A stretch of 53,105 bases of DNA. It comes from Candidatus Saccharibacteria bacterium HGW-Saccharibacteria-1 (GTDB taxonomy: Bacteria; Patescibacteriota; Saccharimonadia; Saccharimonadales; Saccharimonadaceae). A program made the translations under genes and the position numbers. The notes below the pieces were generated by a model that made no database searches, was not told the origin of the DNA, and saw nothing but the letters and a program-made list of their open reading frames with translations. Positions 1 through 53,105 of the stretch are shown here, piece after piece (the stretch's first letter is position 1; the number at the start of each line of letters is the position of its first letter). The stretch lies in the NCBI GenBank assembly GCA_002839415.1, contig PGXZ01000007.1:1-53105 (forward strand). Direction: 5' to 3'.

Positions 1-87
1 AATAAATACCTAGACTATTACAATACCGAGCGTGTACACTTAGGGATACAGATGCGGACACCCGCTGGGATGTTGCAAAGGTATTGA
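1..87 (+). mobile_element. Transposase C-terminus (integrase-core type), 5' part outside the window
   Basis: An open frame from the window edge ends in TGA at 85-87 and reads NKYLDYYNTERVHLGIQMRT..., the typical C-terminal tail of DDE integrase-core transposases of IS481/IS3 type (Y-N-x-E/K-R-x-H). Only 28 residues are inside the window, so the gene may be intact upstream. No terminal inverted repeat is recognisable after the stop. A second transposase remnant lies at 252-530 on the other strand, which marks this end as an insertion hot spot. Confidence 0.75.
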
Positions 88-251
88 GTTTTATACGTAC
101 TATCGCAATAACTTAAACTGTTAGTAATTAAAGGTTCTTTCTCCCATTGCCCTCTCGTTATTCAAAGCAAGCATAAACTGATGACTTTAATTCTTACTGT
201 ATTTCATTTTTAATATTTTATTGTGATAATGTATTAACATAATAAAAAATG

Positions 252-530
252 TCAACCTCTACTTTTTTCGGACACTAATTCTCGACTAATTTTAGATATT
301 TCTTCGTTTTGTTTGAGCCCTGCGGCGTAAGCTGATGGGCTCATTTTTAAGGCTGTATGGATACGTTTAGTATTGTAGTAATAAACCTGCTGCGCAATAC
401 CTTCATGTAGTCTGTCGAGATCAGTAAACTTTGTGAGCGGACCGAGCTCTAGTTTAAAGCCGCCAAACCAGCGCTCCATGATTCCATCTTGTATTGGAAA
501 AAATGATGATAAAAATTTACTTAAATTCAT
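252..530 (-). pseudogene. IS3-like transposase remnant (C-terminal part)
   Basis: The frame codes for a DGIMERWFGGFKLELG segment, then YYYNTKRIHTALKMSPSAYAAGL. This is the end of an IS3-family OrfB catalytic domain: the ME-R-F/W region around the last catalytic Glu and the Y-N-T-x-R-x-H-x-A-L motif. The first two catalytic Asp regions are missing, and the first 15 or so residues do not look like transposase. It is therefore a truncated, recombined remnant. It is related to the degenerate copy at 18448-18654, which shares MER-F-x-LK-ELG and the YAA-L ending. Confidence 0.8.
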
Positions 531-1003
531 CTGTCGGTTGCGTTTTTTAAGGTTTTATTTCGTTTTGGGCCATGTTAATTTTCGTTTGTCCAGTGAAAAG
601 CGAAATTACCATATTTGATCTTTATGACTTGAATATCGGCGTGTTGTCATTTTATATTTTTTATTTCCACCATGTTCTCTAAATTTAGTACGCTTAACAA
701 TGTCCGCTATATTAGCGGTAGGTATTTTGTAGGGTTGCTTTATATATTTTTAAGACTTCAAGTTGACTTGCCGTCAATTTGGTGCTAACATATAGACATT
801 TGGAGTTAATCGTCTGATTAGATGTAAATGTCTGCATTGAACGATATGTTCAAAGAAGTTTTTTGCCGTTATTTTGGCGAATGTACATGAATAATTCGTT
901 AGAAAGGAGACCGGATATTCTATCCCCCTATTTCCCAGTCAATATTTGGCTGTTTGATATATTCCACTAAAAATACAAATTTTGAAAGGAAATATAAAAT
1001 ATT
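531..1003. other. AT-rich intergenic stretch without a supported gene
   Basis: No convincing ORF was found. The stretch holds a small hairpin (TTGAC, 5-nt loop, GTCAA near 762-776) and the larger nested hairpin at 787-850 listed separately. The end of the stretch supplies a weak Shine-Dalgarno-like GAAAGGA about 15 nt before the lipoprotein ATG at 1004. Confidence 0.4.
787..850 (+). other. Nested inverted repeat in the likely leader of the lipoprotein gene
   Basis: AACATAT (787-793) and AGACATTT (794-801) pair with AAATGTCT (826-833) and ATATGTT (844-850). A small inner hairpin TAATC-gtct-GATTA sits at the top and a one-sided internal loop lies between the arms. The element ends 153 nt before the lipoprotein start and could be a 5' leader structure. 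No known riboswitch was recognised. Confidence 0.35.
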
Positions 1004-1735
1004 ATGAAAAAATTATTTTTTGTATTATCGTGTATTTTTGTTTGTTTGGCGATGACTGGTTGTATGAGTAAAAGTTACGAACTATCAGATAATCAAAAAG
1101 TTGCTGATATAAAGGAACTTGAGAGCTTGGGGTTTTACGACCCTGTGTATGTTGGCACCGATTTTCAGTCTGATCAGGGTATGGAAATTTTTGACGTACG
1201 AGCGGAAAAAAATGCCGCAAGTAGTATGACTTTGTTTAAAAATTATCAGGGTAAATGGTGTTATGATCCGTACCTTAAATATTATGCGCCGGAAGATATG
1301 AGAGTGGTTTCTGGCATTGAGCCGGCATATTACGATAAAGTGTATTTACTGGGAGAATACGAACTTGCAAGTGCAATTGCATTTCAAGTTCATAATCCAG
1401 TAGCTTTTGATTCGTCTTATGGTTCCAAAAATCAATGGATAGACATTGACGGGCGTCAATGTCTGGTCGTGTTTTACAAACCATCGACTGAAAGTCCAGA
1501 GTTTGGCTCGTGGCAAATTAATTCTCCAGCTATACCAGGGTCAGAGTTGACTTGTGGTATGTTGTTAAATGACGTTACTCGTCAAAAGTTTAACGACTTA
1601 GCTAAAGAGTTATATACCTACGGTACGCTTTATGGCGTTGACGCGAGTAACGATTGCGTGGGCCAGTACGGCGCCGGCAGTTGGGTTTTATCGAACTTCT
1701 GGGATTTTGAGTCGGCAATGCCAGCCGGAGTTTAG
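1004..1735 (+). CDS. Predicted lipoprotein of unknown function
   Basis: The 243-residue protein begins with a lipoprotein signal peptide: KK, a hydrophobic stretch, then a lipobox LAMTGC with the modified Cys at about residue 20. The mature part has no recognisable domain. It is rich in aromatic residues and has two Cys late in the chain (near CGM and NDCVG). The gene stands alone and is followed by a clear terminator at 1792-1817. A surface or solute-binding role is possible, but nothing in the sequence shows it. The start is supported by the signal peptide. Confidence 0.8.
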   Translation: MKKLFFVLSCIFVCLAMTGCMSKSYELSDNQKVADIKELESLGFYDPVYVGTDFQSDQGMEIFDVRAEKNAASSMTLFKNYQGKWCYDPYLKYYAPEDMRVVSGIEPAYYDKVYLLGEYELASAIAFQVHNPVAFDSSYGSKNQWIDIDGRQCLVVFYKPSTESPEFGSWQINSPAIPGSELTCGMLLNDVTRQKFNDLAKELYTYGTLYGVDASNDCVGQYGAGSWVLSNFWDFESAMPAGV

Positions 1736-1791
1736 CTTTTTTCTAATGGATAATTTAATCCTGATTTAGTGTATGTGCTATTTCGGAAGGT

Positions 1792-1817
1792 CCTAGGCAG
1801 CCAGCCTGGGTCTTTTT
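1792..1817 (+). terminator. Rho-independent terminator of the lipoprotein gene
   Basis: CCTAGGC (1792-1798) pairs with GCCTGGG (1804-1810) with one T-G wobble and a 5-nt loop, followed by TCTTTTT. It sits 57 nt after the lipoprotein stop. A very similar stem (CTCAGG-tagtcag-CCTGGG) recurs at 24125-24145. Confidence 0.8.
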
Positions 1818-2146
1818 ATTACACACTGTCTATTAGTAATATAATTAAATAACGACAAAATATATTACAATCGACGGGATGAGCGGATCGGACAAGACTC
1901 ATCTTCCTGGACACCGTGTCTGTGCTGGCTCTTGTGCTACAACTTAGGGTAATTTCATACTTTTAGTGCGTTAGTTGATGATTCGATGTCTTTTGAATTT
2001 GTGTAAAGAATCTTGCAATTGATTATGGCTGACTTGATTTATTGATAGCTTTATTTATCCATATCGGTAAGGAATTGGAGTATATTTATTGGGTTTTAAT
2101 AATCGTTTTTGATTATTGCGGCATTATGTTAAGCAAGGCTTATTTT
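1818..2146. other. Intergenic stretch, no supported gene
   Basis: Nothing convincing was found. A 22-codon frame starts at 1879, seven nt after a TACAAT box (MSGSDKTH...), and GATGAG/CTCATC and GACAC/GTGTC form short inverted repeats. These may be decayed sequence. The stretch lies downstream of both flanking genes, which converge on it. Confidence 0.3.
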
Positions 2147-2590
2147 TTAACAAGAAGTTTCATTTGCTGCGGTACATTGTTTACCGGTGCTGTCAGCTGA
2201 TTTACCGCCTAATGTAATCCAGTTTCTAAGGCTGGTTAGATTTACTACCTTTGTGTAGCCGATTGAATCTAGATATTTTTTTGCGTCTGACGCTCTTTTG
2301 CCCGATCGGCAATAAACGTAAATTATTTTATCTTTTTCAGTTGTTGGTAATTTGCCTTTTTTAATATCTTCGACAGGAATGTTAATTGCTTCTACGGCAT
2401 GGTTGATATCGAATTCTTTGGCGGTTCTAACATCCACGATTATCGCGCCATCCTTTTGATTTTTATTTATTTGGTTTAATGAGATTTCAAGGGGGTCTTC
2501 TTTTACTGTATTGGATTGTTTTGACGAAACAAATATTAGTCCAGTTGTAATCGCTACGATTATTAGTAATGAGATTGCTATGTTTTTCAT
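2147..2590 (-). CDS. Membrane-anchored rhodanese-domain protein
   Basis: The 147-residue protein has an N-terminal membrane segment (about residues 4-21) and a single rhodanese domain. This has the DVR motif (about 53-55) and the active-site loop CRSGKR with the persulfide-forming Cys at residue 94. The C-terminus adds two more Cys (139 and 147), which may accept the sulfur or form a disulfide. The domain should face the outside. It follows the thioredoxin-DsbD fusion by 20 nt on the same strand and forms a thiol/sulfane-sulfur unit with it and the thioredoxin gene. Rhodanese fold: high confidence. Substrate: unknown. Confidence 0.88.
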   Translation of the reverse strand: MKNIAISLLIIVAITTGLIFVSSKQSNTVKEDPLEISLNQINKNQKDGAIIVDVRTAKEFDINHAVEAINIPVEDIKKGKLPTTEKDKIIYVYCRSGKRASDAKKYLDSIGYTKVVNLTSLRNWITLGGKSADSTGKQCTAANETSC

Positions 2591-2610
2591 TATTTACCTT
2601 TATGATTTAA

Positions 2611-3837
2611 TTACCCAAACATTAATAATTCTGGTTTAAATACTAGTATTATGCCAATTACGATCATCAATATTCCACCTATTACTTTAGACAGCTTTGC
2701 GTATTTTGTCGATATACCCGTGGCTTTTAATGTAAACATAGCAATGGCGAATATAATTATGTCGTCTAACATAAAGAAGAATATATAAAGTAATATATAG
2801 GCATAATACTGCCAAGTTGGTAGGTTGCTAAGTGACAATACTTGAGTAAATATCGCCGGAAAGCCTGCTGAGCAAACTAATTCAACTAGGTTGACTGCAA
2901 ACGCTAGTAAGATTATTCCACCCAGGGCCATCCATAGGCTATTTTGGTGGGCAATATTTTTCAGTTTTTCAAATACTAGTTTTCTTTTTTCGTTACCGGT
3001 AACTTTACAGCCGACGCCATTTTTTCGATTCTTTATGTAATCATATAAGTGGTAACCACCAATGCCTAAGGCTATTAGTCCTATGGCAATTCTAATCCAG
3101 GCAATAAATCCTAGGAATAATATCAATTGCAACCATGCAGCCATAAATAGGAAATAAACTGCTGCTGAGGCTACTATAAAAGTGCCGCCCAAAGCCCACA
3201 TTCGCTTACGGCTTTTCATACCTAGAAGCAAGCTAATTAAAAACATTAAAACCCACATCGAACAAGGATTAAACCCGTCGATAGCTCCAATAATAACTGC
3301 TAGTGCTGGTAGTGAAAAATTAATAGTGTTAATTTTACCGATAAATGGTAAATCAATGATTTTTTCGACTTTATTTTCATTTGATACGTCCTTGGTTTTT
3401 TCCTTTGGCGCGGTTTTAACGGGATCTTTGCTGGCGTTTACCAACTCGGTGACCGAGTCGGGACAACTATTTTCTGAGCAATATTTAATTCTTGCTTCAA
3501 TTTCCTTGTCCGTTGTTCCTTCGGCATAGCCAACAAATTCTTTGTCTCCGATAATTAGTAATGGTACTCCATTTGATTTGATGTTTAATTTTTCGGATGT
3601 CTTTTGCATCAACTTAACATTATCTTGACTGTGATATATCTCGTATTTATTGAGTTTTACGTTTGGATAATTTGGCAAAACTTCTGCTAGGTATGCTTTC
3701 TCTTTGGTGCAATGAGGACAACCATCGCCCCAAAACAAATAAATATTTAAATTATTGGAGGCGTGTGTATTGACTGGCGATAGGCTAAATAGGCCTATAA
3801 AAATTATTGATAGAAATATTTTAATAGCAGACTTCAT
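2611..3837 (-). CDS. Thioredoxin/glutaredoxin-like domain fused to a CcdA/DsbD-like membrane domain
   Basis: I place the start at the ATG at 3837, one nt after the stop of the upstream thioredoxin gene, because it gives a normal signal peptide (residues 1-25). A longer frame begins 33 nt earlier. An exported thioredoxin-like domain follows with CPHC (C40, C43) and a cis-Pro loop VPLLIIGD, then a charged linker. The last part is a six- to seven-helix CcdA/DsbD-type domain with one Cys in NPCSMWV and one in LVCSAGFPAIF, the expected transmembrane electron-shuttle pair. The likely role is passing reducing power from the cytosol to outer thiols. It is adjacent to a cytosolic thioredoxin, the probable electron donor. 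Confidence 0.88.
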   Translation of the reverse strand: MKSAIKIFLSIIFIGLFSLSPVNTHASNNLNIYLFWGDGCPHCTKEKAYLAEVLPNYPNVKLNKYEIYHSQDNVKLMQKTSEKLNIKSNGVPLLIIGDKEFVGYAEGTTDKEIEARIKYCSENSCPDSVTELVNASKDPVKTAPKEKTKDVSNENKVEKIIDLPFIGKINTINFSLPALAVIIGAIDGFNPCSMWVLMFLISLLLGMKSRKRMWALGGTFIVASAAVYFLFMAAWLQLILFLGFIAWIRIAIGLIALGIGGYHLYDYIKNRKNGVGCKVTGNEKRKLVFEKLKNIAHQNSLWMALGGIILLAFAVNLVELVCSAGFPAIFTQVLSLSNLPTWQYYAYILLYIFFFMLDDIIIFAIAMFTLKATGISTKYAKLSKVIGGILMIVIGIILVFKPELLMFG

Positions 3838-3838
3838 T

Positions 3839-4108
3839 TTATTTGGCTTTATTCTCGTTGATAATTTCAATTAATTTATTTTTTTCGATTTCACCGGTCA
3901 ATCTTATGAACTCATTTCCATTCTTATCTAAAAATATAAAAACAGGCAGAATATCGTTGATATTATATTTTTCTACAATTTCTTTGTCGTTATCAAAATC
4001 GTAATATTCTGTTTTTAGCCAATCATTATCTTTCTCAATATCGGCCCAACGTGGTTTCATAACTAAACATCCAGCACACCAAGTTGCACCAATCTTTAAA
4101 ATCTTCAT
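3839..4108 (-). CDS. Small thioredoxin with CAGC active site
   Basis: The 89-residue single-domain thioredoxin has the active site WCAGC (C11, C14) and a cis-Pro before VFIFLDKNG. It lacks a signal peptide, so it is cytosolic. A good Shine-Dalgarno (AAAGGAGAG) lies upstream. Its stop and the next gene's ATG are separated by one nt, so it is translationally coupled to the thioredoxin-DsbD fusion. It probably feeds electrons to that membrane protein. The family call is strong; the partner is inferred from coupling. Confidence 0.9.
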   Translation of the reverse strand: MKILKIGATWCAGCLVMKPRWADIEKDNDWLKTEYYDFDNDKEIVEKYNINDILPVFIFLDKNGNEFIRLTGEIEKNKLIEIINENKAK

Positions 4109-4170
4109 AATAATATCTCTCCTTTTTTAATTTAAACGATAATCTGTTGCAAATAACTCATATATTTTTA

Positions 4171-4791
4171 CTATAGTATGCTCCTTAATTCAGAATATAT
4201 CTGATTATGGTTCTTGGCTAAGATTGTTTTAAAATCCATTCTGGCCGCCGTATCAAGATTTGATTGCTTGTCATCTATAAAAATAGACTCTTGTGATGAT
4301 GCTCCTAATTTTTTTAATGCTAGGTTATAGATTTCAGGTTGAGGTTTAACTAGGCCGACTTCGCAGGAAGCCACAATGTCATCAAAAACATCATAATAGC
4401 CGGATGCTTTAATAATATCAAAAACAGGTTTAATTATGTTAGTTATCAAACCTACTTTGTATCCTAGTTTTTTTAATTCGTTGATTAGCTCTATCATGTT
4501 TTGGTTTGGTGTAATCCCCTGCCATCTATCATAAACTCCGCAGTATTGGTCTGGTATGTTTAATCCATATTCGTTTTTTATATTATTCCAATATTTAATT
4601 TCTGATATATTACCAAGCATAAAGTCATTGAAATGTTTTTCTAGAACTTCTTTTATTTTTGATTCCGAAACACCTACGTTTGTCAGCGATTTTCGAATAC
4701 ATTCATCGCCATTATCGTCAGCGATTACTCCACTCCAATCAAAAAATATTGTTGAGTATTTTGAATTTACCTTAGAATTTAACATAATCAT
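4171..4791 (-). CDS. HAD-superfamily hydrolase
   Basis: The 206-residue protein carries HAD motif I as FFDWSGV (nucleophile D18), motif II ITN, and motif IV FIDDKQSN, with a helical cap between (subfamily IA architecture). The second Asp of the usual DxD is replaced by Ser (D-W-S), so an ordinary phosphatase reaction is uncertain. Haloacid-dehalogenase-type enzymes also lack this Asp. It starts four nt after the stop of the ABC permease gene and is the last gene of the zinc-transport operon. No substrate can be inferred. Confidence 0.85.
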   Translation of the reverse strand: MIMLNSKVNSKYSTIFFDWSGVIADDNGDECIRKSLTNVGVSESKIKEVLEKHFNDFMLGNISEIKYWNNIKNEYGLNIPDQYCGVYDRWQGITPNQNMIELINELKKLGYKVGLITNIIKPVFDIIKASGYYDVFDDIVASCEVGLVKPQPEIYNLALKKLGASSQESIFIDDKQSNLDTAARMDFKTILAKNHNQIYSELRSIL

Positions 4792-4794
4792 ATC

Positions 4795-5589
4795 CTACCT
4801 TTTAATAACTAGCGAAACAATAAATATTAACAAAGTTACAATAACAATTGCACCACCTGCCGCCATTCCAATGTAAAATGCAGCTAGTAATCCTATTATA
4901 ACAGCCACTAATGCTATGATAATGGCTATAGTGATTGTCTGTAGAAAGCTATTTGAAATTCTAGATGCCGTGATTATTGGAATAGTTAATAACGCACTAA
5001 TCAAAAGCCCGCCGACTATCCTTAACGACAGAACGACGATCATAGCAGTAATTGTGGCTAGCAGATAGTTGACCAGATTGACTTTGTAACCGTAGATTCT
5101 AGCACTGTCTTCGTCAAATGCGATATGCAGTAGTGCTTTGTAATTATAAATTACTATTGTTATTGAAATGATAGCTACGACCACCAATATCAATATGTCA
5201 TTCCACGAAGTTGTAGTGATGCTACCGAATAGAAAACTATTAAAATCAGATCTGGGCGTTGATGAAAGCCCGGCTAGTACGACTGCTATCGCAAGTCCGG
5301 CGCTCATCATTATTGCCAAGCTTGACTCCCCACTTATTCCACGTTTCTGTCTTAGGTACTCAATTGCTATTGCGCCTACAATGGTCATTGGTAAGGCAGT
5401 AAAAACTGGATCAACGCCAATTAGTAGTCCTACGCCAACGCCCGCCAGACTGAAATGGGCTAAGCTATCAGCGATCAGCGAATATCGCCTTGCTACTAAA
5501 AACGATCCAATCGCTGGAACTACTAGCGCGATAATACCACCCGCTATTAGAGCCCGCACCATAAAAGAATAATTTAAAATATCTAGCAT
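4795..5589 (-). CDS. znuB: Zinc/manganese ABC transporter permease
   Basis: The 264-residue integral membrane protein has about eight helices and belongs to the ABC-3 (ZnuB/MntB/TroC) family. The GDSLAHFSLAGV-type motif appears as ADSLAHFSLAGVGVG. It is the transmembrane part of the importer encoded with the ATPase (overlap 7 nt) and the binding protein. Because a Fur-family gene with a shared operator faces this operon, zinc is the best guess. Manganese or iron cannot be excluded. Confidence 0.92.
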   Translation of the reverse strand: MLDILNYSFMVRALIAGGIIALVVPAIGSFLVARRYSLIADSLAHFSLAGVGVGLLIGVDPVFTALPMTIVGAIAIEYLRQKRGISGESSLAIMMSAGLAIAVVLAGLSSTPRSDFNSFLFGSITTTSWNDILILVVVAIISITIVIYNYKALLHIAFDEDSARIYGYKVNLVNYLLATITAMIVVLSLRIVGGLLISALLTIPIITASRISNSFLQTITIAIIIALVAVIIGLLAAFYIGMAAGGAIVIVTLLIFIVSLVIKR

Positions 5590-6338
5590 TTATGCCCTTC
5601 TTCGTGTTCGTGCCTTAATAATATGCGTTTTTTGTTATCGTGTTTAGTTAGATATCTTTCGAGTTTAAATTCATTTGGCGGACCGTCGTATAGTATTTTT
5701 TGGTTTAAATGGATAACTCGGTTTACTAGATTCAAAACTACATCGACATCATGGGATACTATAATTATTGCAATTCCACGTTTTGTTAAACATTTTAGTA
5801 TTTCGAAAAAGATATCTTGTGATTTTTCGTCAATTCCGGTTGTTGGTTCATCTAATATTAATAGTTTTGAATCGCTAGCCAAACTTTTGGCGATTAAAAT
5901 TCTTTGCTGTTGACCACCCGATAATTCATTGAATTTTCTGTTTTTTAAATCAATTGCATCGACATCTCTTAAGGCGTCTAATGCCTTTGTTTTGTCGCTC
6001 GTGGCTAGACCAATGATTTCGATAACGCTGATCGGAACTTGTTGGTTTTGCATGAATCCTCTTTGGGGGACATAACCGATGCTATTTTTAATGTTGTTCT
6101 CCACTATTCCTGACGAGATCGACGTGAGACCCAGCATGCTTTTTAGTAGGGTTGACTTTCCAGCCCCGTTTGGTCCAATGAGACCGATAAATTCGCCATT
6201 TTTAACTTCTAAGGATAAGTCGTCAAGGACTTTGTAGTTGTTAAAATCTACGCAGAGGTTTGACACTCTAAAGATTGTATTATTTGCATTCAAGGGCTGT
6301 TTTGAGATTTTGTAGGTTTCTTTGTTGGACTTTAACAT
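5583..6338 (-). CDS. znuC: Zinc/manganese ABC transporter ATPase
   Basis: One ABC domain is present: Walker A GPNGAGKST, Q-loop region YVPQRG, signature LSGGQQQR, Walker B LLILDEP, H-loop VSHD. The C-terminus has several His (HDNKKR, RHEHEEGHKC) that may bind metal. The frame extends upstream to 6380, but the ATG at 6338 is a likelier start. Even so, it overlaps the end of the binding-protein gene by about 59 nt, an unusually long overlap. A TTG at 6293 is an alternative with less overlap. Confidence 0.92.
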   Translation of the reverse strand: MLKSNKETYKISKQPLNANNTIFRVSNLCVDFNNYKVLDDLSLEVKNGEFIGLIGPNGAGKSTLLKSMLGLTSISSGIVENNIKNSIGYVPQRGFMQNQQVPISVIEIIGLATSDKTKALDALRDVDAIDLKNRKFNELSGGQQQRILIAKSLASDSKLLILDEPTTGIDEKSQDIFFEILKCLTKRGIAIIIVSHDVDVVLNLVNRVIHLNQKILYDGPPNEFKLERYLTKHDNKKRILLRHEHEEGHKC

Positions 6339-7185
6339 AATTATCACCTTTTTGTTGATCTTCTTCACTAAGGCCTTCAATCGGATCTAAGACTGCAGTT
6401 TTTGCACCAGTTTCAGAAGCGATCGTTTCGGCTAATTTCGGACTCACTAAACTTTCAAAGAAAATGTATTTAATGCCTTTTGATTTAGCTAAATCAGAGA
6501 TTTCGGCTAATTTCGAAGCATCCGGCTCGACAGATGGATCAATGCCCGATATCGATAATAAATTAATTTTATATCGTTTCGACAGATAGCTAAAAGCCTC
6601 ATGTGAAGTTATTGCCATATCCGTCTGGCATAAAGATAAGCCATCCTTGAATGATTTATCAAGAGCGGCTAGTTTGTCTTTGTATGTATTCGCGTTACTA
6701 GTAAAATAGGCTTTATTTTCGGGACTTGTCTTTACTAGACCACTTAAAATATTATCAACTATTTTTGTTGCCGCTACTGGATCTACCCAAAAATGTGGAT
6801 CATGTAAATTATTATTTTCTGCTAATTTTATTAAATCAATATTATTTGATGATTTCACAATTGTGTTTTTGTAATCTTTTAAGAAATCATTAGCCCATGG
6901 CTCTAAAGCCGCGCCATTATATATAAAAATGTCCGATTGATATGCTGACGCAAGTTGTTTTGCAGAAGGTTCAAAATCATGCGGTTCGGAACCAGCAGGC
7001 GTAATATTAGTAACTTCAACCTTGTCTCCACCAATGTTCTTTGCAAAATCGTATAGCGGATAATAGCTCGCTGTTATTGTAATCTTATTGCTCTGTTTTG
7101 AATTGCTGGAAAAATATATACCCGCTCCGATTGCTATTAGTGTTATTGATAAGATGATAGCTATCGACTTTTTTACTTTTGTCAT
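6280..7185 (-). CDS. znuA: Zinc/manganese-binding protein of the ABC importer
   Basis: The 301-residue TroA-family (cluster A-I) binding protein has metal-ligand regions SEPHDFEPS, DPHFWVDP and SHEAFSYL and a late acidic ligand region around VLDPIEG. There is no lipobox. An N-terminal hydrophobic segment (about 8-26) probably anchors it. The long His-rich loop of some ZnuA proteins is absent. A Shine-Dalgarno (AAAGGAG) lies before the ATG. The promoter reads TTGCAA-17-TACTAT with -35 inside the predicted Zur operator, so zinc-dependent repression is expected. Confidence 0.9.
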   Translation of the reverse strand: MTKVKKSIAIILSITLIAIGAGIYFSSNSKQSNKITITASYYPLYDFAKNIGGDKVEVTNITPAGSEPHDFEPSAKQLASAYQSDIFIYNGAALEPWANDFLKDYKNTIVKSSNNIDLIKLAENNNLHDPHFWVDPVAATKIVDNILSGLVKTSPENKAYFTSNANTYKDKLAALDKSFKDGLSLCQTDMAITSHEAFSYLSKRYKINLLSISGIDPSVEPDASKLAEISDLAKSKGIKYIFFESLVSPKLAETIASETGAKTAVLDPIEGLSEEDQQKGDNYVKVQQRNLQNLKTALECK

Positions 7186-7211
7186 TACGTTTTAACTCCT
7201 TTATTGAAATC

Positions 7212-7263
7212 ATAGTATCAGCCAATAATAAAAATTGCAAAAGTGTCGCAATTTTGTTATATT
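7212..7263. promoter_or_regulatory. Divergent znuA / Fur-family promoters sharing one -35 box
   Basis: The palindromic hexamer TTGCAA (7235-7240) can act as -35 in both directions. To the right it is 17 nt from TATATT (7258-7263), which is 6 nt before the regulator's ATG. To the left it is 17 nt from TACTAT (7212-7217 on the minus strand), the znuA -10. Both spacings are optimal. The regulator mRNA would be leaderless and the znuA mRNA would have a leader with a Shine-Dalgarno site. Confidence 0.7.
7231..7255. promoter_or_regulatory. Predicted Fur-family (Zur) operator
   Basis: A perfect 8-bp inverted repeat, AAAATTGC (7231-7238) and GCAATTTT (7248-7255), with a 9-nt spacer, lies across the shared -35 element and spacers of the two divergent promoters. 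A dimeric repressor bound here would shut both. It resembles Fur-family boxes in size and symmetry but not in exact consensus, which is expected for a distant lineage. Confidence 0.65.
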
Positions 7264-7269
7264 TTTACT

Positions 7270-7707
7270 ATGAACAAAGAAGAATCTGTTGAATTGTTTA
7301 AAAAAATACTAAACGATAACAATAAGAGTATTACAAAATCCAGAATGATTGTTTTTAATAACTTACTTGAGAATAGTAATCAGAGCTTATACGAAATAAA
7401 TAAAAAAACGAAAAGTGAAATTAACAGATCAAGTCTATATCGAATTATTGAAATGTTTGAAGACTTGGGGGTTGTCGAAAAAAAACCAATCGGATGGAAA
7501 TATAGAATTGAATTGAGTGACATCTTCATAAATCATCACCATCATATTACATGCAGAACATGCCAAAAAGTATTGGTTGCCGAGTCTAGTCCGGATTTAG
7601 AAAAAATAATTGATGATATCGCAGGAAAAGTAAATTACTCGCTTCAAAAGCATCAAGTTGAAATTAGTGGTATATGCCCTGCCTGTCAAAAAAACAGCAA
7701 TAATTAG
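7270..7707 (+). CDS. zur: Fur-family metal regulator, probably Zur
   Basis: The 145-residue protein has an N-terminal winged helix (NRSSLYRIIEMFEDLGVV recognition region) and a C-terminal dimer/metal domain. This has HHHH near residue 88, then C-x2-C (CRTC) and a terminal C-x2-C (CPAC), the structural zinc site of Fur/Zur proteins. A GTG start at 7243 is also possible but lies inside the operator. The ATG at 7270, 6 nt after a -10 box, is preferred. Divergent orientation to znuABC and the shared operator support zinc regulation and autoregulation. Confidence 0.88.
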   Translation: MNKEESVELFKKILNDNNKSITKSRMIVFNNLLENSNQSLYEINKKTKSEINRSSLYRIIEMFEDLGVVEKKPIGWKYRIELSDIFINHHHHITCRTCQKVLVAESSPDLEKIIDDIAGKVNYSLQKHQVEISGICPACQKNSNN

Positions 7708-7714
7708 TTTTTGA

Positions 7715-8034
7715 TTATTTTTTTATCAATATCTTGTTTTGATAGCTTTTTGTGCACAAAAACCAGTCATGGCATGTCATCTCTGTTTTGTTTGCCATTC
7801 TTTCTTTTGCTATTCCACAAGATCCGGCTGTTGGAACGATTACGTCGTCACCAGGTCGCCAATCTGCAGGAAGGGCTACGCCAAGCTTATCAGCGGTCTG
7901 TAAGTCCAATCAATATACGATAGAGTTCTTTGAAGTTGCACCTAAGCTTAAGGGATGATAAATCATAGCCTATAATTACCTTTTATGTATTAATAAAAAT
8001 CGCACGAGCGGCGTCTGTTTTTGTGTTACCATCC
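7715..8034 (-). pseudogene. Truncated, frameshifted peroxiredoxin copy
   Basis: The minus strand reads GLQ/LQTADKLGVALPADW..., nearly identical to the C-terminal part of the intact peroxiredoxin at 10081-10800, including the TCHDWFLCTK motif. DNA similarity continues to about 8034, but an extra A near 7903 breaks the frame. The N-terminal two thirds with the catalytic Cys are absent. It is a decayed duplicate. Several loose similarities to the intact gene's internal sequence show that the copy ended inside the gene. Confidence 0.85.
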
Positions 8035-8091
8035 GTTTAATAGGGGGGGCTGACGTATGCTATAATTATTGTATCTAAATAAAAAATAAAA

Positions 8092-9765
8092 ATGTATAAA
8101 ATAAAAGAAAAACATAGAATTGTAATCCTAATTATTGCTATATCAATTTTATTTATTGGCGGTTTTGCTTCGTATATTATTATTGGTAAATTAAATAATG
8201 GACATAAACCAGCAGATATCAATAGCTTGGAGGGCAAAGAGAAATCTGGTATTGGCTTAGACAAATCTTTAGCTGAAAAAACTTCAACAGGTTCTAGTAA
8301 TAAAAAATCTGATAATTTACCCAAACCAACTTTGCCGGTCAAGGTTGGCGTCTCAAATAGTACATCAGGGGCTAATGTTAGTGGAGAAATTATAGTGTTA
8401 AAATCGATCAGTGTTAAAGATTTTGGAGCTAAAGGTGACGGTATTACTGATGACAGTGTAGCAATACAAAAAGCGATTAATGAAGCTAGTGCAAATAGCC
8501 AAAATTTAATATTCCCCTCTTCGAGTAAAGTCTATTTAATAAAAAATACAATTACTTTAAAAAGTAATTTATTTATTAGCGGATATGGGGCTACTATTCA
8601 CATGCCTTCGCAAAGTAGTCCAAAGATTATGTTTAAGTCTGGTGGTGAACAATATATTAGGAATATAAAGATTGAAGGTTTGGGCTTTAGTTCCGAAAAT
8701 AATGTAGACGGTGTCAATTATGAAACGGGAAGTAAAACTAGCAATGTTCAAGCAATATATATACAAGGGGTGGACGGTCTAGCTATCAAAGATGTACGAA
8801 TGGATAATATGTATAATGGATTAAAGTTTAATTACTCTGATAAGATGATTTTAAATAACAATATAGCCATAGACGGACTTAACATATATAATTCTCGGAC
8901 ACCAATTTATGCAGACGGAACTAATAATTTTAATATAAAAAATAGTGTTTTGGATGCTGGTGGTGGCGCTACTCATTGGCTCCATTGTGTTTATATAAGT
9001 GCTGATACGGATAATTTTGTATTTGACAATGTGACTTTTAAAAATTCTCCTGGCGGCGGTGTAACGATTGGTAGTAGTTACCCCGAAAGGTCTAATCCGA
9101 AAAATATAACTATAAAAAATTCCAAGATAGAAAATTGCAACCGTGGCTTTAATATATATGGAGCATCCGATGTAGAAGTCTTAAATGTTAATATTTCTAG
9201 GTGTAACCTAGGGTTTGTATCTCATGATGGAGATAATATAAGCGTAGATAATTTATCAATTAATAATGCAACCCAGACAGTTAGTCCCTCTGGTAGTAAT
9301 AACAAGGGTGCATTTGAACTTGGAAATACGACAAATTCTATAATAAAAAATATTATTATTGACTCTGCGGGGATGGCTGGTAGTCTATTTAATATAGAAG
9401 AACGAATTCAAAAAATGACCATTTCATCTGTTGCGGTAAATAACATGGAAGGTATAAGATTTTTTGAAACAGCTAGTAGCCTTATTAGTGATTTTAAAGT
9501 TGAAAATTCTAGTTTTGAGTGGGACAGTATAACTACTCGACGAATTAATTTTAGAACCGCTGGCGCTAGTGCTATATTCAAGAATAACATGTTTATCAAC
9601 AATGGTCCTAGATTTGACTCCCTAGCTTATAATGAAGATGGTACGAATATCTTACTTATAGACAACAGATATTCAGGCTTTAATTTATTAGCTTATGTAC
9701 ATGAGTTTTCAAGACTGACAAACAACTTGAATCTTGACACTGGTATTTACGATCAAGACAAATAA
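8092..9765 (+). CDS. Membrane-anchored right-handed beta-helix protein (Pectate_lyase_3 type)
   Basis: The 557-residue protein has an N-terminal transmembrane anchor (about 9-31) and a Ser/Lys-rich linker to about residue 100. Then comes the Pectate_lyase_3 start signature VKDFGAKGDGITDD with following AIQKAINEA. The rest is rich in N-I/V-x-I-x-N repeats typical of parallel beta-helices. Such domains occur in polysaccharide lyases, epimerases and phage tailspikes; catalytic residues cannot be assigned. It would sit outside the cell and could cut or bind host or matrix glycans. The promoter has TGCTATAAT at 8058-8066 with a 25-nt leader and no Shine-Dalgarno site. Confidence 0.85.
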   Translation: MYKIKEKHRIVILIIAISILFIGGFASYIIIGKLNNGHKPADINSLEGKEKSGIGLDKSLAEKTSTGSSNKKSDNLPKPTLPVKVGVSNSTSGANVSGEIIVLKSISVKDFGAKGDGITDDSVAIQKAINEASANSQNLIFPSSSKVYLIKNTITLKSNLFISGYGATIHMPSQSSPKIMFKSGGEQYIRNIKIEGLGFSSENNVDGVNYETGSKTSNVQAIYIQGVDGLAIKDVRMDNMYNGLKFNYSDKMILNNNIAIDGLNIYNSRTPIYADGTNNFNIKNSVLDAGGGATHWLHCVYISADTDNFVFDNVTFKNSPGGGVTIGSSYPERSNPKNITIKNSKIENCNRGFNIYGASDVEVLNVNISRCNLGFVSHDGDNISVDNLSINNATQTVSPSGSNNKGAFELGNTTNSIIKNIIIDSAGMAGSLFNIEERIQKMTISSVAVNNMEGIRFFETASSLISDFKVENSSFEWDSITTRRINFRTAGASAIFKNNMFINNGPRFDSLAYNEDGTNILLIDNRYSGFNLLAYVHEFSRLTNNLNLDTGIYDQDK

Positions 9766-9939
9766 GTCTTAAAAATATAATTAGGGTTTTGTTCAATAAT
9801 TTGCGTTAAATGATTTAATTTTGGTTGTTATCTTTAGGTCATAGTTTGGGCTAATAATAGGGCGTCAATTATTTCGATTTATTATACTGCTTTTTTTGGA
9901 ATAGGTAGCGTGTCTATTTTAAGGGGAATCTGACACTCA
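9766..9939. other. Spacer between convergent genes, no gene seen
   Basis: AT-rich sequence after the beta-helix gene. It contains a TTATACT box near 9881-9887 that could serve as -10 for the structured RNA that follows, but no good -35 is present. Confidence 0.3.
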
Positions 9940-10080
9940 CAACTTGATGAAGTAGTTAGCGAATACGGTCTTTGGTAAGACCTAATCCGCCGTGCATTCG
10001 GCTTGATCAGTTAGGCTGAGGTAGTTGAGAGTAATCTCAATTAGTCCTGGGTAGGACTTGAAACTGCTTAAAAGCCTAAA
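9940..10080 (+). ncRNA. Candidate multibranched structured RNA, class unknown
   Basis: Within 120 nt, an outer stem AAGTAGTT (9950-9957) / AACTGCTT (10062-10069, one U-G wobble) encloses four hairpins: GGTCTT-tggt-AAGACC (9967-9982), GCCG-6 nt-CGGC (9989-10002, with an alternative CCTAA/TTAGG stem around it), TTGAGA-GTAA-TCTCAA (10025-10040, a GNRA tetraloop) and AGTCCT-gggt-AGGACT (10043-10058). The wobble and the GNRA loop only make sense on the plus strand. It is between two convergent genes and codes for nothing. It is not a tRNA and matched no family I know. Confidence 0.55.
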
Positions 10081-10800
10081 TTATTTTTTATTTAATACTT
10101 TGTCTTCTATGTTTTGCTTTGACATTTTTTTAGTACAAAAGAACCAGTCATAACATGTCATATCTGATTCATTATCCATTCTTTCTTTTGCTACCCCACA
10201 AGATCCAGCTGTTGGAACGATTACGTCGTCACCAGGTTGCCAATCTGCAGGAAGAGCTACGTTAAACTCATCAGCGGTCTGTAGTCCAATCAAAATACGA
10301 TAGAGTTCTTTGAAGTTTCGCCCAAGACTCAGGGGGTAATAAATTATAGTTCTGATTATTCCTTTTGGATCAATAAAGAAGACTGCGCGAACGGCTTTTG
10401 TATTACTTTCTCCCGGCTGGATCATTCCATATGCTTTGGCGACATCCATTTTAATATCTTCAATCAAAGGGAATTTAACTTCCACGTTTTTCATGCCCTT
10501 ATATTCAATCTTTTCTTTGATAGTTCTAAGCCATGCAATGTGACTGTATAACCCATCAACAGATAAGCCAACTAATTGACAATTTGCTTTATTGAACATC
10601 TTTTCCATGCTAGCAAAGGTCATAAATTCAGAGGTGCAAACTGGCGTAAAATCCGCTGGATGGCTGAATAAAATTACCCATTTGCCTTTATAATCCTTAG
10701 GAAAATCGATGTCGCCTTGCGTTGTTACCGCTTTAAAGACAGGAGCCTTATCGCCGATTCTTGGCATTGGTATGATTTCAGTATTAATATTCTGTTCCAT
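10081..10800 (-). CDS. Peroxiredoxin, archaeal-type Prx6 subgroup
   Basis: The 239-residue AhpC/TSA-fold peroxidase has the catalytic PVCT motif (peroxidatic Cys55) in HPADFTPVCTSEF. Its C-terminal extension carries C216-YDWFF-C222, matching the C-x-D-W-x-x-C tail of archaeal thioredoxin peroxidases. It should reduce H2O2 and organic peroxides using thioredoxin-like donors, several of which are encoded in this window. The Shine-Dalgarno is AAAGGGGG. It lies 13 nt after a DUF134 gene. A broken partial copy is at 7715-8034. This architecture suggests transfer from archaea or thermophilic bacteria, which is inference. Confidence 0.93.
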   Translation of the reverse strand: MEQNINTEIIPMPRIGDKAPVFKAVTTQGDIDFPKDYKGKWVILFSHPADFTPVCTSEFMTFASMEKMFNKANCQLVGLSVDGLYSHIAWLRTIKEKIEYKGMKNVEVKFPLIEDIKMDVAKAYGMIQPGESNTKAVRAVFFIDPKGIIRTIIYYPLSLGRNFKELYRILIGLQTADEFNVALPADWQPGDDVIVPTAGSCGVAKERMDNESDMTCYDWFFCTKKMSKQNIEDKVLNKK

Positions 10801-10813
10801 ATGATACCCCCTT

Positions 10814-11092
10814 TTATTTATTAATTATTTCTATAGCTTTGCCGTTTACTATCGCATCGCTAATCTTATTATAGGCGCTTGATAATATTCTTTGGAAAGT
10901 GCTTTGACTTGTATCCATCTTTTTAGCGCACTCAATTTGACTAAGCTGATCAACATTCTTTAATCTAAGAGCTTCGACCTCTTCAATAGTCATCTCGACT
11001 ATATCGAGTGTAGACATAGGCACTCCGCGTGGCTTAAAATAAGTCACATTTGGGTTGAAACAAATTTTTCGTCTAAGTCTAGGTCTTGGCAT
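10814..11092 (-). CDS. DUF134 (UPF0251) putative DNA-binding protein
   Basis: The 92-residue protein starts with the family hallmark MPRPRLRRKICFNPNVTYFKPRG and has a sigma70-region-4-like helix-turn-helix: EVEALRLKNVDQLSQIECA and MDTSQSTFQRIL. The family is usually encoded with iron-sulfur or DUF5320 proteins in anaerobes and archaea. Here it lies between DUF5320 and peroxiredoxin, so it may control this small operon. There is no clear Shine-Dalgarno site. Confidence 0.9.
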   Translation of the reverse strand: MPRPRLRRKICFNPNVTYFKPRGVPMSTLDIVEMTIEEVEALRLKNVDQLSQIECAKKMDTSQSTFQRILSSAYNKISDAIVNGKAIEIINK

Positions 11093-11154
11093 AATTTAAT
11101 CTCATTATTATTTGGTATATGTAGCCCACCGTCTGGCGAACTACATATAACTTA

Positions 11155-11409
11155 TTATTTATTTGCTTGATTTTCGACTTTAGCTATTTCTTTCCGCAAA
11201 TCATCTAAGTCTACTGAAAGTTGTGCTTCGATAGCCTTTAGATCGGTTATGTCATTCTCAGAAGATGACCAGAATCGTCCAATCCCAAGTCCGCAACCTC
11301 GACAACGCGCCATTCCTTTGTGCTGCCCTTCACAAGTTTGACAATTTCCTAATTTTCTTCCCGTCATTGGGCCTTGGCCCGTTGGACCAGTTTTATCTAG
11401 ATTTGGCAT
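11155..11409 (-). CDS. DUF5320 family small Cys/Gly-rich protein
   Basis: The 84-residue protein has the family start MPNLDKTGPTGQGPMTGRKLGNC, four Cys (C-x2-C near 23-26 and C-x2-C in CRGCG) that could bind metal, and a C-terminal coiled coil (about 55-82). A strong Shine-Dalgarno AAAGGAGG precedes the ATG. The family commonly neighbours DUF134 and NifB/Mrp-like proteins, as here with DUF134. Its function is unknown. Confidence 0.87.
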   Translation of the reverse strand: MPNLDKTGPTGQGPMTGRKLGNCQTCEGQHKGMARCRGCGLGIGRFWSSSENDITDLKAIEAQLSVDLDDLRKEIAKVENQANK

Positions 11410-11606
11410 GTAAGCCTCCTTTATTGATATTAATTGCTATTGAGATAGCTTTATCAAATAAACTATCTATTATGATTATATACCCATAACTATTATATTA
11501 CAACTGCGTCGATTCTGTGAAGCTACCTGTGAATGGTTTTTGGATATATTGAAAAATATAGTAATGTATTTTTATGGTTTATTAACTAATTTGAAAAGAT
11601 AAAGAT

Positions 11607-12323
11607 TTATTTTACGCCTCCAGCTTTTAGTACGTTTAGGAGGCCGCTATATCCGCCGCTAAAACCACTGGATTTGTAATTATTAATTGCTAGGTATGGT
11701 AATCCGTTAACGCCTAGTTTTACCGCTTTTTGAGTGTTACTTTCAATTTCGCCTTTATGTGCTTCGCTAGATACGCAATCTTCAAATTTTTTGGTATCCA
11801 TGCCAACAGTTTTAGCTGATTGTGTAAAGTAATCAATTGGTAGTTTGTTTATTTTTTTTGGAAAAGCAACATCTTTTACCCCTATCCCTTTATCGAAATA
11901 GTCGGCTTTAATGTGAGATACGATATCTTTAGAGTATTCCCAGTATTTATTTTGGTCGGCAGCGCAATAGGCCGCTTCTGCACCTTGTTCAGTATTTACC
12001 GAGACGCCACTTAGGATTGTTATAACGCGGTTTTCAAGACGAACTTTTTTTGTATCTATATAATCTTTTTTAAAGTTGTTGCTTTCCGTGGCTTCGTTTA
12101 CTTCGTTACAATAAGGGCAGAAATAATCAGTGTATTCAATGAGTGTGTTTTCGGCGCTTCTATCCCCTAATATCATCCCTTCGTTCCAGGCTGTGCTGTC
12201 GGTATTTAAATTTGTTGTTTTATGTGTTTCCGCGTAAATAAATAAAGCGACGAAAAAGATTACTGTAATAACGACAAAAACCTTGCCTATGGTTATATTA
12301 TTTAAAAAACTATTTCGTTTCAT
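11607..12323 (-). CDS. Membrane-anchored DsbA-like thiol oxidoreductase
   Basis: The 238-residue protein has an N-terminal transmembrane segment (about 12-31) and a thioredoxin_4/DsbA-like domain. The active site is C69-P-Y-C72 in DYFCPYCNEV, and a cis-Pro region GLPYLAINN lies near the C-terminus. It should oxidise thiols of exported proteins. The start has a Shine-Dalgarno (AAGGAGATC) inside the end of the upstream membrane-protein gene, with which it overlaps by 14 nt. Tight coupling suggests the two act together. Confidence 0.9.
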   Translation of the reverse strand: MKRNSFLNNITIGKVFVVITVIFFVALFIYAETHKTTNLNTDSTAWNEGMILGDRSAENTLIEYTDYFCPYCNEVNEATESNNFKKDYIDTKKVRLENRVITILSGVSVNTEQGAEAAYCAADQNKYWEYSKDIVSHIKADYFDKGIGVKDVAFPKKINKLPIDYFTQSAKTVGMDTKKFEDCVSSEAHKGEIESNTQKAVKLGVNGLPYLAINNYKSSGFSGGYSGLLNVLKAGGVK

Positions 12324-12939
12324 TACTTTGATCTCCTTGTTTTATGCTACAGTTCTCACATTCAGAATGAACATAGGCTGAATAGCCTACTTTGTATATC
12401 GAATAAAAACTTGCGATCAATGCAAACGACAGAACAACGCCACTGGCAAAATCAGCTGCAGCCGCCACTGCTGATCCGGAAAAGAAAATCATAACAATTG
12501 GTAGTATTATAGAAGTTCCACAAGGCACGCATCCAAGGCCAATAGCAGCCGCAATCGCGGCAAATCCACTCAAGCCAATTTGTGTTGTCTCGATTGATTT
12601 ATGGTTGTCTCGGTTCTTGCGAATTGTATATATAATCATCGACATTGAGATTCCCTGAAGGATAGAAACTGCACCGAGCAGCAAGCCATTTATGTTTGTA
12701 AAAATTTCTTTTGATAATTTATTGATCATATCATCAAAAACAATTATTTTGTCAAATATTGGTAATTGTGACATAAATAGGGATGAATAAAAGCCGCCTT
12801 TGGTGGGTATGTATATTGCTACGCAAAATGCAAGAGATATTAAAACTGCCAAAATTAAATATTGAGGCTTTTTGATGACTCTAATCGCACCTATGATAGT
12901 TAACCTTGCTCTATCTATTGAACTTTCTAGATTGGTCAT
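12310..12939 (-). CDS. Integral membrane protein with CVPC motif, possible DsbA partner
   Basis: About five transmembrane helices in 209 residues. One helix start has G-L-G-C-V-P-C-G-T, and the C-terminal tail has HSECENCSI (another C-x2-C). I chose the ATG at 12939 because TATAAT lies 7 nt before it (12947-12952); an ATG at 12963 lies upstream of that box. I do not recognise the family. Its overlap with the DsbA-like gene and the two Cys pairs suggest it re-oxidises or reduces that protein, like DsbB or VKOR do, but it has neither family's usual motifs. That role is an inference. Confidence 0.75.
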   Translation of the reverse strand: MTNLESSIDRARLTIIGAIRVIKKPQYLILAVLISLAFCVAIYIPTKGGFYSSLFMSQLPIFDKIIVFDDMINKLSKEIFTNINGLLLGAVSILQGISMSMIIYTIRKNRDNHKSIETTQIGLSGFAAIAAAIGLGCVPCGTSIILPIVMIFFSGSAVAAAADFASGVVLSFALIASFYSIYKVGYSAYVHSECENCSIKQGDQSNETK

Positions 12940-13055
12940 GGTTATAATTATACCTTTAATCATTTATTTTAGCTTGATGATATAGATTTTCTAAAAATAA
13001 ATATTTCACAAAATATGTAACAAAATTCAGCCAGACATCTTGCTGTTTTGTAAAA

Positions 13056-14030
13056 TTACCTAATCACCATATTAAACAAATAGCCAGTAAACATAATCCC
13101 CAGGCCAACTATCGATGCATATATTATTATTAACTTTGGCTTAAGTACTTTTCGCAGAATAATGAACTCTGGCAGTGATAGTGCCGTTACGGCCATCATG
13201 AATGCAAGTGCAGTTCCCATGGCCATGCCTTTATCAATTAAAACCGAGACAATTGGAATTGTTCCAGCGGCATTTGAATATAATGGAATCCCAATTAGGA
13301 CGGCTAACGGAACTGCAAATAAATTACTCGGTCCCGCATATTGAACTAATAGGTCATTAGGTGCATAGCCGTGCATCAAAGCGCCCAAACCAACACCTAT
13401 TAGAATATAAATCCAAACGCTTTTTACTATATCAATCGTGTATCTTTTAGCGTAATCAATTCTATCTTTGGCGTTTAGTTTTTTCTCGGCTGCTTCTGAA
13501 CTTTTAATTTTATAGACAAACTCTTCAACCCATTTTTCAAGTTTTAATTTCCCCAGTACCCATCCAGCGATTGTTGCGATCAAGACACCAGATAATATAT
13601 AAATAAGGGCGATTTTCCAACCAAATAAGCCCCATAATAATACTAGAGCGACCTCATTAACCATTGGCGCAGAAATTAGAAAAGAAAAAGTTACACCAAG
13701 TGGTACGCCAGCTTCAACCAAGCCTATAAATAATGGCACAGCTGAGCACGAGCAAAACGGCGTGACTATACCAATTAATGCCGCTAGAAAGTTATTGAAT
13801 ATAGGAAATTTAGCTTTTGAAAGAAACCTTTTAGTCTTTTCGGGCGGGAAAAACGACCTAATAATTGAAACTACGAAAATTATAACCGCAAGTAATATTA
13901 AGATTTTAAGAGAATCATAAACAAAGAAGTTTATGCTATTACCGAGCGGCGTTCCTTTGGTGATATTGAAAACTGAGTATATCAACCAATCAGCAAGCCA
14001 TTGAATTGGCGAGAATATATCCACTAACAA
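13056..14030 (-). CDS. Permease of the ArsP/DUF318 (UPF0718) family
   Basis: The 324-residue membrane protein has about eight to ten helices. Family hallmarks are PFCSCSAVPLFIGLVEAGVP, SAPMVNEVAL and GIPLYSNAAGTIP. Known members export organoarsenicals or are tied to metal/thiol stress. It starts with TTG at 14030, overlapping the preceding thioredoxin gene by 7 nt, as third gene of an arsR-trx-permease operon. The substrate (arsenic species, or another soft metal or thiol conjugate) cannot be settled from sequence. Confidence 0.88.
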   Translation of the reverse strand: MLVDIFSPIQWLADWLIYSVFNITKGTPLGNSINFFVYDSLKILILLAVIIFVVSIIRSFFPPEKTKRFLSKAKFPIFNNFLAALIGIVTPFCSCSAVPLFIGLVEAGVPLGVTFSFLISAPMVNEVALVLLWGLFGWKIALIYILSGVLIATIAGWVLGKLKLEKWVEEFVYKIKSSEAAEKKLNAKDRIDYAKRYTIDIVKSVWIYILIGVGLGALMHGYAPNDLLVQYAGPSNLFAVPLAVLIGIPLYSNAAGTIPIVSVLIDKGMAMGTALAFMMAVTALSLPEFIILRKVLKPKLIIIYASIVGLGIMFTGYLFNMVIR

Positions 14031-14365
14031 TTACCGCCACACGAACAATCTGATTTATCGGGTTTATTATTTGGAGGGGTGTATTTAACGTCGCAGTCAT
14101 TGATGTTTGTACAGCAACTCTCGTTTGTATTGATCGCGTTGTATAAAGCTTCTTTTACATCTTTGTATGAATTTGATTTGAAATCAATTGGCTGGCCGTC
14201 AATAGCTAGGACGGGACTTCGCATTAAACCCATTTCAACAATTTTAGCTATATCGGTGGAATATTCAACTTCTGCATCTATGTTACCTTCTTTAGTTACT
14301 TTTATTACTGCTTCGTGTAGTCTTTTGCAGGTCACGCAACCCGAACCTATTACTGAAATTTTCAT
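14024..14365 (-). CDS. Redox-active disulfide protein 2-type thioredoxin with Cys-rich tail
   Basis: The 113-residue protein has a small thioredoxin fold with SGCVTCKRL (C9, C12 region) and a cis-Pro at RSPVLAIDGQ, as in the MTH895/TM0996 group often encoded beside DUF318 permeases. It carries an extra C-terminal tail with six Cys (SCCTNINDC, SDCSCGGNC) that could bind soft metals. The ATG overlaps the arsR stop (ATGA), and GGGGGA serves as Shine-Dalgarno. Confidence 0.87.
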   Translation of the reverse strand: MKISVIGSGCVTCKRLHEAVIKVTKEGNIDAEVEYSTDIAKIVEMGLMRSPVLAIDGQPIDFKSNSYKDVKEALYNAINTNESCCTNINDCDVKYTPPNNKPDKSDCSCGGNC

Positions 14366-14622
14366 CTTCTGTCCCCCATTGCCGTTAATATTTTGACTAA
14401 TTCATTCAATGACTGCTTGTTAAGTGTGTAATAATTATTTTTACCACAGCGGCAAAAATCAATTAAATTAGCCTTTTTTAGCACCGATATGTGATGTGAT
14501 ACTAAGTTTTGAGGGATTTTTATCTTCTCAACTATTTCGCAGACACACAAAGGTTTTTCAGATAATAGTTTTAAAATCTGAAAACGATTTTCTTCGGCTA
14601 ATGCTTTTAACATATCAATCAT
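14362..14622 (-). CDS. arsR: ArsR/SmtB-family repressor
   Basis: A winged-helix repressor of 86 residues from the ATG at 14622; a longer frame starts at 14670 but would begin upstream of the -10. The helix-turn-helix is IPQNLVSHHISVLKKANLI. The CVC pair in KPLCVCEIV matches the alpha3 As(III)/Sb(III) or metal site, and CRCG in the wing adds further thiols. It should repress its own operon (thioredoxin, DUF318 permease) until a thiophilic metal binds. The leaderless promoter at 14630-14658 ends 7 nt before the ATG. Confidence 0.9.
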   Translation of the reverse strand: MIDMLKALAEENRFQILKLLSEKPLCVCEIVEKIKIPQNLVSHHISVLKKANLIDFCRCGKNNYYTLNKQSLNELVKILTAMGDRR

Positions 14623-14629
14623 TGTTGAT

Positions 14630-14658
14630 ATGTTACTATTCGCTATTGGCGCTGTCAA
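14630..14658 (-). promoter_or_regulatory. Consensus promoter of the arsR operon
   Basis: TTGACA (14653-14658), 17-nt spacer, TAACAT (14630-14635), then 7 nt to the ATG at 14622. This predicts a leaderless mRNA and decides the arsR start. An inverted repeat around the -10 (TATCAACAATGATTGATA, 14614-14631) could be the ArsR operator. Confidence 0.7.
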
Positions 14659-14773
14659 GTAAACACGCACTTTATTGATTTTATATATAAATTTACAATT
14701 TAAATAACTACAACTCGTTGTATAATTTAAAAAAATAGCTTTCTATGACAATTACTTGCTATAATTATTAGCA

Positions 14774-15679
14774 GTGACTAAGCCAATAAAAGACTCAAGC
14801 CATAAAAAAATAGTTAATCTCAGGTTAGTATTTACTGGCTTGTCTATGGGTCTTGCTGATTTAATTCCTGGGGTATCTAGTGGTACGATTGCATTCTTAT
14901 ATGGGATATACGACGAGCTATTGCTTGCGATAAACACCATAACAGGTAAATCCTTAAAATTATTTTTAAAATTAAAGATTAAAGAGTCAATAAAGTCAAT
15001 TCCGTTTAGTTTTGTTATTCCCCTGTTTGTTGGAATGATTTTTTCAATATTCACAATGTCAAATGCAATTAAATACTTACTTGAAAACCAACCATTATTA
15101 ATATGGTCACTATTCTTCGGTTTTGTTCTGGGTTCTGCCTTTATGATACGGAATCGAGTTAAGTTGTGGGGCGTAAAAGAGATATTATTCTTAGCCTTTA
15201 GCTGTTTGATAACATTTTTATTAGTAGGCTTACCTTCGGCAAATATAGCCCCTTCGCCTATTGTAGTATTCTTTAGTGGAATCATAGGATCAATAGCTAT
15301 GATTTTACCGGGCATTTCTGGTTCATTGATATTGGTGTTAATAGGGCAATACAAAAACATCATTGATGCAATCATTGATAAAGACCTATTAACTCTATTT
15401 ATATTCGCAACTGGTATTATCATTGGGGTTTCTGTATTCGCAAGGCTACTTACTTGGTTATTGTCAAAGCACCATAATACAGTAATGGTTGTATTGATTG
15501 GTATAATCCTCGGATCACTTCGATCGATTTGGCCATGGAAAGGTATTTCAGGCGAAGTTAATTTACTGAATCATATTTTTGTCCCGATAATGTTGATAAT
15601 TACCGGGTTTATCTTTGTATTTTTACTAGAAAAATTTGGAATAACAAAGGAGCATAACGATGATATTAGTAATGATTAA
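14774..15679 (+). CDS. DUF368 membrane protein, undecaprenyl-phosphate translocase type
   Basis: The 301-residue protein has about eight helices. The DUF368 signature is GLADLIPGVSSGTIAFLYGIYDEL, with a second related repeat GSIAMILPGISGSLILVLIGQY, showing the internal duplication of this family. Bacterial members (PopT) flip undecaprenyl phosphate back across the membrane for cell-wall and glycan synthesis. The start codon is GTG, 8 nt after an extended -10 (TGCTATAAT, 14757-14765). It ends 26 nt before the P-type ATPase gene and is probably co-transcribed. Confidence 0.88.
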   Translation: MTKPIKDSSHKKIVNLRLVFTGLSMGLADLIPGVSSGTIAFLYGIYDELLLAINTITGKSLKLFLKLKIKESIKSIPFSFVIPLFVGMIFSIFTMSNAIKYLLENQPLLIWSLFFGFVLGSAFMIRNRVKLWGVKEILFLAFSCLITFLLVGLPSANIAPSPIVVFFSGIIGSIAMILPGISGSLILVLIGQYKNIIDAIIDKDLLTLFIFATGIIIGVSVFARLLTWLLSKHHNTVMVVLIGIILGSLRSIWPWKGISGEVNLLNHIFVPIMLIITGFIFVFLLEKFGITKEHNDDISND

Positions 15680-15705
15680 AATACCAATATCTAGTTAATA
15701 ATAAT

Positions 15706-18234
15706 ATGTATTACACAAAAACAGTCAAAAAGTGTCTTGAAGAATTAAATACGAACGAAAAAGGGCTATCGGCGTCCGAGGTCAGTGAACGCACAAAAAT
15801 ATATGGTAAAAACATTATTTATGTAAAAGGTGAACCTATTTGGAAAAAAATCCTTAAGCCTTTTGCAAATATTTTAATGCTAATTCTTTTTATTGCTGCA
15901 GGTGTTAGTTTGCTTCATGAAGATTATGCTGATTCGTTAATAATATTATCCATAATATTTATAAACGCAATGATTTACTATGTCCAAAGTTTTTCCACTG
16001 AAAGAATATTAAAAGCGCTCAGTGAACATGAAAAAAATAAGGTTAACGTATATAGAGAGAAAACCATCATCGAGGTCGATTTAGCAGACCTGGTCCCGGG
16101 TGATGTGCTTAAACTAAGCGAAGGCGAAAAGATACCAGCAGATGCAAGGGTTATAGAATCTAATTCATTTCGGGTAGATGAATCTCAATTAACCGGAGAA
16201 TCATTCCCAATAAACAAGCAGACGGATCCGATTGATTCCGACAAAGAAGTGTACGAGCAAACAAATATGATCTTTCAAGGCTCTTTCGTCATTGGCGGTA
16301 GCGCAGTGGCTTTGGTTGTTGCGACCGGAAATAACACTGAATTTGGCAAGCTCGCAAAACTATCGACCCCAAAAACAGACGTAAGCCCAGTTCAAAAAAA
16401 GATTGATAATCTAATATCGACAATAATAAAAGCTGTCATGATAATTGCAATAGTTGCATTCGTATTGTCGATATATAGAGGGATGGATTTTGCTGATGGT
16501 CTAAAATATGTTCTTGCACTATCGGTGAGCGCTGTCCCGGAGAGCTTACCTGTTGCTATAACGGTAATATTGGTTTTGGGTATTAGAAGGATGGCAAAAA
16601 AGCACTCTTTGGTAAAAAACACTAGCGCAATTGAGACTATCGGGGCTTTAACCGTAATCGCAACGGATAAAACGGGAACTTTGACGCAAAACAAATTAAC
16701 ATTAAGGCAAATTTGGAGCCTAGGTGACTCAGAAGACCAGTTACTGCGGACTCTAAGAATGTCCGTTAATCTTAGCGAATCAGCAACCGGAGACCCATTA
16801 GATATTGCAATAACAGATTATGTCAAAAGTATAGCCGAAGATTACAAAGGGCATATTCTAATGACCAAACTTCCGTTTAATCAAGAGTTTTCTATGAGCG
16901 GTAATGTATTTAAATCTGGTGATCAACTTGATTTATTTATAAAAGGGTCTCCTGAGAGCATTTTGTCGAGGTCTCGTTTATCAGTCGGTGAACACTCAAA
17001 AGCAATGCAGCAGTTACATACTATGGCAGGAAACGGGCTTAGGGTTATTGCATTAGCTCATGTTAAAAATATACAAAAGGATATAACTTTCGAATCTATA
17101 GACGACTTGGATGTTGTATTTGATGGACTGATCGCTGTATCAGACGTTCTGCGGTTAGAAGCAAAGGAATCTATATCCATTGCAAAAGACGCAGGCATAA
17201 AAGTGTGCATGATTACAGGTGATCATTTTGAGACGTCATTTCATATTGGCAAAGAACTTGGATTAGTTCATAACAAAAACCAAGTGTTTGATTGCAAGAA
17301 AATGAAAGATTTGAGTGATAAAGAGCTGTCGAAAATAATAGATAACATAAACGTTTTTTCAAGAGTTACTCCAGAAAATAAATACCGAATACTCACGTTA
17401 TTAAAAAAGAATAACATTGTCGCGATGACTGGTGACGGAGTTAATGATGTGCCAGCCTTGGTTAAGTCACATATTGGTATCGCCATGGGTAGCGGTGCAA
17501 GTATCGCAAAAGATGCAGGCGATATAATCTTGCTTGATAATAATTTCACCTCAATAATTTGCGCTATCAACGAAGGCAGAACGATTTATGCCAATATTAA
17601 ACGCATGGTTGCATATTTATTGTCTACTAATGCAGGAGAAATGCTTGTAGCTATTTGTGCATTAATTATTGGTGTACCAATTCCCTTGTTGCCAGTTCAG
17701 ATATTGTGGGTAAATCTGGTTACGGACACCTGCTTGGTCATTCCACTTGGCTTAGAGCCTAGTAGAAGACATAACATGAACCAAACGCCGCAACGGCCAG
17801 ACGGGCCATTATTCAGCAAGTTTATGATTTCAAGAATAATCCTGGTCTCTATAATAATGGCCGCAGTAACCCTTTCTGTATATATGTATATGCTACAAGA
17901 CAAACCACACGACTACGCAAGAACTGTGGCATTTCAAACTTTAGTTGTGATGCAATGGATTAGCGCCTTTTGCTATAGAAGTGACTATGAGTCATTCTTT
18001 GGCAATATCAAGAGGTTTAGTTTAGGTTTTTATATTGGCCTATTTATAGCTGTATTGATGCAAGTGATTGCATTGTTTAGCCCCCTAGGAGACTTGTTGC
18101 ATTTATCTCCAGTAGCAATCAATGATATAGCGATATCCACACTAATTGCAATAATTGTACCTTTATTGTTCATTGAGGCGCATAAGTTTATTGGTAGGCG
18201 ATATTTTAAAAAAGGTTCAAAAAATAAAATCTAA
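15706..18234 (+). CDS. P-type cation-transporting ATPase (P2, calcium-type)
   Basis: The 842-residue pump has an N-terminal cation_ATPase_N domain, actuator domain with LTGES, phosphorylation motif DKTGTLT (Asp321), nucleotide-binding region with KGSPE, hinge TGDGVNDVPAL, and about ten transmembrane helices. The M4 ion-site motif is PESLP instead of the usual PEGLP. The M6 motif LWVNLVTD is like Ca/PMR1-type pumps. Calcium or manganese export is the likely role. It may be co-transcribed with the DUF368 gene; no Shine-Dalgarno is evident. Confidence 0.92.
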   Translation: MYYTKTVKKCLEELNTNEKGLSASEVSERTKIYGKNIIYVKGEPIWKKILKPFANILMLILFIAAGVSLLHEDYADSLIILSIIFINAMIYYVQSFSTERILKALSEHEKNKVNVYREKTIIEVDLADLVPGDVLKLSEGEKIPADARVIESNSFRVDESQLTGESFPINKQTDPIDSDKEVYEQTNMIFQGSFVIGGSAVALVVATGNNTEFGKLAKLSTPKTDVSPVQKKIDNLISTIIKAVMIIAIVAFVLSIYRGMDFADGLKYVLALSVSAVPESLPVAITVILVLGIRRMAKKHSLVKNTSAIETIGALTVIATDKTGTLTQNKLTLRQIWSLGDSEDQLLRTLRMSVNLSESATGDPLDIAITDYVKSIAEDYKGHILMTKLPFNQEFSMSGNVFKSGDQLDLFIKGSPESILSRSRLSVGEHSKAMQQLHTMAGNGLRVIALAHVKNIQKDITFESIDDLDVVFDGLIAVSDVLRLEAKESISIAKDAGIKVCMITGDHFETSFHIGKELGLVHNKNQVFDCKKMKDLSDKELSKIIDNINVFSRVTPENKYRILTLLKKNNIVAMTGDGVNDVPALVKSHIGIAMGSGASIAKDAGDIILLDNNFTSIICAINEGRTIYANIKRMVAYLLSTNAGEMLVAICALIIGVPIPLLPVQILWVNLVTDTCLVIPLGLEPSRRHNMNQTPQRPDGPLFSKFMISRIILVSIIMAAVTLSVYMYMLQDKPHDYARTVAFQTLVVMQWISAFCYRSDYESFFGNIKRFSLGFYIGLFIAVLMQVIALFSPLGDLLHLSPVAINDIAISTLIAIIVPLLFIEAHKFIGRRYFKKGSKNKI

Positions 18235-18447
18235 TAATTTGATATTGTCACCTAAACTTTAAGATTGACAAGTTGTTGGTTGAGGTTAGGATTATGACAC
18301 GCTAGTAATTTAACGCATGCAACATTAATGGATGCATAGAGTAAATATCCATCACCAAGTATTTTACACAGCTATCAAGACATGGAATATCTAAGTTATA
18401 AATACCAACTAACATGTGATGAATGCGGAATCGTCCTATGTTGAAGT

Positions 18448-18654
18448 GCAGAAGCCAGCTCGTGGCAAAATGGTTTCATGGAACGGTTTTTTGATAGTCT
18501 AAAACCTGAGCTTGGTAAACTATCCTAGTACCAGTATATTAGAAAGCTATATGAAGCTACCATACTAACAATACATTGCTATAACACCCGAACGTGTGCA
18601 CGCGGCTTTAAAAATGACCGTAGCGGCACTTACGCCGCTACGCTCAACAGGCAA
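18448..18654 (+). pseudogene. Degenerate IS3-like transposase remnant
   Basis: Read from 18448, the frame gives SAEASSWQNGFMERFFDSLKPELGKL, a stop, then ...YIRKLYEA...CYNTRTCARGFKNDRSGTYAATLN. This is the C-terminal catalytic region of an IS3-family OrfB with at least one in-frame stop and several damaged residues (the usual YNTxRxHxALK is altered). Sequence further upstream to about 18235 shows more broken fragments and no intact gene. It is the same family as the remnant at 252-530. The whole 18235-18736 gap is accounted for by this debris. Confidence 0.8.
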
Positions 18655-18736
18655 TAGTTTAAGACAAACACTGCGTCTAGGAAGGTGAAATCTTGACACG
18701 CTCCTTGCTGTGTTTATTGATTTGATTTTCGATAAG

Positions 18737-20437
18737 TTATCGATTGAAATGAATAATATCTTTTCTATCGCCAAGATGCTCAATGTGCAAGAGTTTCTCT
18801 TTTAGGAACTTATCAAAACTAAATCCATGTTTTAATATCAATGAAGATGCGTATTCGCCACCCAAGTATCGGGGTATGATAACATAACTAGCCCCTTTGT
18901 CGTAAAGTTTTAAAGAGTCCTCTATACTATTGCATACCATTATTGTAATAATAGAATCATCAAGTTGGCGTACTTTATGTAGGATTAATGAGTTGGTTTC
19001 AAAATTAGGGATAGTAGATATTACCATTTTGAACTTATTCAATTTTAATTCATCAAGCGTTTCGGGATCTTCGGCATCGCCGTAAATACAATTTATTTTT
19101 TTGTTGTCTAAATATTTTACAATTTGAGGATTAAATTCAACTATTAAAAATTTCGTTTTGATATCCTTAAAAACTTTCAGTAGACTATAGCCGATCTTGT
19201 CGCATCCAAACATTATAACTTCCATATTTTTTGTGTGGGATGATGAATCTTTGTGTTTTAAGTTTTTCATCTCAAAAATAGATAGAAATTTTGATAACCT
19301 TGAGTATATTTTGTCAGAAAACATCATAGCGTAGGTCGATCCCGAGATGGTGATTAGACCGACAACCGTGACCATTGATAAAATTTCAGTTGAAAGCCCT
19401 GCGCTTTTTACGCCCATAGCTACTAGTATTAACGAAAATTCGCTTATCTGAGCAACCGTTAGCCCAGCAGAAAAGCCAACTTTTGATGAGTATCCTAATC
19501 TTCCCATTATTATCATAACGATCAAGGGGTTGCCAATAAGTATAAATAGCGAGAATACAACTACGGGAATAATACTATGTTCGAGATTTGTTATGTCCAT
19601 CTGAGAGCCAAGATGAACAAAGAATAAAAATATAAAGAAATCCCTTATTGGTTTAATTTTTGCTACAATCTCGTATCTGAATTTAGATATTGACAAGGTA
19701 ACCCCGGCGAGCAAAGCGCCTATTTCCATAGAGAATTTAAGTTTGTAAAATATTGCCGCAATAGCCATACACCAACCAATAGAGAATAACAGTAAGTACT
19801 CCTGAGATGTTGCGATTCTTTTTAATAATTTAGGCATAACATAGATTGACAGAGGTATTAATGAAAGTGAGAATACCAATATGGCAATAAATCCAATCAA
19901 GTCCATCGACTCACTGCCAGACTTTGATGCGAAAGATGAAACTACCGCTAAAATAACCATAGCAACTATATCTTGAACTAGAAGGAAGCCTATGGATATT
20001 TTACCGTAAAGAGTATCTATATCACCCTTGTCCGACAATATTTTCATAATGATAATGGTACTACTGAACGTCAATGCAACTGATATATAAATTGAAGCCG
20101 TAAGAGAATATCCAAGAGCGTATGAAATCGCCATACCTAAAAGCGAAGTAAACAGAACTTGGCCAAGCCCGGTTATTAATGAGACTTTTCCTACTTCCCT
20201 GAAAACTTTCGGACTAAGATTTAGGCCCACTGTGAATAGTAAGACTACTACACCGAATTGCGCGAAAGAAGCAATAGCTTCACTAGAATGTGTTATATTT
20301 AGTAGATTCGGTCCAATCAATATACCTGCTACAATATAACCAATAATCAAGGGTTGTTTTAAATAAGAGGCTAACCCTGCAACGACCAGGCCTACGGCTA
20401 TCATAATAGCTATTTCGATAAGTGTCGATTCAATCAT
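18737..20437 (-). CDS. CPA2-type cation/proton antiporter with TrkA-N domain (Kef-like)
   Basis: The 566-residue protein has twelve to thirteen membrane helices with the Na_H_exchanger fold, then a C-terminal RCK/TrkA-N domain. That domain starts around EVIMFGCDKIGYSLL, a slightly degenerate nucleotide loop, and includes YGDAEDPETLDEL. It is likely a potassium or sodium/proton exchanger gated by nucleotides. It is a single gene next to the GltS-type symporter on the same strand (gap 119 nt). The exact ion is unknown. Confidence 0.9.
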   Translation of the reverse strand: MIESTLIEIAIMIAVGLVVAGLASYLKQPLIIGYIVAGILIGPNLLNITHSSEAIASFAQFGVVVLLFTVGLNLSPKVFREVGKVSLITGLGQVLFTSLLGMAISYALGYSLTASIYISVALTFSSTIIIMKILSDKGDIDTLYGKISIGFLLVQDIVAMVILAVVSSFASKSGSESMDLIGFIAILVFSLSLIPLSIYVMPKLLKRIATSQEYLLLFSIGWCMAIAAIFYKLKFSMEIGALLAGVTLSISKFRYEIVAKIKPIRDFFIFLFFVHLGSQMDITNLEHSIIPVVVFSLFILIGNPLIVMIIMGRLGYSSKVGFSAGLTVAQISEFSLILVAMGVKSAGLSTEILSMVTVVGLITISGSTYAMMFSDKIYSRLSKFLSIFEMKNLKHKDSSSHTKNMEVIMFGCDKIGYSLLKVFKDIKTKFLIVEFNPQIVKYLDNKKINCIYGDAEDPETLDELKLNKFKMVISTIPNFETNSLILHKVRQLDDSIITIMVCNSIEDSLKLYDKGASYVIIPRYLGGEYASSLILKHGFSFDKFLKEKLLHIEHLGDRKDIIHFNR

Positions 20438-20556
20438 TCAGCTCGCTTTCTTGTTTTTGTATGATACTATTCGATTATACATGCTGCAAGTCTGGCCTAC
20501 AAGTTACAAGATAGGGCTGTCGTTACATTTATATTTTAGCTAGCAAATCTATTGCG

Positions 20557-21963
20557 TTATTTAAGCATTTTCGAAGCAATTTTGCCGAGACTCAAACTGT
20601 GTTCTTTTAGTCGGGTATTGTTCTTGTCTTTTTTGCCAAAAATTAGCCCAACAACTATCCAAAACGTAAAACATCCGCTAGATATTATTAACATTGGCAC
20701 CAAGCCAAACTCCGACAACAACACCACCATAGAGGCAGTGATTAGCCCGCCACCCATAAAAGGTTCGAAAGCAAGTTGTTTGTAGGCAAAGGCTTCGCGC
20801 GCCTTTGTTTTATTATATGGATCGACTAACCTGTTTATTAAAAGTCCAGTAGCGGTCATGCCCATTGACTGACCAACATTCGTAATTCCTTTTTCAAACC
20901 AATCTTTTTTGAAGAACCTAGGAGCAAATAAGAAAAAAGCGCTTAAAATCCACACCACACCTGATACGGCTAATATAATAAAGATGGCTAAGTTATCCTT
21001 AATTGAATTCAGCGACATAGTGGCTATAGCTGTGACTATCAGAATATCTAATGCCATTGCGCATAAAGTCTGGATTGTATTGCGCCTTAATAAGTGTGTT
21101 TTATGCGTAAACCTTAATATCAATTGGACTATTATTCCACCCATCATAGCGAGTGGAAACAAAGGTATATATTTAAAGAATCGCAAATCGGTAAATGACT
21201 TTAACATAGTATCTTCGATACTTATAAAACCCTGTTGCATAAACCATCCAATAAAAATCGAGGCTGCAAATAAGGCGCATGTAATCGCAATCTCTTTGGG
21301 GTTTGTGTCTAATTTGTTGGCAAACCTAGTGATATTGTACCCGCTTCTTATCATCTTTTTTTGCTGAGTTTTTAAAGAAGCTTCATTTAATATTTTTCCA
21401 TTTTTGCTATTATAAACATTAATAATAATCAGACAGCTAATTATTGCAACTATAATACTGACAGTAGCAAGACCTAGCGTTATACCCGTACCATCACTCC
21501 ATCCGAGCTTTGTAAACGTCGGAGCAAGCCCAGAAGCTGTTCCGTGACCGCCTTCAAAGCCTATTTCAATTAATGCACCTGTCATCGCTGGTGCTCCAAA
21601 AAATGGACCAAGGATAAATATAGTCAATAAGATACCTATGACGTACTGCCCCCAGGCGAGGGTGTTCCCGAAGGCTATCATTGGTATTGATTTGTTTATT
21701 ATTTCTTTTGGCTTTGGCAGGCTGTGCCCTAAGAATAAACCAGCAAAAACAATATTAATCAAAAAACCAGGGAATTTGACCCATTCAGAAGTTACCTCGA
21801 TTGGTATAGTTCCGATAAGCTGCGGCCCAAGAATAAGCGCAAATAAACCTCCTAATAGTGAGCTAGGTATGAAATATCTTTTTAGAAAATTTGATCCACG
21901 CTTTACGTGTCTTGATACTAATATAACTATGAAAAGTATGAATATGCTTTGTAATAATGTCAT
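20557..21963 (-). CDS. Sodium/glutamate-type symporter (ESS/GltS family)
   Basis: The 468-residue membrane protein has about twelve helices. The family motif GGHGTASGLAPTFTKLGW and the second half NVGQSMGMTATGLLINRLVDP match GltS-like proteins. Glutamate uptake would suit an auxotrophic, host-dependent cell; the substrate is inferred from the family. A promoter box TATAAT (21970-21975, minus strand) lies only 6 nt before the ATG, predicting a leaderless mRNA. Confidence 0.88.
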   Translation of the reverse strand: MTLLQSIFILFIVILVSRHVKRGSNFLKRYFIPSSLLGGLFALILGPQLIGTIPIEVTSEWVKFPGFLINIVFAGLFLGHSLPKPKEIINKSIPMIAFGNTLAWGQYVIGILLTIFILGPFFGAPAMTGALIEIGFEGGHGTASGLAPTFTKLGWSDGTGITLGLATVSIIVAIISCLIIINVYNSKNGKILNEASLKTQQKKMIRSGYNITRFANKLDTNPKEIAITCALFAASIFIGWFMQQGFISIEDTMLKSFTDLRFFKYIPLFPLAMMGGIIVQLILRFTHKTHLLRRNTIQTLCAMALDILIVTAIATMSLNSIKDNLAIFIILAVSGVVWILSAFFLFAPRFFKKDWFEKGITNVGQSMGMTATGLLINRLVDPYNKTKAREAFAYKQLAFEPFMGGGLITASMVVLLSEFGLVPMLIISSGCFTFWIVVGLIFGKKDKNNTRLKEHSLSLGKIASKMLK

Positions 21964-21975
21964 TCGTCAATTATA

Positions 21976-22420
21976 ACCTTATATCTAAAGCTGTGCTAAT
22001 TTTTATAAACAGACAGCGTAAATATAGCCATGAGTTAGATGTTAGGGTCTTGACAGACTGTTATTTTGGATGGTTTAGATAAGTACCGAAAACTTCAAAA
22101 AAACAACAGATTGCACTTCGGAAAATTAATAAAGTAAAAAAGTCGGAATGGCCCTAATTCTTCGCTTTCGATGAGTCAGCCGTACTGCAGTTGGAACGGC
22201 TTCTTACTCGATATTATCTGTTCGGCGGATGAATTAGAAGCCTTAGGTTTTCGACATATCGACGAGAGAGTTATAAATATGAGCTTGGGTAATTTATAAA
22301 ATGTTGAATTTATTAACTAATTTAGTTGTCGTTGGCTGTCAAGGCTCTTTGTTCTCTGTTAAACGTCAGGGGCGCTTCATCTTGACAATCCTGCTATGCG
22401 GCGCCGTCTTTTATTTCTAA
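21976..22420. other. Intergenic stretch with possible decayed coding sequence
   Basis: No intact gene was found. A plus-strand frame from about 22071 reads DGLDKYRKLQKNNRLHFGKL, a stop, and later ADELEALGFRHIDERVINMS before another stop near 22300. This looks like the end of a broken protein of unknown family. The rest shows nothing. Confidence 0.35.
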
Positions 22421-23906
22421 TTACGGGCGTTTAATTAGCATGTGGACTGCTATTTCACCTAATTTTTTTGAACCGCGTTGATGTGGTCGGACGAAAGTCT
22501 CACCTTCATCTAATGTAATTCCCGCTTGCTCTGCCATTGCCACGGCATCTGGCGAGGCATGCCAACCTTTGGGTAATTGACGTATATGCCAAATCACACC
22601 ATGTAACTTTACTTCCCTTTTAGATTCTTTCTGATTATTTTCGTTTGTTGACGAACTGTTGTTGCGGGAATTACGCATGTCGCTAGCTGCCTTAATGCGC
22701 GGAATTAAAAGCTTGCTGACAATGTCTGCACCGCTGCATGTATCATTTTTTACAGAATTAGAACTTCGCTTTACAGTTCTGTGTACCTTTTCTGAATTTT
22801 CAAGCGGCGTTACGAGATCAATAAAGTTAGCCAGTATTTCTGCTTGTATTTTACGATAAGATATGTATTGGCCCTTGTCTCTCGCTATAACTTCGAGTGA
22901 ATTAGTTAAGGGTATTGCTGAGGTAAGGCTGCCGTCATTTTTGATAATTAACTCGTTCCTTTTTTTAACATCATCAGCCATAACTGTCTCGATATCTTTT
23001 GATACGATAAGGTCTTTAACGTATTTTTTTATATTTTTTGTGTAGTACGTTTCGGGAGTATCCATTACATATGCAAGCGCGTTTTTAATATATTCGCCTA
23101 CTAGCTCGTGGGCATTGCTTGGTATAACTTGCGATTTTATATTCTCTATGTCAGCAAAAATAAATAATCCATTTCGACTTTCTTGAGATATCGCCCCATT
23201 TTTTACTCCGTAGCACCGGTTAGCTAGCGCCTGATTAAATATTAGTTCAATCTCTTTATTGTCTTTGTCGATCTTTTCATTGCTAATATCGTCCAAAACC
23301 TCATCTTCAGGAAGTTCGTCTATGTAGGATAATGCAAGGAGGCGCTCCTCGATCAATAAACTTATTGAATCCAATATGTCCATATTGCTATATTCTTTAC
23401 GTTTTGATTTGTTTTTGGTTTTGTTTGAACTAAGTCTATCATATAAAAAAGTAGCAACATAAGCATACTCATTTAGGTTTTGTTCTGGAATCTTTGAAAC
23501 AAGGTCAATTACAGACAGGATCATTAGTGCTTCAGACCTGTCGATCGCTCCGTCATCACCAAATGATATTTCCCTAATATTTGCAATCTCGTTACATAAA
23601 TTGATTTGATCTAGCAGTATGGCTGTTGATAAGGGATATTTTTTTGCCTCGTCATTATATATCTCGAGCTAAAGAGACTAATTCAACGGCGTCTAGAATG
23701 GATTGATTATCGTTTCCTAAGATAGCTTCGGTAACCTGAGTTTTAATTTCTGGATAGGTTCGTAAATGTCTACTACTGCCGTCAACGCGTCTATTTAAAA
23801 AATCCTCGTCGAGGAAAGGCCTAGTTAGATTATCCAAATCTTCAACTTCTTTTCGGCTTAAATTATCAGCGCAATTAACCTTGTTGACGTTTTCTTGCAA
23901 TAACAT
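22421..23906 (-). pseudogene. Large gene of unknown function interrupted by a frameshift
   Basis: Two frames are present. The first runs from an ATG at 23906 (extended -10 TGTTACAAT 9 nt before it) to TAA at 23655. The second is open from 23668 to 22421 but has no usual start codon until 23524. Read through the shift, the sequence is continuous: ...VELVSLARDI / YNDEAKKYPLSTAILLDQI... The combined product would be about 495 residues. Its C-terminal part (GVIWHIRQLPKGWHASPDAV) looks conserved-like. No domain was recognised. It is a frameshift, a sequencing error, or two genes with an odd start. Earlier ATGs (23933) exist but precede the -10. Confidence 0.6.
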
Positions 23907-24120
23907 AATTAAAAAATTGTAACATAATATCATTATTAGTCAATAGAGGCGCGCTACATTCCACTCCCAAACGCACAATAATCAAAATAACAAATAGTAA
24001 AGTAGTTTGCCGGAGGCTCGAAGAGGCTCTGTTGGTTGTGCCTTGCCGTCCATTCATTTAGAATATCCTGGAGGTTGACGAATATATTTTTCAATCACGA
24101 TTTAGCGTAATGCTGTTTAT

Positions 24121-24152
24121 AAAAATCTCAGGTAGTCAGCCTGGGATTTTTA
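24121..24152. terminator. Bidirectional terminator-like hairpin
   Basis: AAAAATCTCAGG and CCTGGGATTTTT flank a 7-nt loop, with U-rich runs in both directions. It lies 26 nt after the 24178-24642 gene and probably ends its transcript. The stem sequence resembles the terminator at 1792-1817. Confidence 0.75.
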
Positions 24153-24177
24153 TAATGTCTATCTATATTAATTGTTA

Positions 24178-24642
24178 TCAGTCTTCAGATTTTATCATAG
24201 AGTTTAGTTTTGTGATTTCGTAATATGTAACTGTTTGATCTTCGCTTGTTAGTTTCTTTTTGTCTGATATGTCGGCTTTGTATGTTTGTGTAGTGAGTTC
24301 TAGCTCAGCAGGCATCTTCTTTGATGCTGACCATAATCCGTAGTTATATCTACTGATAAAGTAGACGTTGTTGTTATCGGAGTTGGCTTCTGTGAATAGC
24401 AGTCCCGTATCCTCTGAAGCCCCTGAAGAATTGTCGTTTTCTTCGGTTTCGCCGTTGTATACTAGGTCTATGCTTTTTTGGCTATTATCTTCAGTTTGTT
24501 CCGTAGTCTTATTTTCTGGATTAGTCTGGGTTGATGTCTGATCATCCTTATTCACTTTATTTGTTTGAGAGTATATAAATATTCCTCCCCCAATTAGCAA
24601 TATGGCGCCTATGCTACTTAATAAAATTATATATTTCTTCAT
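24178..24642 (-). CDS. Membrane-anchored hypothetical protein
   Basis: The 154-residue protein has an N-terminal transmembrane segment (about 4-25), a low-complexity Thr/Asn/Glu linker (about 30-75) and a short C-terminal extracellular region without Cys. It has no recognised domain. The gene is monocistronic, between a terminator (24121-24152) and the tRNA-Glu terminator. Confidence 0.75.
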   Translation of the reverse strand: MKKYIILLSSIGAILLIGGGIFIYSQTNKVNKDDQTSTQTNPENKTTEQTEDNSQKSIDLVYNGETEENDNSSGASEDTGLLFTEANSDNNNVYFISRYNYGLWSASKKMPAELELTTQTYKADISDKKKLTSEDQTVTYYEITKLNSMIKSED

Positions 24643-24775
24643 GAATATACTATAAACTATATGTTTATTATATTACAGCGAAAACTCAAGTGATTATGTT
24701 GTATAAAATGTTACAATAATTTTCGTTATCGACTGTAGCTTAGGTATTTTGAATTGAGGGTTTTTATAATACTAA

Positions 24776-24808
24776 AATAGCTCAAACATCAGCGTTGAAT
24801 GAGCTATT
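24776..24808 (-). terminator. Terminator downstream of tRNA-Glu
   Basis: TGAGCTATT (24800-24808) and AATAGCTCA (24776-24784) are exact complements with a 15-nt loop, followed on the minus strand by TTAGTATTATAAAAA. It ends the tRNA-Glu transcript. Confidence 0.65.
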
Positions 24809-24834
24809 ATTAAAAAATTATCAAATGGTACAAT

Positions 24835-24909
24835 TGGTGATCTCACCGGGAATCGAACCCGGATTGCCAGGATGAGAACCTGGTGTCCTAACCGTTAGAC
24901 GATGAGACC
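24835..24909 (-). tRNA. tRNA-Glu(CTC)
   Basis: A full cloverleaf is visible. The acceptor stem is GGTCTCA/TGAGATC with one wobble. The D arm includes TCTAACGGTTAGGA. The anticodon stem CCAGG/CCTGG has loop TTCTCAT (24872-24878, anticodon CTC at 24874-24876). The T arm is CCGGG-TTCGATT-CCCGG, with discriminator A and an encoded CCA. It lies 41 nt downstream of the receiver gene on the same strand, and gltX heads the same minus-strand block. Confidence 0.95.
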
Positions 24910-24949
24910 ATGAAACATCAACTACTTTACCAAATAACAGTGGTAATGT

Positions 24950-25330
24950 CTAGATGTCTTTGAGTTGTTTTATCACGGAAATTAATTTCTTTGGTGTAAT
25001 CTCGGCTTTGATTAGATAAGCATCTGCGTTTTTTTGCATAGCAGCACGCGATTCGTCATCTTGTTCAAAGTTGGTTAGGATGATCACGTGTGAGTGCGGT
25101 ATGAGGTCTTCTTCGCCGCCACGAAGCGCTTCGAGTATTTCAGTCCCCCGTCGTTCGGGTAACATTACGTCCAGTAGTATTACATCATATTGCTTATTGC
25201 GGGCTGCAATTAGGCCGTCATTGCCATCGACAATCCAATCGACCTCGTAACCCTCTTTTTTAAGACTGCGAACATACATTTCGCCAATAAATCTGTCATC
25301 TTCGATACATAAAATTGTCTTTATTGCCAT
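24950..25330 (-). CDS. Stand-alone response-regulator receiver
   Basis: The 126-residue single REC domain has acidic residues E10, D11, D12, phospho-acceptor D54 in LLDVMLP, a switch Thr in ILTN and conserved Lys in YLIKAE. No output domain is present. It starts one nt after the stop of the histidine-kinase gene (stop and ATG nearly touch; Shine-Dalgarno AGGGG), so it is the cognate receiver. It probably acts by protein contacts. Confidence 0.92.
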   Translation of the reverse strand: MAIKTILCIEDDRFIGEMYVRSLKKEGYEVDWIVDGNDGLIAARNKQYDVILLDVMLPERRGTEILEALRGGEEDLIPHSHVIILTNFEQDDESRAAMQKNADAYLIKAEITPKKLISVIKQLKDI

Positions 25331-25331
25331 T

Positions 25332-26873
25332 TTAACCCCTATACATTGAATGATTCTTGATCCAACCTTTTCCTTGGCTAATTAGTCTTTCATTACTATT
25401 ATCCACTGATTGTAGTTTATCTGCAACTGTCGCATAAATCGGTATCGAGATTATAAAGATCGAACCCTTACCATCTTCGCTGCGAACGCTAATCCTGCCG
25501 CCGTGAGATTCAACGATTGCCTTGCTGATATATAATCCGATGCCCGTTCCAGCGACTGTTTCGCGCGATCGGTGTGACCTATAAAATTTTTGAAATAGAT
25601 TACTGACGACACTTTCGGGCATACCGATTCCGTGGTCTTGGATTGAAACATCGACAAAATCACCGTTGACAGCAGCAGTAACGTTAATTGTGCCACCTTC
25701 GTTGCTGTATTTGATTGCGTTGTCGATCAAGTTGCCGATTACTTCACTCATGCTGGAAAGATCGACGGCAATCGTTGGTAGGTCGGATGGGAAGCTAGCG
25801 GCAAGAAGTCGGTTTTGGGAGCCAGCGCGCAGCATCATGTCGTCTTTGATTACGTCATAAACTTTGTTGATAGTCGATTCGGCGAGATTAACTTTCAGGT
25901 GGCGACGATCGTATCTGGAAGTGTTTAATATGTTATCGATATACCCAGATAATCTTGTTGACGATACTATTAGTCGACGGAATAACTCGTGCTGATCGCC
26001 CTCGAACTTGTCGGCCAGCTCACCCTCTAGCACGTCGAGGTAACCGCGAATAACTGTAATCGGGCCGCGTAGTTCATGAGCTGCAAATGATAGGAAATCG
26101 AGATTTTCTTCGTCAACCGAGTACAAGCTGGTTCTGTCAATTAGTACAAGGATTGTTTCAGCGATTCGGCCTTTTTCGTATGATGCAACAACATCGAAGA
26201 ATCGGCGGTTTTCTTGGTTTGGTAAACTATCTGGTATTCTTGTCCAGATGTGTTCGCCGCGAACTGAACTGTTTTCACATTCGTCTATCCATTTTCTGAG
26301 TGCATCATCGCCGCTAAACAATAGGTCAAGTTCTGTGATATTTTCGGTGTTAACATGCGAAGGTGCGGCCTTATTGGCGTAGGTAATTTTTCGGTTACTG
26401 TCGATGGCAACGAATCCGCAGGTGGTCGTGTCTAGCATATTAGTTACAATTGATAGTTGTGATTTCAAAGATTCCACTTCAGCGCTATCGATGCTGTTAT
26501 CGACCTCTATTTTGATTCCGAGTATGGTTCGAAGTGCATCACCAAGGCCAGTTTTATTGTTTTTGTTTGAGTTTGCATCGGGTACAGGCAAGTTTGTTTG
26601 CTGCCCCAGGATGTGAGTGACGGCTGCAACCATGCTACGTGTTGGGCTGATTGCGTAGTTGTTAGAGATGAGATTTAATATCAAATTAGCGGCAAATATT
26701 GCCCCAACGATAATTATAAATTCGCTTGAGTCGATTTTTAATTTGCCGACATATACTAGCAATAACCCTGCCGCAGCTGTAATAATTATTTGTAAGAATA
26801 TAGTTAATATTATTGATTTTGCGTGGAATGAAGTCCAGAAATAATTAGTTTTTTTAGGTTCTTTTATTGCCAT
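25332..26873 (-). CDS. Membrane sensor histidine kinase with PAS-like domain
   Basis: The 513-residue protein has two N-terminal transmembrane helices (about 20-42 and 52-73), a PAS-like domain (about 145-250), HisKA with phosphorylated H266 in FAAHELRGP, and HATPase_c with N-box LIDNAIKY, G1 DHGIGMP and G2 GTGIGLYI. The loop outside the membrane is very short, so it senses within the membrane or inside the cell. Its ATG overlaps the end of the DUF3048 gene, and the receiver follows, forming a three-gene operon. Confidence 0.92.
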   Translation of the reverse strand: MAIKEPKKTNYFWTSFHAKSIILTIFLQIIITAAAGLLLVYVGKLKIDSSEFIIIVGAIFAANLILNLISNNYAISPTRSMVAAVTHILGQQTNLPVPDANSNKNNKTGLGDALRTILGIKIEVDNSIDSAEVESLKSQLSIVTNMLDTTTCGFVAIDSNRKITYANKAAPSHVNTENITELDLLFSGDDALRKWIDECENSSVRGEHIWTRIPDSLPNQENRRFFDVVASYEKGRIAETILVLIDRTSLYSVDEENLDFLSFAAHELRGPITVIRGYLDVLEGELADKFEGDQHELFRRLIVSSTRLSGYIDNILNTSRYDRRHLKVNLAESTINKVYDVIKDDMMLRAGSQNRLLAASFPSDLPTIAVDLSSMSEVIGNLIDNAIKYSNEGGTINVTAAVNGDFVDVSIQDHGIGMPESVVSNLFQKFYRSHRSRETVAGTGIGLYISKAIVESHGGRISVRSEDGKGSIFIISIPIYATVADKLQSVDNSNERLISQGKGWIKNHSMYRG

Positions 26874-27952
26874 GTTACGTCTCCGCCATCGTTAGGTACT
26901 GCTGATATCCAGGTTTGTCCGCGAACGAGCGGAATGTCTTTGTCGCTGTCGTCTGTAAATGTTATCTGATCTGTTTTGCTTGCTTTGTGCCAGGTTGCGT
27001 TTATGGCTAATCCGTTTTGGAATATTGTTGCTTTTCCGGTGCCAATTGTTGATATGTTTTGTCGGTAGCCATCTTCCATGGTAGTAATTTCATTAACTCG
27101 CATTGCAATAACTACACTTGGCGTGATCTGACCTGCTTCGCGGTCGTTGTGCGGTCCGCCAGCCAGTGATCTGACATAAGTATTGGTTGTTTTGTCGTAA
27201 ACGTAGGAGCTGTTATACAGACTGCTGCTGATTGAAACGTTGATGCCGGTTGCGGTTGGTTTATCGCTTGCTTTTCCGTCAGTGCGTGTAAAGCCTGTGA
27301 ATGTTGATGATGTGTAGCCTTTGGCGTTATTTAGGGCATCAAGTTTTTCAAAACTAGTATAGACGTTATGTGGTGCATATCTGTCGGTTGCTCTCCAATA
27401 CGATCCTGCATTAAAGAACTGGTCGATGTCGCGATAGCTGCCATTTCGAACTTCGGCAAGTGCGGCTGCGCTTCCGCCAATATGGGCTACACTAGCGTTA
27501 AAGGCGGCCAGCCAATCGACATAGTACATTCGAACGCTGCGAACTGGTCCAATAAGCTGAGGTTTTTCTTGTTGATATAAGACCAAAAAACGTGTAATGC
27601 CACCTTCAGCAATTGCCTCGAATACTACACCGCTGTCTTTTAGACCTGATTGCGGGCGGGCGTCGGGGCTATTTTCGATCATGATCGCCGTAACAGCCTG
27701 CTTTGTGGCGGCCTCGTCAGCGACCTCTTTGCCGGTTAGTGGTGAGTAATACTTCTTGATAACATTTGGTGTAGTTTTTTGAGTTACTTTAACTACTGTA
27801 ACTTTTTGAGGTTTTGGATAAAGCAAGACATAAGTTGTAACGCCCGCAATGCAAATAACAAGTGCGCAAAACGCAATCAATAAAGACTTGCGATGTTTTT
27901 GCAACCATCGTTTAACGCGCGGCACTAATTTGAGCTTTTCGCTTTCTTCCAT
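26864..27952 (-). CDS. DUF3048 (YerB-like) membrane-anchored protein
   Basis: The 362-residue protein has an N-terminal transmembrane segment (about 20-40) and the DUF3048 fold with PLTGKEV, ENSPDARPQSGL, GPVRSVRMYYVDWLAAFN, AHIGGSAAAL, GGPHNDR and a C-terminal YRQN/WHK region. YerB-type proteins are extracytoplasmic and of unresolved function, perhaps wall-related. It shares a stop/start overlap with a sensor kinase, so it may supply the signal. Extended -10 TGCTATAAT lies 12 nt before the ATG. Confidence 0.9.
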   Translation of the reverse strand: MEESEKLKLVPRVKRWLQKHRKSLLIAFCALVICIAGVTTYVLLYPKPQKVTVVKVTQKTTPNVIKKYYSPLTGKEVADEAATKQAVTAIMIENSPDARPQSGLKDSGVVFEAIAEGGITRFLVLYQQEKPQLIGPVRSVRMYYVDWLAAFNASVAHIGGSAAALAEVRNGSYRDIDQFFNAGSYWRATDRYAPHNVYTSFEKLDALNNAKGYTSSTFTGFTRTDGKASDKPTATGINVSISSSLYNSSYVYDKTTNTYVRSLAGGPHNDREAGQITPSVVIAMRVNEITTMEDGYRQNISTIGTGKATIFQNGLAINATWHKASKTDQITFTDDSDKDIPLVRGQTWISAVPNDGGDVTWQ

Positions 27953-27986
27953 AGCTTAAGCGTTATTATAGCAGAAAACTGACGAT

Positions 27987-29432
27987 TTATTTAGTAGGAT
28001 TGTTGGCAATTTCGATAGCTAGTTTTAATCTAGCTTGAACTTTGTCTTTGCCGAGCACTGCAATGGTTTCGTTTAGGGCGGGGCTAAAAGGTGCCCACGA
28101 AACCGCTAATCGAATTAAGCTAAATAAAATACCTGGTTTTTGACCGGTTGTTTCAAGGAGCTCGTTCAAAGTTGATTGAACCGCCTCGGGGTTGTGGTCG
28201 CAATTTAATAATGCATTTTGTGCCGAATCTAGGAATGATAAGATTTCATCATTTGATAGTTTGCTAAGTTGTTTGTTATTGCTAATCATTGTCCAATCAG
28301 GTGTTGGCTCTTCAAAGAAGTATGAAGACAGTAGCGGAAGCTCGGATAGGACTTTTAGCCGATCTTGAACCATAGCCAGGACTTGTTTTTTGTAATCAAG
28401 ACTTGCAGATTCGGCTGCCTCTGGCCAAAAGTTTGCAACTCGTTCGTACAAATCATCTAGTGATAATTTGCGGATCCATTGTCCATTCATCCAAAGTAAC
28501 CGTTTTTCATCAAAGCGCGCACCGCTTCGTTGGACACGGTCAAGGCTAAATTTGGCAATTAGCTCATCCATGCTGAAAATTTCTTGTTCAGTTCCGTCGT
28601 TCCAGCCCATGCTAGCGATAAAATTAATCAAGGTTTCTGGTAAGTATCCATCTTTGATGTACTCTAAAACGTCTTTGGCGCCGTCGCGCTTGCCTAATTT
28701 TTTATTACCTGCATCGGCCATGATATGTGGAACAGTTGCGAATATAGGGTGATCAAGATTTAGTGCCTCATACAGATTTAAATAGTTTGGTTGACTGGAA
28801 ATGAATTCTTGGCCCCTGATAATATGGGTGATTTTCATTTCAGCATCATCAACAATGTGTGCAAAATTGTAGGTTGGAAAACCATCAGTTTTTATCAGAA
28901 TAAAGTCGTCAATTACCTCTGGTCCAGTTGTTAATCTGCCCATAACCTCGTCATACCAAGCATAAGTTTTTGGATCAGACTTAAATCGCAGTGGCGTCGT
29001 TCCATTCCAAACTGGTGGGTTTTCTGGTCGATGATTGCGGTATAGGAACGGTTGTTTGGCGGCTCTGGCTTGGTCGCGAAAGGCTTGAATTTCGTCGCCA
29101 GTGTATGGGTCGGCGTACGCCCTACCTGCATCTATCAGTTTTTGTGCCCAATTTTTATAAATGTCCAGTCGTTCGCTTTGTTTGTATGGTGCAAAGTCGC
29201 CGCCAATGTCGGGGCCTTCGTCGTAGCTTATGCCGAGGGCGTTTAGGCTTTTGATTAAATGTTCAGCCGATCCTTCGACCTCCCTCTTTTGGTCAGTGTC
29301 TTCAAGGCGAAGAATAAACCGCCCATTATTATTTTGTCGGGCCAGCAAAAATGCAAATAAGGCTGTTCGAACGCCACCGACATGCATGTAGCCGGTTGGA
29401 CTTGGGGCATAACGAGTTCTAATAGTAGTCAT
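27987..29432 (-). CDS. gltX: Glutamyl-tRNA synthetase
   Basis: A class I synthetase of 481 residues from the ATG at 29432. The HIGH equivalent is PSPTGYMHVGG, the KMSKS equivalent KKLGKRDG, with ...HIIRGQEFISSQP and a C-terminal helical anticodon domain. It charges tRNA-Glu; tRNA-Glu(CTC) lies 3 kb downstream on the same strand. A longer frame begins at 29483, but an extended -10 TGTTATAAT (29443-29451) sits between, ten nt before the chosen ATG. No GatCAB genes are in the window. Confidence 0.96.
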   Translation of the reverse strand: MTTIRTRYAPSPTGYMHVGGVRTALFAFLLARQNNNGRFILRLEDTDQKREVEGSAEHLIKSLNALGISYDEGPDIGGDFAPYKQSERLDIYKNWAQKLIDAGRAYADPYTGDEIQAFRDQARAAKQPFLYRNHRPENPPVWNGTTPLRFKSDPKTYAWYDEVMGRLTTGPEVIDDFILIKTDGFPTYNFAHIVDDAEMKITHIIRGQEFISSQPNYLNLYEALNLDHPIFATVPHIMADAGNKKLGKRDGAKDVLEYIKDGYLPETLINFIASMGWNDGTEQEIFSMDELIAKFSLDRVQRSGARFDEKRLLWMNGQWIRKLSLDDLYERVANFWPEAAESASLDYKKQVLAMVQDRLKVLSELPLLSSYFFEEPTPDWTMISNNKQLSKLSNDEILSFLDSAQNALLNCDHNPEAVQSTLNELLETTGQKPGILFSLIRLAVSWAPFSPALNETIAVLGKDKVQARLKLAIEIANNPTK

Positions 29433-29513
29433 AATATTAGTTATTATAACATTTACAGCTAAAGAAGTTAATTTGAATCTCAATTTGCTATTTTAGGACT
29501 AATTAGGTGCGGA

Positions 29514-30437
29514 TTAAAGGCTTGTTGCGATGCGTCGAATCTGATCACTCGAAAGTGGTGCGTTGCCGCTGATTGAATATAATATCCCACCGTTTACCCA
29601 GGCAGCGTTACCGTCATAAGTATAAATTGTCAGGCCTTTTTCTTCGGTTGTTATAAACTGACCTTTTGAATCTTTGTCGACTTTATTTTTGACCGCGCTT
29701 GAATCCCAAGAGCTTTTGGATTGTTTAATTTCAAATTTACTGTTGCCGGTATTGCTATGGAATTTGATAGTTATTTCGCTATCGCTGTAAGTGATCGGAC
29801 CGCTGAGGCTATATCCGTCTGGCTGATATTCAGGAAAGGTTGCGTTGATGCCGGCTTGGGCGTTAGCAATTCTGACTGATATGCTGGGCATGCTGAGGTA
29901 TGTAAAGTAGCCAACAATTACAATAAAAATCGCACCGAATGTAAAGGCGTTAAAAATTTTAGGGTGCCGCTTAAAAACACTCTTCTTTTTATGTTTGATA
30001 GTGGGTTTACTGAGGGCTTCAGCAATAGCTTCTTCTTTTATGGTTTTGGCTGATTTGACAACCGCAGGTTTTTTGGCCTGAATTTTTGCAGCCTGTATTT
30101 TATGGGCCTTGGCGGCAATTGGATGTACTTTGGGCTGTATATTGTGTTTTGTAACTTCCTTAACGGCTGGTTTGACCGGGCTAGCGGTGGGCTGCTTAGC
30201 AAAATGTTCGACCTTATTGCTTCTTGGGGTTATGTCGATGCTTCGATTATTACGCGTCAAAATCTTACCTCTGACGGTTGGTTTTTTCACAGCACGACGA
30301 TACAAAGTTTGTGACCTTTGAGCCGAGGTGTGGACAGACGAAGCGCTTGGTTTTTTAATTTCACCTTTAGGGTTGTTATTACCCGAAGTGTTATTCACCG
30401 TCCGCTCTTTTGAGTCTGTTATAATATCGTCTTTCAT
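29514..30437 (-). CDS. Membrane protein with DUF4367-like extracellular domain
   Basis: The 307-residue protein has a long, basic, Ala/Lys/Pro-rich cytoplasmic region (about 1-165), one transmembrane helix (about 170-190) and an outer domain with FPEYQPDGYSLSG, ITIKFHS, SSWDSSAV and TIYTYDGNAAWVNGGILY, as in DUF4367-type domains. The basic tail could bind nucleic acid or lipids. It has a good Shine-Dalgarno (GAGGAG). Function is unknown; the layout is typical of Saccharibacteria cell-surface proteins. Confidence 0.78.
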   Translation of the reverse strand: MKDDIITDSKERTVNNTSGNNNPKGEIKKPSASSVHTSAQRSQTLYRRAVKKPTVRGKILTRNNRSIDITPRSNKVEHFAKQPTASPVKPAVKEVTKHNIQPKVHPIAAKAHKIQAAKIQAKKPAVVKSAKTIKEEAIAEALSKPTIKHKKKSVFKRHPKIFNAFTFGAIFIVIVGYFTYLSMPSISVRIANAQAGINATFPEYQPDGYSLSGPITYSDSEITIKFHSNTGNSKFEIKQSKSSWDSSAVKNKVDKDSKGQFITTEEKGLTIYTYDGNAAWVNGGILYSISGNAPLSSDQIRRIATSL

Positions 30438-30578
30438 TTTCTCCTCGCAAGATTCACTTTTAATGGTTTATGTTATTGTTTTCAACATAAGCAATACCAC
30501 TATCTTAGGTTTATTTTGCTAAATATACAAGGTTTTGGACAAAAAATGTGTACAATTTGCTATAATAGCAGATGAAAT

Positions 30579-32039
30579 ATGAAGCCCAACCCGTTAAAAC
30601 AGAAAAAATTATTTAAACTTATCGCCTTGTATTTTTTTATGGCCGTGGCGGTAATATCAATAGTGTTTGTGATTTTTATGTTTGTCCTGGGTTATCGGAT
30701 TGACAATACTAACGGTCAGATTGAGCAATATTCCTTCTTTCAATTTAATTCAAGTCCCGTTGGTGCAACTGTAGCTGTCGACGGTCTGCCGGTTAACGCC
30801 CAGACGCCAAATAAAGCTTCCTTGCCGGCTGGAACTCATAATGTAGTTATGAAAAAAGACAATTATCAAGACTGGACAAAGTCAGTCAGCGTAAAGTCAG
30901 CCACCCTAACTTGGCTAAATTATGCGATTCTCGTGCCGAAAAAATTAAATGTCGAGCAGATTTCAAAATATGATTTAATTTACGCTAGTCTAGCTTCGCC
31001 CGAGGGTTCGGACATTTTGATTCAGACCGCGGCAGACATCCCATCATTTGACTTGGTTGATTTGACATCGGATGCGACTAAAACTACCAAGATTGTCCTG
31101 CCGGCCAAGGCTTATAGTGAGTCGACGACAGCCGGTGTTGCGCATATTTTCCAAGCGATTAAATGGGATGATGGCGGCCGATACGTCCTACTTAGGCATG
31201 CCTATAATGATAAAAGCGAATGGATTGTATTTGACAGCCAAGACGTAAATATGAGCAAAAATATAACTCAGCTTTTCAACCTGGCTATCAATGATATATA
31301 TTTTGCTGGAACGAATGGTAATAATTTTTATGTGCTAAGTTCGAATGATGTCCGAAAGCTTGATCTGGCGGCTGGTACTATCTCGAAGCCTCTCGTCAGT
31401 AATGTAGCTAGCTTTAGCCTATACAAAACAAATGTCGTGGCCTATATAGGTATCGGTGACGCTATAAAGAATGAACAAGTCGCTGGAATTTACCGCGAGG
31501 GTGATGAAAATTCGCACGTGCTGAGAAAAATAACTGGTAAAGACACTCCTTTTAAAATCTCGACCGCTCGTTATTTTAATGAAGATTACGTAGTGATTGC
31601 TGAAGGCAATAAAGTCGACATTTTGGGCGGCAGTTATCCAACTGGAGGCAATGACACTAAGAGTTTGAAAAATATTGGTACATTTAATTCAGCACAGGAT
31701 ATTCACAAATTAAGTTTTAGCCCGAGCGGTGAATATGTATTAACTCAATCTGATGCCTATTTTGCTAGCTATGATATCGAGCGTCAAATATTTACAGAGT
31801 CAAATATCGAGGGTGTGGGCCCTGTGTCTGATCTGAAATGGCTTGACAACAATTACGTTTGGTCAGATCGAGATGGTAAGCTGACGATTCGCGAATTTGA
31901 CGGTGCTAACATGCACACTATCAACGCGGTTTTATATGGTCAAGATGTTGTTATGACTCACAACAAACGATATATTTATAGCATCAATAAGCTTGTTGAC
32001 GGCTATCAGCTGCAGCGCGTTCGAATGATATTGCCTTAG
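30579..32039 (+). CDS. Membrane-anchored PEGA-domain protein with a beta-propeller-like region
   Basis: The 486-residue protein has an N-terminal membrane helix (about 13-38) and then a PEGA domain, FQFNSSPVGATVAVDGLPV... through TKSVSVKSA (about 55-105). The remaining 380 residues show repeating strands (for example YVLLRHAYND, KLSFSPSGEYVLTQSD, SDLKWLDNNYVWSD) as in TolB/WD40-type propellers. It may be a surface or envelope scaffold. Extended -10 TGCTATAAT (30558-30566) lies 12 nt from the ATG. A terminator follows at 32033-32053. Confidence 0.83.
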   Translation: MKPNPLKQKKLFKLIALYFFMAVAVISIVFVIFMFVLGYRIDNTNGQIEQYSFFQFNSSPVGATVAVDGLPVNAQTPNKASLPAGTHNVVMKKDNYQDWTKSVSVKSATLTWLNYAILVPKKLNVEQISKYDLIYASLASPEGSDILIQTAADIPSFDLVDLTSDATKTTKIVLPAKAYSESTTAGVAHIFQAIKWDDGGRYVLLRHAYNDKSEWIVFDSQDVNMSKNITQLFNLAINDIYFAGTNGNNFYVLSSNDVRKLDLAAGTISKPLVSNVASFSLYKTNVVAYIGIGDAIKNEQVAGIYREGDENSHVLRKITGKDTPFKISTARYFNEDYVVIAEGNKVDILGGSYPTGGNDTKSLKNIGTFNSAQDIHKLSFSPSGEYVLTQSDAYFASYDIERQIFTESNIEGVGPVSDLKWLDNNYVWSDRDGKLTIREFDGANMHTINAVLYGQDVVMTHNKRYIYSINKLVDGYQLQRVRMILP

Positions 32040-32053
32040 TCTTAAGGCTTTTT
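32033..32053 (+). terminator. Terminator of the PEGA gene
   Basis: GCCTTA-gtct-TAAGGC followed by TTTTTAT; the stem begins within the last codons of the PEGA gene. It separates this gene from the convergent sortase gene. Confidence 0.8.
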
Positions 32054-32111
32054 ATTTACTATGCTTGGCTGGGTACTTCAGCTCTTAACATGGGTTTCGA
32101 CCAAATTCAAA

Positions 32112-33266
32112 CTACGAGCTTTTACCGAATATACGTTCAAGTAGTGTTGGCGAATTGCCCGGTATAGTTGAATCCGTAGTACTAGGTGCGGCCGTGTCTG
32201 GCGCAGGTGCAGCTTTGGCTGGATCGGGACTAACCTGTTCGGCGGTTACTAATAATCGGTTAATTGATGTGCCGATTGGGGTGCATGTAATCAAAGTCAA
32301 GATTGGCTTGGCGGTCGGATAAACAAGCTTATTGATTTCACTGGGTTTTACGACTTCTTTGCCGGTAACAGAATATGAATATCTAACCGACTGATAGTTT
32401 AAATATATAATATCGCCAACATTTAACTTGTCCAACTGGGCGAAAATAAATTTGTAATCACCCGAATCAAGCAAGTCATTACTGCTATGTCCAGAAATTA
32501 CCGTATTACCAATTTGGCCAGGGTGACTTCTGGCGCCAGGTATTGCAAAGTGCGCTAAGCCGTTTAACATTGCCGCCATTTGCGAATCATAGTCACTGCC
32601 GACATCGTACGACACGGGCACGTCGACGTTAATCTTAGGGATGATTAGCTTTGGCTCGGCGCTAACGGTTTGGTTGATGTTTGGGTCGATCACAATATTT
32701 TGTAGCTCAATCGTGCCAGGGCTGACATAGGCCATGACGTTAGAAATGACCAATCGATTGAATTGTAAAAATAAGAAAACCAAAATTACAGCTAGGCCAG
32801 ATAATATTGGTATAAAATGACGACTCTTCTTGACCTTTGTAGCTGATTCTTGAACTTTGCCTAATAATTTTTGGCGCAAATCAAACATCGCCTCTTCCTT
32901 AGATACACTTTCACTTGAGCTATCGGGTTGACTCTGTGTGCTTGGTGCCTGGTTTTCAAGCAATTGCTTTGCAGCTTGAAGGTGGTGCGTGTAATAACCC
33001 TCGTAATACTGCTGGTAATAACTTTGCCAGGCTGTATGGTATTTTTTCCACTGATCAGATTGCGGCAGAGGGTTTATGGTATGAGTTCTTTGATAAGGGT
33101 TTATGTCTTCAATTTGTTGCTGAGGTATTACTTGGGCTGCTTCTGAATTAACATTATAGTCATATATGTTATCAATCTGTGCGCGAACTAATCGTGCAGC
33201 GGCTTGCTGTGAAGAGGATGTGTTTTTCGCCCCACCCTGAACTTTATTTGTTTCATCTGGTCTCAT
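32112..33266 (-). CDS. Sortase (class D/E-like)
   Basis: The 384-residue protein has a Gln/Ser/Tyr-rich cytoplasmic region of about 150 residues, one transmembrane helix (about 153-170) and an extracellular sortase domain. Catalytic His is in VISGHSS, Cys in LTLITCTP and Arg in SINRLLVT; the order and spacing fit. It attaches or polymerises surface proteins. No LPxTG-type substrate was found in the window, though several exported proteins are present. A long, unusual N-terminal tail sets it apart from common sortases. TACAAT at 33294-33299 (minus strand) is the likely -10. Confidence 0.92.
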   Translation of the reverse strand: MRPDETNKVQGGAKNTSSSQQAAARLVRAQIDNIYDYNVNSEAAQVIPQQQIEDINPYQRTHTINPLPQSDQWKKYHTAWQSYYQQYYEGYYTHHLQAAKQLLENQAPSTQSQPDSSSESVSKEEAMFDLRQKLLGKVQESATKVKKSRHFIPILSGLAVILVFLFLQFNRLVISNVMAYVSPGTIELQNIVIDPNINQTVSAEPKLIIPKINVDVPVSYDVGSDYDSQMAAMLNGLAHFAIPGARSHPGQIGNTVISGHSSNDLLDSGDYKFIFAQLDKLNVGDIIYLNYQSVRYSYSVTGKEVVKPSEINKLVYPTAKPILTLITCTPIGTSINRLLVTAEQVSPDPAKAAPAPDTAAPSTTDSTIPGNSPTLLERIFGKSS

Positions 33267-33364
33267 ATATCTAGATTCCTACTTGAATCTATTGTACAAT
33301 ATATCGAAGGTAACTACTACGTTTTGTAATTAGTGGATTTATCGATTGTTATTTTTCATTTAGT

Positions 33365-33451
33365 GCCGCGGTGGTGGAATGGTAGACACGCTAGACTCAA
33401 AATCTGGTGCTCGTTATGGGTGTACCGGTTCAAGTCCGGTCCGCGGTACCA
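33365..33451 (+). tRNA. tRNA-Leu(CAA)
   Basis: The 87-nt tRNA with encoded CCA has acceptor GCCGCGG/CCGCGGT (one wobble), D arm GTGG-AATGGTAGAC, anticodon stem CTAGA/TCTGG with loop CTCAAAA (anticodon CAA), a long variable arm GTGCTCGTTATGGGTGT, and T arm ACCGG-TTCAAGT-CCGGT. The type II variable arm confirms leucine. It is directly followed by a strong terminator. Confidence 0.95.
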
Positions 33452-33464
33452 AATGCAAAATAAC

Positions 33465-33500
33465 AAAACACCCCAGAATAACTATCTGGGGTGTTTTTAA
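33465..33500 (+). terminator. Terminator of tRNA-Leu
   Basis: AAAACACCCCAGA and TCTGGGGTGTTTT are perfect complements around a 7-nt loop and end in TTTTT. Confidence 0.9.
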
Positions 33501-33529
33501 TAAAATGAATTGTTGAGCTGTAAGGAGAT

Positions 33530-33590
33530 AGAGGAGTCTTTTGGGGTGTCCCAAGCTGTAAATGCTGTTACAAGACTCCTCTGTTTTTTT
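33530..33590 (+). ncRNA. Candidate small RNA or decorated terminator with a three-way junction
   Basis: An 11-bp outer stem, AGAGGAGTCTT (33530-33540) / AAGACTCCTCT (33572-33582), encloses two hairpins, TTGGG-GTGT-CCCAA (33541-33554) and GTAA-6 nt-TTAC (33558-33571), and is followed by GTTTTTTT. This is a terminator with an elaborate top, or the 3' end of a small RNA starting after the tRNA-Leu terminator. No ORF is present. Confidence 0.5.
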
Positions 33591-33616
33591 GTCGATGGAT
33601 TGTGTGATTAAATTAT

Positions 33617-33856
33617 TTAAATGGGTAACTCAATGCAATCGAGTAATGCGATACCGAATGCTTCGGAAGGAAAATAACCCCCCATTTGTCTACATTCGTC
33701 ATAGCTACTCTGGATTCTGTTAATGGCTTTTTGGACCTTTTCTTTTTCTTTACCCTTTAGTAATTCAGGTAGTATTTTCGAAATATACTCCTTGTTAGAA
33801 TTGTCCAAAGCCTGCTCATTAACAAGATTATCACCATTTAAACTGCTCAATTTCAT
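33617..33856 (-). CDS. Small hypothetical protein (79 aa)
   Basis: A small, charged protein ending in GIALLDCIELPI with a helical KGKEKEKVQKAINRIQ stretch. No domain was recognised. The frame also has a TTG start 21 nt earlier (33877), but the ATG at 33856 follows AAAGGGG closely. It lies in a gene-poor patch with hairpins on both sides. A plus-strand terminator upstream (33912-33970) points toward it in antisense orientation. Confidence 0.55.
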   Translation of the reverse strand: MKLSSLNGDNLVNEQALDNSNKEYISKILPELLKGKEKEKVQKAINRIQSSYDECRQMGGYFPSEAFGIALLDCIELPI

Positions 33857-33871
33857 ATCCCCTTTCGACAC

Positions 33872-33892
33872 ATCCAACTGTTATTGTTGGAT
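33872..33892. repeat. Perfect 7-bp hairpin at the start of the small gene
   Basis: ATCCAAC (33872-33878) and GTTGGAT (33886-33892) with a 7-nt loop, beginning 16 nt before the ATG of the small gene. It could be a regulator site or an RNA structure controlling translation. Confidence 0.35.
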
Positions 33893-33911
33893 AAAATTTG
33901 TCACTTCATGG

Positions 33912-33970
33912 TTTTGAAGTAACGCTCTGGGTATTGTCAAAATTACTCAGGGCGTTGCTTCAAAATTTTT
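33912..33970 (+). terminator. Long plus-strand terminator-like hairpin
   Basis: TTTTGAAGTAACGC...(33912-33934) pairs with GCGTTGCTTCAAAA (end 33966) over about 22 bp with three G-U wobbles, followed by TTTTTAT. The wobbles pair only in plus-strand RNA. No plus-strand gene is known upstream, so it may end a small RNA antisense to the 33617-33856 gene. Confidence 0.6.
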
Positions 33971-34127
33971 ATAGATACTAGGTTAAATAGTTGGAAGTGC
34001 TAATTATTTATAATTATAGGTTTTTAAAGTTCAGTATTCAGCTAGTAATATTAGTCTGAACGATAATAAAATAATATAACAAAAATAACAATAAGTCAAA
34101 TATATATTAACTGAGTGTTGCAATGCT

Positions 34128-34166
34128 AAAGATTCGTACTGTCATTTTAGGACAATACGAATCTTT
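34128..34166 (-). terminator. Hairpin after the 85-aa gene, terminator-like
   Basis: AAAGATTCGTA and TGTC pair with GACA and TACGAATCTTT around 7 nt; the one non-Watson-Crick pair is U-G on the minus strand and C-A on the plus strand. It lies 22 nt past the stop of the 34189-34446 gene. The U run is poor. Confidence 0.5.
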
Positions 34167-34188
34167 GAATTAGTGTGGGGTTTGATGA

Positions 34189-34446
34189 CTATTTATGAAA
34201 AACAATATGCCTAACGATCTTAATGGCTTCTTCTTTACCAAAGCCCTCGCTAACTAAATCATCAATAATATCGCCAAAAACTCTTTTTAGACCTTCATTT
34301 GAGCGGTTTATTTCACTATCTAGTTCCTTGCCTACCAGCCAGATGTCGGTCTTGCTTTCTTGGGCTTCAATGAGTTTGGTCATGCTTACGTCATCCAGTT
34401 CATCATCATTAGGGTAGTCAATCATCTGTGAATAATTGTTACTCAT
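34189..34446 (-). CDS. Small acidic hypothetical protein (85 aa)
   Basis: The 85-residue acidic protein has a strong Shine-Dalgarno (AGGAGG, 9 nt before the ATG). It has no signal peptide or known domain; a helical region SEGFGKEEAIKIVRHIVF closes it. A long hairpin precedes it (34513-34565) and another follows it (34128-34166) on the same strand. This gene resembles neighbouring small ORFs by its canonical ribosome site, unusual in this part of the window. Confidence 0.65.
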   Translation of the reverse strand: MSNNYSQMIDYPNDDELDDVSMTKLIEAQESKTDIWLVGKELDSEINRSNEGLKRVFGDIIDDLVSEGFGKEEAIKIVRHIVFHK

Positions 34447-34512
34447 TTCAAAAAACCTCCTGACACAAATTTATCGCAAATCTCAAACGTCCAACGTAGT
34501 CGGAAGTCTGCG

Positions 34513-34565
34513 AAAGAGCGATATATCAAATAACTTATCGTTAATTATTTAATATATCACTCTTT
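34513..34565 (-). other. Long RNA-like hairpin in the leader of the 85-aa gene
   Basis: AAAGAG-GATATAT-AAATAA pairs with TTATTT-ATATATC-CTCTTT around an 11-nt loop. Two positions are C-A on the plus strand but U-G on the minus strand, so it forms a continuous 21-bp RNA stem only when transcribed from the minus strand, 67 nt before the 85-aa ORF. Confidence 0.55.
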
Positions 34566-34706
34566 ATATTTACGACAATAAAGTAAAAATATCGATAATC
34601 TGATTTATAAAAGACCATCAATTGATATCAACCAATAAGCTTATATTAGGACGATAATCAACAAGTGTCAATAGTCATAAGGCTGAGTTTAATGGCTTGG
34701 CTACGT

Positions 34707-35507
34707 CTACGTGTCAAGTTCGATTAAACTAGCCGTGACGCTTTCGAGCGGTTTGCCTGGATTCCAAAGCCAATAAGAGGCAGCGATCGACGCTGTATTG
34801 CCTCGCCATATTCGCATTGGGTTTGACCATGGTGTGGTTGTTACTTCGCCGTTATGTGCCACTATCAAGGTTTCTTTATGTAAAACAGCGATGCTGATTG
34901 GATAAGTTATTGTGAATTTATGTACGGCTTCGACTAAGTTGGTTAGTTGCATGCTAAATGTTAGTACTTTGGGATAATAAACTGATTGAAAAAGTTTTTG
35001 CAGTTGCGCAAAAGATGCAACTAGTAGCGTGTTCGGCCTGTCGACTAGCGTTTGACTACTATTTTTGACCAAATCAATCACATCACGAGTAATAATCAAC
35101 GGTCCAGTGTATTCGCGAATAAAATCTTCGTATAATATTGCCGTTTCGCTGCTGCGTCCTGCATCGCCTACCAGTAAAATACCGGTTGACCAGGCTCCGA
35201 CGGCCTTCATTTCAATTAAAGCGTCCCTAGCCAGGCTGCCGGATATATTAGTTGCTCCGTAAACAACGTCGGTCATAATAGCTGGGATTGATTTTTTAAG
35301 AACATCAGGTAGTAAAACCCGCACCTCGCCTACCCCGGTCTTGAGCGTGACATTATAAGCTTCGGCAACACCTGCAAAGCCTAACTTATTACCACCAATA
35401 ATCCCTAGCCTGCCAGATTGTGATCGCTGCTCGGGTTTTGACCATTCAATGTCTGGAAAAAGTGGTTTTTCGGGGGTCTGTTTACGCCAATAAGGGTGAA
35501 TATCCAT
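34707..35507 (-). CDS. Degenerate NAD(P)H-hydrate dehydratase-like (YjeF C-terminal, ribokinase fold) protein
   Basis: The 266-residue protein has the opening GRLGIIGGNKLGFAGVAEAYNVTLKTGVGEVRVLLP, similar to ADP-dependent NAD(P)HX dehydratases (carbohydrate-kinase-like fold). The catalytic GTGD loop of the family is not visible; the matching region reads WRGNTASIAASYWLW. It may be inactive or bind another ligand. It lies directly beside exonuclease III (the boundary overlaps by 1 nt), in a run with smpB. A binding rather than enzymatic role is possible. Confidence 0.65.
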   Translation of the reverse strand: MDIHPYWRKQTPEKPLFPDIEWSKPEQRSQSGRLGIIGGNKLGFAGVAEAYNVTLKTGVGEVRVLLPDVLKKSIPAIMTDVVYGATNISGSLARDALIEMKAVGAWSTGILLVGDAGRSSETAILYEDFIREYTGPLIITRDVIDLVKNSSQTLVDRPNTLLVASFAQLQKLFQSVYYPKVLTFSMQLTNLVEAVHKFTITYPISIAVLHKETLIVAHNGEVTTTPWSNPMRIWRGNTASIAASYWLWNPGKPLESVTASLIELDT

Positions 35508-36307
35508 TATAAATCAACCTCAACGCTAATAGGGCAGTGATCAGAACCCATTACATCAGGGTGGATTTGAGGGTTTTTGATGGCGCTGCTGAGGGTTTTA
35601 CTGGCTAACCAGTAATCAATACGCCAACCGACGTTGCGGGCGCGTGAGTTCGCCCAGTGAGTCCACCAGGTGTATGCGTCGGATTTTTCGGGATATTCGC
35701 TACGGTATGTGTCGACGAAGCCATTTTTGAGGAAATTATCAAAGCCCGAGCGTTCTTCGACCGTGAATCCGTGTTTGCCGACGTTGGCCTTGGGGTTGGC
35801 TAGGTCTAGTTCGGTATGAGCAACATTTAAATCACCACTAAACGCAACTGGTTTTGTTTTTTCCAGTTCCAAGATATGCTCTAAAAAGGCTGGATCCCAT
35901 TTTTTGTGTCTTAGTTCGATTCGTGACAAATCGCCTTTGGCGTTGGGCGTATAGACTGTAACAATCCAGAACTTTTCAAATTCTGCCGATATCACCCTAC
36001 CCTCTTTGTTTGGATCGCCATAGCTATCGCCTGCTAGGTCGTATTTTTCGGCAATCGAATCCGTAAAGCCGTTGATAATTGATAGTGGTTTGATTTTGCT
36101 AAAAATTGCTACGCCGCTGTAACCTGGACGCTCGGCACTGTTCCAATATTCTTGGTAATCTGGTAAATCAATTTCGGCCTGGCCCTGTTTAGCTTTGGTT
36201 TCTTGAAGGCATAAAACATCAGGCTGATGCTCGGCTATAAACGACTGAAAGGCGCCTTTTTTTATGACTGCGCGTATTCCGTTGACGTTCCAAGAGTATA
36301 GTTTCAT
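35507..36307 (-). CDS. xth: Exodeoxyribonuclease III / AP endonuclease
   Basis: The 266-residue EEP-family nuclease has WNVNGIRAV, LQETKA (metal Glu), GDLNVAH (Asp/Asn), and the final GSDHCPI (catalytic Asp-His). It repairs abasic sites and trims 3' ends. The ATG is 6 nt from a TATAAT (36314-36319, minus strand) that overlaps the smpB stop, giving it its own leaderless promoter. Confidence 0.95.
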   Translation of the reverse strand: MKLYSWNVNGIRAVIKKGAFQSFIAEHQPDVLCLQETKAKQGQAEIDLPDYQEYWNSAERPGYSGVAIFSKIKPLSIINGFTDSIAEKYDLAGDSYGDPNKEGRVISAEFEKFWIVTVYTPNAKGDLSRIELRHKKWDPAFLEHILELEKTKPVAFSGDLNVAHTELDLANPKANVGKHGFTVEERSGFDNFLKNGFVDTYRSEYPEKSDAYTWWTHWANSRARNVGWRIDYWLASKTLSSAIKNPQIHPDVMGSDHCPISVEVDL

Positions 36308-36314
36308 AAGTAAA

Positions 36315-36788
36315 TTATATATGTTTCATTGCACTTCGGCTATCGCGCTCTTGGTCGCGGCGTTTTAGGGTTTCGCGTTTGTCGTAGTTTTTCTTGCCTT
36401 TACCGAGTGCGATGACCAGTTTAACATAACGACCGTGTGTTAGCATTTTGGTCGGTACGATGCTCATGCCGGATTGTTTGCGTTGATATAAATCATCTAT
36501 TTGCTTGCGTTTAGCCAGCAGTTTTTTAGGTGATGTATCAATACTGCGAGCGCCGACTTGTCCGCGTTCATTTAATTTGATACTAAAGCTAGCATTATTT
36601 AACCATAATTCATTATTTCGAATAGTTACAAACGAGCCTTTTAATTGCACGTGTCCGTCGCGCGCTGCCCTGGTTTCCAGGCCTGTAAGTGCCATGCCAA
36701 CAATCAAATCCTCGCCTAATTCGTAATCAAATTTAGCACGTCGATTCGTGATGGCGGAATTATTTTTGCCGGGCGTCTTTTTATTCAT
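36315..36788 (-). CDS. smpB: SsrA-binding protein
   Basis: The 157-residue SmpB has the oligonucleotide-binding barrel (ALTGLETRAARDGHVQLKGSFV) and the basic tail KRRDQERDSRSA. It delivers tmRNA to stalled ribosomes. Extended -10 TGTTATAAT sits 9 nt before the ATG. No tmRNA was identified in this window. Confidence 0.95.
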   Translation of the reverse strand: MNKKTPGKNNSAITNRRAKFDYELGEDLIVGMALTGLETRAARDGHVQLKGSFVTIRNNELWLNNASFSIKLNERGQVGARSIDTSPKKLLAKRKQIDDLYQRKQSGMSIVPTKMLTHGRYVKLVIALGKGKKNYDKRETLKRRDQERDSRSAMKHI

Positions 36789-36860
36789 GGTTATTTTATT
36801 ATAACAGATTGATTTTTCGATATCTTGTATTATGATTATGCTTGTAGTATTCTTAAAAAC

Positions 36861-38003
36861 ATGAGCAAAAAGTCCGATGGTTTTACGATTGTTGAATTAT
36901 TAGTAGTAATTGTTGTTATCGGTATTCTGGCTGCTATTACGATAGTTGCGTATCGAGGCATTGCCCAAAAAGCAACCGAGGCTAGCCTGGTGTCTGACCT
37001 GGATAACGCCTCGAAACAGTTGAAGTTATTTTTTGCAGAAAACGATACTTATCCGGCCACTCTTAATTGTAGTTTACCTGATAGTACGACCAATAAATGT
37101 ATAAAATCAAGTAATGGCAATGCCTATACTGAATATCAAGTCGACAATAACTCAAGCGCGCCGAATTTTCGCCTGTCATCTGTTAATAATGGTATTACGA
37201 GTTATAGGGTAACGAGCGATTCTGCACCGATTGCCTGCCCTGTTGGGTTCATAGTGGTGCCTGGCAGTAAGACTTATGGAACAATAGATTTTTGTGTGAT
37301 GAAATACGAAGCCAAAGACACTGGTGGCGGCAAGCCTGCTAGTATTATGAACGAAAAGCCATGGGTTGATGTTTCACAAGATAGTGCTAAAATTTACTCT
37401 AAAAACGTCATAGGCTGTCCTGATTGTCATCTGATAAGTGAAGCTGAGTGGTTGACTATCGCTCAGGATGTAATTTCTGTGCCAGGTAACTGGAGTGGTA
37501 ATGTGGTTGGTAGCGGATATATTTATGGTGGTCATAATGATGGCACGCCCGCCAATTCTTTGGCTGCTAGTACTGATGACAAAGGCTATAGCGATACCGG
37601 AGAGACTTCTGGTAATCAAAGGCGCACGCTAACGCTAACTAACGGTGAAATTATTTGGGATTTGGCTGGTAATGTGCGCGAGTGGACAAGCGGACAAGTA
37701 ACGGGTGGTCAGCCAGGTATTGTAGGCTCTGGATATGCTTGGCGCGAATGGACGGGTGGACTGACCTACGGCACGATGTCGCCAGACCCACATCCAGGAT
37801 ACGTAAACCCGCTTGGTGGTTCATGGAATAGTGATCAAGGTATAGGTAGAACTTGGTTGAGTTCTGACGATACTGGTTTGAAGGTGCTTGTCCGCAGTGG
37901 ATACTGGGATGATGGTGAAGATAATGCCGGTGTATTGATGCTTGGATCGGGCTATGCTACGAGCTCCGTTAGTCCTACTATAGGTTTTAGGGTGGCGCGA
38001 TAA
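36861..38003 (+). CDS. Type IV pilin-like protein with C-terminal FGE/C-type-lectin domain
   Basis: I start it at the ATG at 36861 (380 residues). The class III prepilin signal KKSDG-FTIVELLVVIV has the cleavage Gly and Glu5, then the long hydrophobic helix. The C-terminal 230 residues resemble the FGE-sulfatase (C-type lectin-like) fold: CHLISEAEWLTIAQD, GNVREWTSG, LGGSWNS, and a terminal ...GVLMLG...IGFRVAR. Several Cys (GCPDC, FCVMKYE) may form outer disulfides. It would be a pilus-borne adhesin. A paralogue follows after 52 nt. Start choice: prepilin motif position. Confidence 0.85.
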   Translation: MSKKSDGFTIVELLVVIVVIGILAAITIVAYRGIAQKATEASLVSDLDNASKQLKLFFAENDTYPATLNCSLPDSTTNKCIKSSNGNAYTEYQVDNNSSAPNFRLSSVNNGITSYRVTSDSAPIACPVGFIVVPGSKTYGTIDFCVMKYEAKDTGGGKPASIMNEKPWVDVSQDSAKIYSKNVIGCPDCHLISEAEWLTIAQDVISVPGNWSGNVVGSGYIYGGHNDGTPANSLAASTDDKGYSDTGETSGNQRRTLTLTNGEIIWDLAGNVREWTSGQVTGGQPGIVGSGYAWREWTGGLTYGTMSPDPHPGYVNPLGGSWNSDQGIGRTWLSSDDTGLKVLVRSGYWDDGEDNAGVLMLGSGYATSSVSPTIGFRVAR

Positions 38004-38055
38004 AAACAAAAAATGGCACAGTGATAATTGTAAGTAAATGCGATATAGGAGTGGT

Positions 38056-39237
38056 ATGGATAATAAAAGATATGGTTTTACGATTGTTGAGCTTCTAATA
38101 GTTATAGTAATTATCGGTATACTAGCTGCTATTACGATAGTTTCTTATATTGGTATATCAAAAAAAGCTACCGAAGCAGGTTTGGTGTCTGATCTGGATG
38201 GTGCAAAGCGCCAGCTTGAGCTATATAAAACAGAATACGGTATCTATCCAACTTCTGTTGATAATGATAAATGTCCGACCGCTCCAACCGCCGATTTGAA
38301 GTACTGCCTTAAAAATAAGTCATTTGTTTATTCACCTTCTGGTGATGGATTGTCCTATATTTTAAAATTGGATAGCGGTAGCCTAGCTTATAAAGTTACA
38401 AATGACAGTGTACCGCAAATTGCCAACGCCGCATGCCCTACTGGTTTCATATCGGTGCCCGGTAGTGCAACATATGCAACAAATGATTTTTGTGTTATGA
38501 AATATGAGGCAAAATGGTCTAGTGGAGGCATACCGACTAGCGTACCCAGCGGTAGTCCCTGGACTATAATAAATCAAACGGACGCAGCAACAAGTAGTTC
38601 CAAGGTTGCGGGTTGTAGCGGCTGCCATCTTATTACAGAGGCTAAGTGGATGACGATAGCGCAAAACGTTTTAAGTGTAGCTGACAATTGGACTGGCGGT
38701 TCGGTTGGTTCTGGTTATATATATTTTGGTCAAACCGATAACGTACCAAGCCATGCAGTTGATTCGGGTGATGGATCAGACTCATATTATAATACGAATG
38801 ATGACGCTTCGGATTTAGGGCTTGTAGGTAATTTAGAGGGTAGATCTCAAAAGCGCACACTGACGTTGACGAACGGTGAGAGCATTTGGGATTTTTCGGG
38901 TAACGTTTGGGAATGGACAAGTGGTCAAATAACCGGCAATCAACCTGGTGCAACTGGCGAAACCGACTATTGGTGGAAGGAGTGGCCGGATGTTAATGCT
39001 AACTATAACCTTGCGGTTAACCCGACCCCAGCTGGTACTGGTTTGCCCAGTGCAAATACTTGGAACGTTTGGACAGGAGTTGGTGCTTTGAATAGCTATA
39101 TCGGTGACCCAGCCTTGAGGGGCTTTATTCGCGGCGGATCATGGGGGCACGCCCTTAATGCTGGTGTTTTGTCTTTGTATCTACACTATTCGCCAAGTGA
39201 AGCTAATAATGGCATCGGCTTTCGAGTAGCTCGATAG
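38056..39237 (+). CDS. Type IV pilin-like protein with C-terminal FGE/C-type-lectin domain (paralogue)
   Basis: The 393-residue paralogue of the gene before it shares the prepilin motif KRYG-FTIVELLIVIV and the lectin-like domain with CHLITEAKWMTIAQ, GNVWEWTSG, RGGSWGH and ...IGFRVAR. The end segment differs much more than the helix, consistent with a diversified binding face. AGGAG lies just upstream of the ATG at 38056. Like its neighbour it would be exported by a type IV pilus system whose assembly genes are not in the window. Confidence 0.85.
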   Translation: MDNKRYGFTIVELLIVIVIIGILAAITIVSYIGISKKATEAGLVSDLDGAKRQLELYKTEYGIYPTSVDNDKCPTAPTADLKYCLKNKSFVYSPSGDGLSYILKLDSGSLAYKVTNDSVPQIANAACPTGFISVPGSATYATNDFCVMKYEAKWSSGGIPTSVPSGSPWTIINQTDAATSSSKVAGCSGCHLITEAKWMTIAQNVLSVADNWTGGSVGSGYIYFGQTDNVPSHAVDSGDGSDSYYNTNDDASDLGLVGNLEGRSQKRTLTLTNGESIWDFSGNVWEWTSGQITGNQPGATGETDYWWKEWPDVNANYNLAVNPTPAGTGLPSANTWNVWTGVGALNSYIGDPALRGFIRGGSWGHALNAGVLSLYLHYSPSEANNGIGFRVAR

Positions 39238-39306
39238 CGGCTTGGTTGATTAGTACAAGGTGTTTTGTTTAACATTTTACCCCTGTTATGTTATAATGAT
39301 ATATAA

Positions 39307-40941
39307 ATGATTGCTGACATTACTGTAACCGAAAAAAGTTTCGGCCCTAAACTCTTGATGAGTGGGGTTAAATTTAGTATCGATGATAATGAAAAAGTTG
39401 GCGTAATTGGCCGTAATGGCGTCGGCAAATCTACCCTTTTTGGAATTTTGGCGGGAACCGACAAAGATTTTACTGGCGAAATTATTTTCAAACGTGGCAC
39501 AGTGGTAGTCGCGACTGCTCAGGAGCATCACGACTCTGGCGATATCACAGTGTTGCAGTATGTTCTATCTGGTTTGCCTGAATACGCTGAACTTAGTCGA
39601 ATAATCGAGACCTATCCCCTAACTATGGGTGATGATATGAAGCTAATTGATGAATACACCCAGGCTTTAATGCGATTTGATGACAAGGGCTTTTATCAGA
39701 TTGAGGAAAAGATTGAGCGCGAACTGGATAATTTCCAGCTACCTGATGTGGCTCACCGAGTATTTTCTACCCTGTCTGGCGGCCAAAAACGCTTGGTTGA
39801 AGTTGTTAAAGTTATGCATAGTGATGCTAATTTGGCGTTAGTTGACGAACCGACTAACCATATGGATTACATTGCCAAGGCGCAATATGTCGAGTGGATG
39901 AAATCAGCCAAGGAAGCGATGTTGGTTATTACTCACGACCGCGACGTGCTAGAACAGGTTGATCGAATTATCGAATTAAAAGACGGTGAAAGTGTTAGTT
40001 ATAAGGGTAATTATAACGCGTATTTAAAACAAAACGCTGTCAGTACCGGCACGCAAATGAATGACTTTGAAATGATTGAAAAACGAATTGTTAATTTAAA
40101 GGCCAAAGTTATTGATTACCAGAGGCTAAAGGAAAAATCCCGTAATCCTGGGACGATTCAAAAGTTTAAACGACTAGAGGAAGGTTCTCGTCAGGAATTA
40201 GCTGAGTTGCAAGCTAAGGAAAAACCAACTTTTTGGATTGACAAAGAGTCTGCTGAAAATTTGAATTACAAAGTCGCCGCCCAATATGACAAGTTTAAGT
40301 CAAAGAATATTCGTATGAATTTGAAAAATGATGAATCGCGTAGTAAACACGTTTTGATTACGGCGCGTGATGTGTCGCTAGGTTACGATGCTCCCCTATT
40401 TTCAGGTGTAAATATTGATTTGCGCGAAGGTGAAGCGTTGGAGCTTCGTGGTCGTAATGGTGCCGGTAAAACAACTTTAATTAAAGCGCTTTTAGGTGAC
40501 AAAACGGCAACAATGTTTGACGGTGAACTATCGCTTGACCCGCATGTTCGAATTGGTATTTATGAGCAAGAAGTTTTGCCGACTTATTTTGAACTACCGC
40601 TTGAGGCTGCGATCGAACGAATGTATTTGGATAGTAAATTATCGATTTCGACGACTAAAATTCGTAATTTAATGAGTGATTATTTGTTTACCGAGGGCGA
40701 CGGCAAGACGCCTGTTTCGCGCCTGTCGGGTGGTCAAAAAGCTAGATTTCAGCTTATTAAGATGCTAGCCAACAACCCGCAGTTATTGGTTCTGGATGAG
40801 CCAACGAACCACTTGGATTTACCGAGTGTCGAGGAATTAGAGACCGCTTTGGCTAAATATTCTGGCGCTGTTTTATACGTCAGCCATGATGGTTTCTTCC
40901 GTCAAGCTATGGGTGGCGAAGTTTTGCAAATCGGCGCGTAA
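39307..40941 (+). CDS. ABC-F family ATPase
   Basis: The 544-residue protein has two ABC domains. The first has GRNGVGKST, LSGGQKRLVEV, DEPTNHMD; the second has GRNGAGKTT, LSGGQKARFQ, DEPTNHLD. The linker holds basic helices, as in EttA/Uup-type proteins, and there are no membrane segments. ABC-F proteins act on the ribosome (translation factor or antibiotic relief). Extended -10 TGTTATAAT (39289-39297) is 9 nt from the ATG. Confidence 0.92.
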   Translation: MIADITVTEKSFGPKLLMSGVKFSIDDNEKVGVIGRNGVGKSTLFGILAGTDKDFTGEIIFKRGTVVVATAQEHHDSGDITVLQYVLSGLPEYAELSRIIETYPLTMGDDMKLIDEYTQALMRFDDKGFYQIEEKIERELDNFQLPDVAHRVFSTLSGGQKRLVEVVKVMHSDANLALVDEPTNHMDYIAKAQYVEWMKSAKEAMLVITHDRDVLEQVDRIIELKDGESVSYKGNYNAYLKQNAVSTGTQMNDFEMIEKRIVNLKAKVIDYQRLKEKSRNPGTIQKFKRLEEGSRQELAELQAKEKPTFWIDKESAENLNYKVAAQYDKFKSKNIRMNLKNDESRSKHVLITARDVSLGYDAPLFSGVNIDLREGEALELRGRNGAGKTTLIKALLGDKTATMFDGELSLDPHVRIGIYEQEVLPTYFELPLEAAIERMYLDSKLSISTTKIRNLMSDYLFTEGDGKTPVSRLSGGQKARFQLIKMLANNPQLLVLDEPTNHLDLPSVEELETALAKYSGAVLYVSHDGFFRQAMGGEVLQIGA

Positions 40942-40972
40942 AAACGTATAATACTTATGCTATAATTATCTC

Positions 40973-43849
40973 ATGAATACTCGAAAATCGAGAGGATTCG
41001 CGCTACCAACTGTCCTAATGGCATCTATTATTATGCTGATGGTATTGGTCGCGGCGGTTACTTCGACGGCAGCAGTAAGGGTCGCCCTAAGGACTCAATA
41101 TTATAATCAATTATCTCAACAGGCATCCGAAGCTGGTGTTGTTTATGCCAAAGAATGCATCAAAGCTAATGGCGGTACGCCTGGTTGGACTGACGCCAAG
41201 CCGCTAAAGCCTGGAACTGATTGTAACGGCGACCCGATTGCAGCCGGTCTTGACTGTGCGGCAACGCCAAAGGACGCGCGGTGTTCGGTTATGGTTGTTG
41301 ATTCGAATACGATTATTTCCTTTTCAGTTGCCAGGCCTTTGCAAGATTCGAACGGGGCTTTTAATAACATCCAATCTACTGGGGGTGTAAATTTATTGCG
41401 TTCGTCAGACAGTACTGTTTGGCGCCAATATTCTAAATCGACCAAAAGCACAGTAGTCGATAAATCGTTTATGAATGATTTTCACTGGAAAGAGGTCACA
41501 TCCGGCGAGCATCACACTTGCGGCATTGCGTCCGATGACAATGCCTACTGCTGGGGTCTTAATGATGAGGGTCAGCTTGGAAATGGAACGACGGTTTCGA
41601 TAAATTCACCGGTCGCAGTTGTTAACGATGGAGCGCTAAATGGTTTAAAGTTAAAATCAATTAAAGCTGCTGGAGGTCATACTTGTGCTTTAGCTTCAGA
41701 CAGTAAAGTTTATTGCTGGGGGGCTCAAACTTACGGAAGGCTTGGTAATGGACAAACCACTGGCAATAGTACTGCTCCGGTGGCTGTCTCGCAAGGCGAT
41801 TTACCTGTTGGAGCTATTATTCAATCGTTATCAACCAGTACGAACAGCTATAATACTTGTGCAATAGCTGATAATGGCAACGGTTATTGTTGGGGCGCGA
41901 ATTGGAACGGCCAACTTGGTATAAATGTTTTGGGTGGAACGCAGAGTGTTCCGAGGCAGATTTATAAAAATGGGTCTCTCAATAACCAATCATTAAAAAC
42001 GGTTTCAGTTGGCGGCGATAGTTCATGCGCTATTGCAGTCGACAATAACGCCTACTGCTGGGGGGATGGTAGCGAGGGGCAGATGGGTAACGGTACTAAT
42101 ATTAACGACAATATCGCGCCGGTGCTGGTGACGTTGGGTGGCAGGACTGTTAAGCATATTTCAGTTGGAATGCACTCAGCTTGTATAGTTGCGTCTGATA
42201 ATAATGGGTATTGCTGGGGTTTGAACTCGAGGGGTGGAATCGGTGATGGCACGATTGAAAACAAGTCAACTCCCACTCAAGTCGTAAATACTGGAATCCT
42301 TAATGGCCTTACCTTGAAATCTATTGAGGTTGGAGGCTCGCATTCGTGTGCAATTGCATCTGACAACAACGCTTATTGTTGGGGCTATGGTAGCAATGGT
42401 CAATTAGGCAATGACGACAATACAACAAGCTATGTACCGGTTGCGGTAGATAGATCAAAAGCGTTCATAGGTTTAATTGTTAAAACAATTCAATTAGGTG
42501 AATTCCATACGTGTGCAATTGCATCTGACGAGAAAATGTATTGTTGGGGGTATAATGACTATGGTCAGACAAGTATTGATGAATACTTAATATCTGAAAC
42601 ACCAAAGCCTATTAGGGTCATCCGCAATAATCAGCTGTTATTAAACGGCTTAAGTATAAATTCAATAGCAAGTGGCAATCATCACGTCTGTGCTATTGCA
42701 TCAGATAGCAAAACCTACTGTTGGGGTATAAATGATGATGGTGAGCTTGGTGGTTATTTAGTAAATCAAAGCAGTCCTATTCCGACGTCTGTATATACTG
42801 GAGGTGCATTAAATGGTCTTTCTTTCAAAAAAATAATAGCGGGTACTTATCATACGTGCGGCATATCAAATGGGAATAAAGCCTATTGTTGGGGTGATAA
42901 TGATTATGGTAAATTAGGTAATAATTCAACATTAGGTAGCTCAATACCGGTGGCTGTTGTTGACTTGGGGCTATTATATAATAAAGATATTAAAGATATG
43001 TCTGCTGGTGCTTATCAGACTTGTGTAGTTGCCTCTGACAACAACGCTTATTGTTGGGGGCGTAATAATTATGGCCAACTTGGTAACAATACAAACACCA
43101 ACAGTCGCGTACCCGTTGCTGTCTATGGTGGCGATTTGTTATTGGGCAAGTCGGTGCTATCGATATCAGCCGGTGAACATCATGTCTGCGTGATTGCGTC
43201 TGATAATAATGCGTATTGTTGGGGGTTGAATAACAATGGACAGCTTGGAGATAATACTATTGTCAATAAAAAAGTTCCAACATCTGTTATGAATACTGGG
43301 GCGCTTAGTGGCTTGTCTATTAAGTCTATATCATCTGGAAGGCGTCATACTTGTGCTATTGCGTCTGATAATAATGCCTATTGTTGGGGGTTGAATGATC
43401 ACGGTCAACTAGGTAATAATAGTATTGCTCAAAGTATCGAGCCTGTTGCGGTTAATAGGACGGGTGTCTTAAATGGTTTGTATATTAAATCTATCTCCGC
43501 AAAAGGTGATCTGACTTGCGCTATCGCTTCTGATGATAATGCATATTGTTGGGGGGATAATGAGATTGGTGGACTTGGCGACGGTACTGAGGTTGATTAT
43601 TCTACAGTGCCAGTTTCTGTCGTAAAGAATGGTATTTTAAATAACCAAACCGTTAAATCAATAGCTAGTGGAGCCTATCATGCTTGTGTAGTTGCGCTTG
43701 ACAACAAGGTTTATTGCTGGGGAACAAATCACTACGGTGAACATGGCAATACGATATACGAGGATACTAATTTTCCTGAAGCGGTTATTTATACTATAAC
43801 TAATCCACCGGCTCAATCTAGATTTGATTTTGGTTCGGTTTATTACTAG
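40973..43849 (+). CDS. Pseudopilin-like protein with 14 RCC1 repeats
   Basis: The 958-residue protein starts with a prepilin-like motif SRG-FALPTVLMASIIML (no Glu5, as in PilX/PilW-type minor pilins). After about residue 175 come 14 RCC1-type repeats (H-x-C-x-I-A-S-D-x-x-x-Y-C-W-G...G-x-L-G). Fourteen blades fit two seven-bladed propellers. Nearly every blade has a Cys pair about 11 residues apart, suggesting disulfides outside the cell. TATAAT (40961-40966) lies 6 nt from the ATG with TGC in front. It would be a pilus-associated binding protein. Confidence 0.9.
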   Translation: MNTRKSRGFALPTVLMASIIMLMVLVAAVTSTAAVRVALRTQYYNQLSQQASEAGVVYAKECIKANGGTPGWTDAKPLKPGTDCNGDPIAAGLDCAATPKDARCSVMVVDSNTIISFSVARPLQDSNGAFNNIQSTGGVNLLRSSDSTVWRQYSKSTKSTVVDKSFMNDFHWKEVTSGEHHTCGIASDDNAYCWGLNDEGQLGNGTTVSINSPVAVVNDGALNGLKLKSIKAAGGHTCALASDSKVYCWGAQTYGRLGNGQTTGNSTAPVAVSQGDLPVGAIIQSLSTSTNSYNTCAIADNGNGYCWGANWNGQLGINVLGGTQSVPRQIYKNGSLNNQSLKTVSVGGDSSCAIAVDNNAYCWGDGSEGQMGNGTNINDNIAPVLVTLGGRTVKHISVGMHSACIVASDNNGYCWGLNSRGGIGDGTIENKSTPTQVVNTGILNGLTLKSIEVGGSHSCAIASDNNAYCWGYGSNGQLGNDDNTTSYVPVAVDRSKAFIGLIVKTIQLGEFHTCAIASDEKMYCWGYNDYGQTSIDEYLISETPKPIRVIRNNQLLLNGLSINSIASGNHHVCAIASDSKTYCWGINDDGELGGYLVNQSSPIPTSVYTGGALNGLSFKKIIAGTYHTCGISNGNKAYCWGDNDYGKLGNNSTLGSSIPVAVVDLGLLYNKDIKDMSAGAYQTCVVASDNNAYCWGRNNYGQLGNNTNTNSRVPVAVYGGDLLLGKSVLSISAGEHHVCVIASDNNAYCWGLNNNGQLGDNTIVNKKVPTSVMNTGALSGLSIKSISSGRRHTCAIASDNNAYCWGLNDHGQLGNNSIAQSIEPVAVNRTGVLNGLYIKSISAKGDLTCAIASDDNAYCWGDNEIGGLGDGTEVDYSTVPVSVVKNGILNNQTVKSIASGAYHACVVALDNKVYCWGTNHYGEHGNTIYEDTNFPEAVIYTITNPPAQSRFDFGSVYY

Positions 43850-44051
43850 CTTTTGATTGCCTGGTTAAATGCCATTTATAGCACGACTCACATTTATAAA
43901 CCGATAGTTCAAGATTAAAGTTTATTAACATCTGGTATTCGGCCACTTCTGTCGCCTGTTTTTTGGTTAAATATTGATTTTTGCTATCACAATTATCCCT
44001 CATGAGTATTTGAGAACGCACTATTTTGTTTGCTTTATTGCGACGTGGCAT
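43818..44051 (-). CDS. Small zinc-ribbon-like protein
   Basis: The 77-residue basic protein has [14 protein letters not shown], then [17 protein letters not shown] (C-x2-C and a C/H pattern, one Cys earlier at DNC). It resembles short zinc-ribbon proteins of CPR genomes. It overlaps the dus 3' end by 17 nt on the same strand and the RCC1 gene's end in antisense. It is probably the second gene of a dus operon. Confidence 0.68.
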
Positions 44052-45009
44052 TGTTAGCCTTCAATACATCACGTACCTCTGTGGTATTTTTGGTGTGCAT
44101 TAGTTGTTCGCGGAGTTCGCTTGCGCCAGGAAACTCACGAATATAAATCTTAAAAAATCGCTTTAATGGGTCAAATTTGCGCGGCTCGAGGTCACGCGAG
44201 TATTGATCATGCAAGTCAAGCTGCAGATTCAAAAGATCAAGCAATTCATCTCGAGAATGTTGTTTTGATTTATTTTCAAAAGCAAACGGATTACTGAATA
44301 CGCCCCGACCTATCATTATTCCGTCAACTCCGTATTTTTCGGCCAATTCTAGGCCATGTTGGCGATCTCGGATATCGCCATTGATCGTAAGTAGCGTATC
44401 TGGCGCAATCTCGTCACGAAGTTTTTTAATTTCAGGTATTAGCTCGTAGTGGGCGCCGACTTTACTCATTTCTTTACGGGTACGTAAATGAATTGTCAGA
44501 TTAACGATATCTTGCCTAAGGATATGGGTAATCCAATCATTCCATTGATCAATTCGCGTATCCCCTAGCCTTGTTTTGACGCTTACAGGTAGCCCGCTAG
44601 TCTTAGTGGCCGCAATTAGATCGGCGGCAAGTCCAGGCGTTCTAATAAGAGCGCTACCTGAACAGTTACGCACTACGGCCTTGTCAGGACAGCCCATGTT
44701 TATGTCAATTCCTGCAAATCCCCGGCTTGCTAGCGCTTGGCTCATAATCGCAAATTCATCAGGTTTATTGCCCCAAATTTGCGCTATCATTGGCTGTTCA
44801 TCATCGGTAAATGTTAGTCGTCCGCGCGTGCTTGCGGTCCCCTTTTCGCTACAAAAACTCGAAGCGTTTACAAACTCGGTAAAAAATATGTCCGGTCTCG
44901 CGGCATGTGCGATGACGTGTCGAAAAACTACATCAGTAACCGCCTCCATTGGGGCAAGTGCAAAAAAAGGTTTAGGTAAATCGTTCCAAAAGTTATTCAT
45001 AGTCGTCAT
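44035..45009 (-). CDS. dus: tRNA-dihydrouridine synthase
   Basis: The 324-residue flavin enzyme has an N-terminal TIM barrel ([20 protein letters not shown] with the catalytic Cys in GCP, TVKTRLG-like [15 protein letters not shown]) and a C-terminal helical part. It reduces uridines in the tRNA D-loop using NADPH. The leader upstream is unusually long, with the promoter at 45484-45512 as nearest strong one. Confidence 0.94.
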
Positions 45010-45049
45010 CTTATTATTTCATAATCTCTTTAAAATTAAAAACCCCCTA

Positions 45050-45477
45050 TAACCTTTCGCCGCCGAATGCGTGTCAAAAGATTAAAGGGAGTAATAGCAA
45101 GAAATGGTGGTGTTTTGCCTGTATCCGTAGGTAAATTAGATTATTTTCTTTCTAGATACTAATGAAATCTCTGCTTACGAGTGGTAGAAACCATTAGATA
45201 GAAAATAAAATTACACCGAGCCCACATGGTCCACTCATTCATCATACAAAGGGTTAACCTTTTACGATAAGTGGAGGATAGTACTTATGAAGGATACTTT
45301 TATTAGCTTAACGTAATAAAGCAACCCTTAATATGTCGTTTCATGGGTTTATTCTTGCTATAAGGTGCCGTGATTTTATTGTAGCTTGATCGCTTTTACA
45401 TTCATCTGAAATAAAAGGAAGATAAACTATCTGTCATTAAAACGACCAGATGTTCGCCGTTGCCTACGTAAAATCAC
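45050..45477 (-). ncRNA. Candidate structured RNA or long leader of dus
   Basis: About 430 nt with no ORF follow a consensus promoter. A 5' domain is closed by GTGATTTTA / TAAAATCAC and holds ATCT-G-GTC/GAC-AGAT, GATA/TATC and CTTTTA/TAAAAG hairpins. Then come AACCC/GGGTT, CTTTATTA/TAATAAAAG, ATAAGT-ACTATCCTCC-ACTTAT (loop complementary to a Shine-Dalgarno) and a long imperfect hairpin around 45139-45211. The 3' end runs into GGGGGTTTTT. It could be a stand-alone RNA or a dus leader. It lacks the known RNase P, tmRNA and SRP marks. Confidence 0.5.
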
Positions 45478-45483
45478 CTTGTT

Positions 45484-45512
45484 ATTGTATAAGATTTAGT
45501 GTCAGATGTCAA
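45484..45512 (-). promoter_or_regulatory. Consensus sigma70 promoter
   Basis: TTGACA (45507-45512), 17-nt spacer, TACAAT (45484-45489), transcribing toward dus. It is the best -35/-10 match in this patch and directly follows a minus-strand terminator, so it starts a new transcript near 45477. Confidence 0.75.
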
Positions 45513-45516
45513 ATAA

Positions 45517-45547
45517 GGAAAAAGCCCCACATAAATTATGCAGGGCT
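45517..45547 (-). terminator. Minus-strand rho-independent terminator
   Basis: AGCCC and GGGCT enclose a short AT stem-loop and are followed on the minus strand by TTTTT. It ends whatever transcript comes from the right, just before the promoter at 45484-45512. Confidence 0.65.
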
Positions 45548-45579
45548 GACGGTAAAAACAAAATGTGGCTAGAATACTG

Positions 45580-45624
45580 GCGTCTCTTGATAAAGAGAAG
45601 GATGAAAACTTTGCCAAGAGACGC
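45580..45624 (+). other. 10-bp hairpin directly before a small ORF
   Basis: GCGTCTCTTG (45580-45589) and CAAGAGACGC (45615-45624) are perfect complements around a 25-nt loop. The Shine-Dalgarno GGAGG of the next small ORF begins 5 nt after it, so the stem could control translation. Confidence 0.5.
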
Positions 45625-45640
45625 TACAAGGAGGTAAAAG

Positions 45641-45745
45641 ATGTTTTCGCTACAGAACAAAGAATTTGATATCAGCTCAATTTTGCCGATTGGCTTAACT
45701 CAATTTAGAGTCTATATTTTGAACTATGCTTCAAACACTTTTTAA
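45641..45745 (+). CDS. Small ORF (34 aa) with a strong ribosome site
   Basis: The 34-codon ORF (MFSLQNKEF... ending SNTF) has AAGGAGG five to six nt before the ATG. It has no long hydrophobic segment and no known family. A 10-bp hairpin sits immediately upstream. It might be a small protein or a leader peptide. The high-quality ribosome site is the main evidence, since the region is otherwise non-coding. Confidence 0.4.
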   Translation: MFSLQNKEFDISSILPIGLTQFRVYILNYASNTF

Positions 45746-45929
45746 AAACCAATTATGGTCGCCTTTGTTGTCTCTGCTGCGGCGTCAAGATGTCGTACCT
45801 GTATTGGGTAGATAAGTTGATCACTCCTCACACACTTGAATTTTTTAATACCGATGAACAGTACGGGGTGTATTGTTCATAAGGTCATAATAGCAATTTG
45901 GCCGGCATCGGTCAATGATTTTATCAACA

Positions 45930-45963
45930 ATATTCTGCATAATGGCAGATTTATGCAGAATAT
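45930..45963. repeat. Perfect 13-bp inverted repeat
   Basis: ATATTCTGCATAA (45930-45942) and TTATGCAGAATAT (45951-45963), 8-nt loop. No U run on either side. Confidence 0.6.
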
Positions 45964-45983
45964 AAGGTTTTGGGAAATAAAAT

Positions 45984-46021
45984 ACCTCCTATATTTGACA
46001 AAAATGTCAAATATAGGAGGT
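45984..46021. repeat. Perfect 17-bp inverted repeat with AAAA loop
   Basis: ACCTCCTATATTTGACA (45984-46000) and its exact complement (46005-46021) flank AAAA. On the minus strand it is followed by ATTTTATTT, so it may end a minus-strand transcript. It also buries an AGGAGG sequence in its stem. Confidence 0.65.
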
Positions 46022-46389
46022 TGGGTGCAGATGATAAAAATAACTTATTTAGCCACTGGTTTTTAATGCTCAGCTGAAACTGCAAAACATTTTTGAATTT
46101 GGCTATTGATTAAATTTTATAATCTGCGGTTTGGTCTCCTTGGAATTAGTCCAAGGGTTGCATCGACGTGTGCAATCGATTATGGTTTGTATATTCCCCT
46201 ACATACCTACCGTTTTTGTAATTACTTTGCTGTCGCGTCTCGTCAAACCTATAGTTACCGAAGCTATCGGTTTGCCGGCAATGCATTTATACTTGCACCC
46301 AAGTCAAACGGGGTTGTTTGACCAAAGGCTTATTATATATTGTAACGAATTGTTTATTATTAGTCAATTTTGTTATTTAGAAATTAAAA

Positions 46390-46433
46390 AGTCCCCTATC
46401 TGTTATAGCTGTTGCTATGCAGAATAAGGGACT
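46390..46433 (-). terminator. Terminator of the 55-aa gene
   Basis: AGTCCC/GGGACT, with inner TATAGC/GCTATG and CTG/CAG pairing, is followed on the minus strand by TTTTTAATTT. It begins 15 nt after the 55-aa ORF stop. Confidence 0.8.
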
Positions 46434-46448
46434 AGTGAGACGGCTGTT

Positions 46449-46616
46449 TCAGCCTTGTAGCTTTGGATTGATTCTGTCAAAGCAGGCTTTGACAGCAGGA
46501 ACATTTTGTTTGTTAACAAGTAACTTGTAATAATAATGGTCACTTGTTAATTGCCCAATGTTAGCTAATCTATCCAATTCTGCTATTTCTTTTTTGTATG
46601 CCTCTCCATTTGCCAA
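46449..46616 (-). CDS. Small hypothetical protein (55 aa) starting with TTG
   Basis: The 55-residue ORF begins with TTG at 46616, 8 nt after AGGAGG (46625-46630) within AGGAGGTGAT, the full complement of the 16S tail. An ATG two nt earlier opens only a 16-codon frame. The sequence ANGEAYKKEIAELDRLANIG...HYYYKLL...ACFDRINPKLQG is helical and charged with no known family. A proper terminator follows (46390-46433), so it is a complete small transcription unit. Confidence 0.6.
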   Translation of the reverse strand: MANGEAYKKEIAELDRLANIGQLTSDHYYYKLLVNKQNVPAVKACFDRINPKLQG

Positions 46617-46751
46617 TCATATCACCTCCTCTTCAATAAAATTGCGAAAATGATTGTTAGAAAATGCAAAACAACGACATAGATTCACACTAAAATCTAT
46701 TGATGGCTATTATATACCTTTACGGTTTGAATGTCAATAGTTAAATAACGT

Positions 46752-49700
46752 TTATATATTTTCGTCAAGCAAATCTTGTTCAAAAGCTAGGATACCCTTG
46801 AAATTAGACTCGTAATTAGAGATATCTGGTAAATCTAATGTGATAATTCGTTTCCAAACAGCGTTTATCAAATTAGTAAATCGGCTAAGTTCGTCACTGC
46901 TAAATGAAGTATCAAGAGTAACTGTCTGGCCAGAGTGATCTGGTTCGATAAACTGCATTAGGCCGGATTCGACCGCATATCCGTGATAATCGCGCGAATT
47001 CTCGACTAGCAGTTTATAAAATAGCAATTGTTGTTTGTATTTATGTAGCTTAATCTTTTCGAAATCGGTTTTGCCATTCCAGTTAATTGGCGGTTTGCCG
47101 GTTTTATAGTCGGTTACTAAAATGGTTTTGTCGGACTTATTGATATCAACCAGGTCTAGTTTGCCACTTAAATGAGCTTCGCCGACAATTGAATGTTGCC
47201 CGGCAAAATTAAGTTCGGTTTGTTGAGTGGCTGTGAACGTGTGGTATTTGTTGTCCAGGAAGATTTGAAGAGCGTCACTCCCCTTTTGCAAATAGATTTC
47301 AAATTCACGATCGCCCAGGTGTTGGTCTTTTAGAACAGTCTCGAAATTAGACATAATGTCTTCGATAGCCTGGGATTTGCCAGTTGCGGCCAGATGCGCA
47401 TGGGCACGCTGCAATGTGTCATGAACCGCTGTACCAAAGGCTGCGCTGGCGCTTTTGGCGCTTGGAAACCTTAGCAGATTATTTAATAGGAACGCTTCGG
47501 GTCCACCGCGCGTTACGTCCAAGAAATTATGCAAATGCGTAACGCTTAGCTTGTAATTTTCTAGTGTTGGCAGTAATAATTCGCGCATGTTGGTTGTTGT
47601 CGGATTGATAATCGGTTGGTACCATGATAATTCGGTGGCTTCGACCATTTGATCAAGAGTTTTAGGTGTCGGTATTTGTTCAGTTTCCCATTTGCTATCA
47701 ATCAAAAACGCAGCTCTAAGAGTTTTTTTACCATTGTCGTCGGTCTGGCTGTAACTGATATGAAGCTGTCGTTTAGCTCGGGTAATTGCCACGTAAAACA
47801 AACGTAATCGCTCGTCATTAGTTTCGCCAGCTGGTGCCAGGTTTAGGTTTTCGGGATAGCAAATCAGTCGATTTCGGCTACGGGCGCGTTCGCCCCAAAT
47901 AGTATCGACAGCGTTCATAACATAGACCGTGTCGAATTCTAGACCCTTAGATTTATGGGCTGTCATGATATTAACCGCGCTATCACTTTGGCTTATTTGT
48001 CGCGTAACGCTGATTGTGCTGCCGATTTTGCGATTTAGCGCAATAAAATCTATGAAAGTTGTAAGGGTTGGAATTTGGTCAGGTCGATATTCGCGAAGCT
48101 TGGCACGAATTGTACGTAATGATTCAAGGTAAATCAAATACTCATCAGGGTTATTGGTCATTTTCTCGCTCGAAAAGAAATGAACGTATAGTGGGCTGAC
48201 AAAATCACCTTCGTAATCTGGTATTGATGTGTCGGGTTTGCCGACAATAATATCGAGGATTTGCTCGAGTGGCATATCACCCACTAGTGCTGCAACTGAA
48301 ATTAGCCAATTTTGTAGGGGTATAAATTCGGGCATGGTCGACATAATATCAAGCCAGCGCGAACGGCCGTCATAAGCTTTTAGGCTAAGCTTCCAAAGTT
48401 CAATTGGCGCGATTCCCCAGGCTTTATGGGCTAGGACTTCAGGCAAACTGGCGTTGACTTCGTCGTGATGACCTTTTGACAGGCTGATTAAAAGTTTGGC
48501 CATTTTTTCTAGCAGAATAATTATTGGTTGTTCCAGCACATTGTCGCGGCGCTCATAACTAACTGCAATCCCAGCCTTGTAAAAATATGGCAACAGTGAG
48601 TTGATCTCATGATGCCTGCGCGTCAAAACGGCGATGTCATTTGGCTTTTGGCCTGCTTCGATTGCATTTTTGATATTTTCAACTAACCAATGGCGTTCGC
48701 CCATGATCGATTCGGCTTCGTGGATAGTTGCCTTGCTGTCCACTGTCTCGTTATGTGGGACTAGCTCTTTGTTGACGTCCTCAAAACGGTTTTCTAGCCT
48801 GTCGTTGATTTGCAAGATAACGTCGCGCGAGCCACCTAAAATTTCCTTGGTCGAGCGATAATTGTCAGTTAATGTTACGGTTTTTAATTTGGGATATGTA
48901 GTTTTGAACTCGAGAATGTTACTAATATCGGCACCCTGGAAACTGTAAATTGCCTGGTCGTCATCACCTACGACCATTATGTTTGGAGTGTCGCCGTGAG
49001 CTTCGTTATTGGTGAGGCTGTGTAATATACGCATTTGGGCCATGTTTGTATCCTGGAATTCGTCAACCATGATATATTGATATTTTTCCTGCAAATTGAA
49101 ACGTAGATCGTTGAATATTTCGATGGCGTGCACGACCTGTAATATCATATCGTCAAAATCATAAAGCGAGGCTTCTTGCATGTCCAGTAGGTATTGGTTA
49201 TAGATAAAGCAAATGGCGCGCAGTTTCTGCTGGCGTTCATGTGATTTCATTACAAAATCGCCGTTTCGATCTTTTTTAAACCAAGCATTTCGCCAAGCTG
49301 TAATTGGAGTGGTTGAATTTAGCGAGATTGCATCATCGGTGGCATTAAGTAATGAGTCGGCAATCCTGATTGATAGCGGCAAAACCGAAGTCGAGGTAAT
49401 GTCACTTTCGATTTGGCGTATAGTTTCGATATGTTCAGCGATTTTTAGGGCGGTTGTTTTATTGCTACGCTCGGCAAAGATCGGTGATAATAATTGCTCG
49501 ACTTTTTCGATTACGACATTGTTATCGTCGATTATTTTTAGCAGTTCATCGCTGGTCAAGCCACTTTTTTTAAGTTCAGAGATTGCAGTTAAGCTATCTG
49601 ATAAATGCGTATATTCGTCGTTTAACTTGCCCGCTAGCGGATTATTGTAGTCAAGCTGATCAAAGATTTCGCGAATTATTTCGTAGCTACTGAGGCTGTC

Positions 49701-50042
49701 GGCTGCTCGCAGGTGGGCGCCCTTGTAGAAATATTCGCCGTTTTGGTTGATGACTTCTGTTCCAAAGCTGTGAAAGGTGTGGATTGCTACCTTGTAGGCC
49801 TCTTTGCCAATAATATCGGTCAGCCTTTCGCGCATGGCACTGGCGCCGCTGTCAGTGAACGTCAGGCATAGAATGTTTTCCGGCAAGGTGTCTGTTTTTT
49901 GCAATATATTGGCGACGCGGACGCTAAGTAGTTCAGTTTTGCCAGTTCCGGGGCCGGCTATAACCATAACGGGTCCGTCAATTGTGTCGACTGCTTGTCT
50001 TTGAGCGGAATTGAGTTTTTCATATCTTTTTGTAAAGTTCAT
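46752..50042 (-). CDS. UvrD/Rep-type helicase fused to a RecB-like nuclease domain
   Basis: The 1096-residue protein has superfamily 1A helicase motifs: Walker A GPGTGKT (about 32-38), DEFQDT, GDDDQAIYSF, LTDNYRST, and TAHKSKGLEFDTV. The C-terminal about 250 residues carry a PD-(D/E)xK nuclease core, VDINKSDKTILVTDYKTG. It resembles AddA/AdnB or a single-chain RecB-like repair enzyme. ATG is 8 nt after TACAAT (50051-50056, minus strand), a leaderless start. A divergent unknown gene shares the upstream region. Confidence 0.92.
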   Translation of the reverse strand: MNFTKRYEKLNSAQRQAVDTIDGPVMVIAGPGTGKTELLSVRVANILQKTDTLPENILCLTFTDSGASAMRERLTDIIGKEAYKVAIHTFHSFGTEVINQNGEYFYKGAHLRAADSLSSYEIIREIFDQLDYNNPLAGKLNDEYTHLSDSLTAISELKKSGLTSDELLKIIDDNNVVIEKVEQLLSPIFAERSNKTTALKIAEHIETIRQIESDITSTSVLPLSIRIADSLLNATDDAISLNSTTPITAWRNAWFKKDRNGDFVMKSHERQQKLRAICFIYNQYLLDMQEASLYDFDDMILQVVHAIEIFNDLRFNLQEKYQYIMVDEFQDTNMAQMRILHSLTNNEAHGDTPNIMVVGDDDQAIYSFQGADISNILEFKTTYPKLKTVTLTDNYRSTKEILGGSRDVILQINDRLENRFEDVNKELVPHNETVDSKATIHEAESIMGERHWLVENIKNAIEAGQKPNDIAVLTRRHHEINSLLPYFYKAGIAVSYERRDNVLEQPIIILLEKMAKLLISLSKGHHDEVNASLPEVLAHKAWGIAPIELWKLSLKAYDGRSRWLDIMSTMPEFIPLQNWLISVAALVGDMPLEQILDIIVGKPDTSIPDYEGDFVSPLYVHFFSSEKMTNNPDEYLIYLESLRTIRAKLREYRPDQIPTLTTFIDFIALNRKIGSTISVTRQISQSDSAVNIMTAHKSKGLEFDTVYVMNAVDTIWGERARSRNRLICYPENLNLAPAGETNDERLRLFYVAITRAKRQLHISYSQTDDNGKKTLRAAFLIDSKWETEQIPTPKTLDQMVEATELSWYQPIINPTTTNMRELLLPTLENYKLSVTHLHNFLDVTRGGPEAFLLNNLLRFPSAKSASAAFGTAVHDTLQRAHAHLAATGKSQAIEDIMSNFETVLKDQHLGDREFEIYLQKGSDALQIFLDNKYHTFTATQQTELNFAGQHSIVGEAHLSGKLDLVDINKSDKTILVTDYKTGKPPINWNGKTDFEKIKLHKYKQQLLFYKLLVENSRDYHGYAVESGLMQFIEPDHSGQTVTLDTSFSSDELSRFTNLINAVWKRIITLDLPDISNYESNFKGILAFEQDLLDENI

Positions 50043-50119
50043 TGCTATCTATTGTAGTTCAAAAAATGTCGCGAGTCGAGATATACCTAGCTTGCCAAAG
50101 GTGTTACAATAGATTCTAT

Positions 50120-50608
50120 ATGAGCAATAAAATTAATGAAGAGCTAACACTCGAGCGTGTTATCAAGGCTAGATTTGGCATCGACATAGATATCCGTCAA
50201 ACTATCGTTTCTCGCATCCCGGTTGGACAAACTGCGGAAGCAACATTATTTTTAACCACTAAAAAACAGCTTTACTTGTATGTTTCGGGTCAGTCCAAAT
50301 TATTGCTTGGTGATGTCAGAAAAATAGTTACCAGAATGGGTTTAAGGGCTGATTTATATATGCCACCAAAAGGTCGCCCGCATTATTTTAACGAAATAGC
50401 AAAAAAGAAGTTCGCAGAAGTTTTTCCCGGACGTACTCCGCTAAATGATGACGATCTGTCATTTTACAGAACATTAGTACCATACAATCCTGCGCTTATT
50501 TCGATCACCGAGGTCAAAGAAGGTTTGATTTATCGCTTTGATAGCGACACTAATACTAATTGGCGCGCGGCCGTTAAGTTTGCTTATCGACGAATCAAAA
50601 CTAGCTAG
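50120..50608 (+). CDS. Hypothetical protein, about 162 residues
   Basis: The start is the ATG at 50120, 9 nt after extended -10 TGTTACAAT (50102-50110); the frame also opens at 50042 without support. The protein shows QLYLYVSGQSKLLLGDVRKIVTRMGLRADLYMPP and LIYRFDSDT. It has a mixed alpha/beta look but no recognised domain, signal or Cys pair. It lies divergent to the helicase and convergent with the next gene, ending in the shared hairpin 50595-50623. Confidence 0.78.
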   Translation: MSNKINEELTLERVIKARFGIDIDIRQTIVSRIPVGQTAEATLFLTTKKQLYLYVSGQSKLLLGDVRKIVTRMGLRADLYMPPKGRPHYFNEIAKKKFAEVFPGRTPLNDDDLSFYRTLVPYNPALISITEVKEGLIYRFDSDTNTNWRAAVKFAYRRIKTS

Positions 50609-50623
50609 ATTAGTTAGTTTTGA
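50595..50623. terminator. Hairpin between convergent genes
   Basis: TCAAAACTA (50595-50603) and TAGTTTTGA (50615-50623) pair around 11 nt; the stems overlap the ends of both genes, giving a likely two-way terminator, without a long U run. Confidence 0.55.
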
Positions 50624-51475
50624 TTAGCCTTTTACTAAACTTTCTTTTAAGAAACCTTTGTATTTAGCGTCGTTAATTTTAACCTGAAGTTCTGGTGTGA
50701 TTGAATACTTTTCAGTAGCGTATTGTTTGCCCCCACCTAGTAAATCGCCAAGATATTCCCAGTTGTCGTCGACTGATGCGAATAGCAGATTTTGATGTTT
50801 GGTTTTTGAATTAAGACTAAGGATAGAATATTTAATATTGTCTTTTGAATTTGATATAACGAATGCTAACATATAGTCGCTGGGCTTTGCTGGCGAACCG
50901 ATTGTTGATAATAATTTCTTGATCGCATCGTATTGGTCAGTGATTGATTTTTTGCTGACACATGATAATTGGTGAAAATGACTTTGGCTACTTACTACGG
51001 GTTCGTCGGTGCTAACTAGCTGACACACCGCGTGGCTACTGCTAAAGGTTTTGTACGCCATGGTTTTATTGTTGTTATAAATAGTCGTATCGTCTGCTTC
51101 AAAACCGCTATTTTTCATAAATGTAGTTGTTTGTGATTGAACTTCTGGCGTGTCCTTGGAGTTTTTTGTATTATTAGTTGTATACATTATAGAACTTTTT
51201 ATAGACAAATTTACACCGATGGTTTCTGCGCTTGATTTGTACTGCAATATCGCAGGTGAATCGTTTAGTTTTATATAGCCTTTTTCTGATAGTTTGGTAA
51301 TTTTAAAAGATTCAATAACTTCATCAGCGGACAATGTTTTATTTAAAGTCGTCTCGACGGTTGTTTTTTTACTAGTTATCGCTTTAAGTAAAAAGATAGT
51401 TATAATTGAAACTACGATAATTATAACAACTGTCATAATTGCTATTAGGATTTTTTTATTGATCAGGTTTCTCAT
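50624..51475 (-). CDS. Membrane-anchored extracellular hypothetical protein
   Basis: The 283-residue protein has one N-terminal transmembrane helix (about 9-31) and an outer domain with two Cys (near AVCQLV and LSCVS) that may pair. No known family was recognised; the layout (KFTSSSH, GYIKLNDSP-like strands) resembles lineage-specific exported proteins. It lies 48 nt from the InlB-repeat gene on the same strand. Confidence 0.72.
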   Translation of the reverse strand: MRNLINKKILIAIMTVVIIIVVSIITIFLLKAITSKKTTVETTLNKTLSADEVIESFKITKLSEKGYIKLNDSPAILQYKSSAETIGVNLSIKSSIMYTTNNTKNSKDTPEVQSQTTTFMKNSGFEADDTTIYNNNKTMAYKTFSSSHAVCQLVSTDEPVVSSQSHFHQLSCVSKKSITDQYDAIKKLLSTIGSPAKPSDYMLAFVISNSKDNIKYSILSLNSKTKHQNLLFASVDDNWEYLGDLLGGGKQYATEKYSITPELQVKINDAKYKGFLKESLVKG

Positions 51476-51523
51476 AAACTATCTTTCTACTTATTGCGTT
51501 ATTTTTTGTGGTTTATCTAATTA

Positions 51524-53105
51524 TCAGCCCGAGTAGACCGGCACCTGTCTTACACCTTGCGGTGATACCGCCGAAGCTTTAAATGAGGTCTGACATTGGT
51601 AGGTGCCCCAATATGTAGCGGTCAATGTACGACCTTCTAGGTTAGTCCAGTGGTCGTTAAATCCAAATGGATGAGGCCCCCATATGTTTCCAGTAGAGCT
51701 TAGATTAGAGACAAATGTGCCATTAACTAAATCTGTGTTTGATGGGCAATAATGTGTAAAGTTCACAACTTGATATACGTTATGGCTGAATGAAGCTGGG
51801 CCTGTATAAGTTGGCGCCGCTGGCGTGCTGATATCCATAATGATATTGGTCGATGCGGTTGTTGAGTTAAGGCTGTAGGTTCCTCCGTTATTACAGCGAG
51901 CGATAACCTCAAAGTTATGCTTATTACCCTGTTGTGCAGTCTGTGTCATAGAACGAGTTGTTGACCATGTAGTCCACGATGTCCAACTCGCGTCAGAGGT
52001 GTACTTTTGTCTTAAGTATCGTATTTGATATTGTGCCGAGCCTACGCTACAAGAGACGGCGTTTACGGTTAATACTGCGTTATTACTTACGAACGAGGCA
52101 GAAAGTGTCGGTGCTGATGGTGCTGGCGGTGGTGTTGGCGAATCGACCAAGTGATTAGAGAAGTTGGCCGTGCATGTTGTGTTAGCACTGAGGGTGAAGC
52201 TATGACTGTACGTTCCGCTACATCCAGTTCCACCCATCCAACTGTCAAAACTTCCGCTTGGGCTGGCTGTGATTGTGCGCGAAGTGCCGCCGGCATAAGT
52301 CCCGGCACCAGAGACGCTAACGGCCGCCTGATACTGACAGGTTTTTACATAGTTTGGCAGTGGGTCTCCAAAATTGGCATTGGTGCATGCCGTGCTTCCA
52401 GCTACGTTATATTTGTAACTCCAACTTGAATATGCGCCATATCTTACTGTGCTTGTTCCAGTAAATGAGCATGTTCCATTTTCGTTAGCACAAAAAGTAT
52501 AGTTGCCTCGTCCAGAGGTCAGTAATGTAATTGTGAAATTATTTACGATAAAGTTGGCAGTACAGGACAATGTTGTTGTAACTGTTATTGAGTGACTTGC
52601 CACTCCTGCACAGCCAGCGCTTCCAGACCAGCTACTAAACAGATAGCCGCTATTTGGAGTAGCTGTAATAGTTCTAACTGATCCGTAGGTGTATGTTCCG
52701 CCGCCACTGACCGTACCACCAGTGCCTGGTGTCAAGGTGAGTATATATGAGTTTATTGTAAAGTTAGCCGTGCAGCTCATTGTTGTCGTTACGGTAACGC
52801 TATGACTAGCTGTGCCGCTACAGCCAGTTCCCGACCAGCTGCTGAATGAGTATCCAGTATTAGCACTAGCCGTGATAGTTGTTGACGAACCATAAGCAAT
52901 CGATCCACCTCCGCTAACTGTTCCGCCACCACTAGAAGCAACACTCACTGTATAGTAGTTAATCGTGAAATTAGCCGTACAGCTCATATTGGATGTCAAA
53001 GTGACACTATGACTGGCTGTGCCGCTACAGCCAGTTCCCGACCAGCTGCTGAATGAGTATCCAGTATTTGGTGTTGCAGTGATAGTTACTGAAGTATTTT
53101 CAAGG
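51524..53105 (-). CDS. InlB B-repeat surface protein, 5' part beyond the window
   Basis: The frame stays open to the window edge (527+ residues). It has four to five repeats of the Flg_new_2/InlB B type, each with Y-x-V/L-T-x3-GGGTVSGGG, TGYSFSSWSG, CSG, SHS and SCTANF. Then follow a Pro-rich spacer and a distinct C-terminal domain ending VPVYSG. Cys pairs in each repeat suggest disulfides. No LPxTG or lectin motif shows. It is probably an adhesin; its N-terminus lies outside. The repeats continue past the edge. Confidence 0.85.
   Translation of the reverse strand, partial: LENTSVTITATPNTGYSFSSWSGTGCSGTASHSVTLTSNMSCTANFTINYYTVSVASSGGGTVSGGGSIAYGSSTTITASANTGYSFSSWSGTGCSGTASHSVTVTTTMSCTANFTINSYILTLTPGTGGTVSGGGTYTYGSVRTITATPNSGYLFSSWSGSAGCAGVASHSITVTTTLSCTANFIVNNFTITLLTSGRGNYTFCANENGTCSFTGTSTVRYGAYSSWSYKYNVAGSTACTNANFGDPLPNYVKTCQYQAAVSVSGAGTYAGGTSRTITASPSGSFDSWMGGTGCSGTYSHSFTLSANTTCTANFSNHLVDSPTPPPAPSAPTLSASFVSNNAVLTVNAVSCSVGSAQYQIRYLRQKYTSDASWTSWTTWSTTRSMTQTAQQGNKHNFEVIARCNNGGTYSLNSTTASTNIIMDISTPAAPTYTGPASFSHNVYQVVNFTHYCPSNTDLVNGTFVSNLSSTGNIWGPHPFGFNDHWTNLEGRTLTATYWGTYQCQTSFKASAVSPQGVRQVPVYSG

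Follow-up and report, generated by a model that had tools for sequence, protein, structure and literature searches.

A hairpin-rich locus of a Saccharibacteria genome traced to a decayed gene end and a widespread 27-nt pseudoknot

What is the strongly folded stretch that separates two convergent genes in the genome of Candidatus Saccharibacteria bacterium HGW-Saccharibacteria-1? The feature (positions 9940-10080) sits between the ORFs 8092-9765 (+) and 10081-10800 (-) of the window, by which we mean the whole 53,105-nt stretch of DNA analyzed. A first-pass annotation had described it as a multibranched RNA, with an outer stem enclosing four hairpins, that codes for nothing and belongs to no known RNA family. 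All five helices could be located (Table 1), and the segment 9948-10072, cut out alone, folds at -44.2 kcal/mol, compared with -29.8 ± 3.6 kcal/mol for shuffled versions (z = -4.0; 0 of 200 shuffles equal), a score that drops to z = -1.6 when about 30 nt of extra flank is included on each side. The minimum free energy (MFE) structure of this segment retains the outer stem and hairpins H1, H3, and H4, as had been proposed, and replaces the short H2 with a longer arm. Across the 53-kb window, three perfect 6-bp hairpins within 100 nt are unique to this region. The covariance models of Rfam 15, run at gathering and at permissive thresholds, assign no family to the feature, in agreement with the annotation on this point; the best chance matches, for the feature as well as for the pseudoknot described below, were unrelated families, none at gathering score.

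Table 1. Features of the locus and of its surroundings, in window coordinates.
Feature	Position	Strand	Sequence or detail	Basis
Outer stem	9950-9957/10062-10069	+	AAGTAGTT/AACTGCTT	sequence
Left strand of outer stem	9950-9957	+	ordinary codons (E-V-V) in intact relatives	aligned copies
Hairpin H1	9967-9972/9977-9982	+		sequence
Hairpin H2	9989-9992/9999-10002	+	GCCG/CGGC, only 4 bp	sequence
Hairpin H3	10025-10030/10035-10040	+	GTAA loop	sequence
Hairpin H4	10043-10048/10053-10058	+		sequence
3' remnant of DUF7249-family gene	9934-10044	+	HSQLDEVVSEYGLW*DLIRRAFGLIS*AEVVESNLN*	protein match, E = 3.2e-12
Decayed 27-nt post-stop pseudoknot copy	10043-10069	+	AGTC CT GGGT AG GACT TGAAACT GCTT	pattern and covariance model, E = 1.9e-5
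Pseudoknot stem 1, 5' strand	10043-10046	+	partner 10055-10058	sequence, stem 1 covariation
Pseudoknot stem 2, 5' strand	10049-10052	+	GGGT, partner GCTT 10066-10069	class covariation
Pseudoknot stem 1, 3' strand	10055-10058	+		stem 1 covariation
Loop 3	10061-10063	+	near-invariant AAA	class conservation
Pseudoknot stem 2, 3' strand	10066-10069	+		class covariation
Peroxiredoxin gene, convergent neighbor	10081-10800	-	AhpC-TSA/1-cysPrx_C	ORF list and domain match
Decayed duplicate of peroxiredoxin 3' end	7700-8045	-		sequence comparison

Protein and DNA comparisons identify 9934-10044 as what remains of the 3' end of a DUF7249 gene from a mobile element. The protein match at the window site has stops inside it (TAA at 9976-9978 and TAG at 10012-10014, both in frame), and similar DNA occurs at four sites of the same genome, the window counted, and at one site, 83% identical, in a genome of the same genus. 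A 96-amino-acid gene is intact at G026:C8:151-441 and G000:C7:26096-26386 (one in the own genome, the other in the same-genus relative), and a relative with 59% identity lies on G000:C26. The two intact copies match PF23907 (DUF7249) with 43.0 and 42.9 bits at a cutoff of 27, and the protein also matches phrog_871, a phage family, with distant relatives in cyanophages. The window copy resembles the 3' end of such DUF7249/phrog_871 genes but differs from them in being truncated and interrupted in frame: it fails as an open reading frame, and because it has stops inside and lacks its 5' half, we regard it as a relic. Hairpins H1 to H3 and the left strand of the outer stem are codons of this dead gene, which argues against the multibranched housekeeping or guide RNA considered previously; the GTAA "tetraloop" of H3 comes from AGT AAT, which encodes Ser-Asn. 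The description of the region as noncoding is accurate for today's sequence and misleading as to its derivation. A guide, junction, or transposon RNA was rejected as well, given that the identified neighbors in the window are not transposases and that the similar copies are gene ends. One of the intact DUF7249 genes stands at the start of its contig, near a DUF3768 gene, a Replic_Relax-like protein, and a serine recombinase, and this region (L041, G026:C8, 151-4740) is probably an integrative element.

As a conserved RNA, the four-hairpin junction was rejected: in nine relatives the fold shows 82% pairing, compared with 79% after shuffling, and 6 double changes (shuffle mean, 3.3), none of them in the outer stem or H4, so that the covariation check proposed for it did not come out convincingly above controls. 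Among the relatives compared, the full set of helices is present in the window copy only. Could this copy have been recruited as a new structured noncoding RNA after the death of the gene? The folding score of 9948-10072 would fit, as would the 13 derived changes, of which 11 fall in MFE pairs (5 create a pair, 4 strengthen one, 2 weaken one, and 0 break one), and simulated random decay attains the stability of the window copy in 1.9% of runs. However, the spot had been picked for its structured look, for which reason we rate the pattern of derived changes as a weak hint of later selection on the window copy. Moreover, an orthologous locus was not found, convincing covariation is absent among relatives of the fold, and another relic (G026:C21) is unstructured (z = +0.6). 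We therefore consider such a recruitment very improbable.

H4 and the right strand of the outer stem fall outside the gene and, between genera, are better conserved than it. By their match to the class, we identify them as a degraded representative of a 27-nt H-type pseudoknot that is widespread elsewhere. Its consensus reads stop codon, at least 5 nt, NNNC CU NNNN A N GNNN nn AAA CU (or AG) NNNN, and a G-poor tail, where NNNC/GNNN form stem 1 and the loop NNNN pairs with the final NNNN as stem 2. In the window copy both stems are complementary, and the C-U, the A, and the AAA are all present, with three of the four stem 2 pairs being G-U wobbles. It does not lie at least 5 nt past the stop of an intact ORF: an in-frame TAG (10042-10044) overlaps stem 1, and in the alignment with the intact neighbor (TGA-GTTCGAGT-AGTCCTGAGT...) a deletion of about 10 nt takes out the spacer. 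With its spacer deleted, its stem 2 mostly wobbles, and its gene broken, the window copy is probably nonfunctional. The link to mobile DNA and the plus-strand RNA structure that had been suggested at the outset are thus both recovered, the structure being this 27-nt pseudoknot and not the four-hairpin junction.

The DUF3768 gene of the probable integrative element also carries a pseudoknot at its 3' side (L009:1849), and at the intact DUF7249 gene of G000:C7 (L002:1609-1640) the downstream pseudoknot is missing, cut off directly past the stop codon in what was probably a recombination event. The pectate-lyase-like gene 8092-9765 is flanked by the 3' third of the peroxiredoxin gene (10081-10400), next to the window copy, and by the decayed duplicate of this third, a layout that points to an old insertion or duplication event between the two peroxiredoxin 3' copies. 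Elsewhere in the window (13056-14670), an ArsR-type regulator, a small thioredoxin-like protein, and an ArsP_1 permease form a metal/metalloid efflux arrangement.

The class itself is defined by covariation in both stems. When stem 2 was left unconstrained in the search, all four pairs were complementary in 184 of 213 copies, with GAGC/GCTC, AAGC/GCTT, GGAC/GTCC, GGTC/GACC, CAGC/GCTG, and GGCC/GGCC among the combinations. When stem 1 was left unconstrained, its three pairs were complementary in 207 of 209 copies, in at least 15 combinations that include GTC/GAC, GAC/GTC, ATC/GAT, TTC/GAA, and CAC/GTG. In 333 of 398 copies, stem 1 is extended on its outer side by a fourth pair. The closing pair is C-G, with G-C as an alternative nine times. 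Across 140 sequences, picked for stem diversity, 93.8% of the cells are paired, double changes number 206 compared with 61 in shuffles, and the covariation score is 0.575, whereas shuffling gives 0.229 and sliding no more than 0.165. In the whole viral collection, neither the reversed pattern nor a broken stem 1 (CAGC/GACG) gave any match; the rebuilt stem (CAGC/GCTG) gave 3 matches and a swapped stem 1 (CGAC/GTCG) at least 120. The C-U of loop 1, the A following stem 2, and the AAA of loop 3 have almost no alternatives, an invariance that is partly imposed, since the seeding patterns fixed the core letters for most copies and only the additional, unseeded copies test them freely; these agree with the core letters. 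Altering the core letters (AAA to TTT, CCT to GGT or TCC) left 0 to 2 paired matches, compared with 409. At positions 21 and 22, which precede the last strand, two subclasses can be told apart: 352 copies have CT, with a T able to pair with the invariant A, and 40 have AG; any other dinucleotide is rare. In Arthrobacter phage Molivia (L227:4001-4031), one copy has an extended last loop (GTTGTAAAACTGCTC) and sits directly before a tRNA-Gly; length variants may be undercounted.

The core GTCCTGAGYANGACNNNAAANNGCYY was found in 25 of 295 genomes of the order (its reversed pattern in 0) and in none of the sampled members of the phylum outside the order. The genome of the window has nine copies when the core is slightly relaxed and one mismatch is allowed, and the covariance model likewise finds nine places. 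A scan of IMG/VR for intact copies yielded at least 120 stretches. Annotated copies belong to phages of cyanobacteria (Nostoc, Microcystis, and Synechococcus phages), actinobacteria, Firmicutes, and alphaproteobacteria, and the carriers include Mycobacterium phage Labelle, the Arthrobacter phage named above, staphylococcal, streptococcal, and Lactobacillus phages, the thermophilic phage D6E, Paracoccus and Ruegeria phages, and one Streptomyces plasmid. Intact copies have no match in Rfam 15 at gathering score.

Most copies of the pseudoknot are intergenic, and their position follows a rule. Only 3 of 154 copies lie within a same-strand ORF of at least 100 amino acids, compared with 51% of random positions, and 42% of the 154 start 5 to 9 nt past the stop of an ORF of at least 60 amino acids (random, 1%). 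Among 384 copies, the spacer between stop codon and stem 1 is almost never shorter than 5 nt, with 5 nt as the mode (73 copies), 6 nt in 37, and 7 nt in 20; a second, separately seeded set of 90 has no spacer below 4 nt, one of 4 nt, ten of 5 nt, nine of 6 nt, and sixteen of 9 nt. In about 30% of the copies, the 30 nt upstream hold no end of an ORF of 50 codons, which short ORFs or other settings may explain. The upstream genes are mixed; the commonest, DUF932, precedes just 17 of 71 copies, which led us to reject an explanation by one gene family. What lies downstream varies among the next gene, scaffold or endolysin genes, a tRNA, and a U-run. A tRNA starts 4 to 15 nt past the pseudoknot in 28 of 384 copies, close relatives included, compared with 15 of 724 control gene ends that have any tRNA within 200 nt. 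A U-run follows within 15 nt in 11% of copies (controls, 2.8%), and the tail from +2 to +9 is poor in G (7% versus 22%). An order of DUF932 gene, pseudoknot, and tRNA (mostly tRNA-Asp), with the tRNA 4 to 15 nt past the knot, recurs at L135:1460-2600, L115, and L171. A riboswitch was rejected in view of the mixed genes and tRNAs downstream, which form no consistent regulon, and an intrinsic terminator because a U-run comes directly after the structure in only 11% of copies. Open frames of at least 50 codons past the stop are less frequent than at controls in all three frames; a programmed frameshift or readthrough signal was rejected, as the extension frames are not longer than at control gene ends.

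In the geometry of frameshift pseudoknots, a knot at least 5 nt beyond a stop codon held in the A site stands at the mRNA entry of the ribosome and is therefore as near to the coding region as a structure can come and still escape unwinding. With the stop codon in the A site, an intact knot of the class would fold immediately outside the ribosome's mRNA entry, so that translation would never unwind it. It would be a lasting shield against 3'-to-5' exonucleases, no matter how the transcript acquires its end downstream: through tRNA processing, at a U-run, or by an endonuclease. We tentatively read the intact pseudoknot as a putative shield of the mRNA 3' end because it would stay folded, abuts the coding sequence, is indifferent to the downstream context, and precedes tRNA processing sites and U-runs. 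The wide host range speaks for an interaction with universal machinery (ribosome, exonucleases) and against one with a single phage protein. To the explanation as a whole we assign a probability of roughly 75%; within it, the shield is the likeliest role of the pseudoknot, though slightly less probable than not.

The position rule could also reflect an action on the terminating ribosome, with the pseudoknot blocking sliding after termination, tuning release or reinitiation, or keeping the translation of neighboring genes apart. A distance of 5 to 9 nt between A-site codon and knot is that of -1 frameshift stimulators, and the lower limit of the spacer is sharp at 5 nt; however, some copies precede tRNA genes or U-runs, where there is no gene to separate, and readthrough frames are no longer than at control gene ends, which makes this action rather unlikely in our estimation. 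The excess of U-runs, the tRNAs immediately 3' of the knot, and the G-poor single-stranded tail, which would suit an endonuclease, are what one would expect of a signal for RNA processing or transcription termination that makes the 3' end rather than protecting it. This we judge unlikely, considering that 89% of copies have no U-run and that many lie within operons, where transcription must run through to the next gene. Finally, a mobile sequence at gene boundaries of mosaic genomes might be a DNA-level linker that promotes recombination of phage modules and no RNA element at all, but the compensatory changes in both stems give up DNA identity while keeping RNA pairing, and pair 10-24 of stem 2 shows 26 U-G wobbles versus 5 unpaired cells, so that a linker is barely credible. 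Returning to the shield, we propose with some reserve that an undescribed class of 27-nt pseudoknots is shared by DNA phages and by mobile elements related to them, across many bacterial phyla, and that it might be a general device guarding phage mRNA ends from host decay, or else act on termination. If true, this would offer a handle on how phages keep their mRNAs alive in nuclease-rich hosts, a compact and portable part for 3' ends, and a marker for annotating where phage genes end.

The class, as defined by its architecture and position rule, looks new so far as this is testable, with the two RNA catalogues likeliest to contain it outside the comparison; the H-type fold itself is known. A search of the open literature with the sequence string and for phage pseudoknots gave no matching description, and we know of no bacterial RNA class that keeps a ribosome-sized distance from stop codons across phages of several phyla. 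The -1 frameshift pseudoknots of the luteovirus type, such as BWYV P1-P2, are small H-type knots with a 2-nt loop 1 and an A-rich last loop. The phage class shares these traits, the unpaired junction base, and the A-site spacer of 5 to 9 nt, but it has another sequence, its carriers here are DNA phages, and it follows a true stop codon, without a noted slippery site or an open extension frame. With the stop-readthrough pseudoknot of Mo-MuLV, which is established to lie a few nucleotides past its stop codon, it has this location in common; unlike there, downstream frames are not longer than controls, and phage copies precede tRNAs and the starts of separate genes. Among bacterial RNAs, STAXI comprises pseudoknots near mobile DNA genes and the L17 downstream element is a structured RNA in a 3' UTR (Weinberg 2010, PMC2864571), whereas the phage class matches neither in Rfam, occurs as single copies per site, and has no fixed tie to a gene family. 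The staphylococcal cabRNA derives from terS-terL and not from a pseudoknot site (PMC10686824). The closest parallels in 3' location and expected shielding are the stabilizers of mRNA 3' ends (REP/BIME hairpins and terminator stems) and the exonuclease-resistant RNAs of viruses; compared with the former, the phage class is a knot rather than a long hairpin and keeps a fixed spacing from the stop codon, and compared with Xrn1-resistant RNAs, it would act on the 3'-to-5' side.
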